This document shows positions 1 through 64,000 of a stretch of 64,000 nt of DNA, piece by piece. Where the stretch lies: positions 248,001-312,000 of the forward strand of contig JAGYJF010000003.1 of the NCBI GenBank assembly GCA_018402135.1, given 5' to 3'. Position 1 is the first letter of the stretch. Every line of letters begins with the position of its first letter. The stretch comes from Flavobacteriaceae bacterium (GTDB lineage Bacteria > Bacteroidota > Bacteroidia > Flavobacteriales > Flavobacteriaceae). Under the pieces are notes generated by a model. That model ran no database searches. It saw only the letters and a program-made list of their open reading frames with translations, and was not told the DNA's origin. The position numbers and the translations under genes are program-made.

Positions 1-518
1 ATGCCTTGTTGTGCGCCTATGGCACAAACCAGATGCACTTCCTTTGGTTTACCAAATGGCATTAAAGCTTCAAAAGTTGCCACTAACGATTGTCCAGTTG
101 CCAACATTGGGTCAGCCAAAATAAGTGTTTTACCTTCAAGATTCGGGCAGGCCAGATACTCAACCATAATCTCGAAACTTTCGGGCTGCTTTTGGTGTTG
201 CCTATAGGCTGAAATAAAGGCATTTTCGGCATGGTCAAAATAATTCAGCAATCCGTGATGCAATGGCACGCCAGCGCGTAAAATGGAACACAATACTATC
301 TCGTTTTGCGGCTGTTCCATTTGGCAAATACCCAATGGTGTTTCAATTGCTGAAGGCGCATAATTTAGTACTTTACTCATTTCATAACCCAATATTTCCC
401 CAATGCGTTCAATATTACGTCTAAAGCGCATGCGGTCTTTTTGTAGCGTTACAGATCTAATTTCAGCAATAAAAGTATTTAGAATGGAATTCTGTTCAGA
501 AATGTTATGTGTTTGCAT
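1..518 (-). CDS. upp: Uracil phosphoribosyltransferase, C-terminus cut by window edge
   Basis: This converts uracil and PRPP to UMP in pyrimidine salvage, in the cytoplasm. The frame reads from an ATG at 516-518 on the minus strand and stays open to base 1, giving about 172 residues, so roughly the last fifth of the protein is missing. The PRPP-binding loop is clear (residues ILADPMLATGQS), followed by a segment (HLVCAIGAQQG) expected just after it in UPRT. The substrate-side segment CSILRAGVPLHHG is also present. It is divergent from the DUF4254 gene, with about 70 bp between them. Assignment to Upp rather than another PRTase rests on the DPMLATG loop and the IxRAG motif. Confidence 0.9.
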   Translation of the reverse strand, partial: MQTHNISEQNSILNTFIAEIRSVTLQKDRMRFRRNIERIGEILGYEMSKVLNYAPSAIETPLGICQMEQPQNEIVLCSILRAGVPLHHGLLNYFDHAENAFISAYRQHQKQPESFEIMVEYLACPNLEGKTLILADPMLATGQSLVATFEALMPFGKPKEVHLVCAIGAQQG

Positions 519-560
519 AAGGCTAGACTTAAATGAATCGTAAATTTAACTATTTACAAG

Positions 561-568
561 TATATTTG
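561..568 (+). promoter_or_regulatory. Candidate -7 promoter element for the DUF4254/GT9 pair
   Basis: TATATTTG matches the Bacteroidota -7 consensus TAnnTTTG exactly and lies 20 bp before the ATG at 588. No convincing TTG -33 box is seen at the usual spacing, so this is a moderate call. Confidence 0.45.
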
Positions 569-587
569 CATTTTAAACCTTATCATT

Positions 588-1196
588 ATGTTTTCTACTA
601 AAGCCAATTCCATATTTCAAGACGTTATTAAAACCTATCATATTAAAGACAGCGTAGACCAACCTTTCACCAACATTTACGATGATAAAACACATTTGCT
701 GGAGCATTTACTATACAGAAAATGTTGGATAGATACGGTACAATGGCACTATGAAGATATAATTCGGAATCCTAATATAGATCCAGTGGCGGCTCTAAAA
801 TTGAAACGACAAATCGACGCTTCAAACCAAGACAGAACCGATATGGTGGAATATATTGACAGTTATTTTCTAAGTCTATATACCGGTGTAAAACCAAAAG
901 AAAATGCTACCATTAACACCGAAAGTCCCGCTTGGGGTATAGACCGGTTGTCTATTCTAGCCTTGAAGGTATTTCACATGGATCAAGAAGCCACGCGTCT
1001 TGACGCTTCTGAAGCGCACAGATCGGCTTGTAATCAAAAATTAAATATTTTATTGGAACAACGCACTGATTTATCGACCGCAATAGACACGTTATTAGAA
1101 GATATTAAAAACGGAGATAAGTACATGAAAGTTTACAAGCAAATGAAAATGTACAACGACGAGGACCTAAATCCAGTATTGCGTTCTCAGAAATAA
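588..1196 (+). CDS. DUF4254 family protein
   Basis: This 202-residue soluble protein has no signal peptide and no membrane segment. The N-terminal part (Q-V-I-K-T-Y-H ... N-I-Y-D ... H-L-L-Y-R-K-C-W-I-D-T-V-Q-W-H) and the central stretch ending in ESPAWGIDRLSIL are the hallmarks of DUF4254, an uncharacterised Bacteroidota family usually coded directly before a family 9 glycosyltransferase. That is the case here: 37 bp separate it from the heptosyltransferase-like gene, and both are read the same way. The neighbour suggests a role in glycan or lipopolysaccharide assembly, but that is inference. The C-terminal half is helical and charged. Confidence 0.75.
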   Translation: MFSTKANSIFQDVIKTYHIKDSVDQPFTNIYDDKTHLLEHLLYRKCWIDTVQWHYEDIIRNPNIDPVAALKLKRQIDASNQDRTDMVEYIDSYFLSLYTGVKPKENATINTESPAWGIDRLSILALKVFHMDQEATRLDASEAHRSACNQKLNILLEQRTDLSTAIDTLLEDIKNGDKYMKVYKQMKMYNDEDLNPVLRSQK

Positions 1197-1198
1197 TT

Positions 1199-1213
1199 GC
1201 TGCGGAAGCAGGG
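1199..1213. repeat. Short palindrome, degenerate CTGC-GGAA-GCAG hairpin
   Basis: CTGC-GGAA-GCAG begins three to four bases after the DUF4254 stop codon. It resembles the dispersed CCTGC-GAAA-GCAGG hairpins seen at 23693, 24072, 24188, 24228 and 32403, with a shorter stem, and is probably a decayed copy. Confidence 0.5.
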
Positions 1214-1233
1214 ATCACATCAATTAAGTTGCA

Positions 1234-2256
1234 ATGTCCAAACCAAAGCACATTCTGGTAATTAGATTGTCGGCCATGGGCGATGTGGCCATGTTGGCAC
1301 CAGTGTTAAGCGCTTTGCGATTACAGCATCCGGATTTAAAAATTACGTTACTCACCAAAGGTTTTTTTGCACCATTCTTCAGAAATATCGAAAATATCAG
1401 TATCATTAATGCTGATTTAAAAGGAAGACACAAAGGTGTGTTGGGACTTTTAAAACTTTCTAAAGAAATAAAAAAACTGCATATTGATGCTGTAGCAGAC
1501 TGTCATAATGTGTTGCGCAGCAAAATTTTGAAGGTGTTTTTATCAGGATTTCAATGTGTGCAAATCAATAAAGGCCGCGCAGAAAAAAAAGCACTTACAA
1601 GTGGTGAAAATTTCCAACAACTTAAAACTACGCACCAACGCTATGCTGATGTTTTCAGCCAATTGGGTTTTCATGTGGATTTGACAAATCCTGTTTTTCC
1701 AAAACCTGCCGATTTAAATCCATCTATAAAAGCACTGGTTAGTTCAGAAAAAAAAGACTGGATAGCCATTGCGCCATTTGCGGCTTTTGAAAGCAAAAGT
1801 TATCCATTGGGTCTAATGGAAGAGGTGATATCGGAACTAACAAAAAACTATGCAGTTTTACTATTTGGTGGTGGAAAAAGAGAAATAGCACTCTTAAACT
1901 CGATTGAACAGAAATTTGAAAAGGTTACCAATTTAGCTGGGAAACTGTCACTTTCCGAAGAAATGGATGTGATTTCGAATTGCAAGTTAATGATCGCGAT
2001 GGATTCTGGAAACGCACATATCGCAGCAATGCTTGGCGTAAAGGTATTGACTTTGTGGGGTGTAACACATCCGTTTACTGGCTTTTTTCCATTTAATCAA
2101 GATATTGGAAATGCTTTACTGGCAGACAGAACTTTATATCCAAAAATTCCGACTTCAGTGTATGGCAATAAATTTCCGAAAGGTTATGAATATGCGACAG
2201 CTTCGATTTCTGTTGCAACAATTGTTGAAAAAGCGAACCTACTTATAAACCATTAA
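1234..2256 (+). CDS. Glycosyltransferase family 9 (heptosyltransferase-like)
   Basis: A 340-residue enzyme expected to transfer a sugar from a nucleotide donor onto lipopolysaccharide core or a related surface glycan at the inner face of the cytoplasmic membrane. The GT-B fold signatures are visible: the N-terminal LVIRLSAMGDV loop (residues 8-18), the donor-site FGGGKRE (211-217) and the MDSGNAHIA motif (256-264) typical of GT9. Length is normal. It follows the DUF4254 gene in the same direction and is probably co-transcribed. Its stop overlaps the stop of the convergent reductase in a shared TTAA. The sugar cannot be predicted from sequence. Confidence 0.88.
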   Translation: MSKPKHILVIRLSAMGDVAMLAPVLSALRLQHPDLKITLLTKGFFAPFFRNIENISIINADLKGRHKGVLGLLKLSKEIKKLHIDAVADCHNVLRSKILKVFLSGFQCVQINKGRAEKKALTSGENFQQLKTTHQRYADVFSQLGFHVDLTNPVFPKPADLNPSIKALVSSEKKDWIAIAPFAAFESKSYPLGLMEEVISELTKNYAVLLFGGGKREIALLNSIEQKFEKVTNLAGKLSLSEEMDVISNCKLMIAMDSGNAHIAAMLGVKVLTLWGVTHPFTGFFPFNQDIGNALLADRTLYPKIPTSVYGNKFPKGYEYATASISVATIVEKANLLINH

Positions 2257-3308
2257 ATATCATCATAATCCACAAAAACAACAGGACTTGTCGGTTGTGC
2301 TTGACACGTGAGTATCAAACCTTCGGCGACTTCACTTTCGGTTAAAATGTTGTTTTGTCTCATTATAGCGGTTCCTTCAGTAATGCGCGCCACACAACTA
2401 CTGCAAACACCACCTTGACAGGAATAAGGCGCATCTATGTTTTGTTTTAAGGCAGCTTCTAAAATAGTTTGAGATTGCGACATTGTAAATTCAGTCTCGT
2501 CATCGTCTACCAGAATTTTTATTTTGGTCTCACCTTCTACACCTTCCTTAACAGATGTTTCTGCAGTGGTGGACGCAGTAAACAGTTCAAACAAAATTTG
2601 TTTGGGCTTGATATTGTTTTCAATCAAAACCGATTTCACGGTTTCAATCATTTCCTCTGGTCCACAGAGGTAAAAGGATTCAATAGATACATCTTTGTAT
2701 CTGTTTTTAACGATGAGGTTGACTGTGCTTTTTTCAATACGTCCAAACAAGGCATTTTCTGCCCTTGCTGTGCTGTACACATATTGAATGTGAAGCCTAT
2801 TGCCGTATTTCGATTTCAATTGCTGAAGGTGTTCAAAAAACATCGTTTCTTCAGGAGTTTTGTTGCCAAATACCAATATAAAATTGCTAAAAGGCTCATC
2901 TTCTAATAGGGTTTTGGCAATACTCAAAATTGGTGTGATGCCACTGCCAGCGGCGAAAGCGGCAATGGTTCTGGTTTTATCAGGATGTGGTTCAAAGGTA
3001 AAACGGCCATTGGGCGGCATAACCTCGATTGATTCACCAACTTGCATTTTTGTATTTGCATAATTTGAAAAGGTGCCGTTTTCAATTGCCTTAACCGAAA
3101 TACTTAAATCACCACTTCCAACAGACGAACAGATGGAATAATCGCGTCGTAATTCGTTACCATTGATGGTTGTTTTAAGGGTGATATATTGACCAGCTTT
3201 AAAGGAAAACTCTTGTTTTAATGCTTCGGGGATTTCAAAAGTTAATTTTACAGATTTACTTGTAAGGCGATCAATTGCTTGAATTTTTAAGGTGTAAAAT
3301 TGTGGCAT
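2253..3308 (-). CDS. Ferredoxin-NADP reductase / PaaE-like flavin and 2Fe-2S oxidoreductase
   Basis: This electron-transfer protein has a FAD-binding domain (RRDYSICSS near residue 55-63), a NAD(P)-binding Rossmann domain (AAGSGITPILS around 116-126, LCGPEEM near 213) and a C-terminal plant-type 2Fe-2S domain with ligands C297, C302, C305 and C335. The order FAD-NAD(P)-2Fe-2S is that of the PaaE/HmpX class, whose best-known member feeds electrons to phenylacetyl-CoA epoxidase. No paa genes lie nearby, so a general flavodoxin/ferredoxin reductase role is as likely. Length (351) is typical. It is monocistronic and convergent with the GT9 gene. Confidence 0.85.
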   Translation of the reverse strand: MPQFYTLKIQAIDRLTSKSVKLTFEIPEALKQEFSFKAGQYITLKTTINGNELRRDYSICSSVGSGDLSISVKAIENGTFSNYANTKMQVGESIEVMPPNGRFTFEPHPDKTRTIAAFAAGSGITPILSIAKTLLEDEPFSNFILVFGNKTPEETMFFEHLQQLKSKYGNRLHIQYVYSTARAENALFGRIEKSTVNLIVKNRYKDVSIESFYLCGPEEMIETVKSVLIENNIKPKQILFELFTASTTAETSVKEGVEGETKIKILVDDDETEFTMSQSQTILEAALKQNIDAPYSCQGGVCSSCVARITEGTAIMRQNNILTESEVAEGLILTCQAQPTSPVVFVDYDDI

Positions 3309-3405
3309 AGCAAAGTTTTACTGCAAAAATAAGGAAGCTATTGTTTTATTTAGATAAATAAAAACTTAAATTTTACTTAAGACTTATATGCATAAGAAAA
3401 TTATG

Positions 3406-3413
3406 TATATTTG
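3406..3413 (+). promoter_or_regulatory. Candidate -7 element just before the PadR gene
   Basis: TATATTTG matches TAnnTTTG, and the ATG of the PadR gene begins only 8 bases downstream. If it is used, the transcript would be almost leaderless. No clear -33 box was found. Confidence 0.35.
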
Positions 3414-3421
3414 TTTTTGTT

Positions 3422-3754
3422 ATGAGTAATTCAAAATTATATAGAGGAAGCTTAAACACCATCATTTTAAAGCTGTTAAGTCAGCATGATAAAATGTACG
3501 GTTATGAAATTACGCAGAAAGTAAAAGCCTTAACAAAAGGTGAGTTAAACATTACAGAAGGCGCTTTGTATCCAGCATTGCACAAACTCGAAGCAGAAGG
3601 GTTGTTAGATGTTGAGGTGGTAAAAGTTGACAACCGCATGCGAAAATACTACAAACTCACTCAAAGCGGCACTAAAGAAACGGTTAACAAAATGGAAGCT
3701 TTAGCCGATTATATAAATACTATGCAGGCACTTTTAAACCCTAAATTGGCCTAA
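3422..3754 (+). CDS. PadR family transcriptional regulator
   Basis: A 110-residue winged-helix repressor-type protein. The N-terminal LNTIILKLLSQHDKMYGYEITQKV and the wing region ITEGALYPALHKLEAEGLL followed by RMRKYYKLT are diagnostic for PadR. The short C-terminal helix is the dimerisation element of the small (PadR-s1-like) subclass. It is the first gene of a run of five on the plus strand, followed after 3 bp by the first membrane protein, and it probably controls the exporter genes in response to a small molecule or drug. That regulatory target is inferred from position only. Confidence 0.9.
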   Translation: MSNSKLYRGSLNTIILKLLSQHDKMYGYEITQKVKALTKGELNITEGALYPALHKLEAEGLLDVEVVKVDNRMRKYYKLTQSGTKETVNKMEALADYINTMQALLNPKLA

Positions 3755-3757
3755 AAT

Positions 3758-4408
3758 ATGATGAAGTTGAATCCTGCTGAAATAAAGTTTATTGATACCT
3801 ATTTGGAAAATTCTGAAGTAAGTTTTGCCGATATTAGAATGGAAATGGTAGACCACGTCGCTTCCGATATAGAGTCGGAAATTAATGCTGGAGATACTCG
3901 CAATTTCTACGATATTTTTAAGGATTATATGCTGGCAAATAAAGCCGCACTTTTAAAAAACAACAAACAGTTTATAAAGGCAACAGACAAGAAATTATTA
4001 AAGCTTGTATTTAGAACGATGTTGTCATGGCAAAGCTTTGTTTTTTTTGTGATTTCATTTCTGTCGTTTTATGAACTTGCAAGTAACTTGCATCAACAAA
4101 ACCTGCATCAATGGTTTTCAATTTTACCCATAATGAGTTTTTTAATTCTTGGCGCAACCTATTTTGGTTATCTCAGAATTCTAAAACTGGATCGATTTTC
4201 GGCAATTGAACGCATGGGATTCATGTATTTTATGTGTTTTCATGTGTTTCACCTAGTTTCTATGATGTCTAAAAATATATTTGAAAAGTTAGATCGGTTG
4301 TTTATGGTTTTGTTTATTAACTCTGGATTGCTAATAATGTTTAGTATATTAATGGTTACAGTTAGATTGGTTAGAAATTACAAGCAACACTACAAAATCA
4401 TCACTTAG
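3758..4408 (+). CDS. Four-helix membrane protein, paralogue of the next gene
   Basis: I do not recognise a named function. The 216-residue product has a soluble N-terminus of about 85 residues, then four hydrophobic segments (about 90-110, 125-145, 165-180 and 188-205). The N-terminal part carries the motif D-I-R-x-E-M-V-D-H-V-A-x-x-I-E, which recurs in the next gene as D-V-Q-x-E-L-V-D-H-L-A-x-x-I-E, so the two are diverged duplicates. It sits between PadR and the exporter genes with gaps of only 1-3 bp, which argues for an accessory role in the same membrane complex. Such proteins are common behind PadR genes in flavobacteria. Confidence 0.55.
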   Translation: MMKLNPAEIKFIDTYLENSEVSFADIRMEMVDHVASDIESEINAGDTRNFYDIFKDYMLANKAALLKNNKQFIKATDKKLLKLVFRTMLSWQSFVFFVISFLSFYELASNLHQQNLHQWFSILPIMSFLILGATYFGYLRILKLDRFSAIERMGFMYFMCFHVFHLVSMMSKNIFEKLDRLFMVLFINSGLLIMFSILMVTVRLVRNYKQHYKIIT

Positions 4409-4409
4409 C

Positions 4410-5135
4410 ATGGTTGAACTTACCGAAAATCAAATACAGCAGCTTTATAAATTTACTGAACAACATTACGTGGAATGGTATGATGTACAAACCGAGTTGG
4501 TAGATCATTTGGCCAATGGTATTGAACATCAAATTGGTCTAAATCCGGAATTGAGTTTTGAATCCGCTTTAAATAATGAGTTTAAAAAATTTGGAGTGCT
4601 TGGTTTTTCTGAAGTGGTAGCGGAAAAAACCAACGTTTTGAACAAGCATTATAGGCGATTGGTGTGGCAGAGTTTTAGAGCGTATTTTAAACTTCCTAAA
4701 ATCTTATTGACTATTGTTTTGGTCTTGGCATTATGGCAGATTTTATATGTTTCTGATTTTAATTTTAAAATGTTCATTATAATTGGCTTTCTGATTGGTT
4801 TTCAATTTATTTTAATTCGTTATTTATTCATTAAGTCTCGAAAAAATAAAAAAACAGTAAAACAAACAGGCAAAAAACTTCTTATAAACAAAACCTTATT
4901 AGGTTTAGGTGATTTGCTGCAAATTGCAAATGCATTTTTAATATATCCCATTTCTTTTGCAATTATTCACAACAGTGATTTTATGTTTTTGGAAAATCCC
5001 TTTTATCAATTTACAATTGCCGCTTTAATAGTTTTCTTGAGCATCACTCTGTTTGTTAGCATAAAAGTTGTCCCTGAAAAACTTCTCCAGAAAATTATTC
5101 AACAGCATCCACATTATAAATCTATGCTTTTGTAA
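4410..5135 (+). CDS. Membrane protein, paralogue of the preceding gene
   Basis: The 241-residue product has the same plan as its upstream neighbour: a soluble N-terminus containing WYDVQTELVDHLANGIE, then four hydrophobic segments (about 95-112, 117-135, 170-190 and 203-222). The start lies one base after the stop of the previous gene, so translation is probably coupled. No catalytic motif is visible. The best reading is a membrane component or regulator of the DUF5687/ATPase exporter coded just downstream. It could instead sense the ligand that relieves PadR. Confidence 0.55.
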   Translation: MVELTENQIQQLYKFTEQHYVEWYDVQTELVDHLANGIEHQIGLNPELSFESALNNEFKKFGVLGFSEVVAEKTNVLNKHYRRLVWQSFRAYFKLPKILLTIVLVLALWQILYVSDFNFKMFIIIGFLIGFQFILIRYLFIKSRKNKKTVKQTGKKLLINKTLLGLGDLLQIANAFLIYPISFAIIHNSDFMFLENPFYQFTIAALIVFLSITLFVSIKVVPEKLLQKIIQQHPHYKSMLL

Positions 5136-5191
5136 CATTTTTTACTACAAGTATACCAATAGTTGTTTTTAATGTCAATAATTCTACAAGT

Positions 5192-6673
5192 ATGACCATT
5201 AAGCATTTTTTAAACCTCGAGTGGAAACAGTTTTTCAGATCTTCACATTGGCAAAAAAGTATGGCATTAAACATTGTTTTGGTGTTTTTTGCTTTGTATT
5301 TTATGCTCACATTTTTGGTTCTAGGGTTTTCAGTAGTGCCACTGCTAATAAAATTTGCGCCAGAGCAAGAGGTGTTCGTTGTGCTAAACAGTTATCTGTT
5401 TTATTGGATTCTCGCCGAATTATTTATTAGATTTTTCTTTCAAAAACTGCCAGTTATGTCGGTTAAACCCTTACTTACTTTAAATGTAAAACGCTCTAAA
5501 GTGGTACATTACGTTTTAGGGAAGTCGGCGTTGTCGTTTTTTAATATTTTGCCCTTATTTGCAACCATTCCCTGCGGTATTATGTTGATGGTAGAAGGTT
5601 ATTCGGGTAGTTTAGCTTTAGCTTGGATAGTAATATTACTATTAATTTCGTTAACTATAAACTTCATCAATTTTATTATAGAAAGCTATTCAACTGAATC
5701 GGAATTATCATTTTTGCCAATAGTTGGCCTATTAACGTTGTTGTTCGGCCTCAATTATTTCAACATCATATCCTTTACATCTATTGTAGGAAGCGGGATT
5801 ATCTATTTATCCAACAATCCAATTTTTATTTTAGTGTTATTGGCTTGTTTGATATTGGTATATAACTTCAATTTTAAAATCCTAAGACAAAAACTGTATT
5901 TAGATAGTTCATTAAAATCAAAAGTGCAAGAAGTTAATGCCGCAAACTTAGCATGGACTGAGCGCTTTGGAGACATTGCACCTTTTATGCAGCTCGATTT
6001 AAAACTTATTTGGCGAAACAAACGCACCAAGTCTTCTGCTTTATTAATGGTGGTTGGGCTTTTGTACGGTTTGTTCTTTTATCCACAACCTATGTATGCA
6101 GACATGGTTTACATTTTTCCCTTTATAGGCATTTTTGTTACGGGAATATTTTTAATCAATTTCGGACAGTTTATTCCAGCTTGGGACAGCGGATATTACA
6201 AATTGCTGATGAGTCAGAATATAAAATACGAGCAGTACCTACGCTCTAAGTTTGTGCTTATGTCTTTGAGTGTCATCGTTATGTTTGTTTTGAGCATTCC
6301 CTATGTATTTTTTGGTTGGAAAATTTTAGTAGCTCATTTTGCGGCTGCTATTTACAATATTGGTGTGAACACACATGTGATGCTTTATGGGGGTTCTTTT
6401 AACCGAAAAAAAATAGACCTCAATCAACGCGCAGCCTTCAATTATCAAGGCACTGGCGCCGTACAGTGGATTATTGGCATTCCGTTAATGATACTGCCCG
6501 TGCTGATATTTGCACTTTTTTATTTGCTGATTAATTTTGAAGCTGGTATTGCCGTGCTAATTTTATTGGGGGTTTTAGGCTTAGTATTTCACAAAAAATT
6601 GATGAAGCGTATCACCCAGCGTTACATCAATTCAAAACACGTTATGATCAACGCATTTAGTCAAGATAATTAA
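5192..6673 (+). CDS. DUF5687 family ABC-type permease
   Basis: A 493-residue polytopic membrane protein with about ten to twelve hydrophobic segments over its whole length. The N-terminus (FLNLEWKQFFRSSHWQKS) and the paired internal segment (FMQLDLKLIWRNKRTKSSALLM) are typical of DUF5687, a Bacteroidota permease family always coded with an ABC ATPase. The ATPase gene follows after 11 bp. Together they should form an ABC-2-like exporter in the inner membrane; the substrate is unknown. Just before its ATG a 10-base sequence, CTACAAGTAT, occurs twice (about 5145 and 5183), the second copy overlapping the start region. Confidence 0.75.
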   Translation: MTIKHFLNLEWKQFFRSSHWQKSMALNIVLVFFALYFMLTFLVLGFSVVPLLIKFAPEQEVFVVLNSYLFYWILAELFIRFFFQKLPVMSVKPLLTLNVKRSKVVHYVLGKSALSFFNILPLFATIPCGIMLMVEGYSGSLALAWIVILLLISLTINFINFIIESYSTESELSFLPIVGLLTLLFGLNYFNIISFTSIVGSGIIYLSNNPIFILVLLACLILVYNFNFKILRQKLYLDSSLKSKVQEVNAANLAWTERFGDIAPFMQLDLKLIWRNKRTKSSALLMVVGLLYGLFFYPQPMYADMVYIFPFIGIFVTGIFLINFGQFIPAWDSGYYKLLMSQNIKYEQYLRSKFVLMSLSVIVMFVLSIPYVFFGWKILVAHFAAAIYNIGVNTHVMLYGGSFNRKKIDLNQRAAFNYQGTGAVQWIIGIPLMILPVLIFALFYLLINFEAGIAVLILLGVLGLVFHKKLMKRITQRYINSKHVMINAFSQDN

Positions 6674-6684
6674 AACCACAAACT

Positions 6685-7401
6685 ATGATTTCAACCACAA
6701 ACCTATCAAAATCATATAACGGTATAACCGTTTTAAAAATAGACCAATTAGAAATCCCTAAGGGCCAAAGCTTTGGTCTGGTTGGTAACAATGGCGCTGG
6801 AAAAACCACTTATTTTTCACTGCTTTTAGATTTGATAAAACCCACAACTGGCAGTATTGTCTCTAACGAAATTGTGGTTTCGGAAAGTGAAGATTGGAAA
6901 CCATTTACTTCGGCATTTATAGATGAAAGCTTTTTAATTGGATACTTAACTCCCGAAGAGTATTTCTACTTTATAGGTGAATTACGAGGGCAAAATAAAG
7001 CCGATGTTGATGCCTTAGTATCACAATTTGAAGATTTTTTCCATGGTGAAATTTTAAATCAGAAAAAATATTTACGCGACTTAAGTAAAGGAAATCAGAA
7101 AAAAGCAGGCATTGTAGCAGCACTTATTGGCAATCCAGAAGTAATTGTTTTAGATGAACCGTTTGCCAATCTAGATCCAACAACGCAAATTAGGTTGAAA
7201 GGCATCATCAAAGATTTAGCGCAAACACGCGGTGTAACCGTTTTAGTGTCTAGTCACGACCTAATGCATGTTACCGATGTTTGCGAGCGTATCGTGGTAC
7301 TTGAAAAGGGAGAAGTCGTTAAAGATTTAAAAACAAACGAAGCAACGCTTAAAGAATTGGAAGCCCATTTTTCCGGAACTTCGTCTGTTGAAGTCGAATA
7401 G
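6685..7401 (+). CDS. ABC transporter ATP-binding protein
   Basis: This 238-residue nucleotide-binding subunit powers the DUF5687 permease coded just upstream. Walker A is GNNGAGKTT (34-42), the signature is LSKGNQKK rather than canonical LSGGQ, Walker B with the catalytic Glu is VIVLDEPFANLDP, and the switch His is in SSHDL. All essential residues are present, so the subunit should hydrolyse ATP. The K-G-N variant of the signature is common in exporter ATPases of the drug-export/ABC-2 group. It is the last gene of the PadR-led operon. Confidence 0.92.
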   Translation: MISTTNLSKSYNGITVLKIDQLEIPKGQSFGLVGNNGAGKTTYFSLLLDLIKPTTGSIVSNEIVVSESEDWKPFTSAFIDESFLIGYLTPEEYFYFIGELRGQNKADVDALVSQFEDFFHGEILNQKKYLRDLSKGNQKKAGIVAALIGNPEVIVLDEPFANLDPTTQIRLKGIIKDLAQTRGVTVLVSSHDLMHVTDVCERIVVLEKGEVVKDLKTNEATLKELEAHFSGTSSVEVE

Positions 7402-7550
7402 TCTTTTGGTCATTTTTTAATGATTCGAGGTGTAAATGTTAAACTGTAAATTTAATTTTTCAAGCCATAATTGAAAAAGATGCTTATTTTTACAGCAAAA
7501 CATACTAAAACAGGTTACTTTTAGTTATATAAACACCAATTAAATCTACA

Positions 7551-10106
7551 TTGAAAGCATCAATAAAACTTATATTGTGCTGTTTGGCTCTTATTCTTGC
7601 GGTGCAAAGTTGTTCTCGTAAAAAAGACAAGTGGCTCAACCGTAATTTCCATGCTATGGGCACGAAATACAATGTGCTCTACAACGGAAACATTGCCTTA
7701 GAATCAGGTATTGAAGGTGTAAATGATGCCTATTCCGAAAACTTCTGGGAGATTTTACCAGTAGAACGTATGCAAGTTACCGACGAAATTCAAAAACCAG
7801 GCGAATCTAAAAACGCCGATTTTGAACGCGCCGAAGAAAAAGCCATTAAAGCCGTGCAGACTCACGATATGGTAATTAAAGGCAAAGAAAAAAACCCGCA
7901 AATTGATGAAGCTTATTTGCTCTTGGGACAAGCCAGATATTACGATCAGCGTTTTATTCCGGCGCTAGAAGCGTTCAATTATATTCTTTTTAAATATCCA
8001 ACCAGCGATAAAATTAATACAGCCAAAGTATGGCGTGAAAAAACTAATATTAGGTTAGACAATAACGAACTTGCTATTAAAAACCTAAAGCAATTAATTG
8101 ATGAAGAGCCACTAAGCCAACAAGATCTAGCAGACGCCACCGCCATTATGGCTCAGGCCTACATGAATATGGACGCCAAAGAACTGGCTTTAGAACAGTT
8201 AAAAATTGCACTCGGTAATACAAAAAGTCACAACGAAAGGGCTCGTTATTATTACATTTCGGCTCAGTTATATGAGGATTTTGAGCAAATAGATAGTGCC
8301 AATGTTACCTATGACAAAATCATAGAAATGCATCGGAAAATTCCAAGACCATTTTATATCAACGCTCATTTATCTAAAATCCGACTTACCGATTTGGGCA
8401 GTTATAACCGTTTAGAATTTCAGGAATATATTGAAGAAATTGAAGAAAATCGAGAAAACCGTCCGTTTCTTGGTAAAATATATTATCAAATTGCTCAGTA
8501 TTATCAAAAAATTGAATCTGATTCGGTAGCGGAAGTGTATTATAACAAATCCTTACGATCACCCACTACCGAACAACAATTAAAAGCTTTAGATTACAGT
8601 ATACTAGGCGATATGAATTTTGATCGCTCGCAATACAAAATAGCCGGCGCTTATTACGATAGCACCTTGGCAAATTATGAACCCAATACAAGAATTCACA
8701 GACTTTTTAAACGCAAGAGAGACAATTTAGAGGATGTGATTTTTTATGAAGACATCGCCCAACGCAACGATAGTATTTTGAATCTCGTGTCGCTTTCGGA
8801 AGCTGATAGACTTGCTTTATTCACCGAAATGGTTGAAAAAATCAAGTTAAAAGATGAAGCCTTAAAAAAGGACCAAGAAGCAGCCAAACGCGATAACACA
8901 GGAATCACACAATCTATAGCTGGTGCACCACAAGGCAGGGCAGCTATGGATACAGGACAACAAGAAAGCAGCTTTTATTTCTATAACCAAACTTCGGTTG
9001 CCTTCGGAAAAAACGAATTTTTAAAAATTTGGGGAGAGCGAAGTTTACAGGACAATTGGCGCTTGTCAACTAAAGGCGGCAGCGCAACTAGTAGCGTTTC
9101 AGCTGAAGACGAACTTGCCGCTAGTGCCACTGAAGAAGAGCGTTACGATGTAAATTTTTACCTATCTAAAATCCCTTCAGAAGAAAGAGAAATAGACAGC
9201 ATTGCCAAAGACCGCAATTTTGCCTACTACCAACTAGGTATTATTTATAAGGAAAAGTTTAAAGAAAATATGCTTGCTAAAGATAAACTTCAACAATTAC
9301 TTAAAAATAATCCAGAGGAACGTTTAGTCTTACCAGCAAAGTATAACCTGTTCAAAATTTACGAAGAGCTTAATTTAACTGATGAAGCTGCTATTGCAAA
9401 GGCCGATATTTTGCTTAAATACCCAGATTCTAGGTATGCGGAATTATTAAGAAATCCGCGTGCTGCATTAGGCTTAGACGAAAATAGTCCAGAGAATGTT
9501 TATGAAAATTTATACATCTTGTTTAACAACCAAAAATACGCTGAGGTAATTACCAAGTGTGACAAGGCAACTTTTGACTTTGATGGTGGCGATATGGTGC
9601 CTAAATTTGAAATTCTAAAATCCGCGGCAAAAGGCCGCTTAGAAGGTTTTGAAGCTTATAAAGAAGGGGTTAATTATGTGGCACTTAATTATCCAAATAC
9701 CGAAGAGGGTAAACGTGCTGCCGAACTTATGCAAACAGCCATTCCCATACTTGAAAAAAAGGAGTGGAAAAACGAAGAAGAAGCCACTAATTTTTACGTG
9801 GTATATCAATTTGAAAATACAGCCGAACAAGAGATTGAAGATTTTATAGCTTTGTTAGACAAAAAGGTTGCAGGGGTCAATTACTTCAATCTTACCACCT
9901 CAAAAGACGTTTATAATAGAAATACTACCTTTGTGGTAGTTCATGGTTTAAAAAGTATAAATGGCGCTAAAGGGTTTGCACAAATTTTAAATGACGATAA
10001 AAAAGAAAAGCAGAAAATCACCAAACCTTATTTTGCTATTTCTTCAGATAACTATGCTATTGTGCAGCGGCATAAAAACCTAAATGCTTATTTAGAATTA
10101 CCATAA
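7551..10106 (+). CDS. sprE: T9SS/gliding motility lipoprotein SprE (PorW-like), TPR protein
   Basis: An 851-residue lipoprotein needed in related bacteria for type IX secretion and gliding motility, where SprE/PorW links outer- and inner-membrane parts of the machine. It has an N-terminal signal peptide with lipid-attachable Cys in AVQSCSRKK, then the conserved opening KDKWLNRNFHAMGTKYNVLYNG, long arrays of tetratricopeptide-like helices (about 60-390 and 550-720) and a C-terminal domain ending in KNLNAYLELP. The start is a TTG; no in-frame ATG lies nearby upstream, and the signal peptide begins exactly there. Bactofilin and the ATP synthase genes follow. Confidence 0.88.
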   Translation: MKASIKLILCCLALILAVQSCSRKKDKWLNRNFHAMGTKYNVLYNGNIALESGIEGVNDAYSENFWEILPVERMQVTDEIQKPGESKNADFERAEEKAIKAVQTHDMVIKGKEKNPQIDEAYLLLGQARYYDQRFIPALEAFNYILFKYPTSDKINTAKVWREKTNIRLDNNELAIKNLKQLIDEEPLSQQDLADATAIMAQAYMNMDAKELALEQLKIALGNTKSHNERARYYYISAQLYEDFEQIDSANVTYDKIIEMHRKIPRPFYINAHLSKIRLTDLGSYNRLEFQEYIEEIEENRENRPFLGKIYYQIAQYYQKIESDSVAEVYYNKSLRSPTTEQQLKALDYSILGDMNFDRSQYKIAGAYYDSTLANYEPNTRIHRLFKRKRDNLEDVIFYEDIAQRNDSILNLVSLSEADRLALFTEMVEKIKLKDEALKKDQEAAKRDNTGITQSIAGAPQGRAAMDTGQQESSFYFYNQTSVAFGKNEFLKIWGERSLQDNWRLSTKGGSATSSVSAEDELAASATEEERYDVNFYLSKIPSEEREIDSIAKDRNFAYYQLGIIYKEKFKENMLAKDKLQQLLKNNPEERLVLPAKYNLFKIYEELNLTDEAAIAKADILLKYPDSRYAELLRNPRAALGLDENSPENVYENLYILFNNQKYAEVITKCDKATFDFDGGDMVPKFEILKSAAKGRLEGFEAYKEGVNYVALNYPNTEEGKRAAELMQTAIPILEKKEWKNEEEATNFYVVYQFENTAEQEIEDFIALLDKKVAGVNYFNLTTSKDVYNRNTTFVVVHGLKSINGAKGFAQILNDDKKEKQKITKPYFAISSDNYAIVQRHKNLNAYLELP

Positions 10107-10123
10107 TTATAAGATTTTAATAC

Positions 10124-10549
10124 ATGTTTTCCTCTAATTCAAAAAAACCAACAGCCATGGAAGTAACCACACAACAAAACATAATTGCTGAAGGAACCAC
10201 AATAATCGGTGATATCGTTAGCGAAGGACCATTTAGAATAGATGGTAAAATTGATGGTAATATCAAAACAAATGGTAAAATTGTAGTAGGAAAAAGCGGA
10301 TTTATAAAAGGCACTTTGGAAGGCGATACAGCAGACTTTGAAGGTAAATTTTCAGGAAAGCTAATCCTTTCGGGGACACTTTCGTTAAAATCCACCGCGC
10401 ATATTGAAGGTGAAGTTATCGTTAGCAAACTTGCGGTAGACCCAGGCGCAACTTTTAACGCAACTTGCAGTATGAAGGGCGCTGTTAAGGCTTTAAACAA
10501 TGAGTCTTCAAAGCAATTAATCAATTCAGGTTCAGAAAAAACAGCTTAA
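10124..10549 (+). CDS. Bactofilin (polymer-forming cytoskeletal protein)
   Basis: A 141-residue protein with the right-handed beta-helix bactofilin core (about 20-120), seen as regularly spaced Gly and hydrophobic positions (GTTIIGDIVSEGPFRIDGKI, GKIVVGKSGFIKG, GKLILSGTLSLKSTAHIEGEV). Bactofilins self-assemble without nucleotide into filaments at the inner face of the membrane and act in cell shape, envelope synthesis or motility. It lies 17 bp after sprE and is probably co-transcribed. The tails on either side of the core are short and polar, as usual. Confidence 0.9.
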   Translation: MFSSNSKKPTAMEVTTQQNIIAEGTTIIGDIVSEGPFRIDGKIDGNIKTNGKIVVGKSGFIKGTLEGDTADFEGKFSGKLILSGTLSLKSTAHIEGEVIVSKLAVDPGATFNATCSMKGAVKALNNESSKQLINSGSEKTA

Positions 10550-10698
10550 TATTAATAGCTGAATTTTAAACTAGACAACTGTAATAATGGTCAGAACATG
10601 CTTTTAAAATTCATTTGATTTTATTTGTTGAAAGGCTGTTATTATATGCTTGTTAGCCGTAATATTGCTACCGAAAAAATACTTCAATAAAATTCAAA
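10550..10698. other. Short gap where an AtpI/AtpZ gene is often found; no ORF
   Basis: In relatives a small AtpI/AtpZ gene commonly sits between bactofilin and the DUF6168 gene. Here the roughly 150 bp carry stops in all forward frames; the longest ATG-led frame I could read is six codons. No hairpin or promoter is convincing. Confidence 0.35.
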
Positions 10699-11097
10699 AT
10701 GAATCCCGATTTTAAAAAACGCCAGTTAAGCTTTCTGCTTCAAATAATATCCATTTCAGTTTTGCTTTTTGCGATTCACCAATATATACTGTATTATTTT
10801 GCCAGTTCGGTTGTTTTATTTTTCCCACTTTGGCATATTTACACATTTCATATTTTGGTTGCAATAGTTATTTATACCATTATTAACTACAGATATTCTA
10901 ATGGCAAAACTGAAATTTTCACTTTGTTTATGGGTATTACCTTAATCAAAATGATACTAGCCATCGTTTTTTTATTACCCTTATTGCTTTCAGATTTTGT
11001 TAAGAAACAGCCAGACGTTTTTAATTTCTTTATTCCTTATTTTATCTATTTATTTTTAGAAGTATTTTACGTCACCAAATTTTTACAAAAAAAGTAG
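10699..11097 (+). CDS. Small membrane protein upstream of atpB (DUF6168-like)
   Basis: A 132-residue protein with four predicted membrane helices (about 12-32, 42-62, 72-95 and 105-125). The position directly before atpB and the helix pattern match the DUF6168 family that sits at this point in many flavobacterial ATP synthase loci. Its role is unknown; an AtpI-like function in assembly of the c-ring is plausible by position and topology only. It ends about 57 bp before the predicted atpB promoter, so it may be transcribed with sprE-bactofilin rather than with the synthase genes. Confidence 0.6.
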   Translation: MNPDFKKRQLSFLLQIISISVLLFAIHQYILYYFASSVVLFFPLWHIYTFHILVAIVIYTIINYRYSNGKTEIFTLFMGITLIKMILAIVFLLPLLLSDFVKKQPDVFNFFIPYFIYLFLEVFYVTKFLQKK

Positions 11098-11153
11098 AAT
11101 TCATGCCCAAGACGAGCTCTTTTTATGTGTCAAAAACAATGCGAAAATTATTG

Positions 11154-11184
11154 TTTGCCAATTCATTTTATGTATGTACATTTG
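11154..11184 (+). promoter_or_regulatory. ATP synthase operon promoter
   Basis: TTTG at 11154-11157 and TACATTTG at 11177-11184 are separated by 19 bp, an exact match to the Bacteroidota TTTG-N19-TAnnTTTG consensus. Transcription would begin near 11190. That is downstream of the longest possible atpB start (11103) and upstream of the ATG at 11223, so it also decides the gene start. Confidence 0.75.
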
Positions 11185-11222
11185 CAGCGAATTTAAAACA
11201 AGGTATTTTTAATCAAAATATA

Positions 11223-12323
11223 ATGGCGTTAAACACCTTAAAGCATTTCTTATTACTGACATTTTTTTCTGCTTTTTCAGTGGCTGTCATGGCGAGTGAA
11301 ACCAAAGATGAAAACTCGGGCGAACGGTTTGATCCCAAAGAGATGATCATGCATCACGTTAAAGATGCCTACGGAATGCATATTCTCACCCTGAACGAAG
11401 GAAAAGAAAACGAAACACACATCACCATTCCGCTACCAATTATTTTATGGACAGATAATGGTTTAGTAACCTTTATGTCTTCAGAATTTCATCATGATTA
11501 CGACGGCAATGTTGTTGTTGAAAAGGATGGAAAAAAGTTCGTTAATTTTCATGAAAAAATATACCAATTAAATGAAGGTGAATTGGCCTTGCAATTTGAT
11601 GAAGAACACCACCCATTAAATGCCGAGAAACCATTAGACTTTTCTATAACCAGAAACGTCTTTATGATGTGGTTCTCTGTGTTGGTGCTGCTTTTAATAT
11701 TTATTACAGCGGCAAGAAAATACAACAATAACGACAGCAAGTTACCAAAAGGTATTGCCGGTTTTGTAGAGCCTTTGGTATTGTTCGTTAGAGATGATAT
11801 TGCTAAACCTATGATTGGTGAGCATAAGTACAAACGATTTATGCCTTACCTGTTAACTATATTTTTCTTTATTTGGATTAACAATATTTTTGGATTGATA
11901 CCAATTTTTAATGGTGCAAACTTGAGTGGCAATATTGCTTTTACCATGACAATGGCCTTATTCACTTTCGTGATTACTACCTTTAGCGGCAACAAAAATT
12001 ATTGGAAACACATTTTCTGGATGCCAGGAGTACCAGTACCTATGAAAATATTTTTGATGCCAATAGAAATTGTTGGAATGTTCGTGAAGCCTGTCTCGCT
12101 AATGATTCGTTTGTTTGCTAACATCACGGCAGGGCATATTATCGTTCTGGCATTAATGTCTTTGATTTTTATTTTTGAAACCGTATGGGTGTCTCCTATT
12201 TCGGTTTTATTTTCACTTTTTATAACTATTATTGAAATTGTGGTAACCGCAATTCAAGCCTATATATTTACAATATTGTCAGCCCTTTATTTTGGAATGG
12301 CAACAGAAGAAGAGCATCATTAA
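11223..12323 (+). CDS. atpB: ATP synthase F0 subunit a
   Basis: Subunit a forms the proton half-channels beside the c-ring in the inner membrane. I choose the ATG at 11223 (366 residues), not 11103, because the upstream extension contains the promoter and a true signal peptide (MALNTLKHFLLLTFF...AVMASE) begins here. Residues 25-140 form a periplasmic, His/Glu-rich extension typical of Bacteroidota subunit a. Five to six membrane helices follow. The essential Arg lies in SLMIRLFANITAGH, and the later helix IEIVVTAIQAYIFTIL is conserved. First gene of atpB-E-F-H-A-G. Confidence 0.92.
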   Translation: MALNTLKHFLLLTFFSAFSVAVMASETKDENSGERFDPKEMIMHHVKDAYGMHILTLNEGKENETHITIPLPIILWTDNGLVTFMSSEFHHDYDGNVVVEKDGKKFVNFHEKIYQLNEGELALQFDEEHHPLNAEKPLDFSITRNVFMMWFSVLVLLLIFITAARKYNNNDSKLPKGIAGFVEPLVLFVRDDIAKPMIGEHKYKRFMPYLLTIFFFIWINNIFGLIPIFNGANLSGNIAFTMTMALFTFVITTFSGNKNYWKHIFWMPGVPVPMKIFLMPIEIVGMFVKPVSLMIRLFANITAGHIIVLALMSLIFIFETVWVSPISVLFSLFITIIEIVVTAIQAYIFTILSALYFGMATEEEHH

Positions 12324-12342
12324 TTAATTTAAATTTTACATT

Positions 12343-12552
12343 ATGACTATTACTGGAATTGCAGCTATTGGAGCTGGTTTAGCAGCTATTGGAGCTGGAA
12401 TGGGTATCGGACGTATTGGTGGTTCAGCAATGGACGCTATGGCTCGTCAGCCTGAAATCCAAGGGAAGATTCAAACTTCTGCGCTTATTCTTGCAGCCTT
12501 CGTTGAGGCGGTTGCATTATTTGGTGTGGTTGTGGCCTTATTACAAGGATAA
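12343..12552 (+). CDS. atpE: ATP synthase F0 subunit c
   Basis: A 69-residue hairpin of two membrane helices that oligomerises into the rotor ring. The Gly/Ala-rich first helix (GAGLAAIGAGMGIGRIGG), the polar loop ARQPE (34-38) and the ion-carrying Glu55 in AAFVEAVALFG are all present. The residue after Glu55 is Ala and no Ser/Thr follows, which argues for protons rather than sodium as coupling ion. It is followed by an intrinsic terminator-like hairpin that could raise atpE message over the downstream genes. Confidence 0.95.
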   Translation: MTITGIAAIGAGLAAIGAGMGIGRIGGSAMDAMARQPEIQGKIQTSALILAAFVEAVALFGVVVALLQG

Positions 12553-12563
12553 TTATCCAAATT

Positions 12564-12600
12564 AAACACAGAAGTAACGGTTGGTTGCTTCTGTGTTTTA
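12564..12600 (+). terminator. Intrinsic terminator/attenuator between atpE and atpF
   Basis: AAACACAGAAG (12564-12574) pairs perfectly with CTTCTGTGTTT (12588-12598) around a 13-nt loop, followed by a short T run. It lies inside the operon, so partial termination would yield extra atpE transcripts, matching the need for many c subunits per complex. Confidence 0.65.
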
Positions 12601-12631
12601 ATAAAATTTAATTGATTAAAAATATACAGAA

Positions 12632-13126
12632 ATGGATTTAGTAACCCCTGGGCTCGGATTGGTATTTTGGACGGTAATTACCTTTTTGGTATTGCTTTTT
12701 ATACTTAGAAAGTTTGCTTGGAAACCCATTCTTGGCGCTGTTAGCGAAAGAGAAGAAGGCATTAAAACCGCTTTAGCTTCTGCTGAAAATGCCCGCAAAG
12801 AGATGGAAAACCTTCAAGCAGATAACGAGCGCATTTTGAAAGAAGCCCGTGCCGAGCGCGAAACCATGCTTAAAGAAGCAAGAGAGATAAAAAACAAGCT
12901 TATTGCCGACGCAAAAGAAGAAGCGCAAGTACAGGCAAATAATATGATTGCACAAGCTCAAGCCGCCATTATCAGCGAGAAAAAAGCAGCTATGGCAGAA
13001 TTAAAAAGCCAGGTAGCTGATTTATCGATAGAGATTGCAGAAAAAGTGGTTCGCGGTGAATTGGCGAATAAAGACAAACAAATGTCCTTAGTTGAGTCTA
13101 TGTTGGGCGACGCTAAATTAAATTAA
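12632..13126 (+). CDS. atpF: ATP synthase F0 subunit b
   Basis: A 164-residue peripheral stalk subunit. One N-terminal membrane helix (about 7-27, LGLVFWTVITFLVLLFILRKF) is followed by the conserved WKPI and a long charged coiled coil rich in Ala, Glu and Lys that dimerises and reaches up to F1. Length is normal. It lies 80 bp after atpE, past the internal hairpin, and 8 bp before atpH. Confidence 0.93.
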   Translation: MDLVTPGLGLVFWTVITFLVLLFILRKFAWKPILGAVSEREEGIKTALASAENARKEMENLQADNERILKEARAERETMLKEAREIKNKLIADAKEEAQVQANNMIAQAQAAIISEKKAAMAELKSQVADLSIEIAEKVVRGELANKDKQMSLVESMLGDAKLN

Positions 13127-13133
13127 TTAAATC

Positions 13134-13670
13134 ATGGCAGGAACAAGAGCAGCAGCGCGTTATGCAAAAGCACTTTTATCGTTAGCTTCAGACAAAGGTT
13201 TGGCAGAAGTAGTTAATAGTGATATGACGCTTATTGCCGCTACCATTGAAACGAGTCACGACTTGAACGAAACACTGTTAAGTCCTGTGGTAAATGCAAC
13301 AGATAAAAATTCGGTGCTTGGTCTTATTTTCAAAGATGTAAATGCATTAACCTCCAATTTATTTGATTTGTTGCTGACCAACAATCGTATTCCCATTTTA
13401 TTTCAAATTGCGGTAGCTTACAATAAGCAATACAATACTCAGATCGGCAGAGAACAAGTTACAGTTACTACGGCAACCGCCTTAACACCTGAACTCGAAG
13501 CCAAAGTACTTGCCAAAGTAAAATCATTAACGCCTAACAAGGTGATCATTGAAAATATAATTGACGAAAACATCATCGGTGGTTTCGTTTTGCGGGTTGG
13601 TGATGTAGAATACAATGCCAGTGTTGCAAATCAGCTTACCAAGCTAAAAAGAGAATTGACATTAAATTAA
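13134..13670 (+). CDS. atpH: ATP synthase F1 subunit delta
   Basis: A 178-residue peripheral-stalk subunit that fixes the alpha3-beta3 head to subunit b. The N-terminal six-helix domain starts with RAAARYAKALLSLASDKG, typical of OSCP/delta, and the C-terminal part has the conserved IIDENIIGGFVLRVGDVEYNASVANQLTKLKREL. Length and gene position between atpF and atpA are canonical. Confidence 0.95.
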   Translation: MAGTRAAARYAKALLSLASDKGLAEVVNSDMTLIAATIETSHDLNETLLSPVVNATDKNSVLGLIFKDVNALTSNLFDLLLTNNRIPILFQIAVAYNKQYNTQIGREQVTVTTATALTPELEAKVLAKVKSLTPNKVIIENIIDENIIGGFVLRVGDVEYNASVANQLTKLKRELTLN

Positions 13671-13700
13671 AATAATAGTTATCTACATAAATAAATTAAG

Positions 13701-15281
13701 ATGGCAGAAGTAAAACCAGCTGAAATTTCAGCAATTTTAAAACAACAACTTTCAGGTTTTGAATCTAGCGCTTCGTTAGACGAAGTGGGAACTGTACTAA
13801 CCGTTGGTGATGGTATCGTTAGAGCTTACGGACTTTCAAACGCACAATACGGCGAATTAGTCGAATTTGAAGGCGGTTTAGAAGGCATCGTACTTAACCT
13901 AGAAGAAGACAATGTGGGTATTGTATTGTTAGGTCACTCAAAACTAATTAAAGAAGGTTCAACGGTTAAACGAACCAATAGAATTGCCTCTATAAAGGTT
14001 GGTGAAGGCATTGTTGGCCGTGTTGTAGATACCCTAGGAAGCCCAATTGACGGTAAAGGTGCTATTGAAGGTACCACTTACGAAATGCCACTAGAGCGCA
14101 AAGCTCCAGGTGTTATTTTTCGTGAGCCAGTAACTGAGCCTCTTCAAACAGGTATTAAATCTATTGATGCGATGATTCCTGTAGGTCGTGGACAACGTGA
14201 GTTGGTAATTGGCGACCGCCAAACTGGTAAAACAACGGTTTGTATAGATACTATTTTAAATCAGAAGGAATTTTACGACGCTGGAAAACCAGTATACTGT
14301 ATTTATGTAGCCATTGGGCAAAAAGCCTCAACAGTGGCAAACATAGCCAAAACCTTAGAAGACAAAGGTGCTTTAGCCTACACAACGATTGTTGCGGCGA
14401 ATGCATCAGATCCAGCTCCAATGCAAGTTTACGCACCTATGGCTGGTGCCGCTATTGGCGAATACTTTAGAGACACTGGTCGTCCAGCTTTAATTGTATA
14501 CGACGATTTATCTAAGCAAGCAGTTGCATACCGTGAGGTATCCCTTTTATTGCGTCGCCCACCAGGTCGTGAAGCCTACCCAGGAGACGTTTTCTACTTA
14601 CATTCACGTTTATTAGAGCGTTCAGCGAAAATCATTAATAACGACGAGATTGCAAAAAACATGAATGATTTGCCGGATGTTTTAAAGCCTATAGTTAAAG
14701 GTGGTGGATCACTTACAGCCTTACCAATTATTGAAACTCAGGCAGGTGACGTTTCCGCTTACATTCCAACCAATGTAATTTCTATTACGGATGGTCAGAT
14801 TTTCTTAGATGGTGATTTATTTAACTCTGGGGTGCGTCCTGCTATTAATGTTGGTATTTCGGTATCGCGTGTTGGTGGTAATGCGCAAATTAAATCAATG
14901 AAAAAAGTTGCCGGTACTTTAAAGTTAGATCAGGCACAGTTTCGTGAACTAGAAGCATTTGCTAAATTTGGTTCAGATTTAGATGCTGTTACACTTAATG
15001 TTATTGAAAAAGGGAGACGAAATGTTGAAATTTTAAAGCAAGCAGAGAGTAACCCGTTTACTGTGGAAGATCAAATTGCGATTATCTATGCTGGTACAAA
15101 AAACTTACTCAGAAGTGTACCAGTTAATAAAGTGAAGGAATTCGAGATTAATTATTTAGAATTCTTAAGAGCAAAACACAGCAATGTTTTAGCCGATTTA
15201 AAAGCTGGGAAGCTGACTGACGAAATCACTGATACTTTAACTTCGGTAGCTAAAGAATTGTCGGATAAGTATAAGATATAA
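13701..15281 (+). CDS. atpA: ATP synthase F1 subunit alpha
   Basis: A 526-residue subunit that carries the non-catalytic nucleotide sites of F1 and alternates with beta in the head. The beta-barrel domain is N-terminal, the P-loop is GDRQTGKT (171-178), and the alpha/beta signature [14 protein letters not shown] sits near residue 380. All segments expected of a functional alpha are intact. Unusually, it is separated from atpG by an unrelated small gene and a 7-bp tandem repeat. Confidence 0.97.
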
Positions 15282-15285
15282 GTTT

Positions 15286-15334
15286 AGAGTTCAGAGTTCA
15301 GAGTTCAGAGTTCAGAGTTCAGAGTTCAGAGTTC
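15286..15334. repeat. Tandem repeat, seven copies of AGAGTTC
   Basis: Seven perfect head-to-tail copies of the 7-mer AGAGTTC begin four bases after the atpA stop codon. On the other side of the small gene, at 15671-15699, a related but degenerate ACTCA-rich run appears in the opposite sense, so the insert is bracketed by imperfect inverted repeats. Confidence 0.9.
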
Positions 15335-15349
15335 AACTGATTTTAAATT

Positions 15350-15700
15350 ATGAAAGATAGTCCAATAAGAAATAAAAGTTTCGATTTTGCTGTTGAAATT
15401 ATTCATTATTGTGATGTTTTAAAAGCCAATAATGATTTTGAATTGGCTTCACAGTTGTTAAGAAGCGGCACCAGTATCGGCGCCAACTCTAGGGAAGCTC
15501 AGCGAGGCGTTAGTAAAAAAGATTTTAAAAATAAGTTTGGAATAGCGTTAAAGGAAGCTGACGAGACTATGTACTGGTTAGAACTTTTGAGAGCAACCCG
15601 AGCAAATGTACCTCAAAATTTGATTGAAAAGTGCGAAGAGTTAATTCGAATTTTAGTATCTATTATTAAAAACTCACAACTCAGCACTCAACACTCATAA
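15350..15700 (+). CDS. Four-helix-bundle protein (S23/IVS family) inserted in the atp operon
   Basis: A 116-residue protein of the four helix bundle family first seen inside intervening sequences of 23S rRNA genes and related to the diversity-generating element accessory Avd. The diagnostic run is LASQLLRSGTSIGANSREAQRG, followed by KNKFGIALKEADETMYWLELL. It has no catalytic motif; relatives are thought to bind nucleic acid. It lies between atpA and atpG, which are normally adjacent, and its last codons (NSQLSTQHS) are read from a degenerate ACTCA repeat. That points to arrival as part of a repeat-bounded insert rather than to a role in ATP synthesis. Confidence 0.85.
   Translation: MKDSPIRNKSFDFAVEIIHYCDVLKANNDFELASQLLRSGTSIGANSREAQRGVSKKDFKNKFGIALKEADETMYWLELLRATRANVPQNLIEKCEELIRILVSIIKNSQLSTQHS
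15671..15699. repeat. Degenerate ACTCA repeat at the right end of the insert
   Basis: Four imperfect units of the type ACTCAnn/ACTCAA overlap the 3' end of the four-helix-bundle gene and end 10 bp before atpG. Read on the minus strand they give GAGTT-type units like the AGAGTTC run at 15286-15334. Confidence 0.6.
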
Positions 15701-15708
15701 CTATAATT

Positions 15709-16569
15709 ATGGCCAATTTAAAAGAAATACGTAACAGAATTACCTCGGTATCTTCAACCATGCAGATAACCAGCGCTATGAAAATGGTTTCTGCTGCAAA
15801 GTTGAAAAAGGCGCAAGATGCCATTACAGCCATGCGTCCTTACGCCGATAAACTCACCGAATTATTGCAAAGCCTAAGTGCTACTTTAGATTCCGATTCA
15901 GGAAGCGCTTTTGCCCAACAACGAGAAGTTCAAAAAGTGTTACTTGTCGCCATTACTTCTAATAGAGGTTTGTGTGGTGCGTTTAACTCTAATATAATTA
16001 AAGCAACTTCTAGCTTAATTAATAACGAGTTTAAAGGTAAAGAAGTCAGCATTGTTACCATTGGTAAAAAGGCCAATGATGCTTTTAAAAAGTCGGGCAA
16101 AGTAATTGCGAACAACAGTGAGGTTTACGATGACTTAACTTTCGATAATGTGGCTGAAATTGCGGAAACATTAATGAATACCTTTGTGGAAGCAAAAGCT
16201 GATAAGATTATTTTGGTTTACAACAAGTTCAAAAATGCGGCAACCCAAGAAATCATGACTGAGCAGTTTTTACCAATAGTTCCGGCTGAAGGTGAGGCAA
16301 ATGCAAATCTCGATTACATATTTGAACCTTCAAAATTAGAAATCGTTGAAGCCTTAATTCCGAAGTCATTAAAAACACAGCTATACAAAGCCATTAGAGA
16401 TTCTTTTGCTAGTGAACATGGCGCACGTATGACGGCCATGCATAAAGCAACTGATAATGCTACTGAATTGAGAGATCAATTAAAACTTACTTACAACAAA
16501 GCTAGACAAGCTGCCATTACTAACGAAATCTTGGAAATTGTTGGTGGCGCTGAAGCGTTGAACAATTAG
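15709..16569 (+). CDS. atpG: ATP synthase F1 subunit gamma
   Basis: A 286-residue central-shaft subunit that couples c-ring rotation to the catalytic sites. The N-terminal helix (MANLKEIRNRITSVSSTMQITSAMKMVSAAKL) and the C-terminal helix (RMTAMHKATDNATELRDQLKLTYNKARQAAITNEILEIVGGAEAL) are the conserved pair that form the coiled-coil shaft, with the Rossmann-like middle (LCGAFNSNI) between them. It is the last gene of the cluster; atpD and atpC are absent here, as in most Bacteroidota, where they lie elsewhere. Confidence 0.96.
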   Translation: MANLKEIRNRITSVSSTMQITSAMKMVSAAKLKKAQDAITAMRPYADKLTELLQSLSATLDSDSGSAFAQQREVQKVLLVAITSNRGLCGAFNSNIIKATSSLINNEFKGKEVSIVTIGKKANDAFKKSGKVIANNSEVYDDLTFDNVAEIAETLMNTFVEAKADKIILVYNKFKNAATQEIMTEQFLPIVPAEGEANANLDYIFEPSKLEIVEALIPKSLKTQLYKAIRDSFASEHGARMTAMHKATDNATELRDQLKLTYNKARQAAITNEILEIVGGAEALNN

Positions 16570-16594
16570 TCGAAGTCTGTTTTTTAATAATTTT

Positions 16595-16625
16595 AAACCT
16601 AACTTTTGTGAGTTGGGTTTTTTGT
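16595..16625 (+). terminator. Terminator after atpG
   Basis: AACCTAACT pairs with AGTTGGGTT (one G-T pair) around a short loop, followed by a run of T. It lies 26 bp after the atpG stop. A diverged copy of this hairpin occurs at 21509. Confidence 0.75.
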
Positions 16626-16690
16626 TGCTTTTTTATTTGGGCTTTAATTTAATACCAAGTTAACCCTTTCAGGGTTCTATTTCGATTCCT
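16595..16690. repeat. Composite intergenic element, left copy
   Basis: A hairpin starting AAACCTA is followed exactly 67 bp later by AACCCTTTCAGGGTT (16662-16676). The same order and spacing recurs at 21509-21600. The two copies lie outside the two ends of the M23/small-protein island. Confidence 0.55.
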
Positions 16691-16805
16691 ATTGGGAGTG
16701 AAATGGATGCTCCGTTCAAAATTTTAACCTTAATAATCCTTTTTTATCTTTAGAAAGCATAATCGAGGGCACAATAAAAACATTGAGTTGAAAGGCTTGT
16801 TAAAA

Positions 16806-16842
16806 CAAAAAACCCTGAAAAATCAATTTTTAGGGTTTTTGC
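16806..16842 (-). terminator. Terminator at the end of the island operon
   Basis: AAAACCCT ... AGGGTTTTT with an internal AAAAAT/ATTTTT extension forms a long hairpin 18 bp past the stop at 16860. T-runs are present on both strands, so it may act in both directions. Confidence 0.75.
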
Positions 16843-16859
16843 ATTTGGAGTAATTAATC

Positions 16860-17483
16860 TTACTGCCGATAAAAGGCAGTTTGCTCCAATGGCAAAATGT
16901 GAGTCGCTGCCTCTGTGCAGTCTTGAGCTTCATATAAAATTTCTCCACTTGGAAACAGATACAATTTCATTTTGTTAGGATTATTATCCCAACCTACCGA
17001 AATGTAAATAGTACCAGACTGCCCGCAATCTGCTTCGCGACCATTATAGTTAAAAGTGTAAGTTCTATTCATCAACAAATCACCGGTAGCAAGCATAAAA
17101 TCTGGCACTTGCTGAATTAAACCACCTGTATTGTTTTGATAGTTGGGCATTAAACTGGTCGTGTCTTCTATAATTTCACCATTTTGAGTTATTTTGTAAT
17201 ATAGATAAAGTTTATCGTACAAAATTCCTGAACCTGTACTACTTTGTTTGGTGGTTTTTATAATATAAAATTCATATTGTTTATTAGCGTATATTCCTGA
17301 CCAGGGACCAACATATTTGTCTAATAAATTATTAACATCTTTAACATAGGTAGTGCCTTCGGGCAAGCCGCTTTCTGAACTTCTATATTGAATTAAATTT
17401 TCAACAGGCACTATTTGAGCCTTACAGTTGAAAAATGTAACACTCAAAAGAAATAGAATAAATAGTTTAGTTTTTATAAACAT
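16860..17483 (-). CDS. Exported DUF6705-like protein
   Basis: A 207-residue exported protein with an N-terminal signal peptide (MFIKTKLFILFLLSVTFFNCKAQ); the Cys before KAQ could be lipid-modified. The mature part, with VENLIQYRSSESGLPEGTTYVKDVNNLLDKYVGPWSGIYANKQYEF, strongly resembles DUF6705, a flavobacterial family of unknown function. No enzyme motif is visible. It is the last gene of the minus-strand island, 49 bp after a small exported protein of the putative immunity group. Whether it belongs to the same system or is a passenger is open. Confidence 0.55.
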   Translation of the reverse strand: MFIKTKLFILFLLSVTFFNCKAQIVPVENLIQYRSSESGLPEGTTYVKDVNNLLDKYVGPWSGIYANKQYEFYIIKTTKQSSTGSGILYDKLYLYYKITQNGEIIEDTTSLMPNYQNNTGGLIQQVPDFMLATGDLLMNRTYTFNYNGREADCGQSGTIYISVGWDNNPNKMKLYLFPSGEILYEAQDCTEAATHILPLEQTAFYRQ

Positions 17484-17532
17484 TGTTTTTTATTGAAATT
17501 AAACTAATTAACGTCATTTGATTTCTTACCAG

Positions 17533-18012
17533 CTAATAACTGTTTATTTCTATAGAAGTTATCAAGTTGAAATCGTTGAATTCAATTATAACGTAACTGT
17601 CGTGTTCTTGAATATTAACCAATAATGAATTATTTGATTTATTTTGAAAACTTATTGGAAAGAGCAATTCAGTGGTATTTATGTTTTGGTTTACAGTAAT
17701 ATTAATGTTAAAAACACTGAATTCACTGCCATAAATACGAAAGGAATATAAGGAATTATCAACGAACCAAAATGTACCACCATTATATTCATAAATTAAA
17801 GTGGTTTTTTCAGACATTTCTAAATAATCATTACGTGATGATGACGGAGTTCCAAACAAAGAAGTGAAACTTTCTATGTTCATACCTAAAACATTATTTT
17901 GATTCACTGTAATATAGTCTTTGCCAATTACATCAATTTGTGCGACACATCCTAAAACGGTAAAGTAACAAATGATTAAAGAAGTTCCGATTTTTTTATT
18001 AATTGCAGTCAT
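17533..18012 (-). CDS. Small exported lipoprotein, putative partner (immunity) of the orphan M23 cassette
   Basis: No named family recognised. The 159-residue product has a signal peptide with a good lipobox (TVLGC, Cys about residue 22) and a predicted all-beta mature part. Its gene overlaps the end of the orphan M23 cassette by 14 bp, so the two are translationally coupled, as toxin and immunity genes often are. The pattern S-L-F-G-T-P ... Y-E-Y-N-G-G-x-F-W-F-V-D-N-S-L-Y-S-F is echoed in the two other small exported proteins of the island. A periplasmic lipoprotein is where an antagonist of a peptidoglycan hydrolase would be expected. Function is inference. Confidence 0.5.
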   Translation of the reverse strand: MTAINKKIGTSLIICYFTVLGCVAQIDVIGKDYITVNQNNVLGMNIESFTSLFGTPSSSRNDYLEMSEKTTLIYEYNGGTFWFVDNSLYSFRIYGSEFSVFNINITVNQNINTTELLFPISFQNKSNNSLLVNIQEHDSYVIIEFNDFNLITSIEINSY

Positions 18013-18601
18013 TTTTTATGGGGTTTTGGTTTTCATCAAATTTTGTATTTAAAAAATCTTCAGGATTCAAACTTTGAGAGAAGTTGGAATTGTAAATCTG
18101 AATATGCGGTACAACTCCTCTAGCAGCTGCATTACCCGTATTTCCAGTTAGCCCTAAAATTTCACCTACGGTTACAGTCTGACCTACTTCAACATTTACA
18201 TTGTTAAGATGATTATATTTTATACTATAGGTTGTACCGTTAATCGTAGAAGTAATGGTAATAAAATTTCCGTAAGAATCTTTTTTGTATTCTCCAGGTT
18301 CAAAAGAATTTCTAATATTAGTAACAGTTCCTGTATACATTGAAAACAAATAACTATTAGGCTCAACTTTTACATCTAATCCGTCATGCTTTTTTTCGCC
18401 AGCCCTACCTTCACAACTTTTACGAGAGTCGACTCTTGTACAGCCAAAAGTGCCTCCGCGTTTGCCAGATGCTCCAGAAGATGCTATTTCAGGGGTTGAA
18501 ACTGGATCACCCTCACAAGGCTTTTTCACACAATTGCCTTGTATGTCTCTTACAAAACCATCATCACATTTGCTCTTAATTTGATTAAAGCAGTTTAACT
18601 T
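17999..18601 (-). pseudogene. Orphan C-terminal M23 peptidase cassette without a start codon
   Basis: The open frame begins after a TGA at 18602-18604 and has no ATG; the only plausible initiator is a GTG at 18527-18529, and there is no signal peptide. The first codons (CDDGFVRDIQGNCVKKPCEGDP) repeat the stalk of the full-length lipoprotein coded upstream, and the following 160 residues form a different M23 domain. Numbered from the GTG, H48 and D52 (HDGLD) are present, but the usual final H-x-H is H142-I-Q144, so one zinc ligand is changed. This is the form of an orphan tip cassette that can replace the tip of the full gene by recombination. It could also be a simple truncated duplicate. Confidence 0.7.
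18483..18571. repeat. Stalk-coding homology block, orphan copy
   Basis: These 89 bp match 20216-20304 with four mismatches (about 95% identity). Homology stops abruptly on both sides. The block codes the Cys-rich stalk just before the M23 tip, where recombination would swap tips in frame. Confidence 0.9.
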
Positions 18602-18624
18602 TCAGCTATAATTAAGAATAAAAC

Positions 18625-19164
18625 TTATGGAACAACATAATAAGTGATCTTATAAATTCTATTAAAACTGTTAAGACGTATAGCAATAGGACAACAAGGC
18701 GCACCATCTTTCTCAATAACCATCGAGTTTAATCCGTTGCCTGATGTCCTTAATAGATAATTATTTGAAAGTAAATCAATGGAATCTCCTAAATTTAGGG
18801 TTGTACCATTAATTGTAATTGAATTACTTTCTAGTCGAACCACTTCTGGATCTTGCCCTATAATTTCCCAAGTAAAAGCTATCATCATTCCGTTTTCGAA
18901 ATTAAATACACGCTCTTGCATGCCTATATCTTCTCCGTAACTTTCAATTTCTATGTTAGAGGGGCTAGTATAGGAAAATAAAGAGGTTATCTGCTCAACG
19001 TTTCCGTTAGTATTGATAATGTCTGTTAAATAGACATCTTTAAACTTAACATTCATGAATACCTCTTCTTGAATAATGTTAATGTTCGATTGAGAATATC
19101 CTAAAAAAGAAATTATTAAAAGTCCATGGGTAACTTTAGTTATTATTCTAATTACAGTTTTCAT
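18625..19164 (-). CDS. Small exported protein, second putative immunity-type protein
   Basis: A 179-residue exported protein from the ATG at 19162-19164; a longer version would need a TTG at 19188 and would spoil the signal peptide (MKTVIRIITKVTHGLLIISFLGYSQ). No named family recognised. The mature part is beta-rich and shares a loose pattern with the other two small proteins (QITSLFSYTSP, then a Y/F-rich strand, then NSITINGTTLNLGDSIDLL). A CC pair near the C-terminus (GAPCCPIAI) is distinctive. It lies between the first putative immunity gene and the orphan cassette, so it may be left over from a lost M23 tip. Confidence 0.5.
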   Translation of the reverse strand: MKTVIRIITKVTHGLLIISFLGYSQSNINIIQEEVFMNVKFKDVYLTDIINTNGNVEQITSLFSYTSPSNIEIESYGEDIGMQERVFNFENGMMIAFTWEIIGQDPEVVRLESNSITINGTTLNLGDSIDLLSNNYLLRTSGNGLNSMVIEKDGAPCCPIAIRLNSFNRIYKITYYVVP

Positions 19165-19226
19165 CTGAAATAATTTGATTAACAGCAACCATTAAAACTG
19201 ACTTTAACTTATTTATTACTAAGGAC

Positions 19227-19739
19227 TCAATTATACAAATTATACTCAAAAAGCCATGTTTTATTATTTAATTCATAAAAGTAAATTTCAACTATTGCTG
19301 AAGTCTCTTGAATTGAGAATAAATAACTTTTACTTGCGAAATTAACACTATAATTATTTAAGAAATTGATGTCATCACCTATAAAATAAGTGGTGCTATT
19401 AATTTCTAAAGGAAAATTGTTTCCACTGATTTTTAAATTGATTAATTTATATTCATTTCCTGTATCTGAATTATCCTCATATCGCAAGTATATTCCAAAT
19501 TGATCATTCCAATATTCTTTACTCAAATTAGGGCTAGTGGTTAGTTTCTCTTCAAGATCACAACCAAAATAGCTTTCGACAGTTGATTTTTGAGGTTGAG
19601 GATTATCAATTTCATTTAAACTAAGATTGTTTATCTTAATATTATTCGAAAATTGTGACTCACTAAGATAGTTTATCGTTTGTGATTTACAGCAAAACAC
19701 GATTCCTATTAACAAAAATGTGATGTAATTTGATTTCAT
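19227..19739 (-). CDS. Small exported protein, putative immunity partner of the M23 lipoprotein
   Basis: A 170-residue protein with an N-terminal signal peptide ending near FCCKSQ, where a Cys may be acylated. The mature part is acidic and beta-rich (ESYFGCDLEEKL, YLRYEDNSDTGNEYKL, EINSTTYFIGDDINFLNNY). The gene starts 4 bp after the stop of the M23 lipoprotein, a spacing that implies coupled expression. No homologous family recognised. Guilt by association and export signal suggest it shields the producer from the M23 enzyme; it could instead be a chaperone or inhibitor that acts during secretion. Confidence 0.5.
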   Translation of the reverse strand: MKSNYITFLLIGIVFCCKSQTINYLSESQFSNNIKINNLSLNEIDNPQPQKSTVESYFGCDLEEKLTTSPNLSKEYWNDQFGIYLRYEDNSDTGNEYKLINLKISGNNFPLEINSTTYFIGDDINFLNNYSVNFASKSYLFSIQETSAIVEIYFYELNNKTWLFEYNLYN

Positions 19740-19743
19740 GATA

Positions 19744-21111
19744 TTAATTATTACAATTATTTAATATTTGTCCTGTTTCTGGGTCTATAGTAGTCGCTAA
19801 AAATTCAAGAGGATCAACTGTTTGACCATTTTTTTTAGCTTTTATATGTACATGGGATATAGCTAGACCTCTTCTTATAGCGCTTCCTAAATTGCCTGAA
19901 TATCCTTGATAACCAATAATATCCCCAGCATTTATTTCACCATTAAGTCGGTTTTCATCTTGCATGTGAAAATACATTAATGTAACATTTTGCCCATTTA
20001 TTTGAGAATGTATTTCAACGTAATGTCCAGCTCCAATTAGATTACCATTTTTATCTCTTTGGTCTTGTACTATTGCATTTCCTGAATACATTGCAAAAAT
20101 GGGTGCTCCATATGGATTTTTGATATCTAAACCATTGTGCAAAAATGGATTTTTGTTTTTGTCTTTTCTTGTATATCCAAACATACCACCACGAATTCCA
20201 GAGTTGGTTTGCGGTGCTATTTCAGGGTTTGAAACTGGATCACCCTCACAAGGCTTTTTAACACAATTGCCCTGTATATCTCTTACAAAACCATCATCAC
20301 ATTTTGCCACGCATTGTCCTTGGCTATTCAGTTCTTGACCCACAGGACATTGCTGCACACAGTTATTATTATCATCTTTTACGTAGCCCGGAGGACAGAC
20401 ATTGGTACTTTGACCAGAACTACCACCACCAGATGTCCAAGTTGGTTCTTCTGCTGTACTCTCAGGATTGGTGTCGGTATTTATAAGATGTGGATAGTAA
20501 ACGTACATAATTCTTATATTACTGGATTGCGTGGTAATCACAATTTCATCTAGTGAGCCATCATCCCATACGTAATCATCGCCTCCTGTGCTTCTTGAAG
20601 CCGTTTGGTATAAATCAAAATTTTCTGGAAACACATATTGCGACACATACAAACCATTTTCAACTTTAAACCCACCCATTACATTGCCCTGCAAATTGAT
20701 TACAAGCGCACTACCACTAAAATTTTCGCTAGAAAAATCATTACTTGAGTACATGCTAAACACAATACTTTGTAAGCTGTCGTTTATCTCTAATAGCAAT
20801 ACACGACTGTAAGCTTTGTCGTGTATAGTACTAACTGTAAGCGTTGCTATTAATTCGTCTGAGTTTATCAATGGATCGTAAATAATACTATCTCCCATTT
20901 GAGTTATATACGATTCGTTGCTGTTTCTCGCCGTCACCCACTGGGAATTTAAATAAGTAAAGGCATCCGACTTGCTCACTGTTTTTATGCTGTATGTTGA
21001 AGCTAACGGACCATTTAAGTCTTCACGTTGGCAACCTAAATTTAAAAACAAAAGCGTAAATACAAGAGAAACCGTGTAGAAAATATTTCTACGGTATTCT
21101 TTTTTCTGCAT
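19744..21111 (-). CDS. Surface lipoprotein with Cys-rich stalk and C-terminal M23 peptidase tip
   Basis: A 455-residue lipoprotein. Residues 1-27 are a signal peptide with lipobox Cys27 (LNLGC). Residues 35-200 form a beta-rich domain I cannot name. A Gly/Ser linker (about 226-234) leads to a stalk with cysteines at 239, 251, 255, 267, 271, 283 and 288, built from C-P-x-G / C-V-type repeats. Residues 300-440 are a LytM/M23 endopeptidase domain with zinc and catalytic residues intact: H325, D329 and H420-x-H422. M23 enzymes cut peptidoglycan cross-bridges. Coupled small exported genes and an orphan tip downstream suggest a polymorphic antibacterial effector; a house-keeping wall hydrolase is the alternative. 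Confidence 0.75.
   Translation of the reverse strand: MQKKEYRRNIFYTVSLVFTLLFLNLGCQREDLNGPLASTYSIKTVSKSDAFTYLNSQWVTARNSNESYITQMGDSIIYDPLINSDELIATLTVSTIHDKAYSRVLLLEINDSLQSIVFSMYSSNDFSSENFSGSALVINLQGNVMGGFKVENGLYVSQYVFPENFDLYQTASRSTGGDDYVWDDGSLDEIVITTQSSNIRIMYVYYPHLINTDTNPESTAEEPTWTSGGGSSGQSTNVCPPGYVKDDNNNCVQQCPVGQELNSQGQCVAKCDDGFVRDIQGNCVKKPCEGDPVSNPEIAPQTNSGIRGGMFGYTRKDKNKNPFLHNGLDIKNPYGAPIFAMYSGNAIVQDQRDKNGNLIGAGHYVEIHSQINGQNVTLMYFHMQDENRLNGEINAGDIIGYQGYSGNLGSAIRRGLAISHVHIKAKKNGQTVDPLEFLATTIDPETGQILNNCNN
20216..20304. repeat. Stalk-coding homology block in the full-length gene
   Basis: This partner of the block at 18483-18571 codes residues of the CDDGFVRDIQGNCVKKPCEGDP stalk and marks the point where the constant region meets the variable M23 tip. 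Confidence 0.9.
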
Positions 21112-21162
21112 TTCTAAAACTTGTTATAACTAAGATTTACTTAGTTGTTAAACCAATACATT

Positions 21163-21197
21163 TAGAAGTTTTGCTAGAAGTTTTAATTAGAAGTTTT
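21163..21197. repeat. Three direct repeats TAGAAGTTTT upstream of the M23 lipoprotein
   Basis: Copies start at 21163, 21175 and 21188, spaced 12 and 13 bp, 52-86 bp before the lipoprotein start. Spacing near one helical turn suggests a regulator-binding array on one face of the DNA. Confidence 0.5.
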
Positions 21198-21238
21198 AGA
21201 ATTGTAATAAAAAAACTGACGCCAGTTATGTTGCAACA

Positions 21239-21297
21239 GGTGTAAATGCCTAGATAAATTAGGTCTTCTATAACTAACGGCAAGAGGGATTTACACC
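21239..21297. promoter_or_regulatory. Inverted repeat GGTGTAAAT ... ATTTACACC
   Basis: Perfect 9-bp arms at 21239-21247 and 21289-21297 with a 41-bp interior that itself contains CCTAGA/TTAGG-type symmetry. It could be an operator or a folded leader of the minus-strand operon. Low confidence. Confidence 0.35.
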
Positions 21298-21508
21298 GTA
21301 AATATATATATATATATGAATTAATTACAAACATTTTGAAGATTTTCTTTGAAGAATATTTTCAGCGTTTGCAAAAAATATGCTTTGAGCACTTGATATA
21401 CTTACAAACTGCGGATGAATTGTAATTAAAACTTTAATATTCTAGGTGCTAGAGTTTTTGAAAAATTGAGCTACAGGCTACAAAAAATTAGCTACATTAT
21501 TATTTTAT

Positions 21509-21600
21509 AAACCTAGCTTTCACGAGTTGGGGTTTTTATTGTTGCGCAGTGAGTTGGTCTATGATATCTATAGCTAACACTTTCAGGGTTTCACCCTGGT
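21509..21600. repeat. Composite intergenic element, right copy
   Basis: The hairpin AAACCTAGCTTTCACGAG with G/T tail is followed 67 bp later by AACACTTTCAGGG, the same parts and spacing as at 16595-16690. The hairpin part alone could serve as a terminator. Confidence 0.55.
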
Positions 21601-21785
21601 TAATATCCGAACCGAAAGGGTTTGGTAACAGAACAAATCATTGTCAACACTTCATTTTTCGATTTTTTAAAAATCCGAGAGTTTTCAGTTAATGTTTTCA
21701 AGTCAACATCCAGAAAAACCTAAGCACATTTTGCTTTGCTAAACTCTATTAGAATAACTACTTTTAGCAAACAATAAAAGTAAGC

Positions 21786-23246
21786 TTGGGCGCACTTAAA
21801 TCACTTTTTAAACAAACGGCAATTTATGGTTTGGCAACTGTTTTGCCGCGTATGCTCAGTTTTTTGCTAGTACCATTATATACCACAGAAGGTGTTTTAG
21901 CCTCTGTGGCAGAATACGGTAAAGTCACTATTATTTTCTCTTATTTTGTTTTATTCAATGTGGTTTTGGCTTACGGCATGGAAACCGCCTTTTTTAGATT
22001 TTACAATAAAGAATCCAACAAAGCTACAGTGATTAGCACTAGTACTATTTCTTTGATGCTATCTACTTTCGGTTTTGTAATAATTGGATTATTTTTTCAA
22101 AATGCCATTGCCAATTTCATCAATCTTGATGTGAGCTACATTAATTTGGTGATTTGGATTTTACTGCTAGACGCAATGGTCATCATTCCATTTGCATGGT
22201 TACGCGCCACACAGCAACCTATGAAATATGCAGTTATCAAAATTTTAAACGTTGCTATCAATATTGGATTAAACGTGTTCTTCTTATTAATGTTGGAAGA
22301 TTTAGCTGCCAATTCTGGGTTTTTTCGAGCTATTTATAAACCCAATTTTGAAGTCAATTATATCTTCATCGCCAACCTCATTGCAAGTTTAGTGACTTTA
22401 TTATTAATGTTACCCTTTTATTTAAAACTGAAGTTTAGCTTTAGCACCAACTTGTGGAAACAAATGATGAAGTATGCCATTCCCGTACTTATTGCAGGGG
22501 TAGCGTTTTCTATAAATGAGACTTTCGACAGAATTTTGCTCGATTATTTATTACCTGCAGATATTGCCAAAACCGAAATCGGAATGTACTCCGCGTGTTA
22601 TAAGTTAGCACTGTTTATGACGCTATTCGCAACGGCTTACAGATTGGGCATTGAACCCTTTTTCTTTAGCCATGCCAACACTCAAAATCCGCAGAAAAAT
22701 TATGCTAAAATTTTGGAGTTATTTGTCGCTTTTGGCGCTGTTATTTTGTTGTCGGTTGTAGTTTTTGCGGATGTTTTAAAACCCATCATCATAAGAAGTG
22801 AAGCCTATTGGGAAGCCATGTGGATTGTACCGTTTATTCTTTTAGCAAACTTTTGTCTAGGGATTTATCACAACCTATCTGTATGGTACAAAATTACCGA
22901 CCGAACCAAATTTGGCGCCTATATTTCGGTTGTTGGCGCTTTGGTAACTCTTGCATTGAACTTTTGGTTAATTCCAATTATGAGCTACAGAGGTTCGGCC
23001 ATTGCAACACTTTCGGCTTATGCATTAATGATGGTTCTGTCTTATTACTTCGGAAGGAAATACTATCCCATTCCATATAATTTAAAGAAAATTGGTTTGT
23101 ATTTGGCATTGTCAATTGGGTTGTCTTTCACCTCTTTTTATTTATACCGAGCTAATTACATTTTAGGAATTGCCATGTTAATTGTATTTTTGAGCATTGT
23201 AATTTATTCTGAAAAAACCGTCATTCGTCAAATTCTTAAACGATAA
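21786..23246 (+). CDS. Polysaccharide flippase (Wzx/MATE-like, oligosaccharide exporter)
   Basis: A 486-residue inner-membrane protein with about fourteen helices over its length, matching the polysaccharide synthase/Wzx branch of the MOP superfamily. The opening [27 protein letters not shown] is typical. Such proteins move lipid-linked oligosaccharides to the outer leaflet. The start is a TTG at 21786, supported by that motif lying directly after it. The nearby sugar nucleotidyltransferase fits a surface glycan role, although dut and a repeat insert intervene. Confidence 0.88.
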
Positions 23247-23257
23247 GTATTAAAAAT

Positions 23258-23692
23258 ATGAACATAAAACTCATCAATAAATCCAATCATCCCATCCCAA
23301 ATTACGAAACTGAGGCCTCAGCCGGTATGGATTTACGTGCTTTTATAGACGAATCAATCACCTTACAACCTTTAGAGCGAACGATTGTCAAAACAGGTTT
23401 GTTTATAGAATTACCAATTGGTTACGAAGCGCAAGTACGACCACGTAGCGGACTAGCCGCTAAAAAGGGCATCACAGTATTAAACGCACCTGGAACAATC
23501 GATGCCGACTATCGTGGCGAAGTTGGGGTAATTCTTGTAAATTTGTCCAACGAGTCTTTCACCATAGAAAATGGTGAACGTATTGCACAAATGGTTATCG
23601 CTAAACATGAGCGCGCCGAATGGATTGAAGTAGAAACGCTTTCAGAAACTTCTAGAGGTGAAGGAGGGTTTGGGAGTACTGGTTTACATTAA
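23258..23692 (+). CDS. dut: dUTP diphosphatase
   Basis: A 144-residue trimeric dUTPase that hydrolyses dUTP to dUMP, keeping uracil out of DNA and supplying dTMP synthesis. All five motifs are visible: [40 protein letters not shown] and the flexible C-terminal [10 protein letters not shown]. It lies 11 bp after the flippase gene. Its stop codon is directly abutted by a CCTGC-type hairpin. Confidence 0.97.
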
Positions 23693-23712
23693 ATTCCTGC
23701 GAAAGCAGGAAT
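23693..23712. repeat. Palindromic repeat abutting the dut stop
   Basis: A perfect 8-bp stem (ATTCCTGC / GCAGGAAT) with a GAAA loop, followed by CTCGT. The next base after the dut stop codon is the first base of the stem. The flank CTCGT and a later AAAATG match the copy at 24072. Confidence 0.85.
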
Positions 23713-23779
23713 CTCGTCAACAAAATGGATAGAATTACGGAATTGAAGATCCAACAAAATAACTCATTTCAAAGAACCA

Positions 23780-24136
23780 ATGAACCTCTGGTACGTTTAC
23801 ATCATGACAAACAAAACAAATGGCGTTTTATATATTGGCGTTACAGACAACATTGAAGAAAGAGTAAAAGAACATAAGTTAAAATTATATCCAAAGTCGT
23901 TTACGGCAAAATACAACTGTAATAAGCTTGTCTATTTCGAGGAGTTTAACAAGGGAGCAGAGGCAGCTTTAAGAGAAATACAGTTTAAAAAATGGAAGCG
24001 AAATTGGAAAATACAATTGATTGAAGAAATGAATGCGAGTTGGATGGATTTAAGCATGAACTGGAACCTAAATTCCTGTAAAAGCAGGAATCTCGTTCGC
24101 AAAAATGACATGTTTAATCAGCTAACGAGAAATTAA
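23780..24136 (+). CDS. GIY-YIG nuclease domain protein within a palindromic-repeat cluster
   Basis: A 118-residue single-domain GIY-YIG protein (UPF0213/UvrC-N-like). The signature is WYVYIMTNKTNGVLYIGVTDNI, followed by the conserved Arg/His helix (EERVKEHK) and the later catalytic Glu region with LVYFEEF and AALREIQFKKWKRNWKIQLIEEMN. It is expected to cut DNA. The last 20 or so codons run through a CCTGT-AAAA-GCAGG hairpin, so the native protein probably ended near MNASWMDLSMNWN and was extended by the repeat. Hairpins flank it on both sides, which suggests that this gene and the repeats belong to one small mobile or domesticated unit. Confidence 0.8.
   Translation: MNLWYVYIMTNKTNGVLYIGVTDNIEERVKEHKLKLYPKSFTAKYNCNKLVYFEEFNKGAEAALREIQFKKWKRNWKIQLIEEMNASWMDLSMNWNLNSCKSRNLVRKNDMFNQLTRN
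24072..24091. repeat. Palindromic repeat inside the end of the GIY-YIG gene
   Basis: ATTCCTGT-AAAA-GCAGGAAT followed by CTCGT and AAAAATGA, the same orientation and flank as the copy at 23693. The two make a direct repeat around the GIY-YIG gene. Confidence 0.8.
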
Positions 24137-24187
24137 AATAAGTTTGAGAAAGTTATATTTGAAAACTTAGAATAAATAGAGAAAGAG

Positions 24188-24207
24188 ATACCTGCTTTCG
24201 CAGGTAT
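24188..24207. repeat. Palindromic repeat, opposite orientation
   Basis: ATACCTGC-TTTC-GCAGGTAT, a perfect 8-bp stem, first of two copies 40 bp apart before the nucleotidyltransferase start. Confidence 0.85.
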
Positions 24208-24227
24208 GATGTATAACCTTTAAAAGG

Positions 24228-24245
24228 TACCTGCTTTCGCAGGCA
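24228..24245. repeat. Palindromic repeat next to the nucleotidyltransferase start
   Basis: TACCTGC-TTTC-GCAGGCA ends 5 bp before the ATG at 24251, where a ribosome would bind. It has the same orientation as the copy at 24188. Confidence 0.85.
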
Positions 24246-24250
24246 TTTGT

Positions 24251-25270
24251 ATGAAAATAATAGTACCCATGGCCGGACGCGGCTCCAGATTAAGACCGCA
24301 CACCTTAACCACTCCCAAACCGCTAATACCGGTAGCTGGGCAACCCATTGTGCACCGCTTGGTGAAGGACATTGCCAAAGTGCTCAATCAACCCATTGAA
24401 GAAATAGCCTTTGTTTTGGGCGATCCTGCATTTTTTGGAGATGATGTGGTAAATAGTTTAACCGAGCTAGCCCAATCGCTCGGTGCCAAAGCCAGTATTT
24501 ATCGCCAAGACCAACCTTTAGGCACTGGGCACGCTATTATGTGTGCCAAACCATCACTTTCAGGACCAGCGGTTATCGCCTATGCCGACACGTTAATTCG
24601 TGCTACCTTTAACCTTGATCCAGAAGCTGATGCGGTAATTTGGACTAAAGAAGTTGAAAATCCCGAGGCATTCGGTGTGGTGAAATTGAATGACCAACAA
24701 CACATTGTTGAATTAGTAGAAAAACCAAGCAGCTTTGTGTCTAACCAAGCGGTGATTGGCATCTATTACTTTAAAGATGTTGCTATTTTAAAAGAAAAAC
24801 TTCAAGAAGTTTTAGACGAAAACATCACCAATGGTGGCGAGTATCAAATTAACGATGGCATTAAACGCATGATGGCCGAAGGACGCATTTTTAAAACAGG
24901 AACTGTTGATGAATGGATGGATTGCGGTAACAAAGCCGTTACCATCGAAACCAATAGCAAAATGTTAGGCTTTCTAAAAGAAGACAACCAAGAGGTTTTA
25001 ATATCAAATTCTATAAATCAATTTAATACAACCATTCTGGAACCCTGCTTTATTGGTGAAAATGTAGTTTTAAAAGATTGTATTATTGGCCCTTACGTAT
25101 CTATTGGTAACAATTGTAATTTAGAAAACACCAGCGTTAAAAATAGCTTAATACAAAACAATACCAAGATTATAAACGCTAAATTAGACCAAGCAATGAT
25201 AGGTAATAACGTTCATTTTGATGGTGAGTTTAAAAGCATTAGTATCGGCGATTATTCAGTATTAGAGTAA
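24251..25270 (+). CDS. Sugar-phosphate nucleotidyltransferase
   Basis: A 339-residue enzyme that activates a sugar 1-phosphate with an NTP for glycan synthesis. The N-terminal Rossmann-like domain has the pyrophosphorylase loop MAGRGSRLRPHTLTTPKPLIPVAGQPI (residues 7-33) and the substrate motif WMDCGNKAVTIE around 217-230. The C-terminal third (about 255-339) has hexapeptide left-handed beta-helix rungs (I-L-E-P-C-F-I-G-E-N-V-V-L-K-D-C-I-I-G). This is the glucose-1-phosphate thymidylyl/uridylyl-transferase-like architecture; the exact sugar is not decidable. A palindromic hairpin fills its leader and may hinder ribosome binding. Confidence 0.85.
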   Translation: MKIIVPMAGRGSRLRPHTLTTPKPLIPVAGQPIVHRLVKDIAKVLNQPIEEIAFVLGDPAFFGDDVVNSLTELAQSLGAKASIYRQDQPLGTGHAIMCAKPSLSGPAVIAYADTLIRATFNLDPEADAVIWTKEVENPEAFGVVKLNDQQHIVELVEKPSSFVSNQAVIGIYYFKDVAILKEKLQEVLDENITNGGEYQINDGIKRMMAEGRIFKTGTVDEWMDCGNKAVTIETNSKMLGFLKEDNQEVLISNSINQFNTTILEPCFIGENVVLKDCIIGPYVSIGNNCNLENTSVKNSLIQNNTKIINAKLDQAMIGNNVHFDGEFKSISIGDYSVLE

Positions 25271-25349
25271 GTTTTTGAATGAGTTTGAATTTTTTACATA
25301 TTTTGGAATAACTATTGATACCTAGCGTTATTACAGTACAATTAGCATT

Positions 25350-26717
25350 ATGTTCGTGAGACAATCAGCATTGGTTATTATCTTTTTATTGGGATTAATT
25401 TTTAATCCATCAGATATCTATGCGCAAATTGATTTCAACAAAAAACCAGATGATGACTTGGGAAATGTTGAAGATAAGTTTCAAGAACTGTTTTTTGAAG
25501 CGCTGAAACAAAAGGGCATAGAAAATTATCAGCGCGCCATAGACGCTTTGCTAAAATGTGAGGAACTCAATAAAGAAGAAGCCGTTATTTATTTAGAATT
25601 AGGTAAAAATTACAGTCAGTTAGAGCAATTTAATCTTGCGGAAGAAGCTTTGCTAAAAGGGCTAAAAATCACACCACAAAACGAATGGCTGTTAGACCAA
25701 CTTTACGAAGTTTATACACAGCAAAACAACATTCCGAAGGCTATCGAAACGGTTAAGAAACTAGTAGAAGTGCATCCCGATTACAAACAAGATTTAGCAA
25801 CCTTATACATAAGACAAAAACAATTTGACGACGCTTTAAAGTTATTGGATGAACTTGATAAAAATTTGGGTTCGTCACCTGTGCGCAACAACATGCGAAA
25901 CGAAATTTACAAACAAACCGCTGGCGATGACAGTCAGATAACGGATTTACAACATCGCATCAAAAGCAATCCAAAAAACGAAAGCAATTATTTGGCCTTA
26001 ATTTACAGTTACCAACAAAACGGCAATCAGGAAAAAGCTTTTGAAACCGCTCAAAATCTACTAAAAGAAATTCCCGAATCGGAGCTGGTACATGTAGCCC
26101 TATATGAGTTTTATTTACAGAACAATCAGGCGGAAGGCGCGTTTAAATCGGCTGAAAAAGCCCTGATTAGCGCTGAGGTTAATAACAATGACAAAACAAA
26201 AATCCTTCAAAATTTAGTGAATTTCGCAGGCAATAATCCGCAATACGAAAAGAAATTAATCGCTTTAACCTCGCTAATTAGCAGTGATCAAAGTTCAGAA
26301 TCCTTGAGTGAAGTAGCCAGTTACTACCTTCAGTCGGGCGATAAACAAAAAGCATTAGAAAGCTACCAAAAGGCACTTCAGCAAAACCCAACAGATTTCA
26401 CCTTAATTAAAAACAGTTTATTGTTGCAATTAGATTTACAGTTATACGATAATGCTGCGAAAGAAAGCGCGCAAGCCATTAGTTTATTTCCGGCGCAACC
26501 ATTATTGTATTTATTAAATGGTGTTGCGCAAAACAACTTAAAAAATCCTGATAAAGCCATTGAGAATTTAGAAATGGGCTTAGATTTTTTAATCGACGAT
26601 AAAAAAATGGAGGCCGATTTTTACCAACAGCTAAGTATTTCGTATCAACTTAAAGATAATATTACCAAAAGCAAAACGTTTGCTGAAAAGGCAGCTGCCA
26701 TCATAAAAGCCCAATAA
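25350..26717 (+). CDS. Exported tetratricopeptide repeat protein
   Basis: A 455-residue protein with an N-terminal signal peptide (about 1-25, ending near SDIYAQ) and tandem TPR-like helices to the C-terminus, for example AIYLELGKNYSQLEQFNLAEEALLKGLKITP and ASYYLQSGDKQKALESYQKALQQNP. It lies directly upstream of a DUF4292 lipoprotein and an EnvC-type protein, with gaps of 5 and -4 bp. That trio is a conserved flavobacterial unit linked to envelope maintenance. TPR arrays here probably serve as a periplasmic scaffold. No enzyme motif. Confidence 0.8.
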   Translation: MFVRQSALVIIFLLGLIFNPSDIYAQIDFNKKPDDDLGNVEDKFQELFFEALKQKGIENYQRAIDALLKCEELNKEEAVIYLELGKNYSQLEQFNLAEEALLKGLKITPQNEWLLDQLYEVYTQQNNIPKAIETVKKLVEVHPDYKQDLATLYIRQKQFDDALKLLDELDKNLGSSPVRNNMRNEIYKQTAGDDSQITDLQHRIKSNPKNESNYLALIYSYQQNGNQEKAFETAQNLLKEIPESELVHVALYEFYLQNNQAEGAFKSAEKALISAEVNNNDKTKILQNLVNFAGNNPQYEKKLIALTSLISSDQSSESLSEVASYYLQSGDKQKALESYQKALQQNPTDFTLIKNSLLLQLDLQLYDNAAKESAQAISLFPAQPLLYLLNGVAQNNLKNPDKAIENLEMGLDFLIDDKKMEADFYQQLSISYQLKDNITKSKTFAEKAAAIIKAQ

Positions 26718-26722
26718 CTTGT

Positions 26723-27505
26723 ATGCTTAACAGAATTTCCATTTTTAGAATCGCAACGCTTTGCGTGTTATTATGTGCAATGTCATGTAAAAGCAGTAAA
26801 ACGTTTGTAAGCAATGGTGAGGTGAATGATAATATTTCTGCAAGGCAATTAATACGTGCGGTTGAGAAAAGCAATACCGATTTTAAAACCTTTCAGTCCA
26901 GGTTGAATTTAGAATATTCTGAAGGTGAAAAGTCACAAAGCTTTAACTTAACATTACGAATAGAGAAGGACGAAACCATTTGGTTGAGCGCAACATTGGG
27001 ATTGGCTAGAGCGATTATCACCCCTGAAAAAGTGCAGTTTTACGATAAAATAAACAACCAATATTTTGCTGGTGACTATTCAATATTGAGTGATTTTTTA
27101 GGCACCGAACTCGATTTTTTCCAGTTGCAAAGTTTACTTTTGGGCGAATCTATTGTAGATTTAAATAAAGGAACTTACAACCTGGCAAATTCGGTAAATT
27201 CTTATGGGCTACAGCCAAAACAGCAGAAGACATTATATAATTTATTGGTATTGTTTAATCCTTCACATTTTAAAATGGATGGATTTTCAATATCGCAGCC
27301 ACGTGAGAACAGACAGCTAATGACGAATTACAAAAGCTTTCAAAAGGTGAACAATAAATTATTTCCTGAGCAAATAGACATCATTGCTACTGAAGATAAC
27401 GAATCGGTTTTTATTAAATTGGAAATGAAATCTATAAGTTTGAATGAAGCATTGCGTTTTCCATTTAGAATTCCCAGCGGTTACAAAGAAATTGTTTTAA
27501 AATGA
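26723..27505 (+). CDS. DUF4292 lipoprotein
   Basis: A 260-residue lipoprotein with signal peptide and lipobox AMSCKSSKTF (Cys near residue 22). The mature part is a large beta-rich domain resembling the LolA/LolB-like DUF4292 family: short strands with KTFQSRLNLEYSEGEKSQSFNLTLRIEKDETIWLSA, then PEKVQFYDKINNQYFAGDYS. By fold analogy it may bind lipid or lipoproteins in the periplasm, but this is inference. It overlaps the EnvC-like gene by 4 bp (ATGA), so they are coupled. Confidence 0.8.
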   Translation: MLNRISIFRIATLCVLLCAMSCKSSKTFVSNGEVNDNISARQLIRAVEKSNTDFKTFQSRLNLEYSEGEKSQSFNLTLRIEKDETIWLSATLGLARAIITPEKVQFYDKINNQYFAGDYSILSDFLGTELDFFQLQSLLLGESIVDLNKGTYNLANSVNSYGLQPKQQKTLYNLLVLFNPSHFKMDGFSISQPRENRQLMTNYKSFQKVNNKLFPEQIDIIATEDNESVFIKLEMKSISLNEALRFPFRIPSGYKEIVLK

Positions 27506-28713
27506 TTGTGAAAGTGTATCGTATTTTAGTAGTGGTATTATTGTTTCAAACCTTTGTGTTCGGACAAAGCGATAAACAAAAAGCGCTCGAAACCCAGCGC
27601 ATTCAACTTCAAAAGGAAATAACGCAAATTAACAGTTTGTTGTTTTCAAATAAGAAAAAAGAAAAGTCGGTTTTAAACATGGTTGAAGACCTTAACTATA
27701 AAATCCGTGTAAGGCAAAATCTTATAAAAATCACCAATGAGCAAGCTAATTTACTCACTAGAGAAATTAACGATAACCAAAATCAAATTTCAAACCTTAG
27801 AGAACAACTCAAACAGCTAAAGGAAGATTATGCGGGTATGATTGTGAAATCCTATAAAAGCAAATCGCAGCAAAGTAGGATTATGTTTCTACTCTCTTCC
27901 GACGATTTTAAACAAGCCTATAAACGATTACAATATATTCAGCAATACGCCGATTATCAAAAACAACAAGGTGAAGCCATTAAGCAAAAAACCGAAACAC
28001 TCCAAGTGTTAAACTTAACCCTTTCTAAACAAAAGGAAGACAAGCAAAAACTTATTGAAGAAAACCGCAAAGCTAAAGCCGATTTAGAATCCGATTTAAA
28101 ATCGCAAAATACTTTAATGGCCAGTATTAAAAGTGAGCTTAAGCAATTTGCCACACAAATCAAAACCAAGCAACAAGAAATTGACCGTATAGATGCTGAA
28201 ATCAAAAAACTAATTAGAGAAGCCATCGCAAGCTCTAACAAAGCATCTGGTAACACTACCAATACGGGAAAATTTGTACTAACGCCAGCCGGTAAGGCTT
28301 TGGCAGCGAATTTCGTCGCCAATAAGGGTAAATTACCTTGGCCGGTTGAGCGCGGTGTTATTAAAATGCGATACGGCACACAACGTTCGCTGATAGACAA
28401 TACGGTTACAATTAAAAGCAACGGCATTAGAATTGCCACTGAACAAAACGCACAGGTAAAAGCAGTATTTGAAGGCGAAGTATTTGCGGTGCAATTGATT
28501 AAATTTAGCAATCCGTCGGTGTATATCAAACACGGTAACTACATTTCCATTTATACCAATTTATCGAAAGTATTGGTAAAAAAAGGCGATAAGGTTTTTA
28601 CAGGACAGAACATTGGCGAAGTGTTTACTGATATTAACGGCGAAACTATGTTACGGTTTTCTATATACAAAGAAGACCAAACTGAAAATCCTGAAGTGTG
28701 GTTGGCTAAATAG
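27502..28713 (+). CDS. EnvC-like murein hydrolase activator with degenerate M23 domain
   Basis: A 403-residue exported protein: signal peptide (about 1-22, ending VFGQ), long coiled coil (about 25-250) and C-terminal LytM domain (about 270-400). The usual metal and catalytic residues are missing: the H-x3-D motif reads SNGIRIAT and the final H-x-H reads MLRFSI. That is the hallmark of EnvC/NlpD-type activators, which switch on amidases for cell separation rather than cut wall themselves. It is the last gene of the TPR-DUF4292-EnvC unit and convergent with the thioesterase gene. Confidence 0.87.
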   Translation: MIVKVYRILVVVLLFQTFVFGQSDKQKALETQRIQLQKEITQINSLLFSNKKKEKSVLNMVEDLNYKIRVRQNLIKITNEQANLLTREINDNQNQISNLREQLKQLKEDYAGMIVKSYKSKSQQSRIMFLLSSDDFKQAYKRLQYIQQYADYQKQQGEAIKQKTETLQVLNLTLSKQKEDKQKLIEENRKAKADLESDLKSQNTLMASIKSELKQFATQIKTKQQEIDRIDAEIKKLIREAIASSNKASGNTTNTGKFVLTPAGKALAANFVANKGKLPWPVERGVIKMRYGTQRSLIDNTVTIKSNGIRIATEQNAQVKAVFEGEVFAVQLIKFSNPSVYIKHGNYISIYTNLSKVLVKKGDKVFTGQNIGEVFTDINGETMLRFSIYKEDQTENPEVWLAK

Positions 28714-28727
28714 GCTTAAAAACCTTC

Positions 28728-29237
28728 TTAAATAAATAAGGCTTTTAATTCGGTAGCATCGTGTGGTTTCATTTTGCCAGCCAAAACCAATGCCAATTGT
28801 TTACGACGTAAGGCGGCGTTATAGCGTTCTTTTTCTAAATCTGTTTCGGGGATTAAATCAGGTACGGCAACAGGTCGCCCAGTTTCATCAACGGCTACAA
28901 ACGTATAAATAGCTTCGTTGGCTTTGTCTTTGCTGCCTGATTCGCGGTCTTCAATCCAAACATCCAAAAACACTTCCATCGAGGTTTTAAAAGCGCGCGA
29001 TACCTTAGCTTCCACAGTTACCACACTACCCAACGGAATAGCACGATTAAAAGCCACATGATTAACCGAAGCCGTTACCACAATACGGCGGGAGTGCCTG
29101 CGTGCGGCAATACTGGCAGCGCGATCCATACGCGCCAACAATTCGCCACCAAAAAGGTTGTTAATAGGGTTGGTTTCACTGGGTAAAACCAAATCGGTCA
29201 TGATAGTTAATGAGTTTTGGGCTGTATTGGGTTGCAT
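28728..29237 (-). CDS. Acyl-CoA thioesterase (hotdog fold, BACH type)
   Basis: A 169-residue single-hotdog thioesterase that releases fatty acids from acyl-CoA in the cytoplasm. Conserved segments are PSETNPINNLFGGELLARMDRAASIAARRHS and ASVNHVAFNRAIPLGSVVTVEAKV, with the Asp and Asn/Thr positions of the BACH/YciA group. Length is normal for a one-domain enzyme. A good promoter lies about 25 bp upstream. Confidence 0.9.
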   Translation of the reverse strand: MQPNTAQNSLTIMTDLVLPSETNPINNLFGGELLARMDRAASIAARRHSRRIVVTASVNHVAFNRAIPLGSVVTVEAKVSRAFKTSMEVFLDVWIEDRESGSKDKANEAIYTFVAVDETGRPVAVPDLIPETDLEKERYNAALRRKQLALVLAGKMKPHDATELKALFI

Positions 29238-29262
29238 GGGTTTAAATATGAATTATACCATT

Positions 29263-29294
29263 CAAAGGTACGGCTAAAATTGAAATCAATCCAA
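29263..29294 (-). promoter_or_regulatory. Promoter of the acyl-CoA thioesterase gene
   Basis: On the minus strand TTG (29294-29292), 21 bp, then TACCTTTG (29270-29263). This fits the Bacteroidota consensus, and the -33 part lies inside the end of the HU/SPOR gene. Confidence 0.55.
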
Positions 29295-30224
29295 CTGCTT
29301 CACCAACAACCAAGCTTCCTTATTATGAGTAGCTCTAATGCTTCTCAATGTGTTTAAAGCTTCAATGCGGTCGCTGTAACTGCCGTAAACTACTTCGTGT
29401 AGTCCGTATTTGTTAACCCCAATTTTTCTAGCTTTAAAACCAGCTTCTATAAGTTGTTGTACTTTTTTGTCGGAGTTTTCTTCAACCCTAAACGCACCCG
29501 CCACAATATGATAATTACCACTTTGTTTGTTGAGTGTTAAGGTAGCAACAGGTAACGGATTTGAAATAACAAAAGTCGCTTCTTGAACTTTTTTATCTAC
29601 ATGCTCATGAGCTTGTTCTTGCGCCGCAATATTGTGCTCTTCAATAGTATTTACATATTGATTGGTATAAACAGCACCGGCAATCGCCAGTCCTAAAACG
29701 GCAATGGCAGCATATTTTAAATACGATCTTGAGCGTCGTTTTTCAGTGCTAACAGCAATCGGGATGACATTTTCGAGAGCTTCAACTTCAGCTTTATAAA
29801 CCTCACGTTTAATATCCGTACTTGTAAATTGCGCCAAACCAAAGGCATCGGTAAGGTAGTTGATTTGTTGGGATGGTTCAAACAAAATGCGGCCTTCGCT
29901 ATTCAATTTTAATTCACCTATGTGTTGAAAAACAATCACTTCACCTTGGGTTAAAAATGATTTAATTTCCTTTACCTGCTTTTCAATTTTATGAGCAGCA
30001 ACTTCATAGGGGATTTTTTCAACCTCAGCTAAATAGTTGGCAAGTAAGCCATCGTTATTTTTAATCTGCTCATTAAAAGTGAGTACTTTTTTCGGCGGAT
30101 AAAATGAATTGGTACCACTGTGTAATTTCGCCGAAACCTTGTTGGTGACAAAAGCGCCCAGTTCTGGAATGGTTACGCAGTCGTAACGGTAAAGTAAATC
30201 GCTTATAAAATTATCTAATCGCAT
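29286..30224 (-). CDS. HU-CCDC81/SPOR domain membrane protein
   Basis: A 312-residue inner-membrane protein. The N-terminal 150 residues are the two bacterial HU-CCDC81 domains (IPELGAFVTNKVSAKLHSG, then a second around EIKSFLTQGEVIVFQHIGEL). One membrane helix follows (about 168-188) and a periplasmic SPOR domain ends the chain (about 228-312, YHIVAGAFRVEENSDKKVQQLIEAG). SPOR domains bind denuded glycan at division sites. The family is Bacteroidota-specific and thought to link nucleoid or cytoplasm to septal wall; direct function is unknown. Divergent from dprA. Confidence 0.85.
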   Translation of the reverse strand: MRLDNFISDLLYRYDCVTIPELGAFVTNKVSAKLHSGTNSFYPPKKVLTFNEQIKNNDGLLANYLAEVEKIPYEVAAHKIEKQVKEIKSFLTQGEVIVFQHIGELKLNSEGRILFEPSQQINYLTDAFGLAQFTSTDIKREVYKAEVEALENVIPIAVSTEKRRSRSYLKYAAIAVLGLAIAGAVYTNQYVNTIEEHNIAAQEQAHEHVDKKVQEATFVISNPLPVATLTLNKQSGNYHIVAGAFRVEENSDKKVQQLIEAGFKARKIGVNKYGLHEVVYGSYSDRIEALNTLRSIRATHNKEAWLLVKQLD

Positions 30225-30282
30225 AAAACAAAGTTAAAATTTTTTGAATTTGAATTATATTTAGGCTGTTATAGTTATTAAC

Positions 30283-30299
30283 AACGCAAAATTTGCGTT
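30283..30299. promoter_or_regulatory. Perfect palindrome between the HU/SPOR gene and dprA
   Basis: AACGCAAA-A-TTTGCGTT, 8-bp arms with one central base, centred 34 bp before dprA and 67 bp before the HU/SPOR gene. Position and symmetry suit an operator shared by divergent genes. Confidence 0.45.
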
Positions 30300-30324
30300 C
30301 TTGTAATAGTTTTTAATTTTTTAA

Positions 30325-31428
30325 ATGACTAAAGAACAATTACTTTATACTCTCGCTTTACAACATGTGCCAAACATTGGCGGTATTACTGCAAAGAAAT
30401 TGATTAATCATTGCGGCGATGCCGAAACCGTTTGGAAAGAACGTAAGCATAAGTTGCTAAAAATTGATGGTATTGGCACTACTGTAATTAACACACTTAA
30501 AGAATCACAACATTTAAAAGCCGCTGAAGAAGAGCTTAAATTTATAGAAAACAACCACATTGTTTGTCATTATTTTACCGACTCCGATTACCCTGAAAAA
30601 TTAAAACACTGTATTGACAGTCCAATATTATTATTTCAAACAGGGAACATCAATCTTAAAAAACAACGCATCATCAGTATTGTTGGTACCAGAAAAATTA
30701 CGGTTCACGGAAGTGCTTTTTGCGAAAAATTAGTTGAAGAATTAGCGCCATTTAACCCGGTTATTGTCTCTGGGTTTGCTTATGGTACCGATATTACAGC
30801 ACAAAAAGCTGCGGTTAAACACAATTTGCAAAACATAGGCTGCTTGGCGCATGGTTTAAACCAGATTTACCCAAAGGCTCACAAAAGATATATGAAAGAC
30901 ATTGAAGCCAACGGTGGATTTTTCACCGATTTTTGGAGCAGTGATGTGTTTGACCGCAACAACTTTTTAAAGCGCAATCGTATAATTGCCGGTTTAAGCG
31001 AAGCCACAATAGTGATTGAATCGGCTGAAAAAGGTGGTAGTTTGGTAACGGCCGATATCGCCAATAGTTATAATAGAGATGTTTTTGCAGTGCCAGGAAG
31101 AATAACCGATAGTATGAGTATAGGCTGCAACAATTTGATAAAATTTCAAAAAGCGCACTTGTTGTCGACCCCTATGGATATACCGTTTATGCTGAATTGG
31201 AAACTGGAAGAAGACCAAAAACCAGCCGTTCAAAAACAGTTGTTTGTTGAATTGGATTCCGAAGAAAAAATTGTCTATAACTTCTTAAAGGACAATGGTA
31301 AAGAAATGTTAGATGTGGTTGCCTTAAAATGCAATATGCCTACTTTTAAAATTGCCGGCATTTTATTGAATATGGAATTAAAAGGTGTTATAAGACCGCT
31401 GCCGGGGAAGTTGTTTGAGGTGATTTAA
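30325..31428 (+). CDS. dprA: DNA-processing protein DprA
   Basis: A 367-residue protein that loads RecA on incoming single-stranded DNA during natural transformation. An N-terminal helix-hairpin-helix part (NIGGITAKKLINHCG, LKIDGIGTTVI) precedes the Rossmann-like DprA core with SIVGTRKITVHG, VIVSGFAYGTDITAQKAAV and the C-terminal half with IAGLSEATIVIESAEKGGSLVTADIA. A winged-helix-like domain ends the chain. Length is standard. Its stop overlaps the trpS stop in a shared TTAA. Confidence 0.95.
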   Translation: MTKEQLLYTLALQHVPNIGGITAKKLINHCGDAETVWKERKHKLLKIDGIGTTVINTLKESQHLKAAEEELKFIENNHIVCHYFTDSDYPEKLKHCIDSPILLFQTGNINLKKQRIISIVGTRKITVHGSAFCEKLVEELAPFNPVIVSGFAYGTDITAQKAAVKHNLQNIGCLAHGLNQIYPKAHKRYMKDIEANGGFFTDFWSSDVFDRNNFLKRNRIIAGLSEATIVIESAEKGGSLVTADIANSYNRDVFAVPGRITDSMSIGCNNLIKFQKAHLLSTPMDIPFMLNWKLEEDQKPAVQKQLFVELDSEEKIVYNFLKDNGKEMLDVVALKCNMPTFKIAGILLNMELKGVIRPLPGKLFEVI

Positions 31429-32396
31429 TATCCCAATACTGTTCTCACCCTACCCAAAACCTCATTAGCAACCTTAGAAGCTTTTTCAGCGCCAGATGTT
31501 AACACTGCATCAATAGCATCGGTATTATTGATGTAATAGTTGTAGGCTTCTCTTGGTTTGGCGAATTTTTCCAAAATTAACTCAAACAAGGCCTGTTTGG
31601 CATGGCCATAGCCATAACCACCTTTTTCATAGTTGGCTTTCATGGTGGTTACATCGGTTTTGTCGGCTAGTAAGCTATAAATTGCAAAGCAATTACAGGC
31701 ATTCCAATCTTTAGGTGCTTCTAAAGGTGTACTATCGGTTTGAATGCTCATAATTTGTTTGCGCAACTGCTTTTCCGGTAGAAAAATGTCGATGATGTTA
31801 CCTTTACTTTTGCTCATTTTCTCACCATCAGTACCAGAAATAAGCATGGTGTCTTTTTGTGTGTCAGCCTCGGGTAGCACAAAAACCTCTGCATTCATAC
31901 GGGAGTGAAATCGGGATGCTACATCGCGAGTCATCTCAATGTGCTGTTGCTGGTCTTTACCAACAGGCACAATTTCAGCATCGTATAATAAAATGTCAGC
32001 CGCCATCAGCATCGGGTAGCTAAACAATCCAGAATTGACATCTTCTAACCTATCAGCTTTATCCTTAAAACTATGTGCCAAGGTGAGTCTTTGATACGGA
32101 AAAAAGCAACTTAAGTACCACGATAGCTCCGTAACTTGAGGCACATCACTTTGTCTGTAAAACACTGTTTTTTCAGGGTTCAAGCCAAATGCCAACCAGG
32201 CAGCGGCCGTAGAATAGGTGTTTTGCCTAAGCGTTTGAGCATCTTTTATCTGGGTAAGCGAATGTAAATCTGCTATAAATAAAAACGATTCATTGTTTAT
32301 GTTTTCCGACAGTTTAATTGCTGGAATGATCGCGCCTAAAATATTACCTAGATGTGGCGTGCCGGTGCTTTGTATGCCTGTGAGTATTCTTGCCAT
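31425..32396 (-). CDS. trpS: Tryptophanyl-tRNA synthetase
   Basis: Class I synthetase that charges tRNA(Trp). The HIGH-like motif is GTPHLGNILG near the N-terminus and the KMSKS motif is intact (GEKMSKSKGN). I place the start at the ATG 32394-32396 (MARILTGIQSTG, 323 residues). The longer frame from 32444 adds 16 residues read from a palindromic repeat and overlaps the predicted promoter, so it is not real. The leader carries a 7-bp stem hairpin that ends 6 bp before this ATG. Confidence 0.95.
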   Translation of the reverse strand: MARILTGIQSTGTPHLGNILGAIIPAIKLSENINNESFLFIADLHSLTQIKDAQTLRQNTYSTAAAWLAFGLNPEKTVFYRQSDVPQVTELSWYLSCFFPYQRLTLAHSFKDKADRLEDVNSGLFSYPMLMAADILLYDAEIVPVGKDQQQHIEMTRDVASRFHSRMNAEVFVLPEADTQKDTMLISGTDGEKMSKSKGNIIDIFLPEKQLRKQIMSIQTDSTPLEAPKDWNACNCFAIYSLLADKTDVTTMKANYEKGGYGYGHAKQALFELILEKFAKPREAYNYYINNTDAIDAVLTSGAEKASKVANEVLGRVRTVLGY

Positions 32397-32402
32397 GTTC
32401 AC

Positions 32403-32420
32403 TTCCCGCGAAAGCGGGAA
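32403..32420. repeat. Palindromic repeat in the trpS leader
   Basis: TTCCCGC-GAAA-GCGGGAA on the plus strand; in the trpS message it reads with a TTTC loop. A G/C-swapped member of the CCTGC family. It sits directly before the trpS start codon. Confidence 0.8.
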
Positions 32421-32441
32421 TCTATTAAGTTTAACAAGCCA

Positions 32442-32449
32442 CAAATGTA
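32442..32449 (-). promoter_or_regulatory. Candidate -7 box of trpS
   Basis: TACATTTG on the minus strand fits TAnnTTTG exactly; transcription would begin near 32436. No good -33 box at the usual spacing. It supports the shorter trpS start. Confidence 0.5.
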
Positions 32450-32465
32450 ACCATAGTTAAGAACA

Positions 32466-32494
32466 AAAAAAAGTGACTGTTTAGGTCACCTTTT
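32466..32494 (-). terminator. Terminator after the GlsB-like gene
   Basis: AAAGTGAC ... GTCACCTTT hairpin with T-rich flanks on both strands, 20 bp past the stop of the GlsB-like gene and upstream of trpS. Confidence 0.65.
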
Positions 32495-32514
32495 CTTTAG
32501 AATGTTTTATTAGT

Positions 32515-32757
32515 TTATCGTTTAAATAAACCGGCTATCAATAAAAGTACAATGGCGCCAATGGCTCCGGTAACAACATCTCCGATAAATCCGTCGGAAA
32601 TATGAATTCCAAAATAGTTAAACAGCCAGTTACCAATAACACCGCCGATAATTCCTAAAATAATGTTGATGAGCAGTCCAAATCCGCCGCCTCTCATTAA
32701 ACTACCTGCTAACCAGCCGGCAATCGCTCCAATTAATAATGAATACAGTAATCCCAT
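32515..32757 (-). CDS. GlsB/YeaQ/YmgE family stress-response membrane protein
   Basis: An 80-residue, Gly-rich inner-membrane protein with three short hydrophobic segments (LLYSLLIGAIAGWLAGSLM, LINIILGIIGGVIGNWLF, VTGAIGAIVLLLIAGLF). This is the transglycosylase-associated/GlsB family, often induced by envelope or general stress; biochemical role unknown. Single gene with its own terminator. Confidence 0.88.
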   Translation of the reverse strand: MGLLYSLLIGAIAGWLAGSLMRGGGFGLLINIILGIIGGVIGNWLFNYFGIHISDGFIGDVVTGAIGAIVLLLIAGLFKR

Positions 32758-32825
32758 GATTGTTTAAGTTTAAAATTGTACTCTAAATGTAAAACATATT
32801 TATTAAATGCTATTTTTACACCGCA

Positions 32826-33584
32826 ATGAAGCTATTTAAATACCCTTTTTGGATTATCTATCGTATTTGGTTTTACATATTGGTGGCATTGCCAATAATT
32901 TTTCTATTTCCGTTTTTAATTATCTCTATTTCAAAGGAAAAGTGGTACCCTTATTTTTTTAAATTGGCGCAATTTTGGGCTCGGTTTATTTTAATAGGAA
33001 TGGTTTTTAGGGTGAAAATCACACATCAACAAAAACCTCAACCCCATAAGAGCTATATGTTTGTTGCCAATCATACGTCTATGACGGATATCATGCTAAT
33101 GCTGGTTAGCGTAAAAAACCCCTTTGTGTTCGTTGGCAAGCAAGAACTGGCTAAAATTCCTTTATTTGGTTTTTTCTACAAGCGCACTTGCATTTTGGTA
33201 GATAGAAACAGTGCTAAAAGTCGGCAAGCCGTTTTTTTAAGAGCACAACGTCGTTTAAAACAAGGGTTGAGTATTTGCATTTTTCCAGAAGGCGGTGTTC
33301 CTGAAGAGCATATTGTGCTCGATGAATTTAAAGATGGTGCTTTTAGATTGGCAATCAATCACAAAATACCAGTGGTGCCAATAACGTTTTTTGATAACAA
33401 AAAACGATTTTCTTATACCTTTTTTAGCGGTGGTCCTGGTCGTATGCGGGCATGTGTGCATTCTTTTATAACCACCGAACGATCGACTATTGCAGACACA
33501 AAAAAAATTAAACATCAAGCTTGGGATATTATTCACAATACCTTAGTTTCAGATACAAAAAAAGCTGCCTCTGGCACGAAGTAG
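32826..33584 (+). CDS. plsC: 1-acyl-sn-glycerol-3-phosphate acyltransferase
   Basis: A 252-residue membrane-associated enzyme that acylates lysophosphatidic acid to phosphatidic acid in phospholipid synthesis. Two N-terminal hydrophobic segments (about 5-30, 45-60) precede the catalytic H-x4-D motif in ANHTSMTDIML and the substrate motif FPEGGVPE; VPITFFDN is also typical. Length is normal. The 5' distance to the divergent GlsB-like gene is 68 bp. Confidence 0.9.
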   Translation: MKLFKYPFWIIYRIWFYILVALPIIFLFPFLIISISKEKWYPYFFKLAQFWARFILIGMVFRVKITHQQKPQPHKSYMFVANHTSMTDIMLMLVSVKNPFVFVGKQELAKIPLFGFFYKRTCILVDRNSAKSRQAVFLRAQRRLKQGLSICIFPEGGVPEEHIVLDEFKDGAFRLAINHKIPVVPITFFDNKKRFSYTFFSGGPGRMRACVHSFITTERSTIADTKKIKHQAWDIIHNTLVSDTKKAASGTK

Positions 33585-33641
33585 CTCTTTTCTCATCATT
33601 GCTTATTGAGCAATAACTAATCTAACCAACCAAAAAAAAAC

Positions 33642-35162
33642 CTAAAACTTAAAACTTAAGCCTGTATATACACCCACAAAAAACGGCTGAAAATCGCCAA
33701 ACGTATTGCTGAATGTATTTATTTGATACTTGAACATGGGTTCGAGATTAAATTGAAATGATTTCGAAAAATTGTAAAACATGCCCAATCCAAAATTAGC
33801 ACTGTAGCTAACATCGTTAATGTTGTTTGCTTCTCCAATTAAAGTGCCGTTGCCGTTCTGAATTTCGAATATGTTATTGTTGTTAAGAAAAAATGTACTA
33901 AATCCGCCAATCACATTAAGACCAAACGTTTTATCCACCAAACTGTATTCTAATTCTAAAGGCACTTCTATAAATCCAAATTGTTGTTCAAGAGAACTTA
34001 AATCGGCTGTTTTTACAATATCTGGGGCATTTGATAAGGAAATTACCCTATTGCTGATATAGTTGGTGGCAGTAACATTTTGGTTAAACTTAATGTTAGA
34101 AATATTACTGGCATTATTTGAACTTCTTGCACTAGCATCGGAAGTTATGATACCGTTGGTTCGATAATCAAAACCAACCGTGCTAATTCCTGTACGTACT
34201 CTTAATTTTTTGTTGATGGCGTAGCTGGTAGCAATTCCGTAGCTCATGTTAATATCGGAGCTTTTATTGTTTTCGTTAAACTGGCTATGGATATTTGAAC
34301 CTTCACCTAAAGAATTAAAATAAACAGGCGCCACATTTGGCGAAATGCGCCACCTGTTTAATACTTCTTTTTCTTCTTCATTAATAATGTCTTCAGCTTC
34401 AGCAATGGCTTCTTCTATGGTTTTTTCAGTGGCTGAGGTTTCTTTTAGTAAAGTCTCTTCCTTTTCAGTTTTACTTATTAATTCGGTTTCACCAGCCACT
34501 TTTAAAGTTGTGTTTTCTAGATTTGTTACCAATTTACCTTCTTCGTCTTTATTTCTTTTTTCATTAGTTTCAGAGGCAATAGTAGAATTGTTATCTTGAA
34601 TAATTTCTTTACCAATAATAAATGAGGATTTTTCCGCCTTCAATGTTTTATCCTTAGCCTGATTGGTTTTGGCAAGAGCACTTGCCTTTTCAGGATAGCT
34701 ATCGTTTGTCAACTTTATATTTTTATTGTCAATTATTGATTTTACAGCATCCTTAGCTGAATCGTTGTTTTTAGGGATGGTTGAACTATGAGTAATCTGC
34801 TGATTAGTTTCTATTGAAGATTCATTGTTATCGGAATTTTGATCTTCAAAAACAAGTTCGCTTTCCTGTGTTTTTGAATGGGATGGAACGTTTTTAGTTG
34901 AATCTAAAATTGTTTCATTTTGATTTAATACAGAGTTATTTTGAGATTGGTTAGCATTAAAAACACCGTAACCAATACCTAACATAAGCACTAAAGCAGC
35001 AGCCATACCTCCCAATTTCCACCAGAATGGAATTATTTTGCGGTCCTTCTTGTCGCTTTGTAGGTCAGCTTGAATCCCATCCCACACATGTGGTTTAGGA
35101 TATACTTCAAAATTTTTCAGCTTTTCCTGAAAAATTCTATCTATGTTTTTCTTCTCTTTCAT
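33642..35162 (-). CDS. Anti-sigma-like inner-membrane N-terminus fused to an outer-membrane beta-barrel
   Basis: A 506-residue protein coded directly after an ECF sigma gene (stop and ATG adjacent). Residues 1-48 look cytoplasmic (FQEKLKNFEVYPKPHVWDGIQADLQ), about 49-68 are a membrane helix, about 70-260 a Ser/Asn/Glu/Lys-rich, disordered linker, and about 270-506 beta strands resembling the PorT-like outer-membrane barrel, ending in the terminal Phe of GLSFKF. Position and N-terminus fit an anti-sigma role, with the barrel as a sensor of the outer membrane. The composite is seen in Bacteroidota, but its mechanism is not known to me. Confidence 0.65.
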   Translation of the reverse strand: MKEKKNIDRIFQEKLKNFEVYPKPHVWDGIQADLQSDKKDRKIIPFWWKLGGMAAALVLMLGIGYGVFNANQSQNNSVLNQNETILDSTKNVPSHSKTQESELVFEDQNSDNNESSIETNQQITHSSTIPKNNDSAKDAVKSIIDNKNIKLTNDSYPEKASALAKTNQAKDKTLKAEKSSFIIGKEIIQDNNSTIASETNEKRNKDEEGKLVTNLENTTLKVAGETELISKTEKEETLLKETSATEKTIEEAIAEAEDIINEEEKEVLNRWRISPNVAPVYFNSLGEGSNIHSQFNENNKSSDINMSYGIATSYAINKKLRVRTGISTVGFDYRTNGIITSDASARSSNNASNISNIKFNQNVTATNYISNRVISLSNAPDIVKTADLSSLEQQFGFIEVPLELEYSLVDKTFGLNVIGGFSTFFLNNNNIFEIQNGNGTLIGEANNINDVSYSANFGLGMFYNFSKSFQFNLEPMFKYQINTFSNTFGDFQPFFVGVYTGLSFKF

Positions 35163-35705
35163 TTAAACATTTTGAGAGTTGACTCTCATGTTGTTGTTTT
35201 CAATTTTTTCTTTTAAAATTAACCGCGCCCTTGCTAGGTTAGACTTAGAGGTGCCTATATTTATGTTGAGCATCTCAGCTATTTCACTGTGCGAATATCC
35301 ATCTAAAGCGTATAGATTGAAAACCAATCGATACCTATCTGGAAGTTCTTGAATTATCTTCAACAAGAAGTCAATATGAATATCATCGTTATCAACTTCT
35401 ACAGTAACTTCTTCAATCTGGTCGTCATTAATAATATCAAAAACACCAACACTTCTATATTTTTGTAATGCCGTGTTGATGGCAATACGTTTCATCCAAC
35501 CTTCAAAAGAACCTTTGTGCTTATACTGTTCAATTTTTTTAAATATTGTTATGAATGCATCGTGTAGCGTGTCTTCAGCCGCTGCATAATCATTTGAATA
35601 CTTAAGGCAGAGTGAAAATAGTTTACCCGAGTAGAGTTTATATAACTGGCTCTGTGCTTTAGCATCATTTTTTTTGCAATTTTCTATGAGTTGGTCTAAA
35701 CTCAC
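35163..35705 (-). CDS. ECF RNA polymerase sigma factor
   Basis: A 180-residue sigma-70 family factor with region 2 (LYKLYSGKLFSLCLKYSNDYAAAEDTLHDAFITIFKKIEQYKHKGSFEGWMKRIAINTAL) and region 4 (LPDRYRLVFNLYALDGYSHSEIAEMLNINIGTSKSNLARAR), lacking region 3, so it is an ECF type. It directs RNA polymerase to a small set of envelope or stress genes. The partner downstream probably holds it at the membrane. A small lipoprotein gene sits just upstream on the same strand. Confidence 0.93.
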   Translation of the reverse strand: MSLDQLIENCKKNDAKAQSQLYKLYSGKLFSLCLKYSNDYAAAEDTLHDAFITIFKKIEQYKHKGSFEGWMKRIAINTALQKYRSVGVFDIINDDQIEEVTVEVDNDDIHIDFLLKIIQELPDRYRLVFNLYALDGYSHSEIAEMLNINIGTSKSNLARARLILKEKIENNNMRVNSQNV

Positions 35706-35734
35706 ATTTCATTGATATTAGTTATATTTTAGTT

Positions 35735-36148
35735 TTATTCAACAACTGGCACTTCAACGATTATGTACGTGTCGTTACCCCCATCATCGGTTCCTTGCCA
35801 AAATTTAAAAACATAGTGGTCAAAATAACCATTGACAAAAAAGTTGAAAGTAGCCTCATCTTCAGTAGCCTCAGCTGAGCAATTTAAGTTGTTGTTAATT
35901 GAATTAATTACGGCTATCGTACGTTCGTTAGAATTTGACAAAAAATAAAAATCATTAAATGCATAACATGGATTTGGCTTGGTATAGCCAACTGTAATGG
36001 TATAGGTTTCGCCCGTCACAAATTCTTCAGGTAACTCAAAGGTTTCCACTGGTAAAATTTCAAAAGAATAATTTGAAGTGTTATTGTCATCTATACTGCA
36101 TGAACTAAGCACAAAACCTATTGTTATTAACAATAAAATTTTTTTCAT
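35735..36148 (-). CDS. Hypothetical lipoprotein upstream of the ECF sigma gene
   Basis: A 137-residue lipoprotein with a clear signal peptide and lipobox (IGFVLSSCSIDDNN, Cys about 17). The mature part is an acidic beta-sandwich-like domain with one Cys pair (NPCYAF, LNCSAE). No named family recognised. It lies 29 bp before the sigma gene on the same strand and may be part of the same unit or a target of it. Similar small lipoproteins are common in flavobacteria. Confidence 0.6.
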   Translation of the reverse strand: MKKILLLITIGFVLSSCSIDDNNTSNYSFEILPVETFELPEEFVTGETYTITVGYTKPNPCYAFNDFYFLSNSNERTIAVINSINNNLNCSAEATEDEATFNFFVNGYFDHYVFKFWQGTDDGGNDTYIIVEVPVVE

Positions 36149-36201
36149 TATAATCGTTTTTATTCTTTAGATGTAGAAAGTCTATAAAGGTTGCGTTAAA
36201 A

Positions 36202-36235
36202 AATCAAAATCCTGAAATATTTCAGGATTTTGATT
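36202..36235 (-). terminator. Perfect 34-bp palindromic terminator after recA
   Basis: Two 17-base arms (AATCAAAATCCTGAAAT and its complement) meet without loop bases, 5 bp past the recA stop. It would also end transcripts coming from the other side. Confidence 0.75.
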
Positions 36236-36239
36236 GGTT

Positions 36240-37256
36240 TTAAGCGTTTGTTTGTTCGTTTATTTCGGCGCGAACTTTAGCTTCAATTTCATCCATAAGT
36301 TCTAGATTGTCCTTAATCAAATCTTTTACAGCGTCTCTACCTTGGCCAAGTTTTGTGTCCTCATAGCTAAACCATGAGCCACTTTTTTTAATGATTTCTA
36401 ATTCAACCGCTAAATCTAAAATTTCACCAACTTTAGAAATCCCTTCGCCATACATAATATCAAACTCAGCAACTTTAAATGGTGGAGCTACTTTGTTTTT
36501 CACCACTTTTACTTTGGTTTTGTTACCAGTAACGTTAGAATTGTTGTCCTTTATTTGGGTAGAACGTCTGATATCTAATCTGATAGATGCGTAAAATTTT
36601 AAAGCGTTTCCGCCAGTCGTGGTTTCTGGATTACCAAACATAACACCAATTTTCTCTCTAAGCTGGTTGATGAAAATCATCGTGCAATTCGTTTTGCTGA
36701 TGGTCGCAGTAAGTTTTCTTAAAGCTTGTGACATTAATCTTGCATGCAGCCCCATTTTTGAATCGCCCATTTCGCCTTCTATTTCACTTTTAGGCGTTAA
36801 GGCTGCTACCGAATCAATAACAACAATATCAATGGCGCCAGAACGCACTAGATTTTCAGCTATTTCTAAAGCTTGTTCACCATTATCAGGTTGTGAGATA
36901 ATTAAATTTTCTAAATCCACACCTAGTTTTCCAGCGTAAGTTCTATCAAAGGCATGTTCTGCATCAATAAAAGCAGCGATACCTCCTGCTTTTTGCGCTT
37001 CGGCAATAGCGTGTAAGGTTAACGTTGTTTTTCCTGAAGATTCTGGTCCGTAAATTTCTATTACACGACCTCTTGGGTAACCGCCTACACCAAGCGCAAT
37101 ATCTAAACCTAAGGATCCTGACGGAATCACTTCAACATCTACAACAGCCATGTCACTCATTTTCATAACCGTGCCTTTTCCGTAGGCCTTATCTAACTTA
37201 TCTAACGTTAACTTTAACGCTTTTAATTTTGCTTCTTTTTCACTACTCATGTTCAC
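36240..37256 (-). CDS. recA: Recombinase RecA
   Basis: A 338-residue recombinase that forms filaments on single-stranded DNA, carries out strand exchange and triggers repressor cleavage in the SOS response. Walker [10 protein letters not shown], the Walker [10 protein letters not shown], loop L1 ([23 protein letters not shown]) and L2 ([30 protein letters not shown]) are intact. Length is normal. The start [10 protein letters not shown] gives a short N-terminal leader; MSSEKE two codons later is an alternative. Confidence 0.98.
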
Positions 37257-37527
37257 ACTTTTATTAATTGATATGACTGCTAAATTACTACATCTTTTAG
37301 CATATTACAATTTTATCACGCAACCTTTTTACAGTTTTTGTATCTAATAAACATAAAGGGAAGATTTTGCTATGAAAAAGAATTATTACCTTTTAAATAT
37401 CAAGTTCTAAGTATTTATTTTTTGTGGTGATTGATAAATATTTAAGAGCTTCATGGTGACCGCTAGTTAATACCATAATAATTGGTTGCAACGCATTTCA
37501 AATGTTTTAAAAAGCAATGATGAACAA

Positions 37528-37617
37528 ATGAAATTTTTAAGTAAAATTATTTTAACAAATTTCGGCGCTACAATTGCAGTTATGGTCAATAGCAGTTGTA
37601 AAGCCGACGGTGGTTAG
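37528..37617 (+). CDS. Candidate small exported peptide (29 aa)
   Basis: ATG at 37528 to TAG at 37615-37617. The peptide starts MKFLSKIILTNFGATIAVMV and ends NSSCKADGG: a basic N-terminus, a hydrophobic core of about 12 residues and a Cys after SS, the shape of a tiny lipoprotein or signal-peptide-like micropeptide. A strong terminator follows 60 bp later. Known Bacteroidota micropeptide families have this kind of layout, but I cannot assign it. It may be chance; the terminator is the main support. Confidence 0.4.
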   Translation: MKFLSKIILTNFGATIAVMVNSSCKADGG

Positions 37618-37675
37618 CTCGTTTGAAGTTTTTGAAATTAAACAAATTTGAAAAATTAAATAACGAGTTAGTCTA

Positions 37676-37712
37676 AAAAAAGCGCTTTGGAGTATTTCCA
37701 AAGCGCTTTTTG
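37676..37712 (+). terminator. Orphan terminator upstream of trhO
   Basis: AAAAAGCGCTTTGGA and TCCAAAGCGCTTTTT form a stem of about 14 bp with a small loop and T-tail. It sits in a divergent region, so it must end a transcript that starts within 37257-37676 (or one running the other way). Confidence 0.75.
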
Positions 37713-37713
37713 A

Positions 37714-37744
37714 TTGTTCATTATTGGCAAAAGCAGTACTTTTG
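37714..37744 (+). promoter_or_regulatory. Promoter of trhO
   Basis: TTG (37714-37716), 20 bp, TACTTTTG (37737-37744): a good Bacteroidota promoter, giving a leader of about 33 nt before the ATG at 37783. It begins right after the orphan terminator. Confidence 0.6.
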
Positions 37745-37782
37745 TATATTAAAAATCTCTAACCTTAATAAATTAGTATAGC

Positions 37783-38856
37783 ATGCAACTGTACAATAAC
37801 TTAAGTAAAAAAGAGAGAGCAGCACTAATAGAACAAGCTGGAAAAGACCGTTTGACTATCTCTTTTTACAAATATGCCAAAATTGGCAATCCTGAATTAT
37901 TCAGAAACCACATGTTTTTAGCTTGGAACGAACTAGATGTTTTAGGTAGAATTCATATCGCGAACGAAGGTATTAATGCCCAACTATCCATTCCTGCAGA
38001 TAATTTTGAAGCTTTTAAACAGCATTTAGACAGTATTTTATTTCTTGAAAATGTAAGACTAAATATTGCTGTTGAGCACGATAATTTTTCGTTTTTAAAA
38101 TTAAAAGTTAAAGTACGCGATAAAATTTTGGCGGATGGGCTTAATGACCACACATTTGATGTTACCAACAAGGGACAACACGTTAATGCCGAAAAGTTTA
38201 ATGAGCTTATAGACGATCCTAACACAGTCTTGGTTGATATGCGCAACCATTATGAAAGCGAAATCGGCCATTTTAAAAATGCGGTGGTACCCGATGTAGA
38301 TACCTTTAGAGAGTCACTACCAATAATTGAAGAAGATTTAAAAGATTTTAAAGCCGACAAAAATCTTGTGATGTATTGCACTGGTGGCATTAGATGCGAA
38401 AAGGCTAGCGCATATTACAAGCATAAAGGCTTTAAAAATGTGTTTCAATTAGAAGGCGGGATTATCAATTATGTTCACGAAGTTCAAGAAAAAGGCCTTG
38501 AAAACAAGTTTATTGGTAAGAATTTTGTGTTTGATGAACGTCGTTCTGAAAAAATTTCAGACGATATAATTGCCAATTGCCATCAGTGTGGCAAACCTGC
38601 CGACACGCATGTAAATTGTGCCAATGAAGCTTGTCATTTACTATTCATACAATGCGATGAATGCAAAGGAATAATGGAAAACTGCTGTTCAACGAATTGC
38701 ATGGAGATAAACCGATTGCCTTTTGAAGAACAAAAAGCACTGCGCAAAGGTCAAGGAAATAGTAACGATATTTTCAAAAAAGGAAGGGCGGATCACTTAC
38801 ATTTTAAAAAAGACTTACGAAACATTTTTGAAAACTTTACAACACAAAAGCAATAA
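37783..38856 (+). CDS. trhO: tRNA uridine(34) hydroxylase (rhodanese family)
   Basis: A 357-residue TrhO/YceA protein, which with prephenate hydroxylates uridine 34 of tRNAs to ho5U. An N-terminal acylphosphatase-like domain (SFYKYAKIGNPELFRNHMFLAWNELDVLGRIHIANEGINAQLS) is followed by a rhodanese domain with active Cys in YCTGGIRCEKAS and a C-terminal Cys-rich region with C-x2-C pairs (CHQCGKP, CDECKG, CCSTNC) likely to bind zinc. Length is usual for the long bacterial form. Confidence 0.9.
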   Translation: MQLYNNLSKKERAALIEQAGKDRLTISFYKYAKIGNPELFRNHMFLAWNELDVLGRIHIANEGINAQLSIPADNFEAFKQHLDSILFLENVRLNIAVEHDNFSFLKLKVKVRDKILADGLNDHTFDVTNKGQHVNAEKFNELIDDPNTVLVDMRNHYESEIGHFKNAVVPDVDTFRESLPIIEEDLKDFKADKNLVMYCTGGIRCEKASAYYKHKGFKNVFQLEGGIINYVHEVQEKGLENKFIGKNFVFDERRSEKISDDIIANCHQCGKPADTHVNCANEACHLLFIQCDECKGIMENCCSTNCMEINRLPFEEQKALRKGQGNSNDIFKKGRADHLHFKKDLRNIFENFTTQKQ

Positions 38857-38996
38857 CATTTCTATTAAGTTTGTTATAAATTCATAGAAATTCAATTAAC
38901 TGAATAAATAATTTTATCTTAGCTAATTAATAAATATGAATCCCCTTTTTGAAGAATGTTTTCTCACATTTATCAAGAAAATAATATATAAAATTT

Positions 38997-40169
38997 ATGA
39001 GTTGTAACAGTTGTTCAACCGGAAAAGATGGACAGCCAAAGGGTTGCAAAAACAATGGTACTTGTGGCACTGATAGCTGCAACAAACTTACCGTTTTTGA
39101 TTGGCTTTCAAATATGTCCTTACCTGATGGCGAAACGCCCTTTAATGCAGTTGAAGTCCGCTTTAAAAACGGACGCAAACAATATTTTCTAAATACCGAA
39201 AACTTAACTTTAAGTATAGGCGACGTTGTCGCCACGCAAGCAAAATCGGGCCATGATATCGGTATGGTAACGCTAACAGGTGAATTGGTTCGTATTCAAA
39301 TGAAGCGTAAAAATGTAGATATTGACGATCGCGAAAACGTCCTTAAAATTTATCGTAAAGCCTCGCAACGTGATATAGATATTTGGAAAGAAGCTAGAGA
39401 GCGCGAAGAACCAATGAAGGTGAAAGCCAGGCAGTTTGCTATCGATTTAAAGCTTCAAATGAAAATATCAGACATTGAATTTCAGGGAGATGCGAGCAAA
39501 GCGACGTTTTACTACACCGCTGAAGATCGTGTGGATTTTAGAGAACTTATCAAGTTATTTGCACGTGAGTTTAAAACCAGAATCGAAATGAAACAAGTGG
39601 GTTTTCGTCAAGAAGCCGCGCGCCTTGGTGGCATTGGTTCTTGCGGAAGAGAATTGTGTTGCTCCACTTGGTTAACCGATTTTAGATCAGTTAGCACTTC
39701 GGCTGCCAGGTATCAGCAATTATCCCTTAATCCTTTAAAACTTGCGGGCCAATGTGGAAAATTAAAGTGCTGTTTAAATTATGAGTTGGATTCTTATTTA
39801 GATGCATTGAAAGAATTCCCTAAAACAGAGGTAAAATTATACACCGAAAAGGGTGTAGGTGCTTGTCAAAAAATCGATATTTTTAAAGGCGTACTTTGGT
39901 ACGCTTACGAAGGCGAATGGATGAATTGGCATAAATTAACAGCGGCTCAAGCCAATGTTATCATAGATTTAAATAAGAAAAAACAAAAAGCTGCAAGCCT
40001 TGAAGAATATGCTGTTGAGCTTATAGAGGAAACAAAAGTTGCTTTTGAAAATGTAGTAGGGCAAGACAGTTTAACACGGTTTGATAGTCCAAAACCGTCT
40101 CGTAAACGTAATAATAGGAACTCTAATAACCGAAAAAGAAAGCCACAAAACAATGCTAAAAAAAGTTAG
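38997..40169 (+). CDS. PSP1-domain protein (RicT/YaaT-like)
   Basis: A 390-residue protein with a Cys-rich N-terminus (MSCNSCSTGKDGQPKGC, then GTCGTDSC), the PSP1 domain (about 45-260, including REAARLGGIGSCGRELCCSTWL) and a basic, low-complexity tail (RKRNNRNSNNRKRKPQ). In Bacillus the homologue RicT/YaaT forms an Fe-S-carrying complex that acts on RNase Y and phosphorelay. In flavobacteria it is coded just before gldH. The stop lies inside the start of gldH (17-bp overlap). Confidence 0.8.
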   Translation: MSCNSCSTGKDGQPKGCKNNGTCGTDSCNKLTVFDWLSNMSLPDGETPFNAVEVRFKNGRKQYFLNTENLTLSIGDVVATQAKSGHDIGMVTLTGELVRIQMKRKNVDIDDRENVLKIYRKASQRDIDIWKEAREREEPMKVKARQFAIDLKLQMKISDIEFQGDASKATFYYTAEDRVDFRELIKLFAREFKTRIEMKQVGFRQEAARLGGIGSCGRELCCSTWLTDFRSVSTSAARYQQLSLNPLKLAGQCGKLKCCLNYELDSYLDALKEFPKTEVKLYTEKGVGACQKIDIFKGVLWYAYEGEWMNWHKLTAAQANVIIDLNKKKQKAASLEEYAVELIEETKVAFENVVGQDSLTRFDSPKPSRKRNNRNSNNRKRKPQNNAKKS

Positions 40170-40665
40170 CTATATCTTTTTATTTTTTTATTTTTTTGTG
40201 TTATCCTGTGACACCAATTATGTAATTGATACTTATGAAACCGTAGAAAAATTTTGGGAACATGACAAGGCAGTCCAATTTAATTTTACAGCGCCAGATT
40301 CCATAAATAATTACGCCTTATTTATCAATTTAAGAAACAATAAGGATTATCGATATAGCAATCTTTTTCTTATTGCGGAGTTAAATTATCCAAATGGCAA
40401 GACTTTAGTTGATACCTTAGAATACCAAATGGCTAAGCCAAATGGCGAGTTTCTAGGTACTGGTTTTTCCGATTTAAAAGAAAATAAATTGTGGTACAAA
40501 GGATTTAATGAACCTTTTGTTTTTGAAGAATTAGGGAATTATCAATTAAGTTTAAAACATGCTATGAGAAAAAATGGTGATGTTGAAGGCATAAAGCAAT
40601 TAGAAGGAATAACAGATATTGGTTTTAGAATAGAAGCGTTAAATACGAAAAACAATGGCAACTAA
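40153..40665 (+). CDS. gldH: Gliding motility lipoprotein GldH
   Basis: A 170-residue lipoprotein required for gliding and T9SS-linked functions in Flavobacterium. I place the start at 40153 (MLKKVSYIFLFFYFFVLSC, lipobox Cys at 19); the longer frame from 40081 adds 24 residues that only read the ricT tail in another frame. The mature domain has NFTAPDSINNYALFINLRNNKDYRYSNLFLI, typical of GldH. It overlaps ricT by 17 bp and the PBP gene by 11 bp, so the three are co-translated. Confidence 0.9.
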   Translation: MLKKVSYIFLFFYFFVLSCDTNYVIDTYETVEKFWEHDKAVQFNFTAPDSINNYALFINLRNNKDYRYSNLFLIAELNYPNGKTLVDTLEYQMAKPNGEFLGTGFSDLKENKLWYKGFNEPFVFEELGNYQLSLKHAMRKNGDVEGIKQLEGITDIGFRIEALNTKNNGN

Positions 40666-42985
40666 AAAAAAGACAACAGCTACAAAAGCATCTGATTTTG
40701 GGCGTTACGTTCGCTGGTTTTGGATTGGATTTTTAGGTATTTTAACTAGTATAGCACTTATTTTTCTATTAGCTTCTTGGGGCTTGCTTGGGGAAATGCC
40801 AGATTACACTGTCCTCGAAAACCCTAAAACTAATTTGGCTACAGAAATTTTATCGGCAGACGGTAAAACCTTAGGTAAATACTATTTTGATGATAACCGA
40901 ACGCCAGTTGATTACAATGAGTTGCCGACTCATTTAATTGACGCCTTAATCGCCACTGAAGACGCGCGATATTATAAACACGCTGGTATTGATGCTATTG
41001 GTACCATGCGGGCCGTTGTGTACATGGGCTCTAAAGGCGGTGCAAGTACAATTTCACAACAATTGGCAAGACAATTATTTATCGGAGTTAGATCTAAGAA
41101 GTTTGATAAATATACTCAAAAAATAAAAGAATGGGTCATTGCTACTCGTTTAGAGCGTCAATACACCAAAGAGGAAATCATTGCTATGTATTTCAATATT
41201 TACGATTTTGGAAACAACGCAGATGGCATACGCTCAGCCGCTAAAATATATTTTGGCAAAGAACCAATGGAGTTAGATGTTAAAGAATCTGCCATGCTAG
41301 TTGGGATGTTTAAGAACTCTTCGTTATATAATCCTAGGCCACACAGAAATCCCAAAGGCACAAAAAACAGACGTAATGTGGTGCTTGAGCAGATGTTCAA
41401 ATATGGCTATATAGATGAAAACGTAAAAGATTCACTAAAGCTAACAGAATTAGATCTAAATTATTCACCAGAATCACATCGCGAAGGCTTGGCAACTTAT
41501 TTTAGGGCCTATCTCTCCGATTTTATGAAACAGTGGATTAAAGACAATCCTAAACCTGATGGCTCTAAGTATAGTTTATACAACGACGGGCTTAAGATTT
41601 ACACCACGTTAGATTCACGAATGCAGCAATACGCTGAAGATGCCGTGCAGCAACACATGCCAAAACTTCAGGCAGAATTTGACAATCAAAACACTAAAGA
41701 ACGCAACCCAACTAAACCTTTTTTAGATTTAAAACAGGTAGAAATTGAGTCACTTCTAAAACGCAGCATGCGTCAAAGTGAGCGTTGGAGGCATATGAAA
41801 TATGACTTAGGAAAAACAGAGGAAGAAATTATCGCATCGTTTGACAAGCCAGTTCAAATGGAAATATTTTCATGGAAAGGTGAGATTGATACCATAATGA
41901 AACCAATTGATTCGATGTTGTATTACAAATCATTTTTACATCCAGGAATGATGGCAATGGATCCACAAACAGGACATGTAAAAGCTTGGGTTGGCGGCAT
42001 GAATTACCGACATTTTCAATACGACCATGTAAAGCAAGGTAAGCGACAAGTAGGTTCAACCTTTAAACCTTTTGTCTATGCAGCAGCCATGGATGAGCTA
42101 CATTTATCGCCTTGCGATTCTTTACCACGGACGCCCATTACCATTGAAGCTGGAAGATTTGGAAACCCAGAACCGTGGACAACTAGAAATTCAGATGGGA
42201 AGTACGACGGCTTTCAAACACTTAAATCTGCCTTAGCAAATTCAACCAATACCATAACAGCGCGATTAATGAATCAAATCGGTCCGCAGTTGGTGGTGGA
42301 TATGGCAAAAAAATTAGGCGTAGAGCAAAAAATTGATCCTGTTCCTGCAATTGCTTTAGGCACACCAGATTTAAGTGTATACGAAATGGTTGCTGCCTAT
42401 TCAACCTTTGCCAACAAAGGCATATACAATACCCCAGTAATGGTAACGCGTATTGAAGACAAAAATGGCACCGTTCTGTATCAAGTAGCTCCAGAAACTA
42501 AAGATGTGTTAAGTGAAGAAATTGCCTACGTTACCGTAAATTTATTAGAAGGGGTTACACAGTTTGGTTCTGGGCAAAGACTCCGCCACAATTGGGCCGT
42601 TAACACGCCGCTGTATAAAGAAGTTGTAACAGGGTATCCTTACGAATTTGATAATCCAATTGCTGGTAAAACTGGAACCACACAAAATCAAAGCGACGGC
42701 TGGTTTATGGGGATGGTCCCTAATTTAGTGACTGGTGTTTGGGTTGGTGCTGAAGACCGCTCGGTACACTTTAAAAGAATTGACTATGGTCAGGGAGCAA
42801 CAATGGCATTGCCAATTTGGGCTTTGTTTATGAGAAGTTGTTATGCCGATGAAAGTCTTGGAATTTCTAAAGATGAGTTTGAAGCACCAGCGGATTTGTC
42901 TATAAGAGTTAACTGTAATGAATTACCAAACCCGAATACTTTTACAGACGAGGAAGACGATTTGGATAACATTATAGACTTCTAA
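40655..42985 (+). CDS. Class A penicillin-binding protein 1A
   Basis: A 776-residue bifunctional peptidoglycan synthase. One membrane helix (about 20-42), a GT51 glycosyltransferase domain with catalytic Glu in ATEDARYYKHAGID and the downstream GGASTISQQLARQL, then a transpeptidase domain with S-x-x-K (GSTFKPFVYAAA), S-x-N (ANSTNTI) and K-T-G (GKTGTTQNQSDGW). All catalytic motifs are intact. Coupled to gldH by overlap, a gene order kept in flavobacteria. The C-terminal tail is acidic (TDEEDDLDNI). Confidence 0.95.
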   Translation: MATKKKTTATKASDFGRYVRWFWIGFLGILTSIALIFLLASWGLLGEMPDYTVLENPKTNLATEILSADGKTLGKYYFDDNRTPVDYNELPTHLIDALIATEDARYYKHAGIDAIGTMRAVVYMGSKGGASTISQQLARQLFIGVRSKKFDKYTQKIKEWVIATRLERQYTKEEIIAMYFNIYDFGNNADGIRSAAKIYFGKEPMELDVKESAMLVGMFKNSSLYNPRPHRNPKGTKNRRNVVLEQMFKYGYIDENVKDSLKLTELDLNYSPESHREGLATYFRAYLSDFMKQWIKDNPKPDGSKYSLYNDGLKIYTTLDSRMQQYAEDAVQQHMPKLQAEFDNQNTKERNPTKPFLDLKQVEIESLLKRSMRQSERWRHMKYDLGKTEEEIIASFDKPVQMEIFSWKGEIDTIMKPIDSMLYYKSFLHPGMMAMDPQTGHVKAWVGGMNYRHFQYDHVKQGKRQVGSTFKPFVYAAAMDELHLSPCDSLPRTPITIEAGRFGNPEPWTTRNSDGKYDGFQTLKSALANSTNTITARLMNQIGPQLVVDMAKKLGVEQKIDPVPAIALGTPDLSVYEMVAAYSTFANKGIYNTPVMVTRIEDKNGTVLYQVAPETKDVLSEEIAYVTVNLLEGVTQFGSGQRLRHNWAVNTPLYKEVVTGYPYEFDNPIAGKTGTTQNQSDGWFMGMVPNLVTGVWVGAEDRSVHFKRIDYGQGATMALPIWALFMRSCYADESLGISKDEFEAPADLSIRVNCNELPNPNTFTDEEDDLDNIIDF

Positions 42986-43072
42986 TTACAAATAATTTTC
43001 AAAGGATTTCTTGGTGTTATTTCTATGTTTTCATGAGCATATTTTGTAAATTCACACTATAAATCACAAACT

Positions 43073-43771
43073 ATGATAAACAAAAAAGTAGCCAGTGTAG
43101 AAGCGGCATTATCAGGCGTAGAAGATGGTATGACCCTTATGCTGGGGGGCTTTGGTTTGAGCGGTATTCCTGAAAACAGTATTTCACAATTAGTCAAATT
43201 AAATGTAAAAGGATTAACCTGTATTTCAAACAATGCAGGCGTGGATGGTTTTGGTTTGGGGTTATTGTTGCATAAACGTCAGATAAAAAAAATGGTGTCG
43301 TCTTATGTTGGTGAAAATGCCGAATTTGAAAGACAAATGTTAAGTGGCGAATTGGAAGTTGAATTAATTCCGCAAGGAACCTTAGCGGAACGATGTCGTG
43401 CTGCACAATCAGGTTTTCCTGCATTTTATACACCAGCAGGTTATGGTACCGAAGTAGCAGAAGGCAAAGAAACCAGAGAATTTAACGGAAAAATGTACGT
43501 TTTAGAACACGCATTTAAGGCCGACTTTGCTTTTGTTAAAGCATGGAAAGGTGACGAAGCTGGAAACTTAATTTTTAAAGGTACTGCAAGAAACTTTAAT
43601 CCCAACATGTGTGGCGCGGCAAAAATAACAGTAGCCGAGGTTGAAGAATTATTGCCAGTTGGTAGCCTTGATCCCAATCAAATTCACATTCCAGGTATTT
43701 TTGTGCACAGGATATTTCAAGGATCTAACTATGAAAAACGCATCGAACAACGAACTGTAAGAAAAAAATAA
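43073..43771 (+). CDS. 3-oxoacid CoA-transferase subunit A
   Basis: A 232-residue alpha subunit of a class I CoA-transferase (succinyl-CoA:3-ketoacid type). It starts with the loop [19 protein letters not shown] and contains [17 protein letters not shown] and the C-terminal GGFGCNP-equivalent region [21 protein letters not shown]. With subunit B coded 126 bp downstream it moves CoA between succinyl-CoA and acetoacetate for ketone/branched-chain acid use. Length is normal. Confidence 0.93.
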
Positions 43772-43896
43772 TTTGCAAATTTTATACTGACAATTGTCGG
43801 GACCAAACTTCAAATCGTGAGTTAAAATAAATAAAAATAATTTGGCTCCGATGATTTTGATAAATAAGTCAATAACCAAATAACTTAATACCCAAA

Positions 43897-44553
43897 ATGG
43901 CACTAGATAAAAATGGTATCGCAAAGCGCATCGCAAAAGAAGTAAAAAACGGATATTACGTCAATCTTGGTATTGGTATTCCAACCTTGGTAGCTAACTT
44001 TGTTCGTGAGGATATCGAGGTTGAATTTCAAAGTGAAAATGGCGTTTTAGGAATGGGACCATTTCCTTTTGAAGGAGAAGAAGATCCGGATTTGATTAAT
44101 GCCGGTAAGCAAACCATTACTGCGTTACCAGGCGCTTCATTTTTTGATTCAGCTATGAGTTTTTCAATGATAAGAGGCCAACACGTTCACCTTACTATTT
44201 TAGGTGCTATGGAAGTAGCCGAAAATGGCGATATAGCCAATTGGAAAATCCCAGGTTATATGGTGAAAGGTATGGGTGGGGCAATGGATCTTGTTGCTAG
44301 TGCCGAAAATATTATTGTAGCGATGACCCATACCAATAAAAACGGAGATTCAAAATTATTAAAGAAATGTTCATTACCCTTGACCGGTGTCGGTTGTGTC
44401 AAGAAGATAGTAACCGATTTGGCGGTGCTGGAAGTTACTCCAGAAGGATTTAAACTATTGGAACGCGCTCCAGGAGTTAGTGTTGAAACTATTAAACAGG
44501 CTACGGAAGGTAAGTTAATTATAGAACGTGATATTCCAGAAATGGATATTTAA
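43897..44553 (+). CDS. 3-oxoacid CoA-transferase subunit B
   Basis: A 218-residue beta subunit that carries the active-site glutamate in the motif FQSENGVLGMG. The opening IAKRIAKEVKNGYYVNLGIGIPTLVANF and the end VSVETIKQATEGKL are typical of the family. It pairs with the preceding subunit A; an intrinsic terminator follows within 25 bp. The 126-bp space between A and B has no visible gene. Confidence 0.94.
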   Translation: MALDKNGIAKRIAKEVKNGYYVNLGIGIPTLVANFVREDIEVEFQSENGVLGMGPFPFEGEEDPDLINAGKQTITALPGASFFDSAMSFSMIRGQHVHLTILGAMEVAENGDIANWKIPGYMVKGMGGAMDLVASAENIIVAMTHTNKNGDSKLLKKCSLPLTGVGCVKKIVTDLAVLEVTPEGFKLLERAPGVSVETIKQATEGKLIIERDIPEMDI

Positions 44554-44576
44554 AAACAACTGTTACTTCAATATTT

Positions 44577-44599
44577 AATCGCCTATTGGCGATTTTTTT
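44577..44599 (+). terminator. Terminator after the CoA-transferase pair
   Basis: AATCGCC-TATT-GGCGATT followed by seven T. It lies about 24 bp past the stop of subunit B. Confidence 0.85.
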
Positions 44600-44908
44600 G
44601 TAAGAAAAAACTGCGTTATAAGCTATAAATGTTAAAATATAGCGCACTATATCGATTAATTATGCTTTTAACTGATTGCATTAAAAAGTTGCTTTATATT
44701 AGCAATCCCAAATCATAGTATTGAAAACCAAATCTATCATGAACTTAATTTATGAATTGACCCCAAATCTATCATAACTTTATTACTTATGAACAAAGCC
44801 CCAAATCTACTAAAAACCTACTCTACGGATGCAGCAATTATAAACAGCTTGCAGAAAAGCGTCCGTTTAATTAAAGACATTGCTCATCTAGCCAAAAAAG
44901 TATTCATG
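44600..44908. other. Intergenic region with a CCAAATC repeat run and a small ORF
   Basis: About 300 bp between the terminator of the CoA-transferase genes and the end of the ABC gene. It contains four CCAAATC units (44708, 44729, 44763, 44801) and the candidate small ORF at 44789-44914. No other gene is visible. Confidence 0.6.
44708..44810. repeat. Four spaced CCAAATC direct repeats
   Basis: Units start at 44708, 44729, 44763 and 44801. The units at 44729 and 44763 also share the following 7-10 bases (CCAAATCTATCAT) and an ATGAA about 20-30 bases later, so a segment of about 34-38 bp was duplicated. Confidence 0.6.
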
Positions 44909-44914
44909 CTATAA
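44789..44914 (+). CDS. Candidate small protein (41 aa) with amphipathic helix
   Basis: ATG 44789-44791 to TAA 44912-44914. The peptide opens MNKAPNLLKTYSTDAA and continues as a basic amphipathic helix (SLQKSVRLIKDIAHLAKK) ending VFML. It overlaps the end of the convergent ABC gene by 6 bp. Codon use looks coding-like and the upstream region has repeated ATGAA starts, but no homologue is known to me and no promoter was found. Confidence 0.35.
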   Translation: MNKAPNLLKTYSTDAAIINSLQKSVRLIKDIAHLAKKVFML

Positions 44915-46603
44915 ACCTTTGGGTATAGCATGAATTAATTTTTTGGTATAAAGGGTGTTTGGATGATTGTAAATGTAATCTGCCTCACCAATCATTTCAA
45001 TCCTACCCTGGTTCATTACAATTAACTGATCCGACATATATTTCACCACAGCCAAATCGTGGGAAATAAAAATGTAGGTGAAGTTAAATTTTTCTTTTAA
45101 CTCATTAAGTAAGTTGAGTACCTGCGCCTGTACTGAAATATCTAGTGCAGAAACCGATTCGTCGCATATAATAAGTTTTGGATTTAGTGCGATTGCTCTG
45201 GCAATCCCAACACGCTGGCGCTGCCCGCCAGAAAATTGATGGGGATATTTATTAAAATCACTTGCATTCAGTCCTACGCGTTCTAAAAGAGAAATGACCT
45301 TTTCTCTTCTGTCTTTTTTACAACTTCCAATACCGTGAACCGCCATTGGTTCTAATATAGCTTCGCCTACATTGATCCTTGGGTTTAAAGAAGCAAATGG
45401 GTCTTGAAATATAATTTGAATATCTTTTCTAAGTTGTCTTACGGCATTTCGTTTTAACTTGGTTATATCTTCACCTTTATAAAACACAGAGCCAGAAGTA
45501 GCTTTGTCTAGCTGTAAGATAACATTGCCCAATGTAGATTTACCACATCCAGACTCACCAACCAATCCAAGTGTTTCGCCTTCATAAACTTTAAAGCTAA
45601 CATCATCGACTGCTTTAATTTGTTCCGGATTTTTAAATAACGAGGCTTTTCCAAAGTAAATTTTAGACACATTTTTTACTTCTAAAATCGGTGGTACGGA
45701 ATATATCTTTTCATGTTGAAGTTGACGCTCTGCGGGACTTATAATTTCAGTTTTAAGAGCATTATTCAACACATCCTTAATAGTTGGTAAAACTTTCAGT
45801 CTTGTTTTGGTAGTCGGCCTTGATGCAATTAGGGCTTTCGTATAGCTGTGTTTTGCCGATTTAAAAATGGCGTTTACATCGCCTTGTTCTACGATGCTTC
45901 CTTGATACATCACCATAACTCTATCGGCAATTTCCGACACCAATGATAAATCGTGCGTAATAAACATCACACTCATATTATATTCTGATTGTAACGATTT
46001 CAGCAAGCTTATTATTTCAGCTTGTACAGTTACATCCAGAGCTGTTGTAGGTTCATCTGCAATAAGTATTTTGGGTTTGCAAGCTATGGCCATTGCAATC
46101 ATAACCCGTTGCTTTTGACCTCCAGAAATTTCATGTGGATAGGCTTTGTAAAGTCTTTCTGGGTTTGGGAGTTTAACTTTTTCAAAAAGGTTGAGCACTT
46201 CGACCTTGGCTTCTTTTTCGGAAATCTTTAAATGCTGTAAAAGTATTTCAATTACTTGCTTACCACAAGTCATAGAAGGATTTAAAGAACTCATGGGCTC
46301 TTGGAAAATCATAGCGATTTCATTGCCTCGTAGGGATTGAAACTGTTCGGTGCTTAATTTAACTAAACTTGTGTTTTTATAAAAAATACTCCCAGAGGTA
46401 ATTTTAGCAATGCGTTTTGGCAATAAACCCATTATGGATAATGCGGTCACAGATTTTCCCGAACCAGATTCGCCAACAATTCCTAATATTTCATTTTCAT
46501 TAAGTTGAAAAGTAATATCTTTTAAAATTAGGTTTTCAGCACCTTCGTTGAAAAACGAAACAGACAGATTTTGAATATTTAATAGGCTTGGTGATGAGTT
46601 CAT
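44909..46603 (-). CDS. Oligopeptide/nickel-type ABC transporter, two ATPase domains fused
   Basis: A 564-residue protein with two complete ABC ATPase domains in tandem, corresponding to DppD-DppF. First domain: Walker A GESGSGKS, signature SGGQKQR, Walker B ILIADEPTTALD. Second domain: GESGCGKS, SGGQRQR, LIICDESVSALD. Each half ends with the oligopeptide-specific C-terminal extension. It should energise import of peptides or metal chelates; no permease or binding protein lies in this window. Both sites look active, though the second has D-E-S in place of D-E-P after Walker B, common in DppF. Confidence 0.92.
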   Translation of the reverse strand: MNSSPSLLNIQNLSVSFFNEGAENLILKDITFQLNENEILGIVGESGSGKSVTALSIMGLLPKRIAKITSGSIFYKNTSLVKLSTEQFQSLRGNEIAMIFQEPMSSLNPSMTCGKQVIEILLQHLKISEKEAKVEVLNLFEKVKLPNPERLYKAYPHEISGGQKQRVMIAMAIACKPKILIADEPTTALDVTVQAEIISLLKSLQSEYNMSVMFITHDLSLVSEIADRVMVMYQGSIVEQGDVNAIFKSAKHSYTKALIASRPTTKTRLKVLPTIKDVLNNALKTEIISPAERQLQHEKIYSVPPILEVKNVSKIYFGKASLFKNPEQIKAVDDVSFKVYEGETLGLVGESGCGKSTLGNVILQLDKATSGSVFYKGEDITKLKRNAVRQLRKDIQIIFQDPFASLNPRINVGEAILEPMAVHGIGSCKKDRREKVISLLERVGLNASDFNKYPHQFSGGQRQRVGIARAIALNPKLIICDESVSALDISVQAQVLNLLNELKEKFNFTYIFISHDLAVVKYMSDQLIVMNQGRIEMIGEADYIYNHPNTLYTKKLIHAIPKGL

Positions 46604-48369
46604 GCTAGTATTGGTGTCATATTCAAAAAAGAGAATTCTTAGTTATTCATTTTAAACTGTTAATATCTTTTTTTGGGATCTAGCGTGCTAAAAAGCAATA
46701 ATGTTTACTTTAACAACCTATTAACAATTTATTCCTCTAAAATATGAAATTAAAATTATCTGCACTCATCTTTATGATGACAACAGTATTTGTTTTTTCA
46801 CAAAACAAATCTTATTGGGCAAAACAAAGCCCTTCAAAAAATTACGCTGTAAAACAACACTTACAGGATCTAAATTCTCAACAACTTTTTAGTGTAAATT
46901 TTGATGCCATCGCTGCAGAATTAGTCAACGCACCTAAGCGAAGCGAGCTTGGTAGAATTAGTGGCGCTACCGTTGGTTTTCCTAACGCTGAAGGTAAAAT
47001 GGAATTTTTCAATGTTTATGAAGCTTCTACGATGCATCCCGATTTACAGGCCAGATTTCCAAATATTAGGTCTTATGTAGGGAAAGGAATTACAAATCCT
47101 GCGGCTATCATAAGATTTAGTGTGTCTCCCAAAGGAATTCATACCATGCTTAAAGAGCCCAACAAGTCAATGACATTTATTGAGCCCTATGCAACGGATT
47201 TGTCGGCCTATGTAGTTTTTACCAGAGACCAAAGCAGCGCACGCGATAGAGATTTTGAGTGCGAAGTTACAGCCGCCATGCAAAATAACGACGATTATGG
47301 AGGCTATGCTTTAAGAAATGCCGACGATTCTCTGTTAAGAACTTATAGACTTGCGGTTTCTACAACAGGCGAATACACACAATATCACGGTGGCACTAAG
47401 GCGTTGGCCTTAGCGGCAATCAACACTACAATGACGCGTGTTAATGGTATTTTTGAAAACGATTTTAATGTGACACTTCAGTTAATAGCTAACAACGACT
47501 TAGTAATTTACACCAATCCAAGCACAGATCCTTATACAACGTCTGCTAACTACAATAATCAGCTTCAGTCTACATTAACAAATGTAATAGGCGAAGCCAA
47601 TTATGATGTAGGACATTTATTTGCCAACGCACAAAACAACGGTAATGCAGGTTGCATCGGTTGTGTTTGTGTGAACGGGCAGAAAGGTAGAGGATGGACT
47701 TCACGCACAACGCCTGAAGGCGACCCATTTGATGTAGATTATGTAGCTCATGAACTTGGCCATCAGTTTGGTGCCAATCATACCTGGACTTTTAATGGCA
47801 GTGAAGGCACTGGAGCGCAAATGGAACCTGGAAGCGGAAGCACCATTATGGGCTACGCAGGAATAACAGGTGTTAATACCGATGTACAGCCTAATTCTGA
47901 TCCTTATTTTCATGCGGTATCAATTCAACAGGTTACAAATTACATAAAGAATAGAAGCTGCCAAACCAATACCAATACTGGCAATGCTGTGCCAGTGGTA
48001 GAAGCCGGGGCTAATTATACCATTCCAAGAGCGACCCCTTTTGTTTTAAATGGCATAGCAACCGATGCAGATGCGCAAGATGTTCTTACGTTTTGTTGGG
48101 AACAGTTTGATCAAAATGCCGCGGCAACTACTTTACCAAGTCCTAATAGCACCTCTGGTGTTGCATTTAGATCGTATAATCCAACTGTTGATAGTAACAG
48201 GTATTTTCCAAGATTGGAAACTGTAAAAACGGGCGCAACATCATGGAAATGGGAGGCAGTACCAAATGTGAACAGAAATATGAATTTCCGCTTAACAGTT
48301 AGAGACAACCGACCCGGAAGTGCTACCAACAAGAGCGATGATATGATTGTTTCAGTAACTACTTCGGCT

Positions 48370-48372
48370 TGA
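48370..48372 (+). other. In-frame TGA that splits the protease gene
   Basis: The frame before (ending SVTTSA) and after (PFVVTTPNTNLIWTVGS) is the same, with no indel. The nearest alternative start for the second half is a GTG at 48484, which begins in mid-domain without a signal peptide. Confidence 0.9.
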
Positions 48373-49404
48373 CCATTTGTTGTAACCACCCCAAATACCA
48401 ATCTTATTTGGACAGTTGGCAGCACGCAAAGTGTTACTTGGAATGTTGCTGGAACCACTGGAAATGGTGTAAATGCTTCAACAGTGGATATTTTTCTGTC
48501 AACCGATGGTGGAGATACTTATCCCATAGCACTTGCAACAGGTGTTTCCAATAATGGTTCGGCGTCTGTTCTGGTTCCAAATAATATTGGGACTCAAAAT
48601 CGAGTCATGGTTAAGGGTTCAAATCATATCTTTTTCGATATTTCTAATGCCAATTTTACAATCGAAGGTGAGGTAGAATGCAATGTTGCTATTCCGCAAG
48701 ATGTAGTAGTTTCTAATATAGGTTCGGCAAATGCAACTGTAAGTTGGACGGCATTACCAGGCGCAACTTATGATGTTCGATACAGACCAACAGGAAGTTC
48801 AACATGGAATACTATTGAAAATGTTGTAGGCGTATCAACTGAAATAACTGGCCTACAAACCTCAACTGAATACGAAGCACAAGTAAGTAGTAAATGCCCC
48901 AATAATGATGTATCTGAATATAGCAGTAGTGTTATTTTTACCACACTTGAAGTACAGTTAAATTACTGTGCATCTCAAAGCAGCAACGTTAATGATGAAT
49001 ACATTGGAAACGTTCAGCTCAACACTATCAATAATACGTCTGGTGGCCAGTTTTATTCCGATTTTACAAATATTTCAACAGCCTTAACCAAAGGAACATC
49101 CTATACCATTTCTGTTACACCTGTTTGGACAGGAACCGTTTATAATGAAGGTTATGCGGTTTGGATTGATTTTAATAAGGATGGCGATTTTGACGATGCA
49201 GGCGAACAAGTTTTCACTAGGGCAGCAAGCAATCAGTCACCAGTGTCTGGAAGTTTTACAATTCCGGAAGGTGCTGCTGAAGGTGCAACGAGAATGCGCG
49301 TTTCTATGAAATACAATGCTATCCCAACAGCTTGCGAAAGCTTTACTTGGGGAGAAGTTGAAGATTACACTGTAATAATTGAAGGTTCTGGTCCTGATAT
49401 TGAA

Positions 49405-50496
49405 GCGCCTACGGCACCCACTAACTTAACGGCATCAAACACTACGCAAACTACAACCGATTTAGCTTGGAACCATTCAACCGATAATGTAGGAGTTACT
49501 GGTTATGATGTTTATCAAGGAGGAATTTTGATAGCCTCAGTAACCACAACTAATTATCAGGTTACAGGCCTAAATCCAAACACTAATTATTTGTTTTTTG
49601 TAAGAGCAAAAGATGCCGCAGGTAATATTTCAAACAATAGTAATACAGCTAATGTAACGACATTAACGCCGCCGGACACAGAGGCTCCTACGCCGCCTAC
49701 AAATTTAACAGCAACAAATACAACACAAAGCACAACAGATTTGAGTTGGAATGCTGCTACCGATAATATTGGCGTGGTTGCTTACGATGTATTTCAAGAT
49801 GGTGCTTTAATAGCTTCGGTATCCTCTACAAACTATCAGGTAACTGGATTAAGTGCAAGCACCAACTATTCTTTTACTGTAAGAGCTAGAGATGCTGCTG
49901 GAAATCAATCTGATTTTAGCAATACTGTTCTTGTAACAACTTTAGATACACAGGCACCAACCGCACCTGCCAACTTAACGGCGTCTAATACCACTCAAAC
50001 CACAACCGATTTAAGTTGGACTGCTTCAACCGACAATGTTGGCGTTACAGGATACGATGTTTATCAAGGAGGTGTTTTGATAGCCTCAGTTTCAACTACC
50101 TTTTATCAAGTTACAGGATTAAATCCGAGTTCCAGTTATTCGTTTTTTGTAAGAGCGAAAGATGCTTCTGGAAATGTTTCAAGCAATAGCAATACCGTTA
50201 ACGTAACTACTTTGTCTCCACCAGATACAGAGGCACCTGCTGCACCAGCTAATTTAACCGCTTCAAATACCACAGAAACAACAACTGATTTAAGCTGGAT
50301 CGCTTCCACTGATAACGTTGGCGTACTTGCATATGAAGTTTATATCGATGGCATCTTATTAGGTTCTACAAGCATTAATGCTGTACAAATAACCGGACTT
50401 ACTCCAAGCACAACCTATGAGTTTTATGTTATTGCTTTTGATGCAGCGGGAAATAGTTCCTTGCAAAGTAATATAGTCGCCATTACTACTCTGGAA
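49405..50496 (+). repeat. Four tandem fibronectin type III repeats
   Basis: Units of about 273 bp each code A-P-x-x-P-x-N-L-T-A-(S/T)-N-T-T-x-(T/S)-T-T-D-L-(S/A)-W and end in VTTL. The first and third are nearly identical over long stretches (compare 49482 and 50031 onward), pointing to recent duplication or gene conversion. Confidence 0.85.
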
Positions 50497-51229
50497 CTTC
50501 AAATCACTTATTGTCAATCATTCAGTTCAAATTCTAGCAGCGAATGGATAGAACGCTTACAATTAGGAAGCATAAATAATTTATCTGGTAATAACGGTGG
50601 ATATGTTGATTTCACCAATATATCAACAAATTTAGTGATTGGTTCCACCAATTCTATTGTCATAACTCCTGGAAGAACTAACACAAAAAGAAGAGAAGCA
50701 TACAATGTTTGGATTGACTACAATCAAGACGGAAGTTTTGATGGTCCCGGGGAGCTTGTTTTAGAAATAGGAAGAACAAATCAATCATCGGTAAGCCGGA
50801 ATTTCACAGTACCACAATTTGCTTTAAATGGATCAACACGAATGAGAGTTTCGATGAAATTTAATTCAAATGCAAGTTCTTGCGAGATTTTTAACGCTGG
50901 TGAGGTAGAAGACTATACCGTTTTTATAGTAAACGCAGCTAAAGGAGATTTGGTTGACACAGCTTCCGAAGCAAAAGGAGATAGCAGCCTTATGTTATAC
51001 CCAAATCCAGTGAGCAATTCTGAATTAAACATCAAGCTAAATGGAATGGAAGCTACCGAAATTAGAGTTTACAATGCTCTTGGACAGTTAGTAATCAAAC
51101 AGGCATACAGCAATATCCTACAAGTTGCGATGCTAGAAGCTGGCGTATATTTGCTGGAAGTTGTTTCTGAAAATGAATCTTTAACCAAAAGATTTGTGAA
51201 GCAATAGAATCAAGTTAAATTAAATATAG

Positions 51230-51261
51230 AAAAGGTCTGATCATACATCAGGCCTTTTTTT
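51230..51261. terminator. Bidirectional terminator between protease and exonuclease genes
   Basis: AAAGGTCTGAT and ATCAGGCCTTT pair (one G-T) around CATAC with T runs on both sides; both convergent genes end within 25 bp of it, the minus-strand stop overlapping its T-tail. Confidence 0.8.
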
Positions 51262-51970
51262 ATATATGTATAATTTCGTTTTCGTTCAAGATAGTTTCAC
51301 CGCGTAATCTCAAAAACACTTGTGCCACGGCAATGGTATCTTTCTCGCAATAAGTTACTATTCTATCTAAGCCATTTTCTTCGTAATAAACTTTGTAAAC
51401 TTGACTGCCGTCAATATCGTCCTTTGGTGATGGTATGCCAAGTATGTTGGTGAGTAATTTTAAAGACGTATAGTTTTTGTAATCGCCAAATTTCCATAAT
51501 TCTAAGGTATCTAAATGCGGCACTTCCCAAGGTTTTTTTCCAAACAAATTTAGTTTATAAGGCAATTCTATATTGTTAATGATCATTCTTCTCGCGATAT
51601 AAGGAAAATCGAATTCCTTACCGTTATGGGCGCAAAGTAAATGTTTGGCTTGACTAAAGTGCGAAATCAAAAGGTTTTTAAAGTCTTTTAAAATCCTTAT
51701 TTCATCACCATAAAATGAAGTTACTCTAAATTGTCTAATATCACCTTGAAATTTAAAGTAACCTACGGATATACAAACGATTTTACCAAATTCGGCCCAA
51801 ATACCGGCGCGTTCATAAAATTCTTCAGCGGAAATTTCACTTCTTTGATATTGTGATTTTTGTTCCCATAAATCTTGTTTTGCTTCTGTTAGTTCTGAAA
51901 ATACGTGTTGCTCAGGAACCGTTTCTATGTCCAGAAATAGAATGTTTTCAAGTGCTAACTTTTTAATCAT
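51260..51970 (-). CDS. Predicted 3'-5' exonuclease (PolB-type RNase H-like fold)
   Basis: A 236-residue DEDD-family protein. Motif I is LFLDIETVPE (D and E ligands), motif II includes AHNGKEFDFPYIARR, and motif III is YCEKDTIAVAQVF, consistent with a PolB-like exonuclease domain standing alone. It probably trims DNA or RNA; the substrate is not known. Length is normal for the family. The gene overlaps the serine hydrolase gene by 4 bp (ATGA), implying coupled translation. Confidence 0.82.
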   Translation of the reverse strand: MIKKLALENILFLDIETVPEQHVFSELTEAKQDLWEQKSQYQRSEISAEEFYERAGIWAEFGKIVCISVGYFKFQGDIRQFRVTSFYGDEIRILKDFKNLLISHFSQAKHLLCAHNGKEFDFPYIARRMIINNIELPYKLNLFGKKPWEVPHLDTLELWKFGDYKNYTSLKLLTNILGIPSPKDDIDGSQVYKVYYEENGLDRIVTYCEKDTIAVAQVFLRLRGETILNENEIIHI

Positions 51971-53118
51971 GGCGACAGCATTTTATAGGCTTCTTCTATA
52001 TAAGTCGAAATATCTTCAGTAAAGGTTGCAATGGCATCACCATCGCCTTTTGAATGGCCAAGTCTAACAATAATGACGTTATCTTCTGGTTCTACAATTA
52101 CGTACTGACCCAAATGACCGCGCATCATAAAAAAGTTTTTATCGCCTGCGCTTTTCAACCACCAACCGTATCCGTATTCCGGACTTTCGGTAAAACGTGG
52201 CGTTATGGATTTCGCAATAAAGGCAGAGTCGAGTAGTTGCTTGCCATTCCACTTTCCGTGGTCTTTGTATAGTTTTCCAAAACGCGCAAAATCTTTGGCA
52301 TTGCTCGCTATACAGCAGTAGGCTTTTACTAGGTCGTGGCCTTCACTGTCAACCTGCCATAATGTTTCATTTTCAGAGCCAAGTGGTTTCCAAAAACTTT
52401 CTTCTAGATAATTATAGAGTTTTTTACCAGTAGCGCGTTCTATAACAATGGCTAACATTTGGGTGTCACCACTGGCATATTTATACCTTGTTCCAGGTTC
52501 TTTCACAACTTTCAATCCTGTTACCACTTTTGTTAAATCATCATCAAAGTAAGCTCTTGTGGTAATAGATAGTGGCGAGTAGTAACGTTCATCCCAATTA
52601 GTGCCTGATGCCATACTCGACAAATCGCCGACAGTCATTTTGGCTGCTTTTCCGTCGCAATATTCTGGGATAAAGTCGCAAACAGGCTGATCCAAATTCT
52701 TGATATAACCATCCATGATTGCTTTTCCTAACAACGCAGAAACATAACTTTTTGCTATGGAAAATGAATTGGTTTTCGAGTTTTCGCCAAATCCATCGTA
52801 GTAGTTTTCAAACCAAATGCTGTCATTTTTAATAATGACGTAAGCCACTGTTCCGTTAGATTCATTAATGTCTTTTAATGCGTCTGTTTCCTCTACCGTA
52901 TTATAGTCTGTATGATTTGGCCAAGGTTGTGAATTTCCATTTCCTACAATAGCGTTATCAAAATGTTTATAATCTTCTAGGTAAGCGGTTGAATGACCTT
53001 TTAAGTAAATGGTTCTAACTGCTTTGATGAGGTAATCGGTGTCTGTAATGTAAAGTACCGCAATTAAAATAGCAAAGATTGAAAGAATTGCCAATAAGAG
53101 TTTTTTCAGAAATTTCAT
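51967..53118 (-). CDS. Serine hydrolase of the beta-lactamase class C family
   Basis: A 383-residue envelope protein. The N-terminal hydrophobic segment (about 5-25) is a signal anchor. Class C/esterase catalytic residues are visible: S-x-x-K in FSIAKSYVSALLG, Tyr-Ala-Ser in YKYASGDTQ, and the H/K-x-G-like GHLGQ near the C-terminus. Such proteins may be D-aminopeptidases, esterases or penicillin-binding enzymes; sequence alone does not decide. Neighbour of the exonuclease gene by 4-bp overlap. Confidence 0.82.
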   Translation of the reverse strand: MKFLKKLLLAILSIFAILIAVLYITDTDYLIKAVRTIYLKGHSTAYLEDYKHFDNAIVGNGNSQPWPNHTDYNTVEETDALKDINESNGTVAYVIIKNDSIWFENYYDGFGENSKTNSFSIAKSYVSALLGKAIMDGYIKNLDQPVCDFIPEYCDGKAAKMTVGDLSSMASGTNWDERYYSPLSITTRAYFDDDLTKVVTGLKVVKEPGTRYKYASGDTQMLAIVIERATGKKLYNYLEESFWKPLGSENETLWQVDSEGHDLVKAYCCIASNAKDFARFGKLYKDHGKWNGKQLLDSAFIAKSITPRFTESPEYGYGWWLKSAGDKNFFMMRGHLGQYVIVEPEDNVIIVRLGHSKGDGDAIATFTEDISTYIEEAYKMLSP

Positions 53119-53184
53119 AGATGATATTTAATAACTTAAATATATAAAATTAATTTCATAGATAGTAAAATTGAACCGAATAGC

Positions 53185-53658
53185 TTAAAATAACGATTGT
53201 TGCTTAAGCGGATTTTCATGGTTGAGCAACCATTGCTTTATTGCCAAACCACCAGCATAGCCGGTAAGACTGCCGTCGCTTCCAATAACTCTGTGACATG
53301 GGATTACTATCCAAATTGGATTTTTGCCATTGGCGTTAGCCACGGCTCTTACAGCCTTAATATCGCCTAATTTTTTGGAAAGTTCAAGGTAAGATATACG
53401 GGTTCCGTGTGGTATGTTTTGCAATGCTTTCCATACTGTTTTCTGAAAATCGGTCCCTTGTGGATTTAATCTTAGGTGAAATTCTTCTCGTTTGCCTTCA
53501 AAATACTCTTGAAGTTGGTAAACACAATCTTTTAACAACTCCGGAACAATAGCGGTAATAGTTTCTTCAGAATTTAGAATTGAAATGCTCGCAATACCAT
53601 CAATATCAGCAGTTATTTTAGTGTAGCCAATTGGTGTATGGATGATGCATTCTTGCAA
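53185..53658 (-). CDS. ogt: Methylated-DNA-protein-cysteine S-methyltransferase
   Basis: A 157-residue suicide repair protein that takes the alkyl group from O6-alkylguanine onto its own cysteine. The active motif PCHRVIG is intact, preceded by the helix-turn-helix (GTRISYLELSKKLGDIKAVRAVANANGKNPI) that flips out the base. Length and the lack of an Ada N-domain fit Ogt. It lies 6 bp after the CNNM gene. Confidence 0.94.
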   Translation of the reverse strand: MQECIIHTPIGYTKITADIDGIASISILNSEETITAIVPELLKDCVYQLQEYFEGKREEFHLRLNPQGTDFQKTVWKALQNIPHGTRISYLELSKKLGDIKAVRAVANANGKNPIWIVIPCHRVIGSDGSLTGYAGGLAIKQWLLNHENPLKQQSLF

Positions 53659-53664
53659 TAAAAC

Positions 53665-54774
53665 TTAGTTGTTTTCATTTATAATACCTAGGCGTTTGGC
53701 GCGGTCTTCCCAGTTTTTTCGAGCTAAACTTTGTAAATCGGAAATATTGTCGCTCTCATCCATGATTTCTAGTCCAAGAAGCGTTTCAATAACATCTTCC
53801 ATGGTAACAATGCCATTTATCGAGCCATATTCATCAACAACCAAGGCCATGTGGTTTTTCCCAGAGATAAGTTTTTCAAATAATTCAGGAATTGGTAAGC
53901 TTCTGTTAACCACAATAATATCGCGCTTTAATTCTGACAGTGGTTTTTGGTCGTTGTCTAATGCCATTTCCTTAAAGACTTCATCTTTTAAGACTAAGCC
54001 AACAATATTATCCTGTTCAATTGAATATAATGGAATTCTAGAAAAACGGATATTGGAATTGGCTTTAAAAAAATCTGAAACCGTCATGTTTTCATTTTCA
54101 ATTTTCATTACTGTTCTTGGCGTCATGATATCCTTGGCGCGCACCTTTTTAAAGTTTAAAAGGTTTTTAATGACTTTACTTTCATTTTCTTCAAAAACAC
54201 CTTCTTGATGTGCGATTTCCGTCATTGCTACAAATCCTTCTCTGCTCAAAATACTTCCATGGCCTTTACCACCGATAAGTCGCGTTGTTAATCTTAAGAG
54301 CCAAAGTATGCCAGTATATTTTAACGGAAAAATGAGAATGTTTAAACTGATAGCAGTAAAATTGCCAAGACTTTTCCAATAGGTTGCACCGATTGTTTTT
54401 GGGATAATTTCTGAAGCAACCAAAATTAAAATGGTCATGATGGTTGAAACAACACCTACCATTAATTCTTCGGTGAAATTCACACCAAAATAGCTGTGTG
54501 TAGTAGTCCCATAAATTTCAGCATAAGCCACTTTGGCCTGAACACCAACTAAAATAGCGCCAACCGTATGAGCAATCGTGTTTAAGGTGAGAATAGCTAT
54601 AAGTGGCTGATCGACATCTTTTTTAAAGTTTTCAAGAACTTCAGCATAAACCTTGCCTTCTTGCTTTTTGATTTTTAGAAAGGTCGGCGTTAAGCTGAGC
54701 AATACAGCTTCGAGAATACTACATATAAAGGAAAAAAATATGGCAATAACTGCATAGAAAATTAAGAGTCCCAT
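53665..54774 (-). CDS. CNNM/CorC-type transporter with CBS pair
   Basis: A 369-residue membrane protein. A DUF21/CNNM transmembrane domain with four helices (about 1-180, including SEIIPKTIGATYWKSL) is followed by two CBS domains (about 205-330, AKDIMTPRTVMKIENE and NHMALVVDEYGSINGIVTMEDVIETLLG). The family is involved in magnesium/cobalt transport or resistance. It has no C-terminal CorC/HlyC domain, so it ends soon after the CBS pair. The motility gene gldE is a longer relative, but this one lacks the extra domain. Confidence 0.85.
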   Translation of the reverse strand: MGLLIFYAVIAIFFSFICSILEAVLLSLTPTFLKIKKQEGKVYAEVLENFKKDVDQPLIAILTLNTIAHTVGAILVGVQAKVAYAEIYGTTTHSYFGVNFTEELMVGVVSTIMTILILVASEIIPKTIGATYWKSLGNFTAISLNILIFPLKYTGILWLLRLTTRLIGGKGHGSILSREGFVAMTEIAHQEGVFEENESKVIKNLLNFKKVRAKDIMTPRTVMKIENENMTVSDFFKANSNIRFSRIPLYSIEQDNIVGLVLKDEVFKEMALDNDQKPLSELKRDIIVVNRSLPIPELFEKLISGKNHMALVVDEYGSINGIVTMEDVIETLLGLEIMDESDNISDLQSLARKNWEDRAKRLGIINENN

Positions 54775-54808
54775 TTAATAATTAGATTTGACGGTAAAGA
54801 TATAACAA

Positions 54809-55801
54809 TTAGTGATTCAAAAGTTTAATCACATCTTTCGCAAAATAACTGGCAATGATACTGGCGCCTGCGCGTTTGATGGCCGTAACCTGTTCCATCA
54901 TCACTGCATCATGGTCTAGCCAACCTTTTTCGGCCGCGGCTTTTAACATGGCATATTCGCCTGAAACTTGATACACCGCTACTGGTACATTAACGGCATC
55001 GACAATATCTCTAACGATGTCTAAATAACACAAGCCTGGTTTTACCATAACAATATCGGCGCCTTCATCTATATCCATAAGTGTTTCTCGGATGGCTTCA
55101 TTGCGATTGGCGTAATCCATTTGATAGGTTTTTTTATTCTTTGGAATATCTTGAATATTTACAGGAGCGGAGTCTAATGCATCGCGAAAAGGTCCGTAAA
55201 ACGCTGAGGCATACTTAGCGCTATAGCTCATAATGCCGGTGTTGAGAAATCCTTCGTCTTCTAACAGGGTTCGTATTTCAAAAATACGACCGTCCATCAT
55301 ATCGCTTGGTGCCACAAAATCGGCACCTGATTTGGCGTGAGACAAAGACATTTCAGCTAATACCGAAGTAGTCTCATCGTTCAAAATTTGTCCGTTGTGA
55401 ATAATACCATCATGTCCGTAAATAGAAAACGGGTCGAGCGCCACGTCAGTCATCACAATCATCTTAGGACAAGCATCTTTAACGGTTTTAATGGCGCGCT
55501 GCATGAGCCCGTTTGGATTTAGAGCTTCTGTGCCACTATTATCTTTTAGTTTGTCGTCAACTTTAACAAATAACAAAACCGATTTTAAACCTAAATTCCA
55601 AAGTTCTTTTACTTCTTTGCTAAGATTGTCTAAACTTAATCTGTAGTAATTGGGCATGGAAGCGATTTCTTCTTTCACACCTTTTCCTTCTACCACAAAT
55701 AGTGGTACTAAAAAGTCGTTAGGCGTAATGATGGTTTCTCTCACCAAACTTCTGATGCTTTCGTTAGTTCTTAATCTTCTATTTCTTCTTAATGGGTACA
55801 T
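54809..55801 (-). CDS. hemB: Delta-aminolevulinic acid dehydratase (porphobilinogen synthase)
   Basis: A 330-residue enzyme that joins two molecules of 5-aminolevulinate to porphobilinogen. The two Schiff-base lysines are in SYSAKYASAFYGPF and MVKPGLCYLD; the metal-site segment reads SDMMDGR after VAPS. Cys ligands of zinc type are absent in the loop TDVALDPFSIYGHDG, so it is probably a magnesium-dependent form. Part of a haem gene run on the minus strand. Confidence 0.95.
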   Translation of the reverse strand: MYPLRRNRRLRTNESIRSLVRETIITPNDFLVPLFVVEGKGVKEEIASMPNYYRLSLDNLSKEVKELWNLGLKSVLLFVKVDDKLKDNSGTEALNPNGLMQRAIKTVKDACPKMIVMTDVALDPFSIYGHDGIIHNGQILNDETTSVLAEMSLSHAKSGADFVAPSDMMDGRIFEIRTLLEDEGFLNTGIMSYSAKYASAFYGPFRDALDSAPVNIQDIPKNKKTYQMDYANRNEAIRETLMDIDEGADIVMVKPGLCYLDIVRDIVDAVNVPVAVYQVSGEYAMLKAAAEKGWLDHDAVMMEQVTAIKRAGASIIASYFAKDVIKLLNH

Positions 55802-55863
55802 AATTCAATTTCTTTAATTTATGAATTGCGGGTTTTAATCTGAAAACTCTGTTTGACTTTGTG

Positions 55864-56772
55864 TTATAACTCGAGCCAATCTACGGGATTTTTTAAAGCC
55901 TTCAACAATTTTTCTTCTTCACTTCCGGGTTCGGGTTGATGGTCGTAAACCCACTGCACATGCGGTGGCAAACTCATTAAAATACTTTCAATACGGCCGT
56001 TGGTTTTTAAACCAAATAAGGTGCCTTTATCGTGTACTAAATTGAATTCTACATAGCGTCCACGTCTTATTTCTTGCCAGTTGCGTTGTTCTTTGGTATA
56101 ACTTATAGGTTTTCTTTTTTCAACTATTGGGATATACGCTTCTAAAAAACTGTTGCCAACTTCGGTTACAAAATTGTACCAATCTTGCATTGAAAAATTA
56201 TCCGATGCTTTGCAGTAATCAAAAAACAAACCACCAACACCACGCGCTTCATTTCGGTGTGAATTCCAGAAATAGCTATCACACTTTTGTTTAAATTCTG
56301 AATAAAAATTAGGGTCGTGCTTATCGCAAGCAGTTTTACAAGTTTGATGAAAATGTTTGGCATCTTCTTCAAATAAATAATAGGGTGTTAAATCTTGACC
56401 ACCACCAAACCATTGGTCTACAACCTTACCTTGCTGGTTGTACATTTCGAAGTAGCGCCAATTAGCATGCACCGTATGAACCATCGGGTTCTTAGGGTGA
56501 ATTACAAGACTAATTCCACAGGCATAAAAATTGGCATTATTAACGCCAAAATAAGTTTGCATTGCTTCTGGTAAAGCGCCGTGAACTGCAGATATATTAA
56601 CACCACCTTTTTCAAAAACAGCACCATTTTCAATCACTCTGGTGCGTCCGCCGCCGCCTTCTGCACGTTGCCAAAGATCTTCTTTGAATTTTGCTTCACC
56701 ATCGCATTGTTCAAGCGCTGCGCAAATTTGATCTTGTAATTTTTGAATATATTGATAAAACTGTTCTTTCAT
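55864..56772 (-). CDS. hemF: Oxygen-dependent coproporphyrinogen III oxidase
   Basis: A 302-residue enzyme that decarboxylates coproporphyrinogen III to protoporphyrinogen IX using O2. Conserved parts: RAEGGGGRTRVI, NPMVHTVHANWRYFE, WFGGGQDLTPYY, EARGVGGLFFDY and RRGRYVEFNLVHDKGTLFGLKTNGRIESILMSLPP. All are intact and length is normal, which implies aerobic haem synthesis. Confidence 0.96.
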   Translation of the reverse strand: MKEQFYQYIQKLQDQICAALEQCDGEAKFKEDLWQRAEGGGGRTRVIENGAVFEKGGVNISAVHGALPEAMQTYFGVNNANFYACGISLVIHPKNPMVHTVHANWRYFEMYNQQGKVVDQWFGGGQDLTPYYLFEEDAKHFHQTCKTACDKHDPNFYSEFKQKCDSYFWNSHRNEARGVGGLFFDYCKASDNFSMQDWYNFVTEVGNSFLEAYIPIVEKRKPISYTKEQRNWQEIRRGRYVEFNLVHDKGTLFGLKTNGRIESILMSLPPHVQWVYDHQPEPGSEEEKLLKALKNPVDWLEL

Positions 56773-56790
56773 TGCATTTGGTAAAACTGT

Positions 56791-57288
56791 TTAAAGCTCT
56801 TCAAGATACACAAATTCGTTTTTAAAATATTTTATTTCTGAAATGCTTGTAATTAGGGCTGCAGTTTTCATTTTTTCCTTTAAAATAGCAATAATGGCTT
56901 CTTTGTTGTACTCATGTAAATTATGTTCAGTAAAAAGAAATCTGCCAATGGCATTGTTATGTAAATCCATCAACATTTCAATTTGATTGTTTGGAGCTAA
57001 TTTCTCGTGTAAATCGGTTGTTTTCTTTGCCCAATTTACTGATGTTTCGATTGATTTATTCTTTTTATAACAATGGAAGGCTATCAAAATATTCCATAAG
57101 GCATGTCTAAATGCGTTAGTGATATTGTTTTTATGATGCTTTTTGCCATAAAGACGATTGCAAATTTGAAGTGTTTGTAAAGTAGCGCGATGGGTTGGAA
57201 AAAAGTATTGAGGTTTTAAAGCGAACGTCTTCACTAACAGAAAAAGTTGCTTAAAACTTAAACTTTTAATGCGGTTCCAAACTGCCAT
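56791..57288 (-). CDS. DUF6973-like protein within the haem cluster
   Basis: A 165-residue soluble helical protein of unknown function. The conserved pattern is NAFRHALWN (N-x3-R-H-x2-W), WAKKTTDLHEK and MDLHNNAIGR, a His/Asp-rich set that resembles the DUF6973 family and could bind metal. It sits between hemE and hemF with gaps of 7 and 18 bp, so it is co-transcribed with them. A role in haem or iron handling is inferred from position only. Confidence 0.6.
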   Translation of the reverse strand: MAVWNRIKSLSFKQLFLLVKTFALKPQYFFPTHRATLQTLQICNRLYGKKHHKNNITNAFRHALWNILIAFHCYKKNKSIETSVNWAKKTTDLHEKLAPNNQIEMLMDLHNNAIGRFLFTEHNLHEYNKEAIIAILKEKMKTAALITSISEIKYFKNEFVYLEEL

Positions 57289-57295
57289 AATGGAT

Positions 57296-58315
57296 TTATT
57301 TGTATTCTTTCACCGCATCAATAAATGCTTTGGCATTATCAAGCGGGATATTTGGTAAAATACCGTGACCCAGATTTACGATGTACTTGTCTTTTCCAAA
57401 TTCATTAATCATTTGGGTTACCATTTTTTTGATGTCGGCCGGTGGCGAAAATAATCGCGCTGGATCAAAATTACCTTGTAAGGTGACATTACCGCCAGTT
57501 AAATATCTAGCGTTTCTCGCCGAGCAAGTCCAGTCAATACCGATAGCCGAAGCATTGGAGCGCGCCATTTCTGGCAGGGCAAACCAGCAGCCTTTTCCAA
57601 AAGCTACAACATAAGTTTCATCTTTTAATGCTTCAATAATTTGATTGATGTATTGCCATGAAAATTCTTGATAATCAGTCGGCGATAGCATACCGCCCCA
57701 AGAATCAAAAATCTGTACAGCGTCAACACCTGCCTTTACCTTAGCTTTTAAATAGGCAATGGTTGTATCGGTTATTTTTTGAAGTAATTGATGTGCAGCG
57801 AAAGGATTAGTAAAACAAAACTCTTTGGCAATATCGAAATTTTTACTGCCTTGGCCTTGGACGCAATAACATAAAATCGTCCATGGCGAACCTGCAAAAC
57901 CAATTAATGGCACTTCATCATTAAGCAATTCTTTTGTTGCTTTTATGGCTTGCATTACGTAATCTAAGGCCACGCTTACATCTGGAACAATTACATTATC
58001 TACGTCTTTTTGGCTACGGATAGGTTTAGGGAGATAAGGTCCGAAATTTGGCTTCATCTGCACTTCAATATTCATCGCTTGCGGAATAACCAAAATATCG
58101 CTAAATAAGATGGCCGCATCCATACCGTATCGCCGAATTGGCTGAACCGTAATTTCGCTCGCTAGTTCAGGTGTTTGGCAACGGGTAAAAAAATCGTATT
58201 TGGCTTTTATCTCTTGAAATTCTGGTAAGTATCGGCCTGCCTGACGCATCATCCAAACTGGTGGACGCTCAACAATTTCTCCTTTTAAAGCTCTTATGTA
58301 TAAATCGTTCTTCAT
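57296..58315 (-). CDS. hemE: Uroporphyrinogen decarboxylase
   Basis: A 339-residue enzyme that converts uroporphyrinogen III to coproporphyrinogen III. The N-terminal signature [16 protein letters not shown] and the second [12 protein letters not shown] are intact, as is the catalytic Asp in [13 protein letters not shown]. Length is normal. It lies 19 bp after the hemC-hemD fusion gene on the same strand. Confidence 0.97.
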
Positions 58316-58334
58316 AGACTTTTTTAATTTATGG

Positions 58335-59909
58335 CTATAAATGATGGTTTACCAACTCAATTAAACTTTCAACAGTGGGGATTTTTGCAACCTGTATTTC
58401 TTTAAAATACTTTTGCGCTTCGGTAGCTGTGGTATCACCTATGCAAAAAGCAATGCCATTGGCTTTGTTTTGTTTGAGAAAACTTTCTACGGCTGAAGGA
58501 CTAAAAAACATAACCGCTTTCGCGTCAGTATGAATTTTAGAAGCATCTAATTTAGTTTGATAGGCCTCTATTTCGGTTACTTCAATATTGTTTTCGTTTA
58601 AAATTGACGGCAATTCGTCTAGCCTTATATTACTACAGAAATAAGTAACCTCAGTGCCTTCTATGAACTCCACCAAATGTTCGGCTAGAGCTTTCGCACT
58701 ATTTGCCGCAAATGTTACTGGTCCGATTTTTTGAGCAATCAAACGCTTGGTGCGTCTTCCTACACAATAGATGTTTTTAAATTGAAGCTCTGTTGCATCA
58801 ACACTTTTAAGAATGGCTTCAACCGCATTTTGACTTGTAATGACAACGTTTTTGAGAGTTGATTTTAAAAGAATTGGTGAAATTCTATTTAAACTAATTT
58901 TAATAGCGTCGTCACTTTCCACCTTTAGACCATCGTTGAACATTCTTAATTGTTGTTCGGTAAGCGATTTTGTAGAAAACACATCAATCTTGCGATCGGA
59001 ATTTTTGATGGTATCCATAAGCCGTTTTCCGCCGCGCTCAATAATGAAATTGGCGCAATATTCGGCCATATTGTAATGGCTACCTATTTTTTCAGAACGC
59101 TGAACCTCAAGTTTTTTACTACCATCTAAACTTAATAAAACCCCTTTAAAAAATATTTCATCGTCTTTTACAAAGGCAATAGCGCCAATTGGAGCCGAAC
59201 AACCGCCTTCAAGTAGCCTTAAAAATTCGCGTTCTATCTGGGTACAAATTTGTGTGTGTTCGTCGTTAATTTCACTTAAAATCGTTCTTGTTTCTTCGTC
59301 ATTTTCCAGTGCAGCAATCATAACTGCACCTTGTGCTGGCGCGGGAATCATCCAATCAAGGTTAAAGGAGTTTTCAGGTTTAATTCCTAATCTACCTAGG
59401 CCTGCAGCAGCAAAAATAGCAGCATTCCAATCTTGGTTCTCCTCAAGTTTTTGAAGCCTTAAATTTACATTGCCTCTTAAGTCAACAATGGTGTGTGTCG
59501 GAAATTGATTGAGCCATTGGGCACGACGGCGCAAACTTCCTGTGGCTATAATGGCGTTTTGCTGAGACAAAAACTCTTCGTTATTTTTAAAAACCAACAT
59601 ATCTCTGGTATTGCCGCGTTTTAAAACAGCACCTTGAACAATGCCCACTGGCAAGGCAGTTGGCACATCTTTTAAGGAATGTACAGCAATATCAATATCA
59701 CCGTTAAGCATTGCAACATCTAAGGTTTTAGTAAAAATGCCTGTAATTCCCATTTCGTAAAGCGGCTTGTTAAGTACTAAATCACCGGTGGATTTTACAG
59801 GAACAATTACAGTTTTATGGCCAAGATGTTCTAATTGTTGTTGTACAGTTTTGGCTTGCCACAAAGCTAATTCGCTATCGCGGGTGCCAATTCTAATTGG
59901 TTTAGACAT
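58335..59909 (-). CDS. hemC-hemD: Fused porphobilinogen deaminase / uroporphyrinogen III synthase
   Basis: A 524-residue fusion that should carry out two successive steps of tetrapyrrole synthesis. Residues 1-300 are Hem[35 protein letters not shown] and the dipyrromethane cofactor Cys in [12 protein letters not shown]. Residues about 305-524 are HemD: weak but clear uroporphyrinogen III synthase features ([46 protein letters not shown]). No stop or frameshift lies between them. It overlaps hemA by 8 bp. Confidence 0.92.
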
Positions 59910-61152
59910 TTTGGATATTTTCTAGCTGGAATATTTTTTTGATAAGTTCAACACTTTCGTCTGAAGAATCGGAGTCTTCTTTAAGGTGAAATGCGAAGTG
60001 ATTGGTAATTTTTTGAATAATATTATTGCTGATTAACTCGGCTTGAACTTCATTAAAATCAGATAGTTTTTTACGTTGATTACTGATTTCAGAATTTTTT
60101 AAATCGTTTAATTTAAGCTTTATGGCTTGAATTGTTGGCGCAAATTTGCGCGTATCTAACCATGTTAAAAATTCTGTTTTGATGTCCTCTATGATGGTTT
60201 CGGCAATTGGTATAAAAACTTTGCGTTTTTCTAAAGTATCATCCGTAATTTTTGCCAAATCGTCTAGATGCACCAATTTCACGTTCGATAAATCCTGAAC
60301 GTCTATTTTAACATTTTTCGGAATGGATAAATCTAAAATAAGTAAGGGTTTTCCGGCACTTAGCATAGATTTTTCGATAGTGGGCTGCTTGGCACCTGTA
60401 GCTACGATCAAAATGTCGGCTTGATTAACTTCGGTTTCTAGATCTGAAAAATCTCTCACAATTACATTAAACTTTCCTGCAATTTCCTCTGCTTTAGTTT
60501 TGGTGCGATTTATAATAGTAATATGTGAATTTTTGGTATGTTTAACCAAATTTTCACAGGTGTTTCGGCCAATTTTACCAGTACCAAAAAGCAATATGTT
60601 TTTTTCAGAAACAGCATTTATGTTATTCATAATGTACTGAACAGAGGCGAAAGATACCGAAGTTGCTCCTGATGATAATTCAGTTTCTGTTTTAATGCGT
60701 TTACTAGCTTGAATTACGCAATTAACCAATCTTTCAAGATAAGAATTAAGTAATCCAAAAGATTTTGACAGCCTTGCACCGGATTTGAGCTGACTAATAA
60801 TTTCGAAATCGCCTAAAATTTGGCTATCCAATCCAGAACCTACTTTAAACAAATGAGAAATAGCTTCTTTATTTTTATAAATATAGGCCACTTCTTGAAA
60901 AGATTCTACTGTACCGTTGGTATTATTACAAAGCAAATGAATTAACTGGTAAGGATGCTCAGCAAAGCCGTAAAGTTCGGTTCGATTGCATGTTGAAACA
61001 ACAATAAGGCTTTCAATATCAGCATTTTTAGCGTCCATTAATAGCTGCTTCTTTGCGTCATCGTTTAGACTAAACAGTCCACGAACTTCTGCATCGGCTT
61101 TTTTGTAGCTTAAGCCTATGGCATAAAAAAATTTACTCTTATAATGTTGCAT
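59902..61152 (-). CDS. hemA: Glutamyl-tRNA reductase
   Basis: A 416-residue NADPH enzyme that commits glutamyl-tRNA to haem synthesis via glutamate semialdehyde. The catalytic Cys is in STCNRTELYG, the NADPH loop in LLFGTGKIGRNTCENL; the long C-terminal helix mediates dimerisation. First gene of the minus-strand haem run. Upstream lie a TACTTTTG -7 box and a pair of 21-bp direct repeats next to a divergent AraC-type gene, so regulation by that protein is likely. Confidence 0.95.
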   Translation of the reverse strand: MQHYKSKFFYAIGLSYKKADAEVRGLFSLNDDAKKQLLMDAKNADIESLIVVSTCNRTELYGFAEHPYQLIHLLCNNTNGTVESFQEVAYIYKNKEAISHLFKVGSGLDSQILGDFEIISQLKSGARLSKSFGLLNSYLERLVNCVIQASKRIKTETELSSGATSVSFASVQYIMNNINAVSEKNILLFGTGKIGRNTCENLVKHTKNSHITIINRTKTKAEEIAGKFNVIVRDFSDLETEVNQADILIVATGAKQPTIEKSMLSAGKPLLILDLSIPKNVKIDVQDLSNVKLVHLDDLAKITDDTLEKRKVFIPIAETIIEDIKTEFLTWLDTRKFAPTIQAIKLKLNDLKNSEISNQRKKLSDFNEVQAELISNNIIQKITNHFAFHLKEDSDSSDESVELIKKIFQLENIQNV

Positions 61153-61185
61153 TCGCTCTGTTACCTGACTTGGGAATTAACTGAG

Positions 61186-61193
61186 CAAAAGTA
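61186..61193 (-). promoter_or_regulatory. Candidate -7 element of hemA
   Basis: TACTTTTG on the minus strand, 34 bp before the hemA ATG. No canonical -33 box; the tandem repeat at 61214 occupies the place where an activator would bind. Confidence 0.5.
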
Positions 61194-61213
61194 AGAGCGA
61201 TATAAATTATAAA

Positions 61214-61255
61214 GTAACGCTAAAAGAACTTTTTGTAACGCTAGAAGAATTTTAG
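61214..61255. promoter_or_regulatory. Tandem 21-bp direct repeat between hemA and the AraC gene
   Basis: Two abutting copies of GTAACGCTA(A/G)AAGAA(C/T)TTT, 17 of 21 bases alike, at 61214-61234 and 61235-61255. A 21-bp period is two helical turns, as for two AraC monomers bound head to tail. They start 21 bp upstream of the hemA -7 box. Confidence 0.6.
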
Positions 61256-61287
61256 GTAATATTCACATTTAAAACTGATAAATATCA

Positions 61288-61295
61288 TATTTTTG
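61288..61295 (+). promoter_or_regulatory. Candidate -7 element of the AraC-type gene
   Basis: TATTTTTG fits TAnnTTTG and lies 70 bp before the TTG start. No clear -33 box. Confidence 0.4.
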
Positions 61296-61364
61296 CAGTG
61301 AATTAAGCCAATACAACGCGAGTTGTTTAGAACGAATCTAAATAAAACAATTAAATAAAAGAAA

Positions 61365-62249
61365 TTGCTAATATCAAAAAATATCGCTAAAAGTTCATTC
61401 GAAGAAGTAACGATTGACGAAGGTTTTTTAGTGCTTTATTTTAAAAATGACCTTCAGGAAACTACTGAAATAAAACGGCTGATTAGTCAAGATTTTATAC
61501 AATTTCATTTTGCTGTTAAAGGTCACTGTTCATTTCTTTTTAATGATGGTAATTATGTGTTTGATTTAAAGGAAGAAAACGCATTGCTGTTATATAATCC
61601 TGAACGTGATTTACCAATTCACTTGAATGCAAGCGCGAATAGTTGGATTATTTCAATTTTAATTTCCATCAAAAAATTTCATGGACTGTTCTCTAATGAA
61701 GCCAATTATATTACTTTTTTAAGCGAAGAGAATAAAAACAAAAAATACTACAAAGATCGCATTATATCGCCTTCCATGTTTATTGTGCTTAATCAAATGA
61801 TGAATTACAATTTGAATAGCTCAGTAAGATCGCTTTATTTTAGAGCCAAGGCATATGAATTGTTGAGTTTATATTTTAATCGCAGTGAAGATACCGATAT
61901 AGAACAATGTCCTTTTTTGGTTGATGAGTCTAACGTGACCAAAATCAGACAAGCCAAAGAAATTGTGATTGCGCGCATGGCCGAGCCACCAACTTTGCAA
62001 GAAATTGCAGATGAAATAGGTTTGAGCTTAAAGAAATTAAAAGAAGGATTTAAGCAAATTTATGGCGATTCGGTATTTAGCTTTTTGCTAGATTACAAGT
62101 TAGAAGTGGCACGAAAATTACTAGACTCTGGTCATTTTAACGTAAATGAAGTAGGTTTAAAAGTCGGGTATAGCACGGCAAGTCATTTTATTACAGCGTT
62201 TAAAAAGAAATATGGTGTTACGCCAAAAAAATACATTCAATCAAATTAA
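61365..62249 (+). CDS. AraC family transcriptional regulator beside hemA
   Basis: A 294-residue protein. The N-terminal 160 residues form a cupin-like sensing domain without a recognised ligand motif; the C-terminal 100 residues are the AraC double helix-turn-helix (EIVIARMAEPPTLQEIADEIGLSLKKLKEGFKQIYGDSVFSFLLDYKLEVARKLL, then VNEVGLKVGYSTASHFITAFKKKYGVTPKKY). The start is a TTG at 61365. Divergent from hemA and followed by hemH, so it probably controls haem synthesis in response to iron or haem; the tandem repeat at 61214 is the likely operator. The ligand is not known. Confidence 0.88.
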   Translation: MLISKNIAKSSFEEVTIDEGFLVLYFKNDLQETTEIKRLISQDFIQFHFAVKGHCSFLFNDGNYVFDLKEENALLLYNPERDLPIHLNASANSWIISILISIKKFHGLFSNEANYITFLSEENKNKKYYKDRIISPSMFIVLNQMMNYNLNSSVRSLYFRAKAYELLSLYFNRSEDTDIEQCPFLVDESNVTKIRQAKEIVIARMAEPPTLQEIADEIGLSLKKLKEGFKQIYGDSVFSFLLDYKLEVARKLLDSGHFNVNEVGLKVGYSTASHFITAFKKKYGVTPKKYIQSN

Positions 62250-62253
62250 AAAA

Positions 62254-62847
62254 ATGAAAGCACTACATATTACTTTATTTGCACTTTTGATTTCATTGGG
62301 CTCAGTGGCCCAAACCGACAAAGAATCTATCCAAAAATGGGCAGACATTTATATGGTGTATGTTCAAAATAATGATATTGATAAAATTTTAGACGCCATG
62401 CTGCCTCAGCTTTTCGAGACCATTAGTAGAAGTCAAATAAAGGCAAGTATGGAACAAATGCTTAACAACTCTAACATGAAGGTTGAATATCTATCGGCCA
62501 AAATTAATAGCATTTCGAACACCGTTAAACGTGATGATACCAAATACGCACTTGTAAATTACGATAGTAGCTTTAAAATGATTTTTTTAACGGAAGCTGA
62601 AAAGCCACTGGATAAACGGAAGGAAATGCTAGATTATTTTAAAACAGCCATGGAGGCTCAGTTTGGCAAAGATAGCACAACGATAAATTACGACGAAGCT
62701 TCGGTTTCGGTGAAGTCCGTAACTAATATGTATGCCGTGAGCAGTCCTGAATTTACTGGCTGGAAGTTTTTAAATGATGATAACAATATGGGAACATTGG
62801 CTAAAACAATTATTCCAGAAGATGTGATTTCAGCATTAAAAAATTAA
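62254..62847 (+). CDS. Small exported protein between the AraC gene and hemH
   Basis: A 197-residue exported protein, starting at the ATG 62254 (MKALHITLFALLISLGSVAQ, signal peptide cut after AQ). The longer frame from 62212 adds residues that read the end of the AraC gene in another frame. The mature part is helical with a later beta region, loosely like DUF2059-type proteins (IYMVYVQNNDIDKILDAMLPQLFE). No catalytic motif. It lies 4 bp after the AraC gene and 24 bp before hemH. Function unknown. Confidence 0.6.
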   Translation: MKALHITLFALLISLGSVAQTDKESIQKWADIYMVYVQNNDIDKILDAMLPQLFETISRSQIKASMEQMLNNSNMKVEYLSAKINSISNTVKRDDTKYALVNYDSSFKMIFLTEAEKPLDKRKEMLDYFKTAMEAQFGKDSTTINYDEASVSVKSVTNMYAVSSPEFTGWKFLNDDNNMGTLAKTIIPEDVISALKN

Positions 62848-62871
62848 AGAGAAAAATTGCAATAAGAAAAA

Positions 62872-63918
62872 ATGAAAAAAGGAATTTTACTAGTAAATCT
62901 GGGCTCACCCGATAGCCCAAATCCCAAAGATGTAAAGAAATATTTGGGTGAATTTTTAATGGATGAACGCGTCATAGACGTGCCACTATGGGCAAGAACG
63001 CTCTTGGTTAAAGGCATTATTTTAAATACTAGGCCAAAAGCCTCGGCCAAAGCTTACCAAAAAATTTGGTGGGAAGAAGGTTCGCCATTAATCGTATTGT
63101 CCGAAAAACTTCAACATAAAATACAAGAACAGGTTGAGGTGCCCGTGGCCTTGGCCATGCGTTACGGTAGTATGACCATAAAAGATGGTTTAAAAGAATT
63201 GGTGGATAAAGGTGTGGAGGAAGTGTTATTAATTCCTTTATATCCACAGTATGCCATGGCAACCACCGAGACTATTGTGGTTTTAGCAGATGAGATTCAA
63301 AAAGAACATTTCCCCAATTTAAAAATAACCAATTTTAAGCCGTTCTATAACAACCCTGATTATATAAAGGTGCTTGCGGAGTCTATTAAAAAGCAGTTAG
63401 AAGGTAAGGATTACGAGCATTTATTGTTCTCGTATCACGGTGTGCCCGAGCGTCATATTAGAAAAAGTGATGTCACCAAATCGCACTGTAATCCGAGCTT
63501 ATCTGGTGGTGGTATCTGTTGTAAAACACCTTCTAAAGCGCATGAATTTTGCTACAAACATCAATGCGTGGAAGTCACCAGATTGGTAGGCGAGTATTTA
63601 AATTTAAAAGAAGGTACTTATTCTACTTCCTTTCAATCCAGACTTGGATTTGACCCATGGCTACAACCTTATACTGATAGAACTATTGAAAAATTAGGTA
63701 AAAACGGTCTCAAGAACATGGCCATTGTTACACCTGCGTTCGTGAGTGATTGTCTTGAAACTCTTGAAGAAATTGCCATGGAAGGCGAAGAAATATTTCA
63801 TGAAGTTGGTGGTAAAAATTTCACCACGGTTGCCTGTTTAAATGATGACAAAAACTGGGTGGCACTACTCTCAAAATGGATACATAACTGGGTTGAAGCC
63901 GATTTAGTTACTGCTTAA
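62872..63918 (+). CDS. hemH: Ferrochelatase
   Basis: A 348-residue enzyme that inserts Fe(II) into the porphyrin, the last step of haem b synthesis. The active His is in SYHGVPERH (H189), and the conserved Glu/Phe region is SFQSRLGFDPWLQPYT. A cluster of cysteines at 206, 216, 217, 227 and 232 recalls the internal [2Fe-2S] site of some bacterial ferrochelatases. Length is normal. Its stop overlaps the start of the next gene in TAATG. Confidence 0.93.
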   Translation: MKKGILLVNLGSPDSPNPKDVKKYLGEFLMDERVIDVPLWARTLLVKGIILNTRPKASAKAYQKIWWEEGSPLIVLSEKLQHKIQEQVEVPVALAMRYGSMTIKDGLKELVDKGVEEVLLIPLYPQYAMATTETIVVLADEIQKEHFPNLKITNFKPFYNNPDYIKVLAESIKKQLEGKDYEHLLFSYHGVPERHIRKSDVTKSHCNPSLSGGGICCKTPSKAHEFCYKHQCVEVTRLVGEYLNLKEGTYSTSFQSRLGFDPWLQPYTDRTIEKLGKNGLKNMAIVTPAFVSDCLETLEEIAMEGEEIFHEVGGKNFTTVACLNDDKNWVALLSKWIHNWVEADLVTA

Positions 63919-64000
63919 TGGCAAAAGTTTCAGCGGACGATTTAGGTACCCAATCCATTGGTTCATTGCTAATAAAACAGGCAGTGCCAGCCTCTATTGG
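63918..64000 (+). CDS. Start of a MATE family efflux transporter, cut by window edge
   Basis: An ATG in TAATG overlaps the hemH stop by one base. The 27 codons that remain, with QSIGSLLIKQAVPASIG, match the usual N-terminus of MATE/NorM multidrug exporters in Bacteroidota. Only the first turn is visible, so the call is provisional. Confidence 0.6.
   Translation, partial: MAKVSADDLGTQSIGSLLIKQAVPASI

Follow-up and report, generated by a model that had tools for sequence, protein, structure and literature searches.

The locus described here raises the question of what a small nuclease gene has to do with the palindromic repeats that surround it. The window, by which we mean the whole stretch of DNA analysed (64,000 nucleotides, positions 248,001 to 312,000 of contig JAGYJF010000003.1, assembly GCA_018402135.1, Flavobacteriaceae bacterium), holds a gene for a single-domain GIY-YIG nuclease lying among hairpins of the repetitive extragenic palindrome (REP) kind, and the original prediction was that such a nuclease may spread or maintain these repeats, by analogy with RAYT transposases. 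The locus is probably a REPtron of a new enzyme type, in which a GIY-YIG nuclease acts on its own REPs; the cutting and the spreading are the parts that we infer.

Gene and hairpins in the window

The gene is an ORF of 118 aa at 23780–24136 on the forward strand, and its identification as GIY-YIG was borne out by the Pfam family PF01541 (E=6e-18; 65.3 bits against a gathering cut-off of 22.6). On its left lies a forward-strand ORF at 23258–23692, which from its sequence we take to be dut (dUTPase), and whose stop codon abuts a REP hairpin at 23693–23712 (forward strand), ATTCCTGC-GAAA-GCAGGAAT, with a tail CTC facing the nuclease gene. Two hairpins inverted with respect to this one follow the gene on the reverse strand, ATACCTGC-TTTC-GCAGGTAT at 24188–24207 and TACCTGC-TTTC-GCAGGCA at 24228–24245, the latter with one mismatch outside its core, and the next ORF (24251–25270, forward strand) is, judging from its sequence, presumably a nucleotidyltransferase-like gene. 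A downstream hairpin with ACCTGC...GCAGGCAT ends, as at 24228, is also found in three relatives (L099, L102, L106), which have a syntenic downstream gene in common.

The predicted CCTGC-GAAA/TTTC-GCAGG hairpins are thus present at 23693, 24188 and 24228, but the copy that had been placed at 24072 (24072–24091, forward strand, ATTCCTGT-AAAA-GCAGGAAT, i.e., CCTGT-AAAA-GCAGG) is imperfect and lies within the 3′ end of the ORF, the last ~20 codons of which run through it, so that this intragenic REP is read as part of the C-terminal tail of the protein (24072–24136). Because of this position, and because the alignments of the closest relatives to the protein end at about residue 103–109, the meaningful bracket is the inverted one, formed by 23693 (loop GAAA) against 24188/24228 (loop TTTC), and the direct pair 23693/24072, which had also been said to frame the gene, was rejected as a functional bracket. 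A more distant member that had been listed at 32403 proved to be a CCCGC variant of the same hairpin kind (TTCCCGC-GAAA-GCGGGAA, 32403–32420, no strand assigned); the one listed at 1199 (GCTGCGGAAGCAGG) is a poor match and was excluded from the family.

With up to one mismatch, CCTGCNNNNGCAGG matches the window five times against 0.54 expected, a number reached in none of 100 shuffles. The own genome contains 16 exact copies of TTCCTGCNNNNGCAGGAA and none of the reversed control, the counts being 184 and 46, respectively, when up to three mismatches are allowed.

The GIY-YIG protein

GIY-YIG enzymes hydrolyse DNA. In the Pfam scan of the 118 aa, PF10544 (T5orf172) matches over the same residues as PF01541 and there is no further domain, neither Y1_Tnp nor an extra DNA-binding domain such as NUMOD. 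Across 40 sequences eleven columns are invariant, including Y18, G20, R28 and E66, with Y7 and H32 present in at least 90%; the conserved Tyr, Gly, Arg and Glu are presumably the GIY-YIG catalytic positions, and the invariant residues are consistent with an active nuclease. By sequence, the solved structures closest to it are those of UPF0213 proteins (1zg2, E=3e-8; 1ywl) and UvrC. Fold matches of the AlphaFold2 model (pLDDT 88) to 1zg2 (Z 6.7, rmsd 5.6, 79 aligned residues) and to Slx1 (Z 6.4–6.5) have Z scores too low to weigh alone, and Foldseek returned nothing at E ≤0.001 (best E 1.7e-3). A single sub-threshold match was found in Rfam, and weak matches, mostly of GIY-YIG type, in PADLOC and PHROGs.

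Hairpins bracket one clade of GIY-YIG genes

Homologues were found at E 1e-5 in 93 of 149 genomes of the own family (148 genera). Two groups can be told apart among these genes, a clade with the motif KxWxRxWK, which includes the window gene and to which the term clade refers hereafter, and a sister clade with a KAGNRKRK-type motif; this split was noticed post hoc, after the first flanks had been inspected, and loci obtained later serve as its validation. The hairpins flanking the clade genes have 8-bp stems and loops of 4–5 nt, the downstream copy often being the inverted partner of the upstream one, and their stem type varies by gene (ATTCCTGC, ATTTCCGC, TTCCCAC, ATTCCGCA, TGCGCA and CTGAA types).

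When hairpins within 150 bp were counted in the first test, 130/134 clade genes had at least one (114 upstream, 107 downstream, 91 on both sides) and 79/134 had a matched inverted pair, against 1/19 and 0/19 sister genes; among control ORFs of the same loci, some hairpin was found at 175/861 (70 upstream, 119 downstream, 14 both) and a matched pair at a single one of the 861. All loci together comprise 302 distinct genes (229 clade, 61 sister and 12 fitting neither motif), and here a hairpin lies within 200 bp of 219/229 clade genes versus 11/61 sister genes, with matched inverted pairs at 143/229 and 2/61, which leaves 86/229 clade genes without a matched pair by the criterion used. The four sets collected after the split (the rest of the own family, the Algimonas class, the G150 class and the plasmid collection) give hairpins at 84/91 clade versus 5/34 sister genes and matched pairs at 57/91 versus 1/34. 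Outside this sum stand a genome-contig set, with hairpins at 76/77 clade genes and no sister genes, and a further locus set, with hairpins at 9/9 clade and 1/6 sister genes. The sample centred on a 'Nitrotoga' bin looks like Bacteroidia, since several of its places nearly coincide with those of the own family, and it served only as a class.

Some of the genes stand apart from REPs: both of the two G218 genes examined and one of two G281 genes have no REP flank, though both genomes have REPs. In G218 three inverted REP pairs (L384, L385, L386) have the same arms and a nearly constant spacing of 120–121 bp, the length being kept while the spacer sequences look unrelated. Elsewhere (L061, genome G087), a stretch of ~6 kb contains four GIY-YIG genes with hairpins of three types.

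Two further GIY-YIG genes were seen in the own genome. One (L024, C2:810162) is a second clade-type gene, broken by stops and flanked by inverted TGCGCA-5-TGCGCA hairpins, exact copies of which occur at its two flanks and nowhere else in the own-genome assembly. The other (L026, C2:334197–337421, at 1430–1870) encodes 93 aa, falls outside the clade and lies directly before a tRNA-Asn gene (1790–1864); by eye, ~18 bases through the tRNA start are repeated before it, beside a TCCCGATAGCTATCGGGA hairpin, a duplication that looks as if the gene had been inserted there.

The gene–REP bracket is present in several phyla. From the plasmid collection, in which 32 records have a match, 16 loci were retrieved, and by eye 12 of these are flanked upstream and downstream by hairpins of one type (Azospirillum lipoferum, Sinorhizobium meliloti, Sinorhizobium sp., Rhizobium sp. 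CIAT894, three Shinella, Neorhizobium, Novosphingobium aromaticivorans, Sphingobium, Aeromonas caviae and Neisseria gonorrhoeae, the last with the gene inside a cluster of dRS3-like hairpins). The Photobacterium and Rhizobium sp. K1/93 loci have a hairpin on one side, and those of Planktothrix and Spirosoma have, by eye, no hairpin of such kind on either; by the script's criterion, matched pairs occur at 11/14 clade and 0/2 sister genes of the collection. The REP-free relative on the Planktothrix agardhii plasmid (L319) has an MmeI-like restriction gene on one side and DISARM drmA on the other, that is, it is located in a defence region. In the Algimonas class (Alphaproteobacteria) the gene is matched at E 1e-12 in 70/240 genomes, and hairpins were found at 25/29 loci of best matches, matched pairs at 16/29. 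A relative is also present on eight IMG/VR contigs (L369–L376), all of which have at least one such hairpin, with a GTC tag in 7/8; these contigs may be bacterial fragments rather than phage, and a search of phage records gave no homologue at E 1e-6.

Resemblance to CGTC-REPs

A known class of repeats has the same build. Di Nocera (2013, PMC3733652) describes CGTC-REPs as dispersed elements with stems of 8–9 bp beginning with AT, loops of 4–5 nt, a CGTC tag that in many copies reads TGTC, CCA tails, and a predominance of dimers with the tags outside; the superfamily includes Neisseria dRS3 and Rickettsia RPE-4/6, and predominates in alphaproteobacteria, being found also in Neisseria, Bacteroidetes and other phyla. 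Among its named hosts are A. lipoferum, S. meliloti, N. aromaticivorans and Neisseria, which also appear in our plasmid set. For Caulobacter crescentus, both CGTC repeats (PMC3733652) and three COG2827 genes (PMC1839093) are reported. According to the 2013 paper, these repeats 'apparently lack a dedicated transposase', no transposase gene being flanked by CGTC units save for a few fortuitous associations, and their mobility was left open.

The innermost hairpins of the clade share this anatomy, namely an 8–9 bp stem, a 4–5 nt loop, a CGTC/TGTC tag outward and a CCA-like tail inward. A GTC tag points outward in 192 of them, inward in 33, is found on both sides in one and on neither in 154; of the 192 outward tags most read TGTC (101) or CGTC (58), and these hairpins have CCA as their inner tail in 70 cases and CTN in 60. 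The window copies have the stem (ATTCCTGC, 4-nt loop) and the dispersal (in the own genome, 16 exact copies against 0 of the control) of a CGTC-REP, but no clear CGTC, TGTC or CCTC tag at one end and no outward CGTC/TGTC tag of the kind seen in about half of the clade's innermost hairpins, so we call the window REPs CGTC-like only.

Hairpin type and protein

The two flanks of a gene resemble each other. The innermost flank stems, computed on unfiltered pairs, agree at 6.63 of 8 positions within a gene against 3.91 of 8 between genes, a value reached in 0 of 2000 permutations (161 genes). On a FastTree protein tree of 202 rows, changes were counted over the 143 rows whose flanks match: there are 13 for loop length, against 46.9 in 100 shuffles (lowest 41), and 43 for the inner stem, against 88.5 (lowest 83). 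Loop length and inner stem therefore follow the protein tree.

Ends of the unit, empty sites and inheritance

Where similarity between cassettes stops was determined on 2734 interdependent pairs without similar flanks (non-syntenic). In these non-independent pairs, 577 alignments reaching the upstream hairpin stop a median of 3 bp beyond it, and 499 reaching the downstream hairpin a median of 5 bp beyond, in both cases at the tag; between Shinella and S. meliloti, for example, 387 columns align, beginning with CGTC and ending with GACA. A direct repeat of at least 4 bases at the ends, as expected of a target duplication, was found in 0/79 cassettes having both tags.

Sites without the unit are seen in relatives. 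The suf operon of A. lipoferum is interrupted by the gene together with the REP pairs flanking it on either side, a block of 509 bp counted between tags, and the sufB–sufC gap holds no such hairpin in A. ramasamyi, A. oryzae and Azospirillum sp. B510 (95–97% identical) or in A. thermophilum (89%), that of B510 containing, by eye, a different, long-looped inverted repeat. For the window, the sole congener in the sample (G069) has a dut 87% identical and, directly downstream across a gap of ~140 bp, the nucleotidyltransferase gene; unlike in the window, where the GIY-YIG/REP block separates the two, this gap has no GIY-YIG gene and, by the criterion used, no REP-like hairpin.

At protein identities above 90%, 9/9 gene pairs are syntenic, which indicates that inheritance is mainly vertical; at 80–90% identity 41/86 are syntenic, 45/86 having no common same-side neighbour, and at 70–80% it is 95/348. 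As far as these loci tell, movement appears to be slow.

Dispersed REPs and presence of the gene

The census counts given here for the family genomes include the cassettes' own hairpins, and all of the census statistics ignore kinship among genomes. The TTCCTGC-4-GCAGGAA type occurs in 71/149 family genomes (reversed control 0/149) and the CTGAA-5-TTCAG type in 70/149 (control: one match). With kinship ignored, TTCCTGC REPs average 12.6 where a TTCCTGC-type gene is present (18 genomes) versus 2.3 in the 131 others (p 3e-9), and CTGAA REPs 8.5 in 29 genomes with a CTGAA-type gene versus 1.4 in 120 (p 4e-14). Cross-type associations are weaker yet positive (p 1.5e-3 between TTCCTGC REPs and CTGAA genes, p 7e-6 between CTGAA REPs and TTCCTGC genes). 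Joint regression, again ignoring kinship, gives t values of 6.4 for the own-type gene, 1.7 for the other type and 1.1 for the Y1 transposase in the case of TTCCTGC REPs, and of 9.3, 1.9 and 2.5 in the case of CTGAA REPs. REP abundance thus tracks the gene whose hairpins are of the same type more closely than HUH transposases, and the correlation across genomes on which the original prediction depended is strong and largely type-specific. Among alphaproteobacteria, at least five copies of the one tagged REP pattern searched occur in 20/70 gene-positive versus 3/170 gene-negative genomes, and at least ten in 14/70 versus 0/170 (kinship ignored); this one pattern is absent from 41/70 gene-positive genomes.

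REP populations also exist without the gene. Among 97 family genomes with no clade gene among the matches listed (weak matches left out), 16 have at least three TTCCTGC copies (e.g., G096 with 22 and G131 with 17) and 11 at least three CTGAA copies. The own genome with its 16 copies is equalled by the congener G069 with 15, although no gene retrieved from the latter has TTCCTGC flanks. REP copy number is therefore not simply set by the gene. Inverted gene-free REP pairs no more than 200 bp apart, among the matches listed, are oriented outward in 20 cases and inward in two, with one tandem.

A proposed route of spread and its alternatives

We take the unit to be a single-domain GIY-YIG gene between inverted CGTC-type REPs of its own type, with tags mostly outward and, in its simplest form, ~380 bp between tags. 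Comparison of loci and genomes shows this in several ways: the bracketing is specific to the clade, the types of the two flanks match, similarity ends at the tag with no target duplication seen, the unit is present at sites REP-free in relatives, and the abundance of same-type REPs tracks the gene.

In the mechanism that we propose, the nuclease would recognise its own REP, as a hairpin or cruciform together with its sequence, and would cut near the stem/tag junction, after which host repair would copy or rejoin the REP-bounded DNA. The outcome would be a slow spread of single REPs and gene-free inverted REP pairs, and sometimes of the whole unit. We know of no GIY-YIG enzyme that joins DNA ends, and joining is therefore assigned to host recombination. 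Of the RAYT-like role that had been predicted, the correlation and the bracket in several phyla have been found, and the spreading itself is inferred.

A less favoured reading, which we consider unlikely though worth keeping in mind, is that the protein is a domesticated structure-specific nuclease that trims or removes REP cruciforms in genome maintenance without spreading them, the REPs accumulating by other means. Mostly vertical inheritance at high identity would suit such a role, as would the fold matches, at low Z, that include the branched-DNA nuclease Slx1, and the SOS box reported at a C. crescentus COG2827 gene (PMC1839093). Housekeeping of this kind leaves unexplained, however, why the gene is itself enclosed by a matching pair, why the tag marks the limit of similarity and why whole cassettes occur at sites REP-free in relatives.

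The last of these observations bears also on a homing scenario, in which the gene would insert into existing REP pairs by cutting them, REPs being targets and not parts of the element. GIY-YIG homing nucleases are described as inserting at their own cut sites (PMC1564403), and the gene-free inverted pairs mostly have the orientation of the cassettes, but the empty sites of G069 and of four Azospirillum species have no such hairpin, so that homing into existing REPs alone is an insufficient explanation and we regard the scenario as improbable.

A role of the hairpins as terminators for the gene or as regulators of its translation, with no connection to mobility, is very improbable. The distance from the end of the upstream hairpin to the start codon is often ~16 bp in the window-type clade, and a hairpin on one side is no rarity at ordinary ORFs (175/861), but regulators would hardly be dispersed genome-wide, have, in many cassettes, a tag and a tail that are unpaired at both flanks, and form matched pairs so rarely at sister genes (2/61) and control ORFs (1/861). 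Finally, it is almost certainly not the case that HUH (RAYT-type) transposases spread the REPs, with the GIY-YIG link a side effect of REP-rich genomes: Y1_Tnp is matched in 50/149 genomes, the own one among them, and has a small effect on CTGAA REPs (t 2.5), but TTCCTGC REPs are unrelated to its presence (p 0.53), a matched pair, of unrelated sequence, was found at 1/24 sufficiently long Y1 loci (30 retrieved), and the 2013 paper reports no CGTC-flanked transposase gene save a few fortuitous associations (PMC3733652).

Returning to the nuclease as an agent acting on its own REPs, we regard the clade enzyme as a strong candidate for the activity, so far missing, behind the spread of a class of repeats that is widespread in bacteria. 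Whether the unit should moreover count as a class of autonomous mobile element not recognised before, ~380 bp long in its simplest form, with a single-domain GIY-YIG nuclease as its sole protein, CGTC-REPs as its ends, single REPs and gene-free inverted pairs across several phyla as its non-autonomous offspring, and a mode of movement by cutting and repair that differs from HUH and DDE transposition, is in our estimation evenly balanced.

The supposition that such a pair had gone undescribed agrees with the open-access literature, to which our search extended (preprints and most subscription papers lie outside its scope): among the papers listed there we found no earlier report linking GIY-YIG genes with REPs and no joint mention of GIY-YIG and dRS3, and, in the parts of the texts available, only an unrelated joint mention of GIY-YIG with 'repetitive extragenic palindrom'. 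The 2006 GIY-YIG survey (PMC1564403) does not contain the term 'palindrom', nor does the 2025 RepRanger paper contain 'GIY' or 'nuclease'.

Comparison with known systems

Single-domain GIY-YIG proteins of the COG2827/UPF0213 type share the domain with the window protein, as seen in the profile and fold match to 1zg2, and differ in that the sister clade with the KAGNRKRK-type motif is seldom bracketed by REPs (2/61 matched). GIY-YIG homing endonucleases likewise have the nuclease domain and are mobile, whereas here no DNA-binding domain beyond the nuclease core was found and the ends are REPs, not intron ends.

With the CGTC-REPs the clade's repeats have in common the stem, the loop, the tag, the CCA tail, the dispersal and the outward-tag pairs; the difference is that the clade has a dedicated gene bracketed by the repeats, where the 2013 paper reports no associated transposase gene (PMC3733652). 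This provides a specific candidate gene for the movement of CGTC-REPs that was left open in 2013.

A further parallel is offered by the REPtrons of GTAG-REPs and RAYT (TnpA-REP) transposases. In both systems the enzyme gene is flanked by its own REP type and REPs are type-specific, and a patchy distribution, with REPs in genomes without the gene, is common to both (PMC6006769). They differ in the tag of the REP and in the enzyme, which is a GIY-YIG nuclease here, with no HUH Y1 transposase domain, and an HUH Y1 transposase there; if our reading is true, two nuclease families with no relation to each other would have arrived independently at the propagation of REPs.
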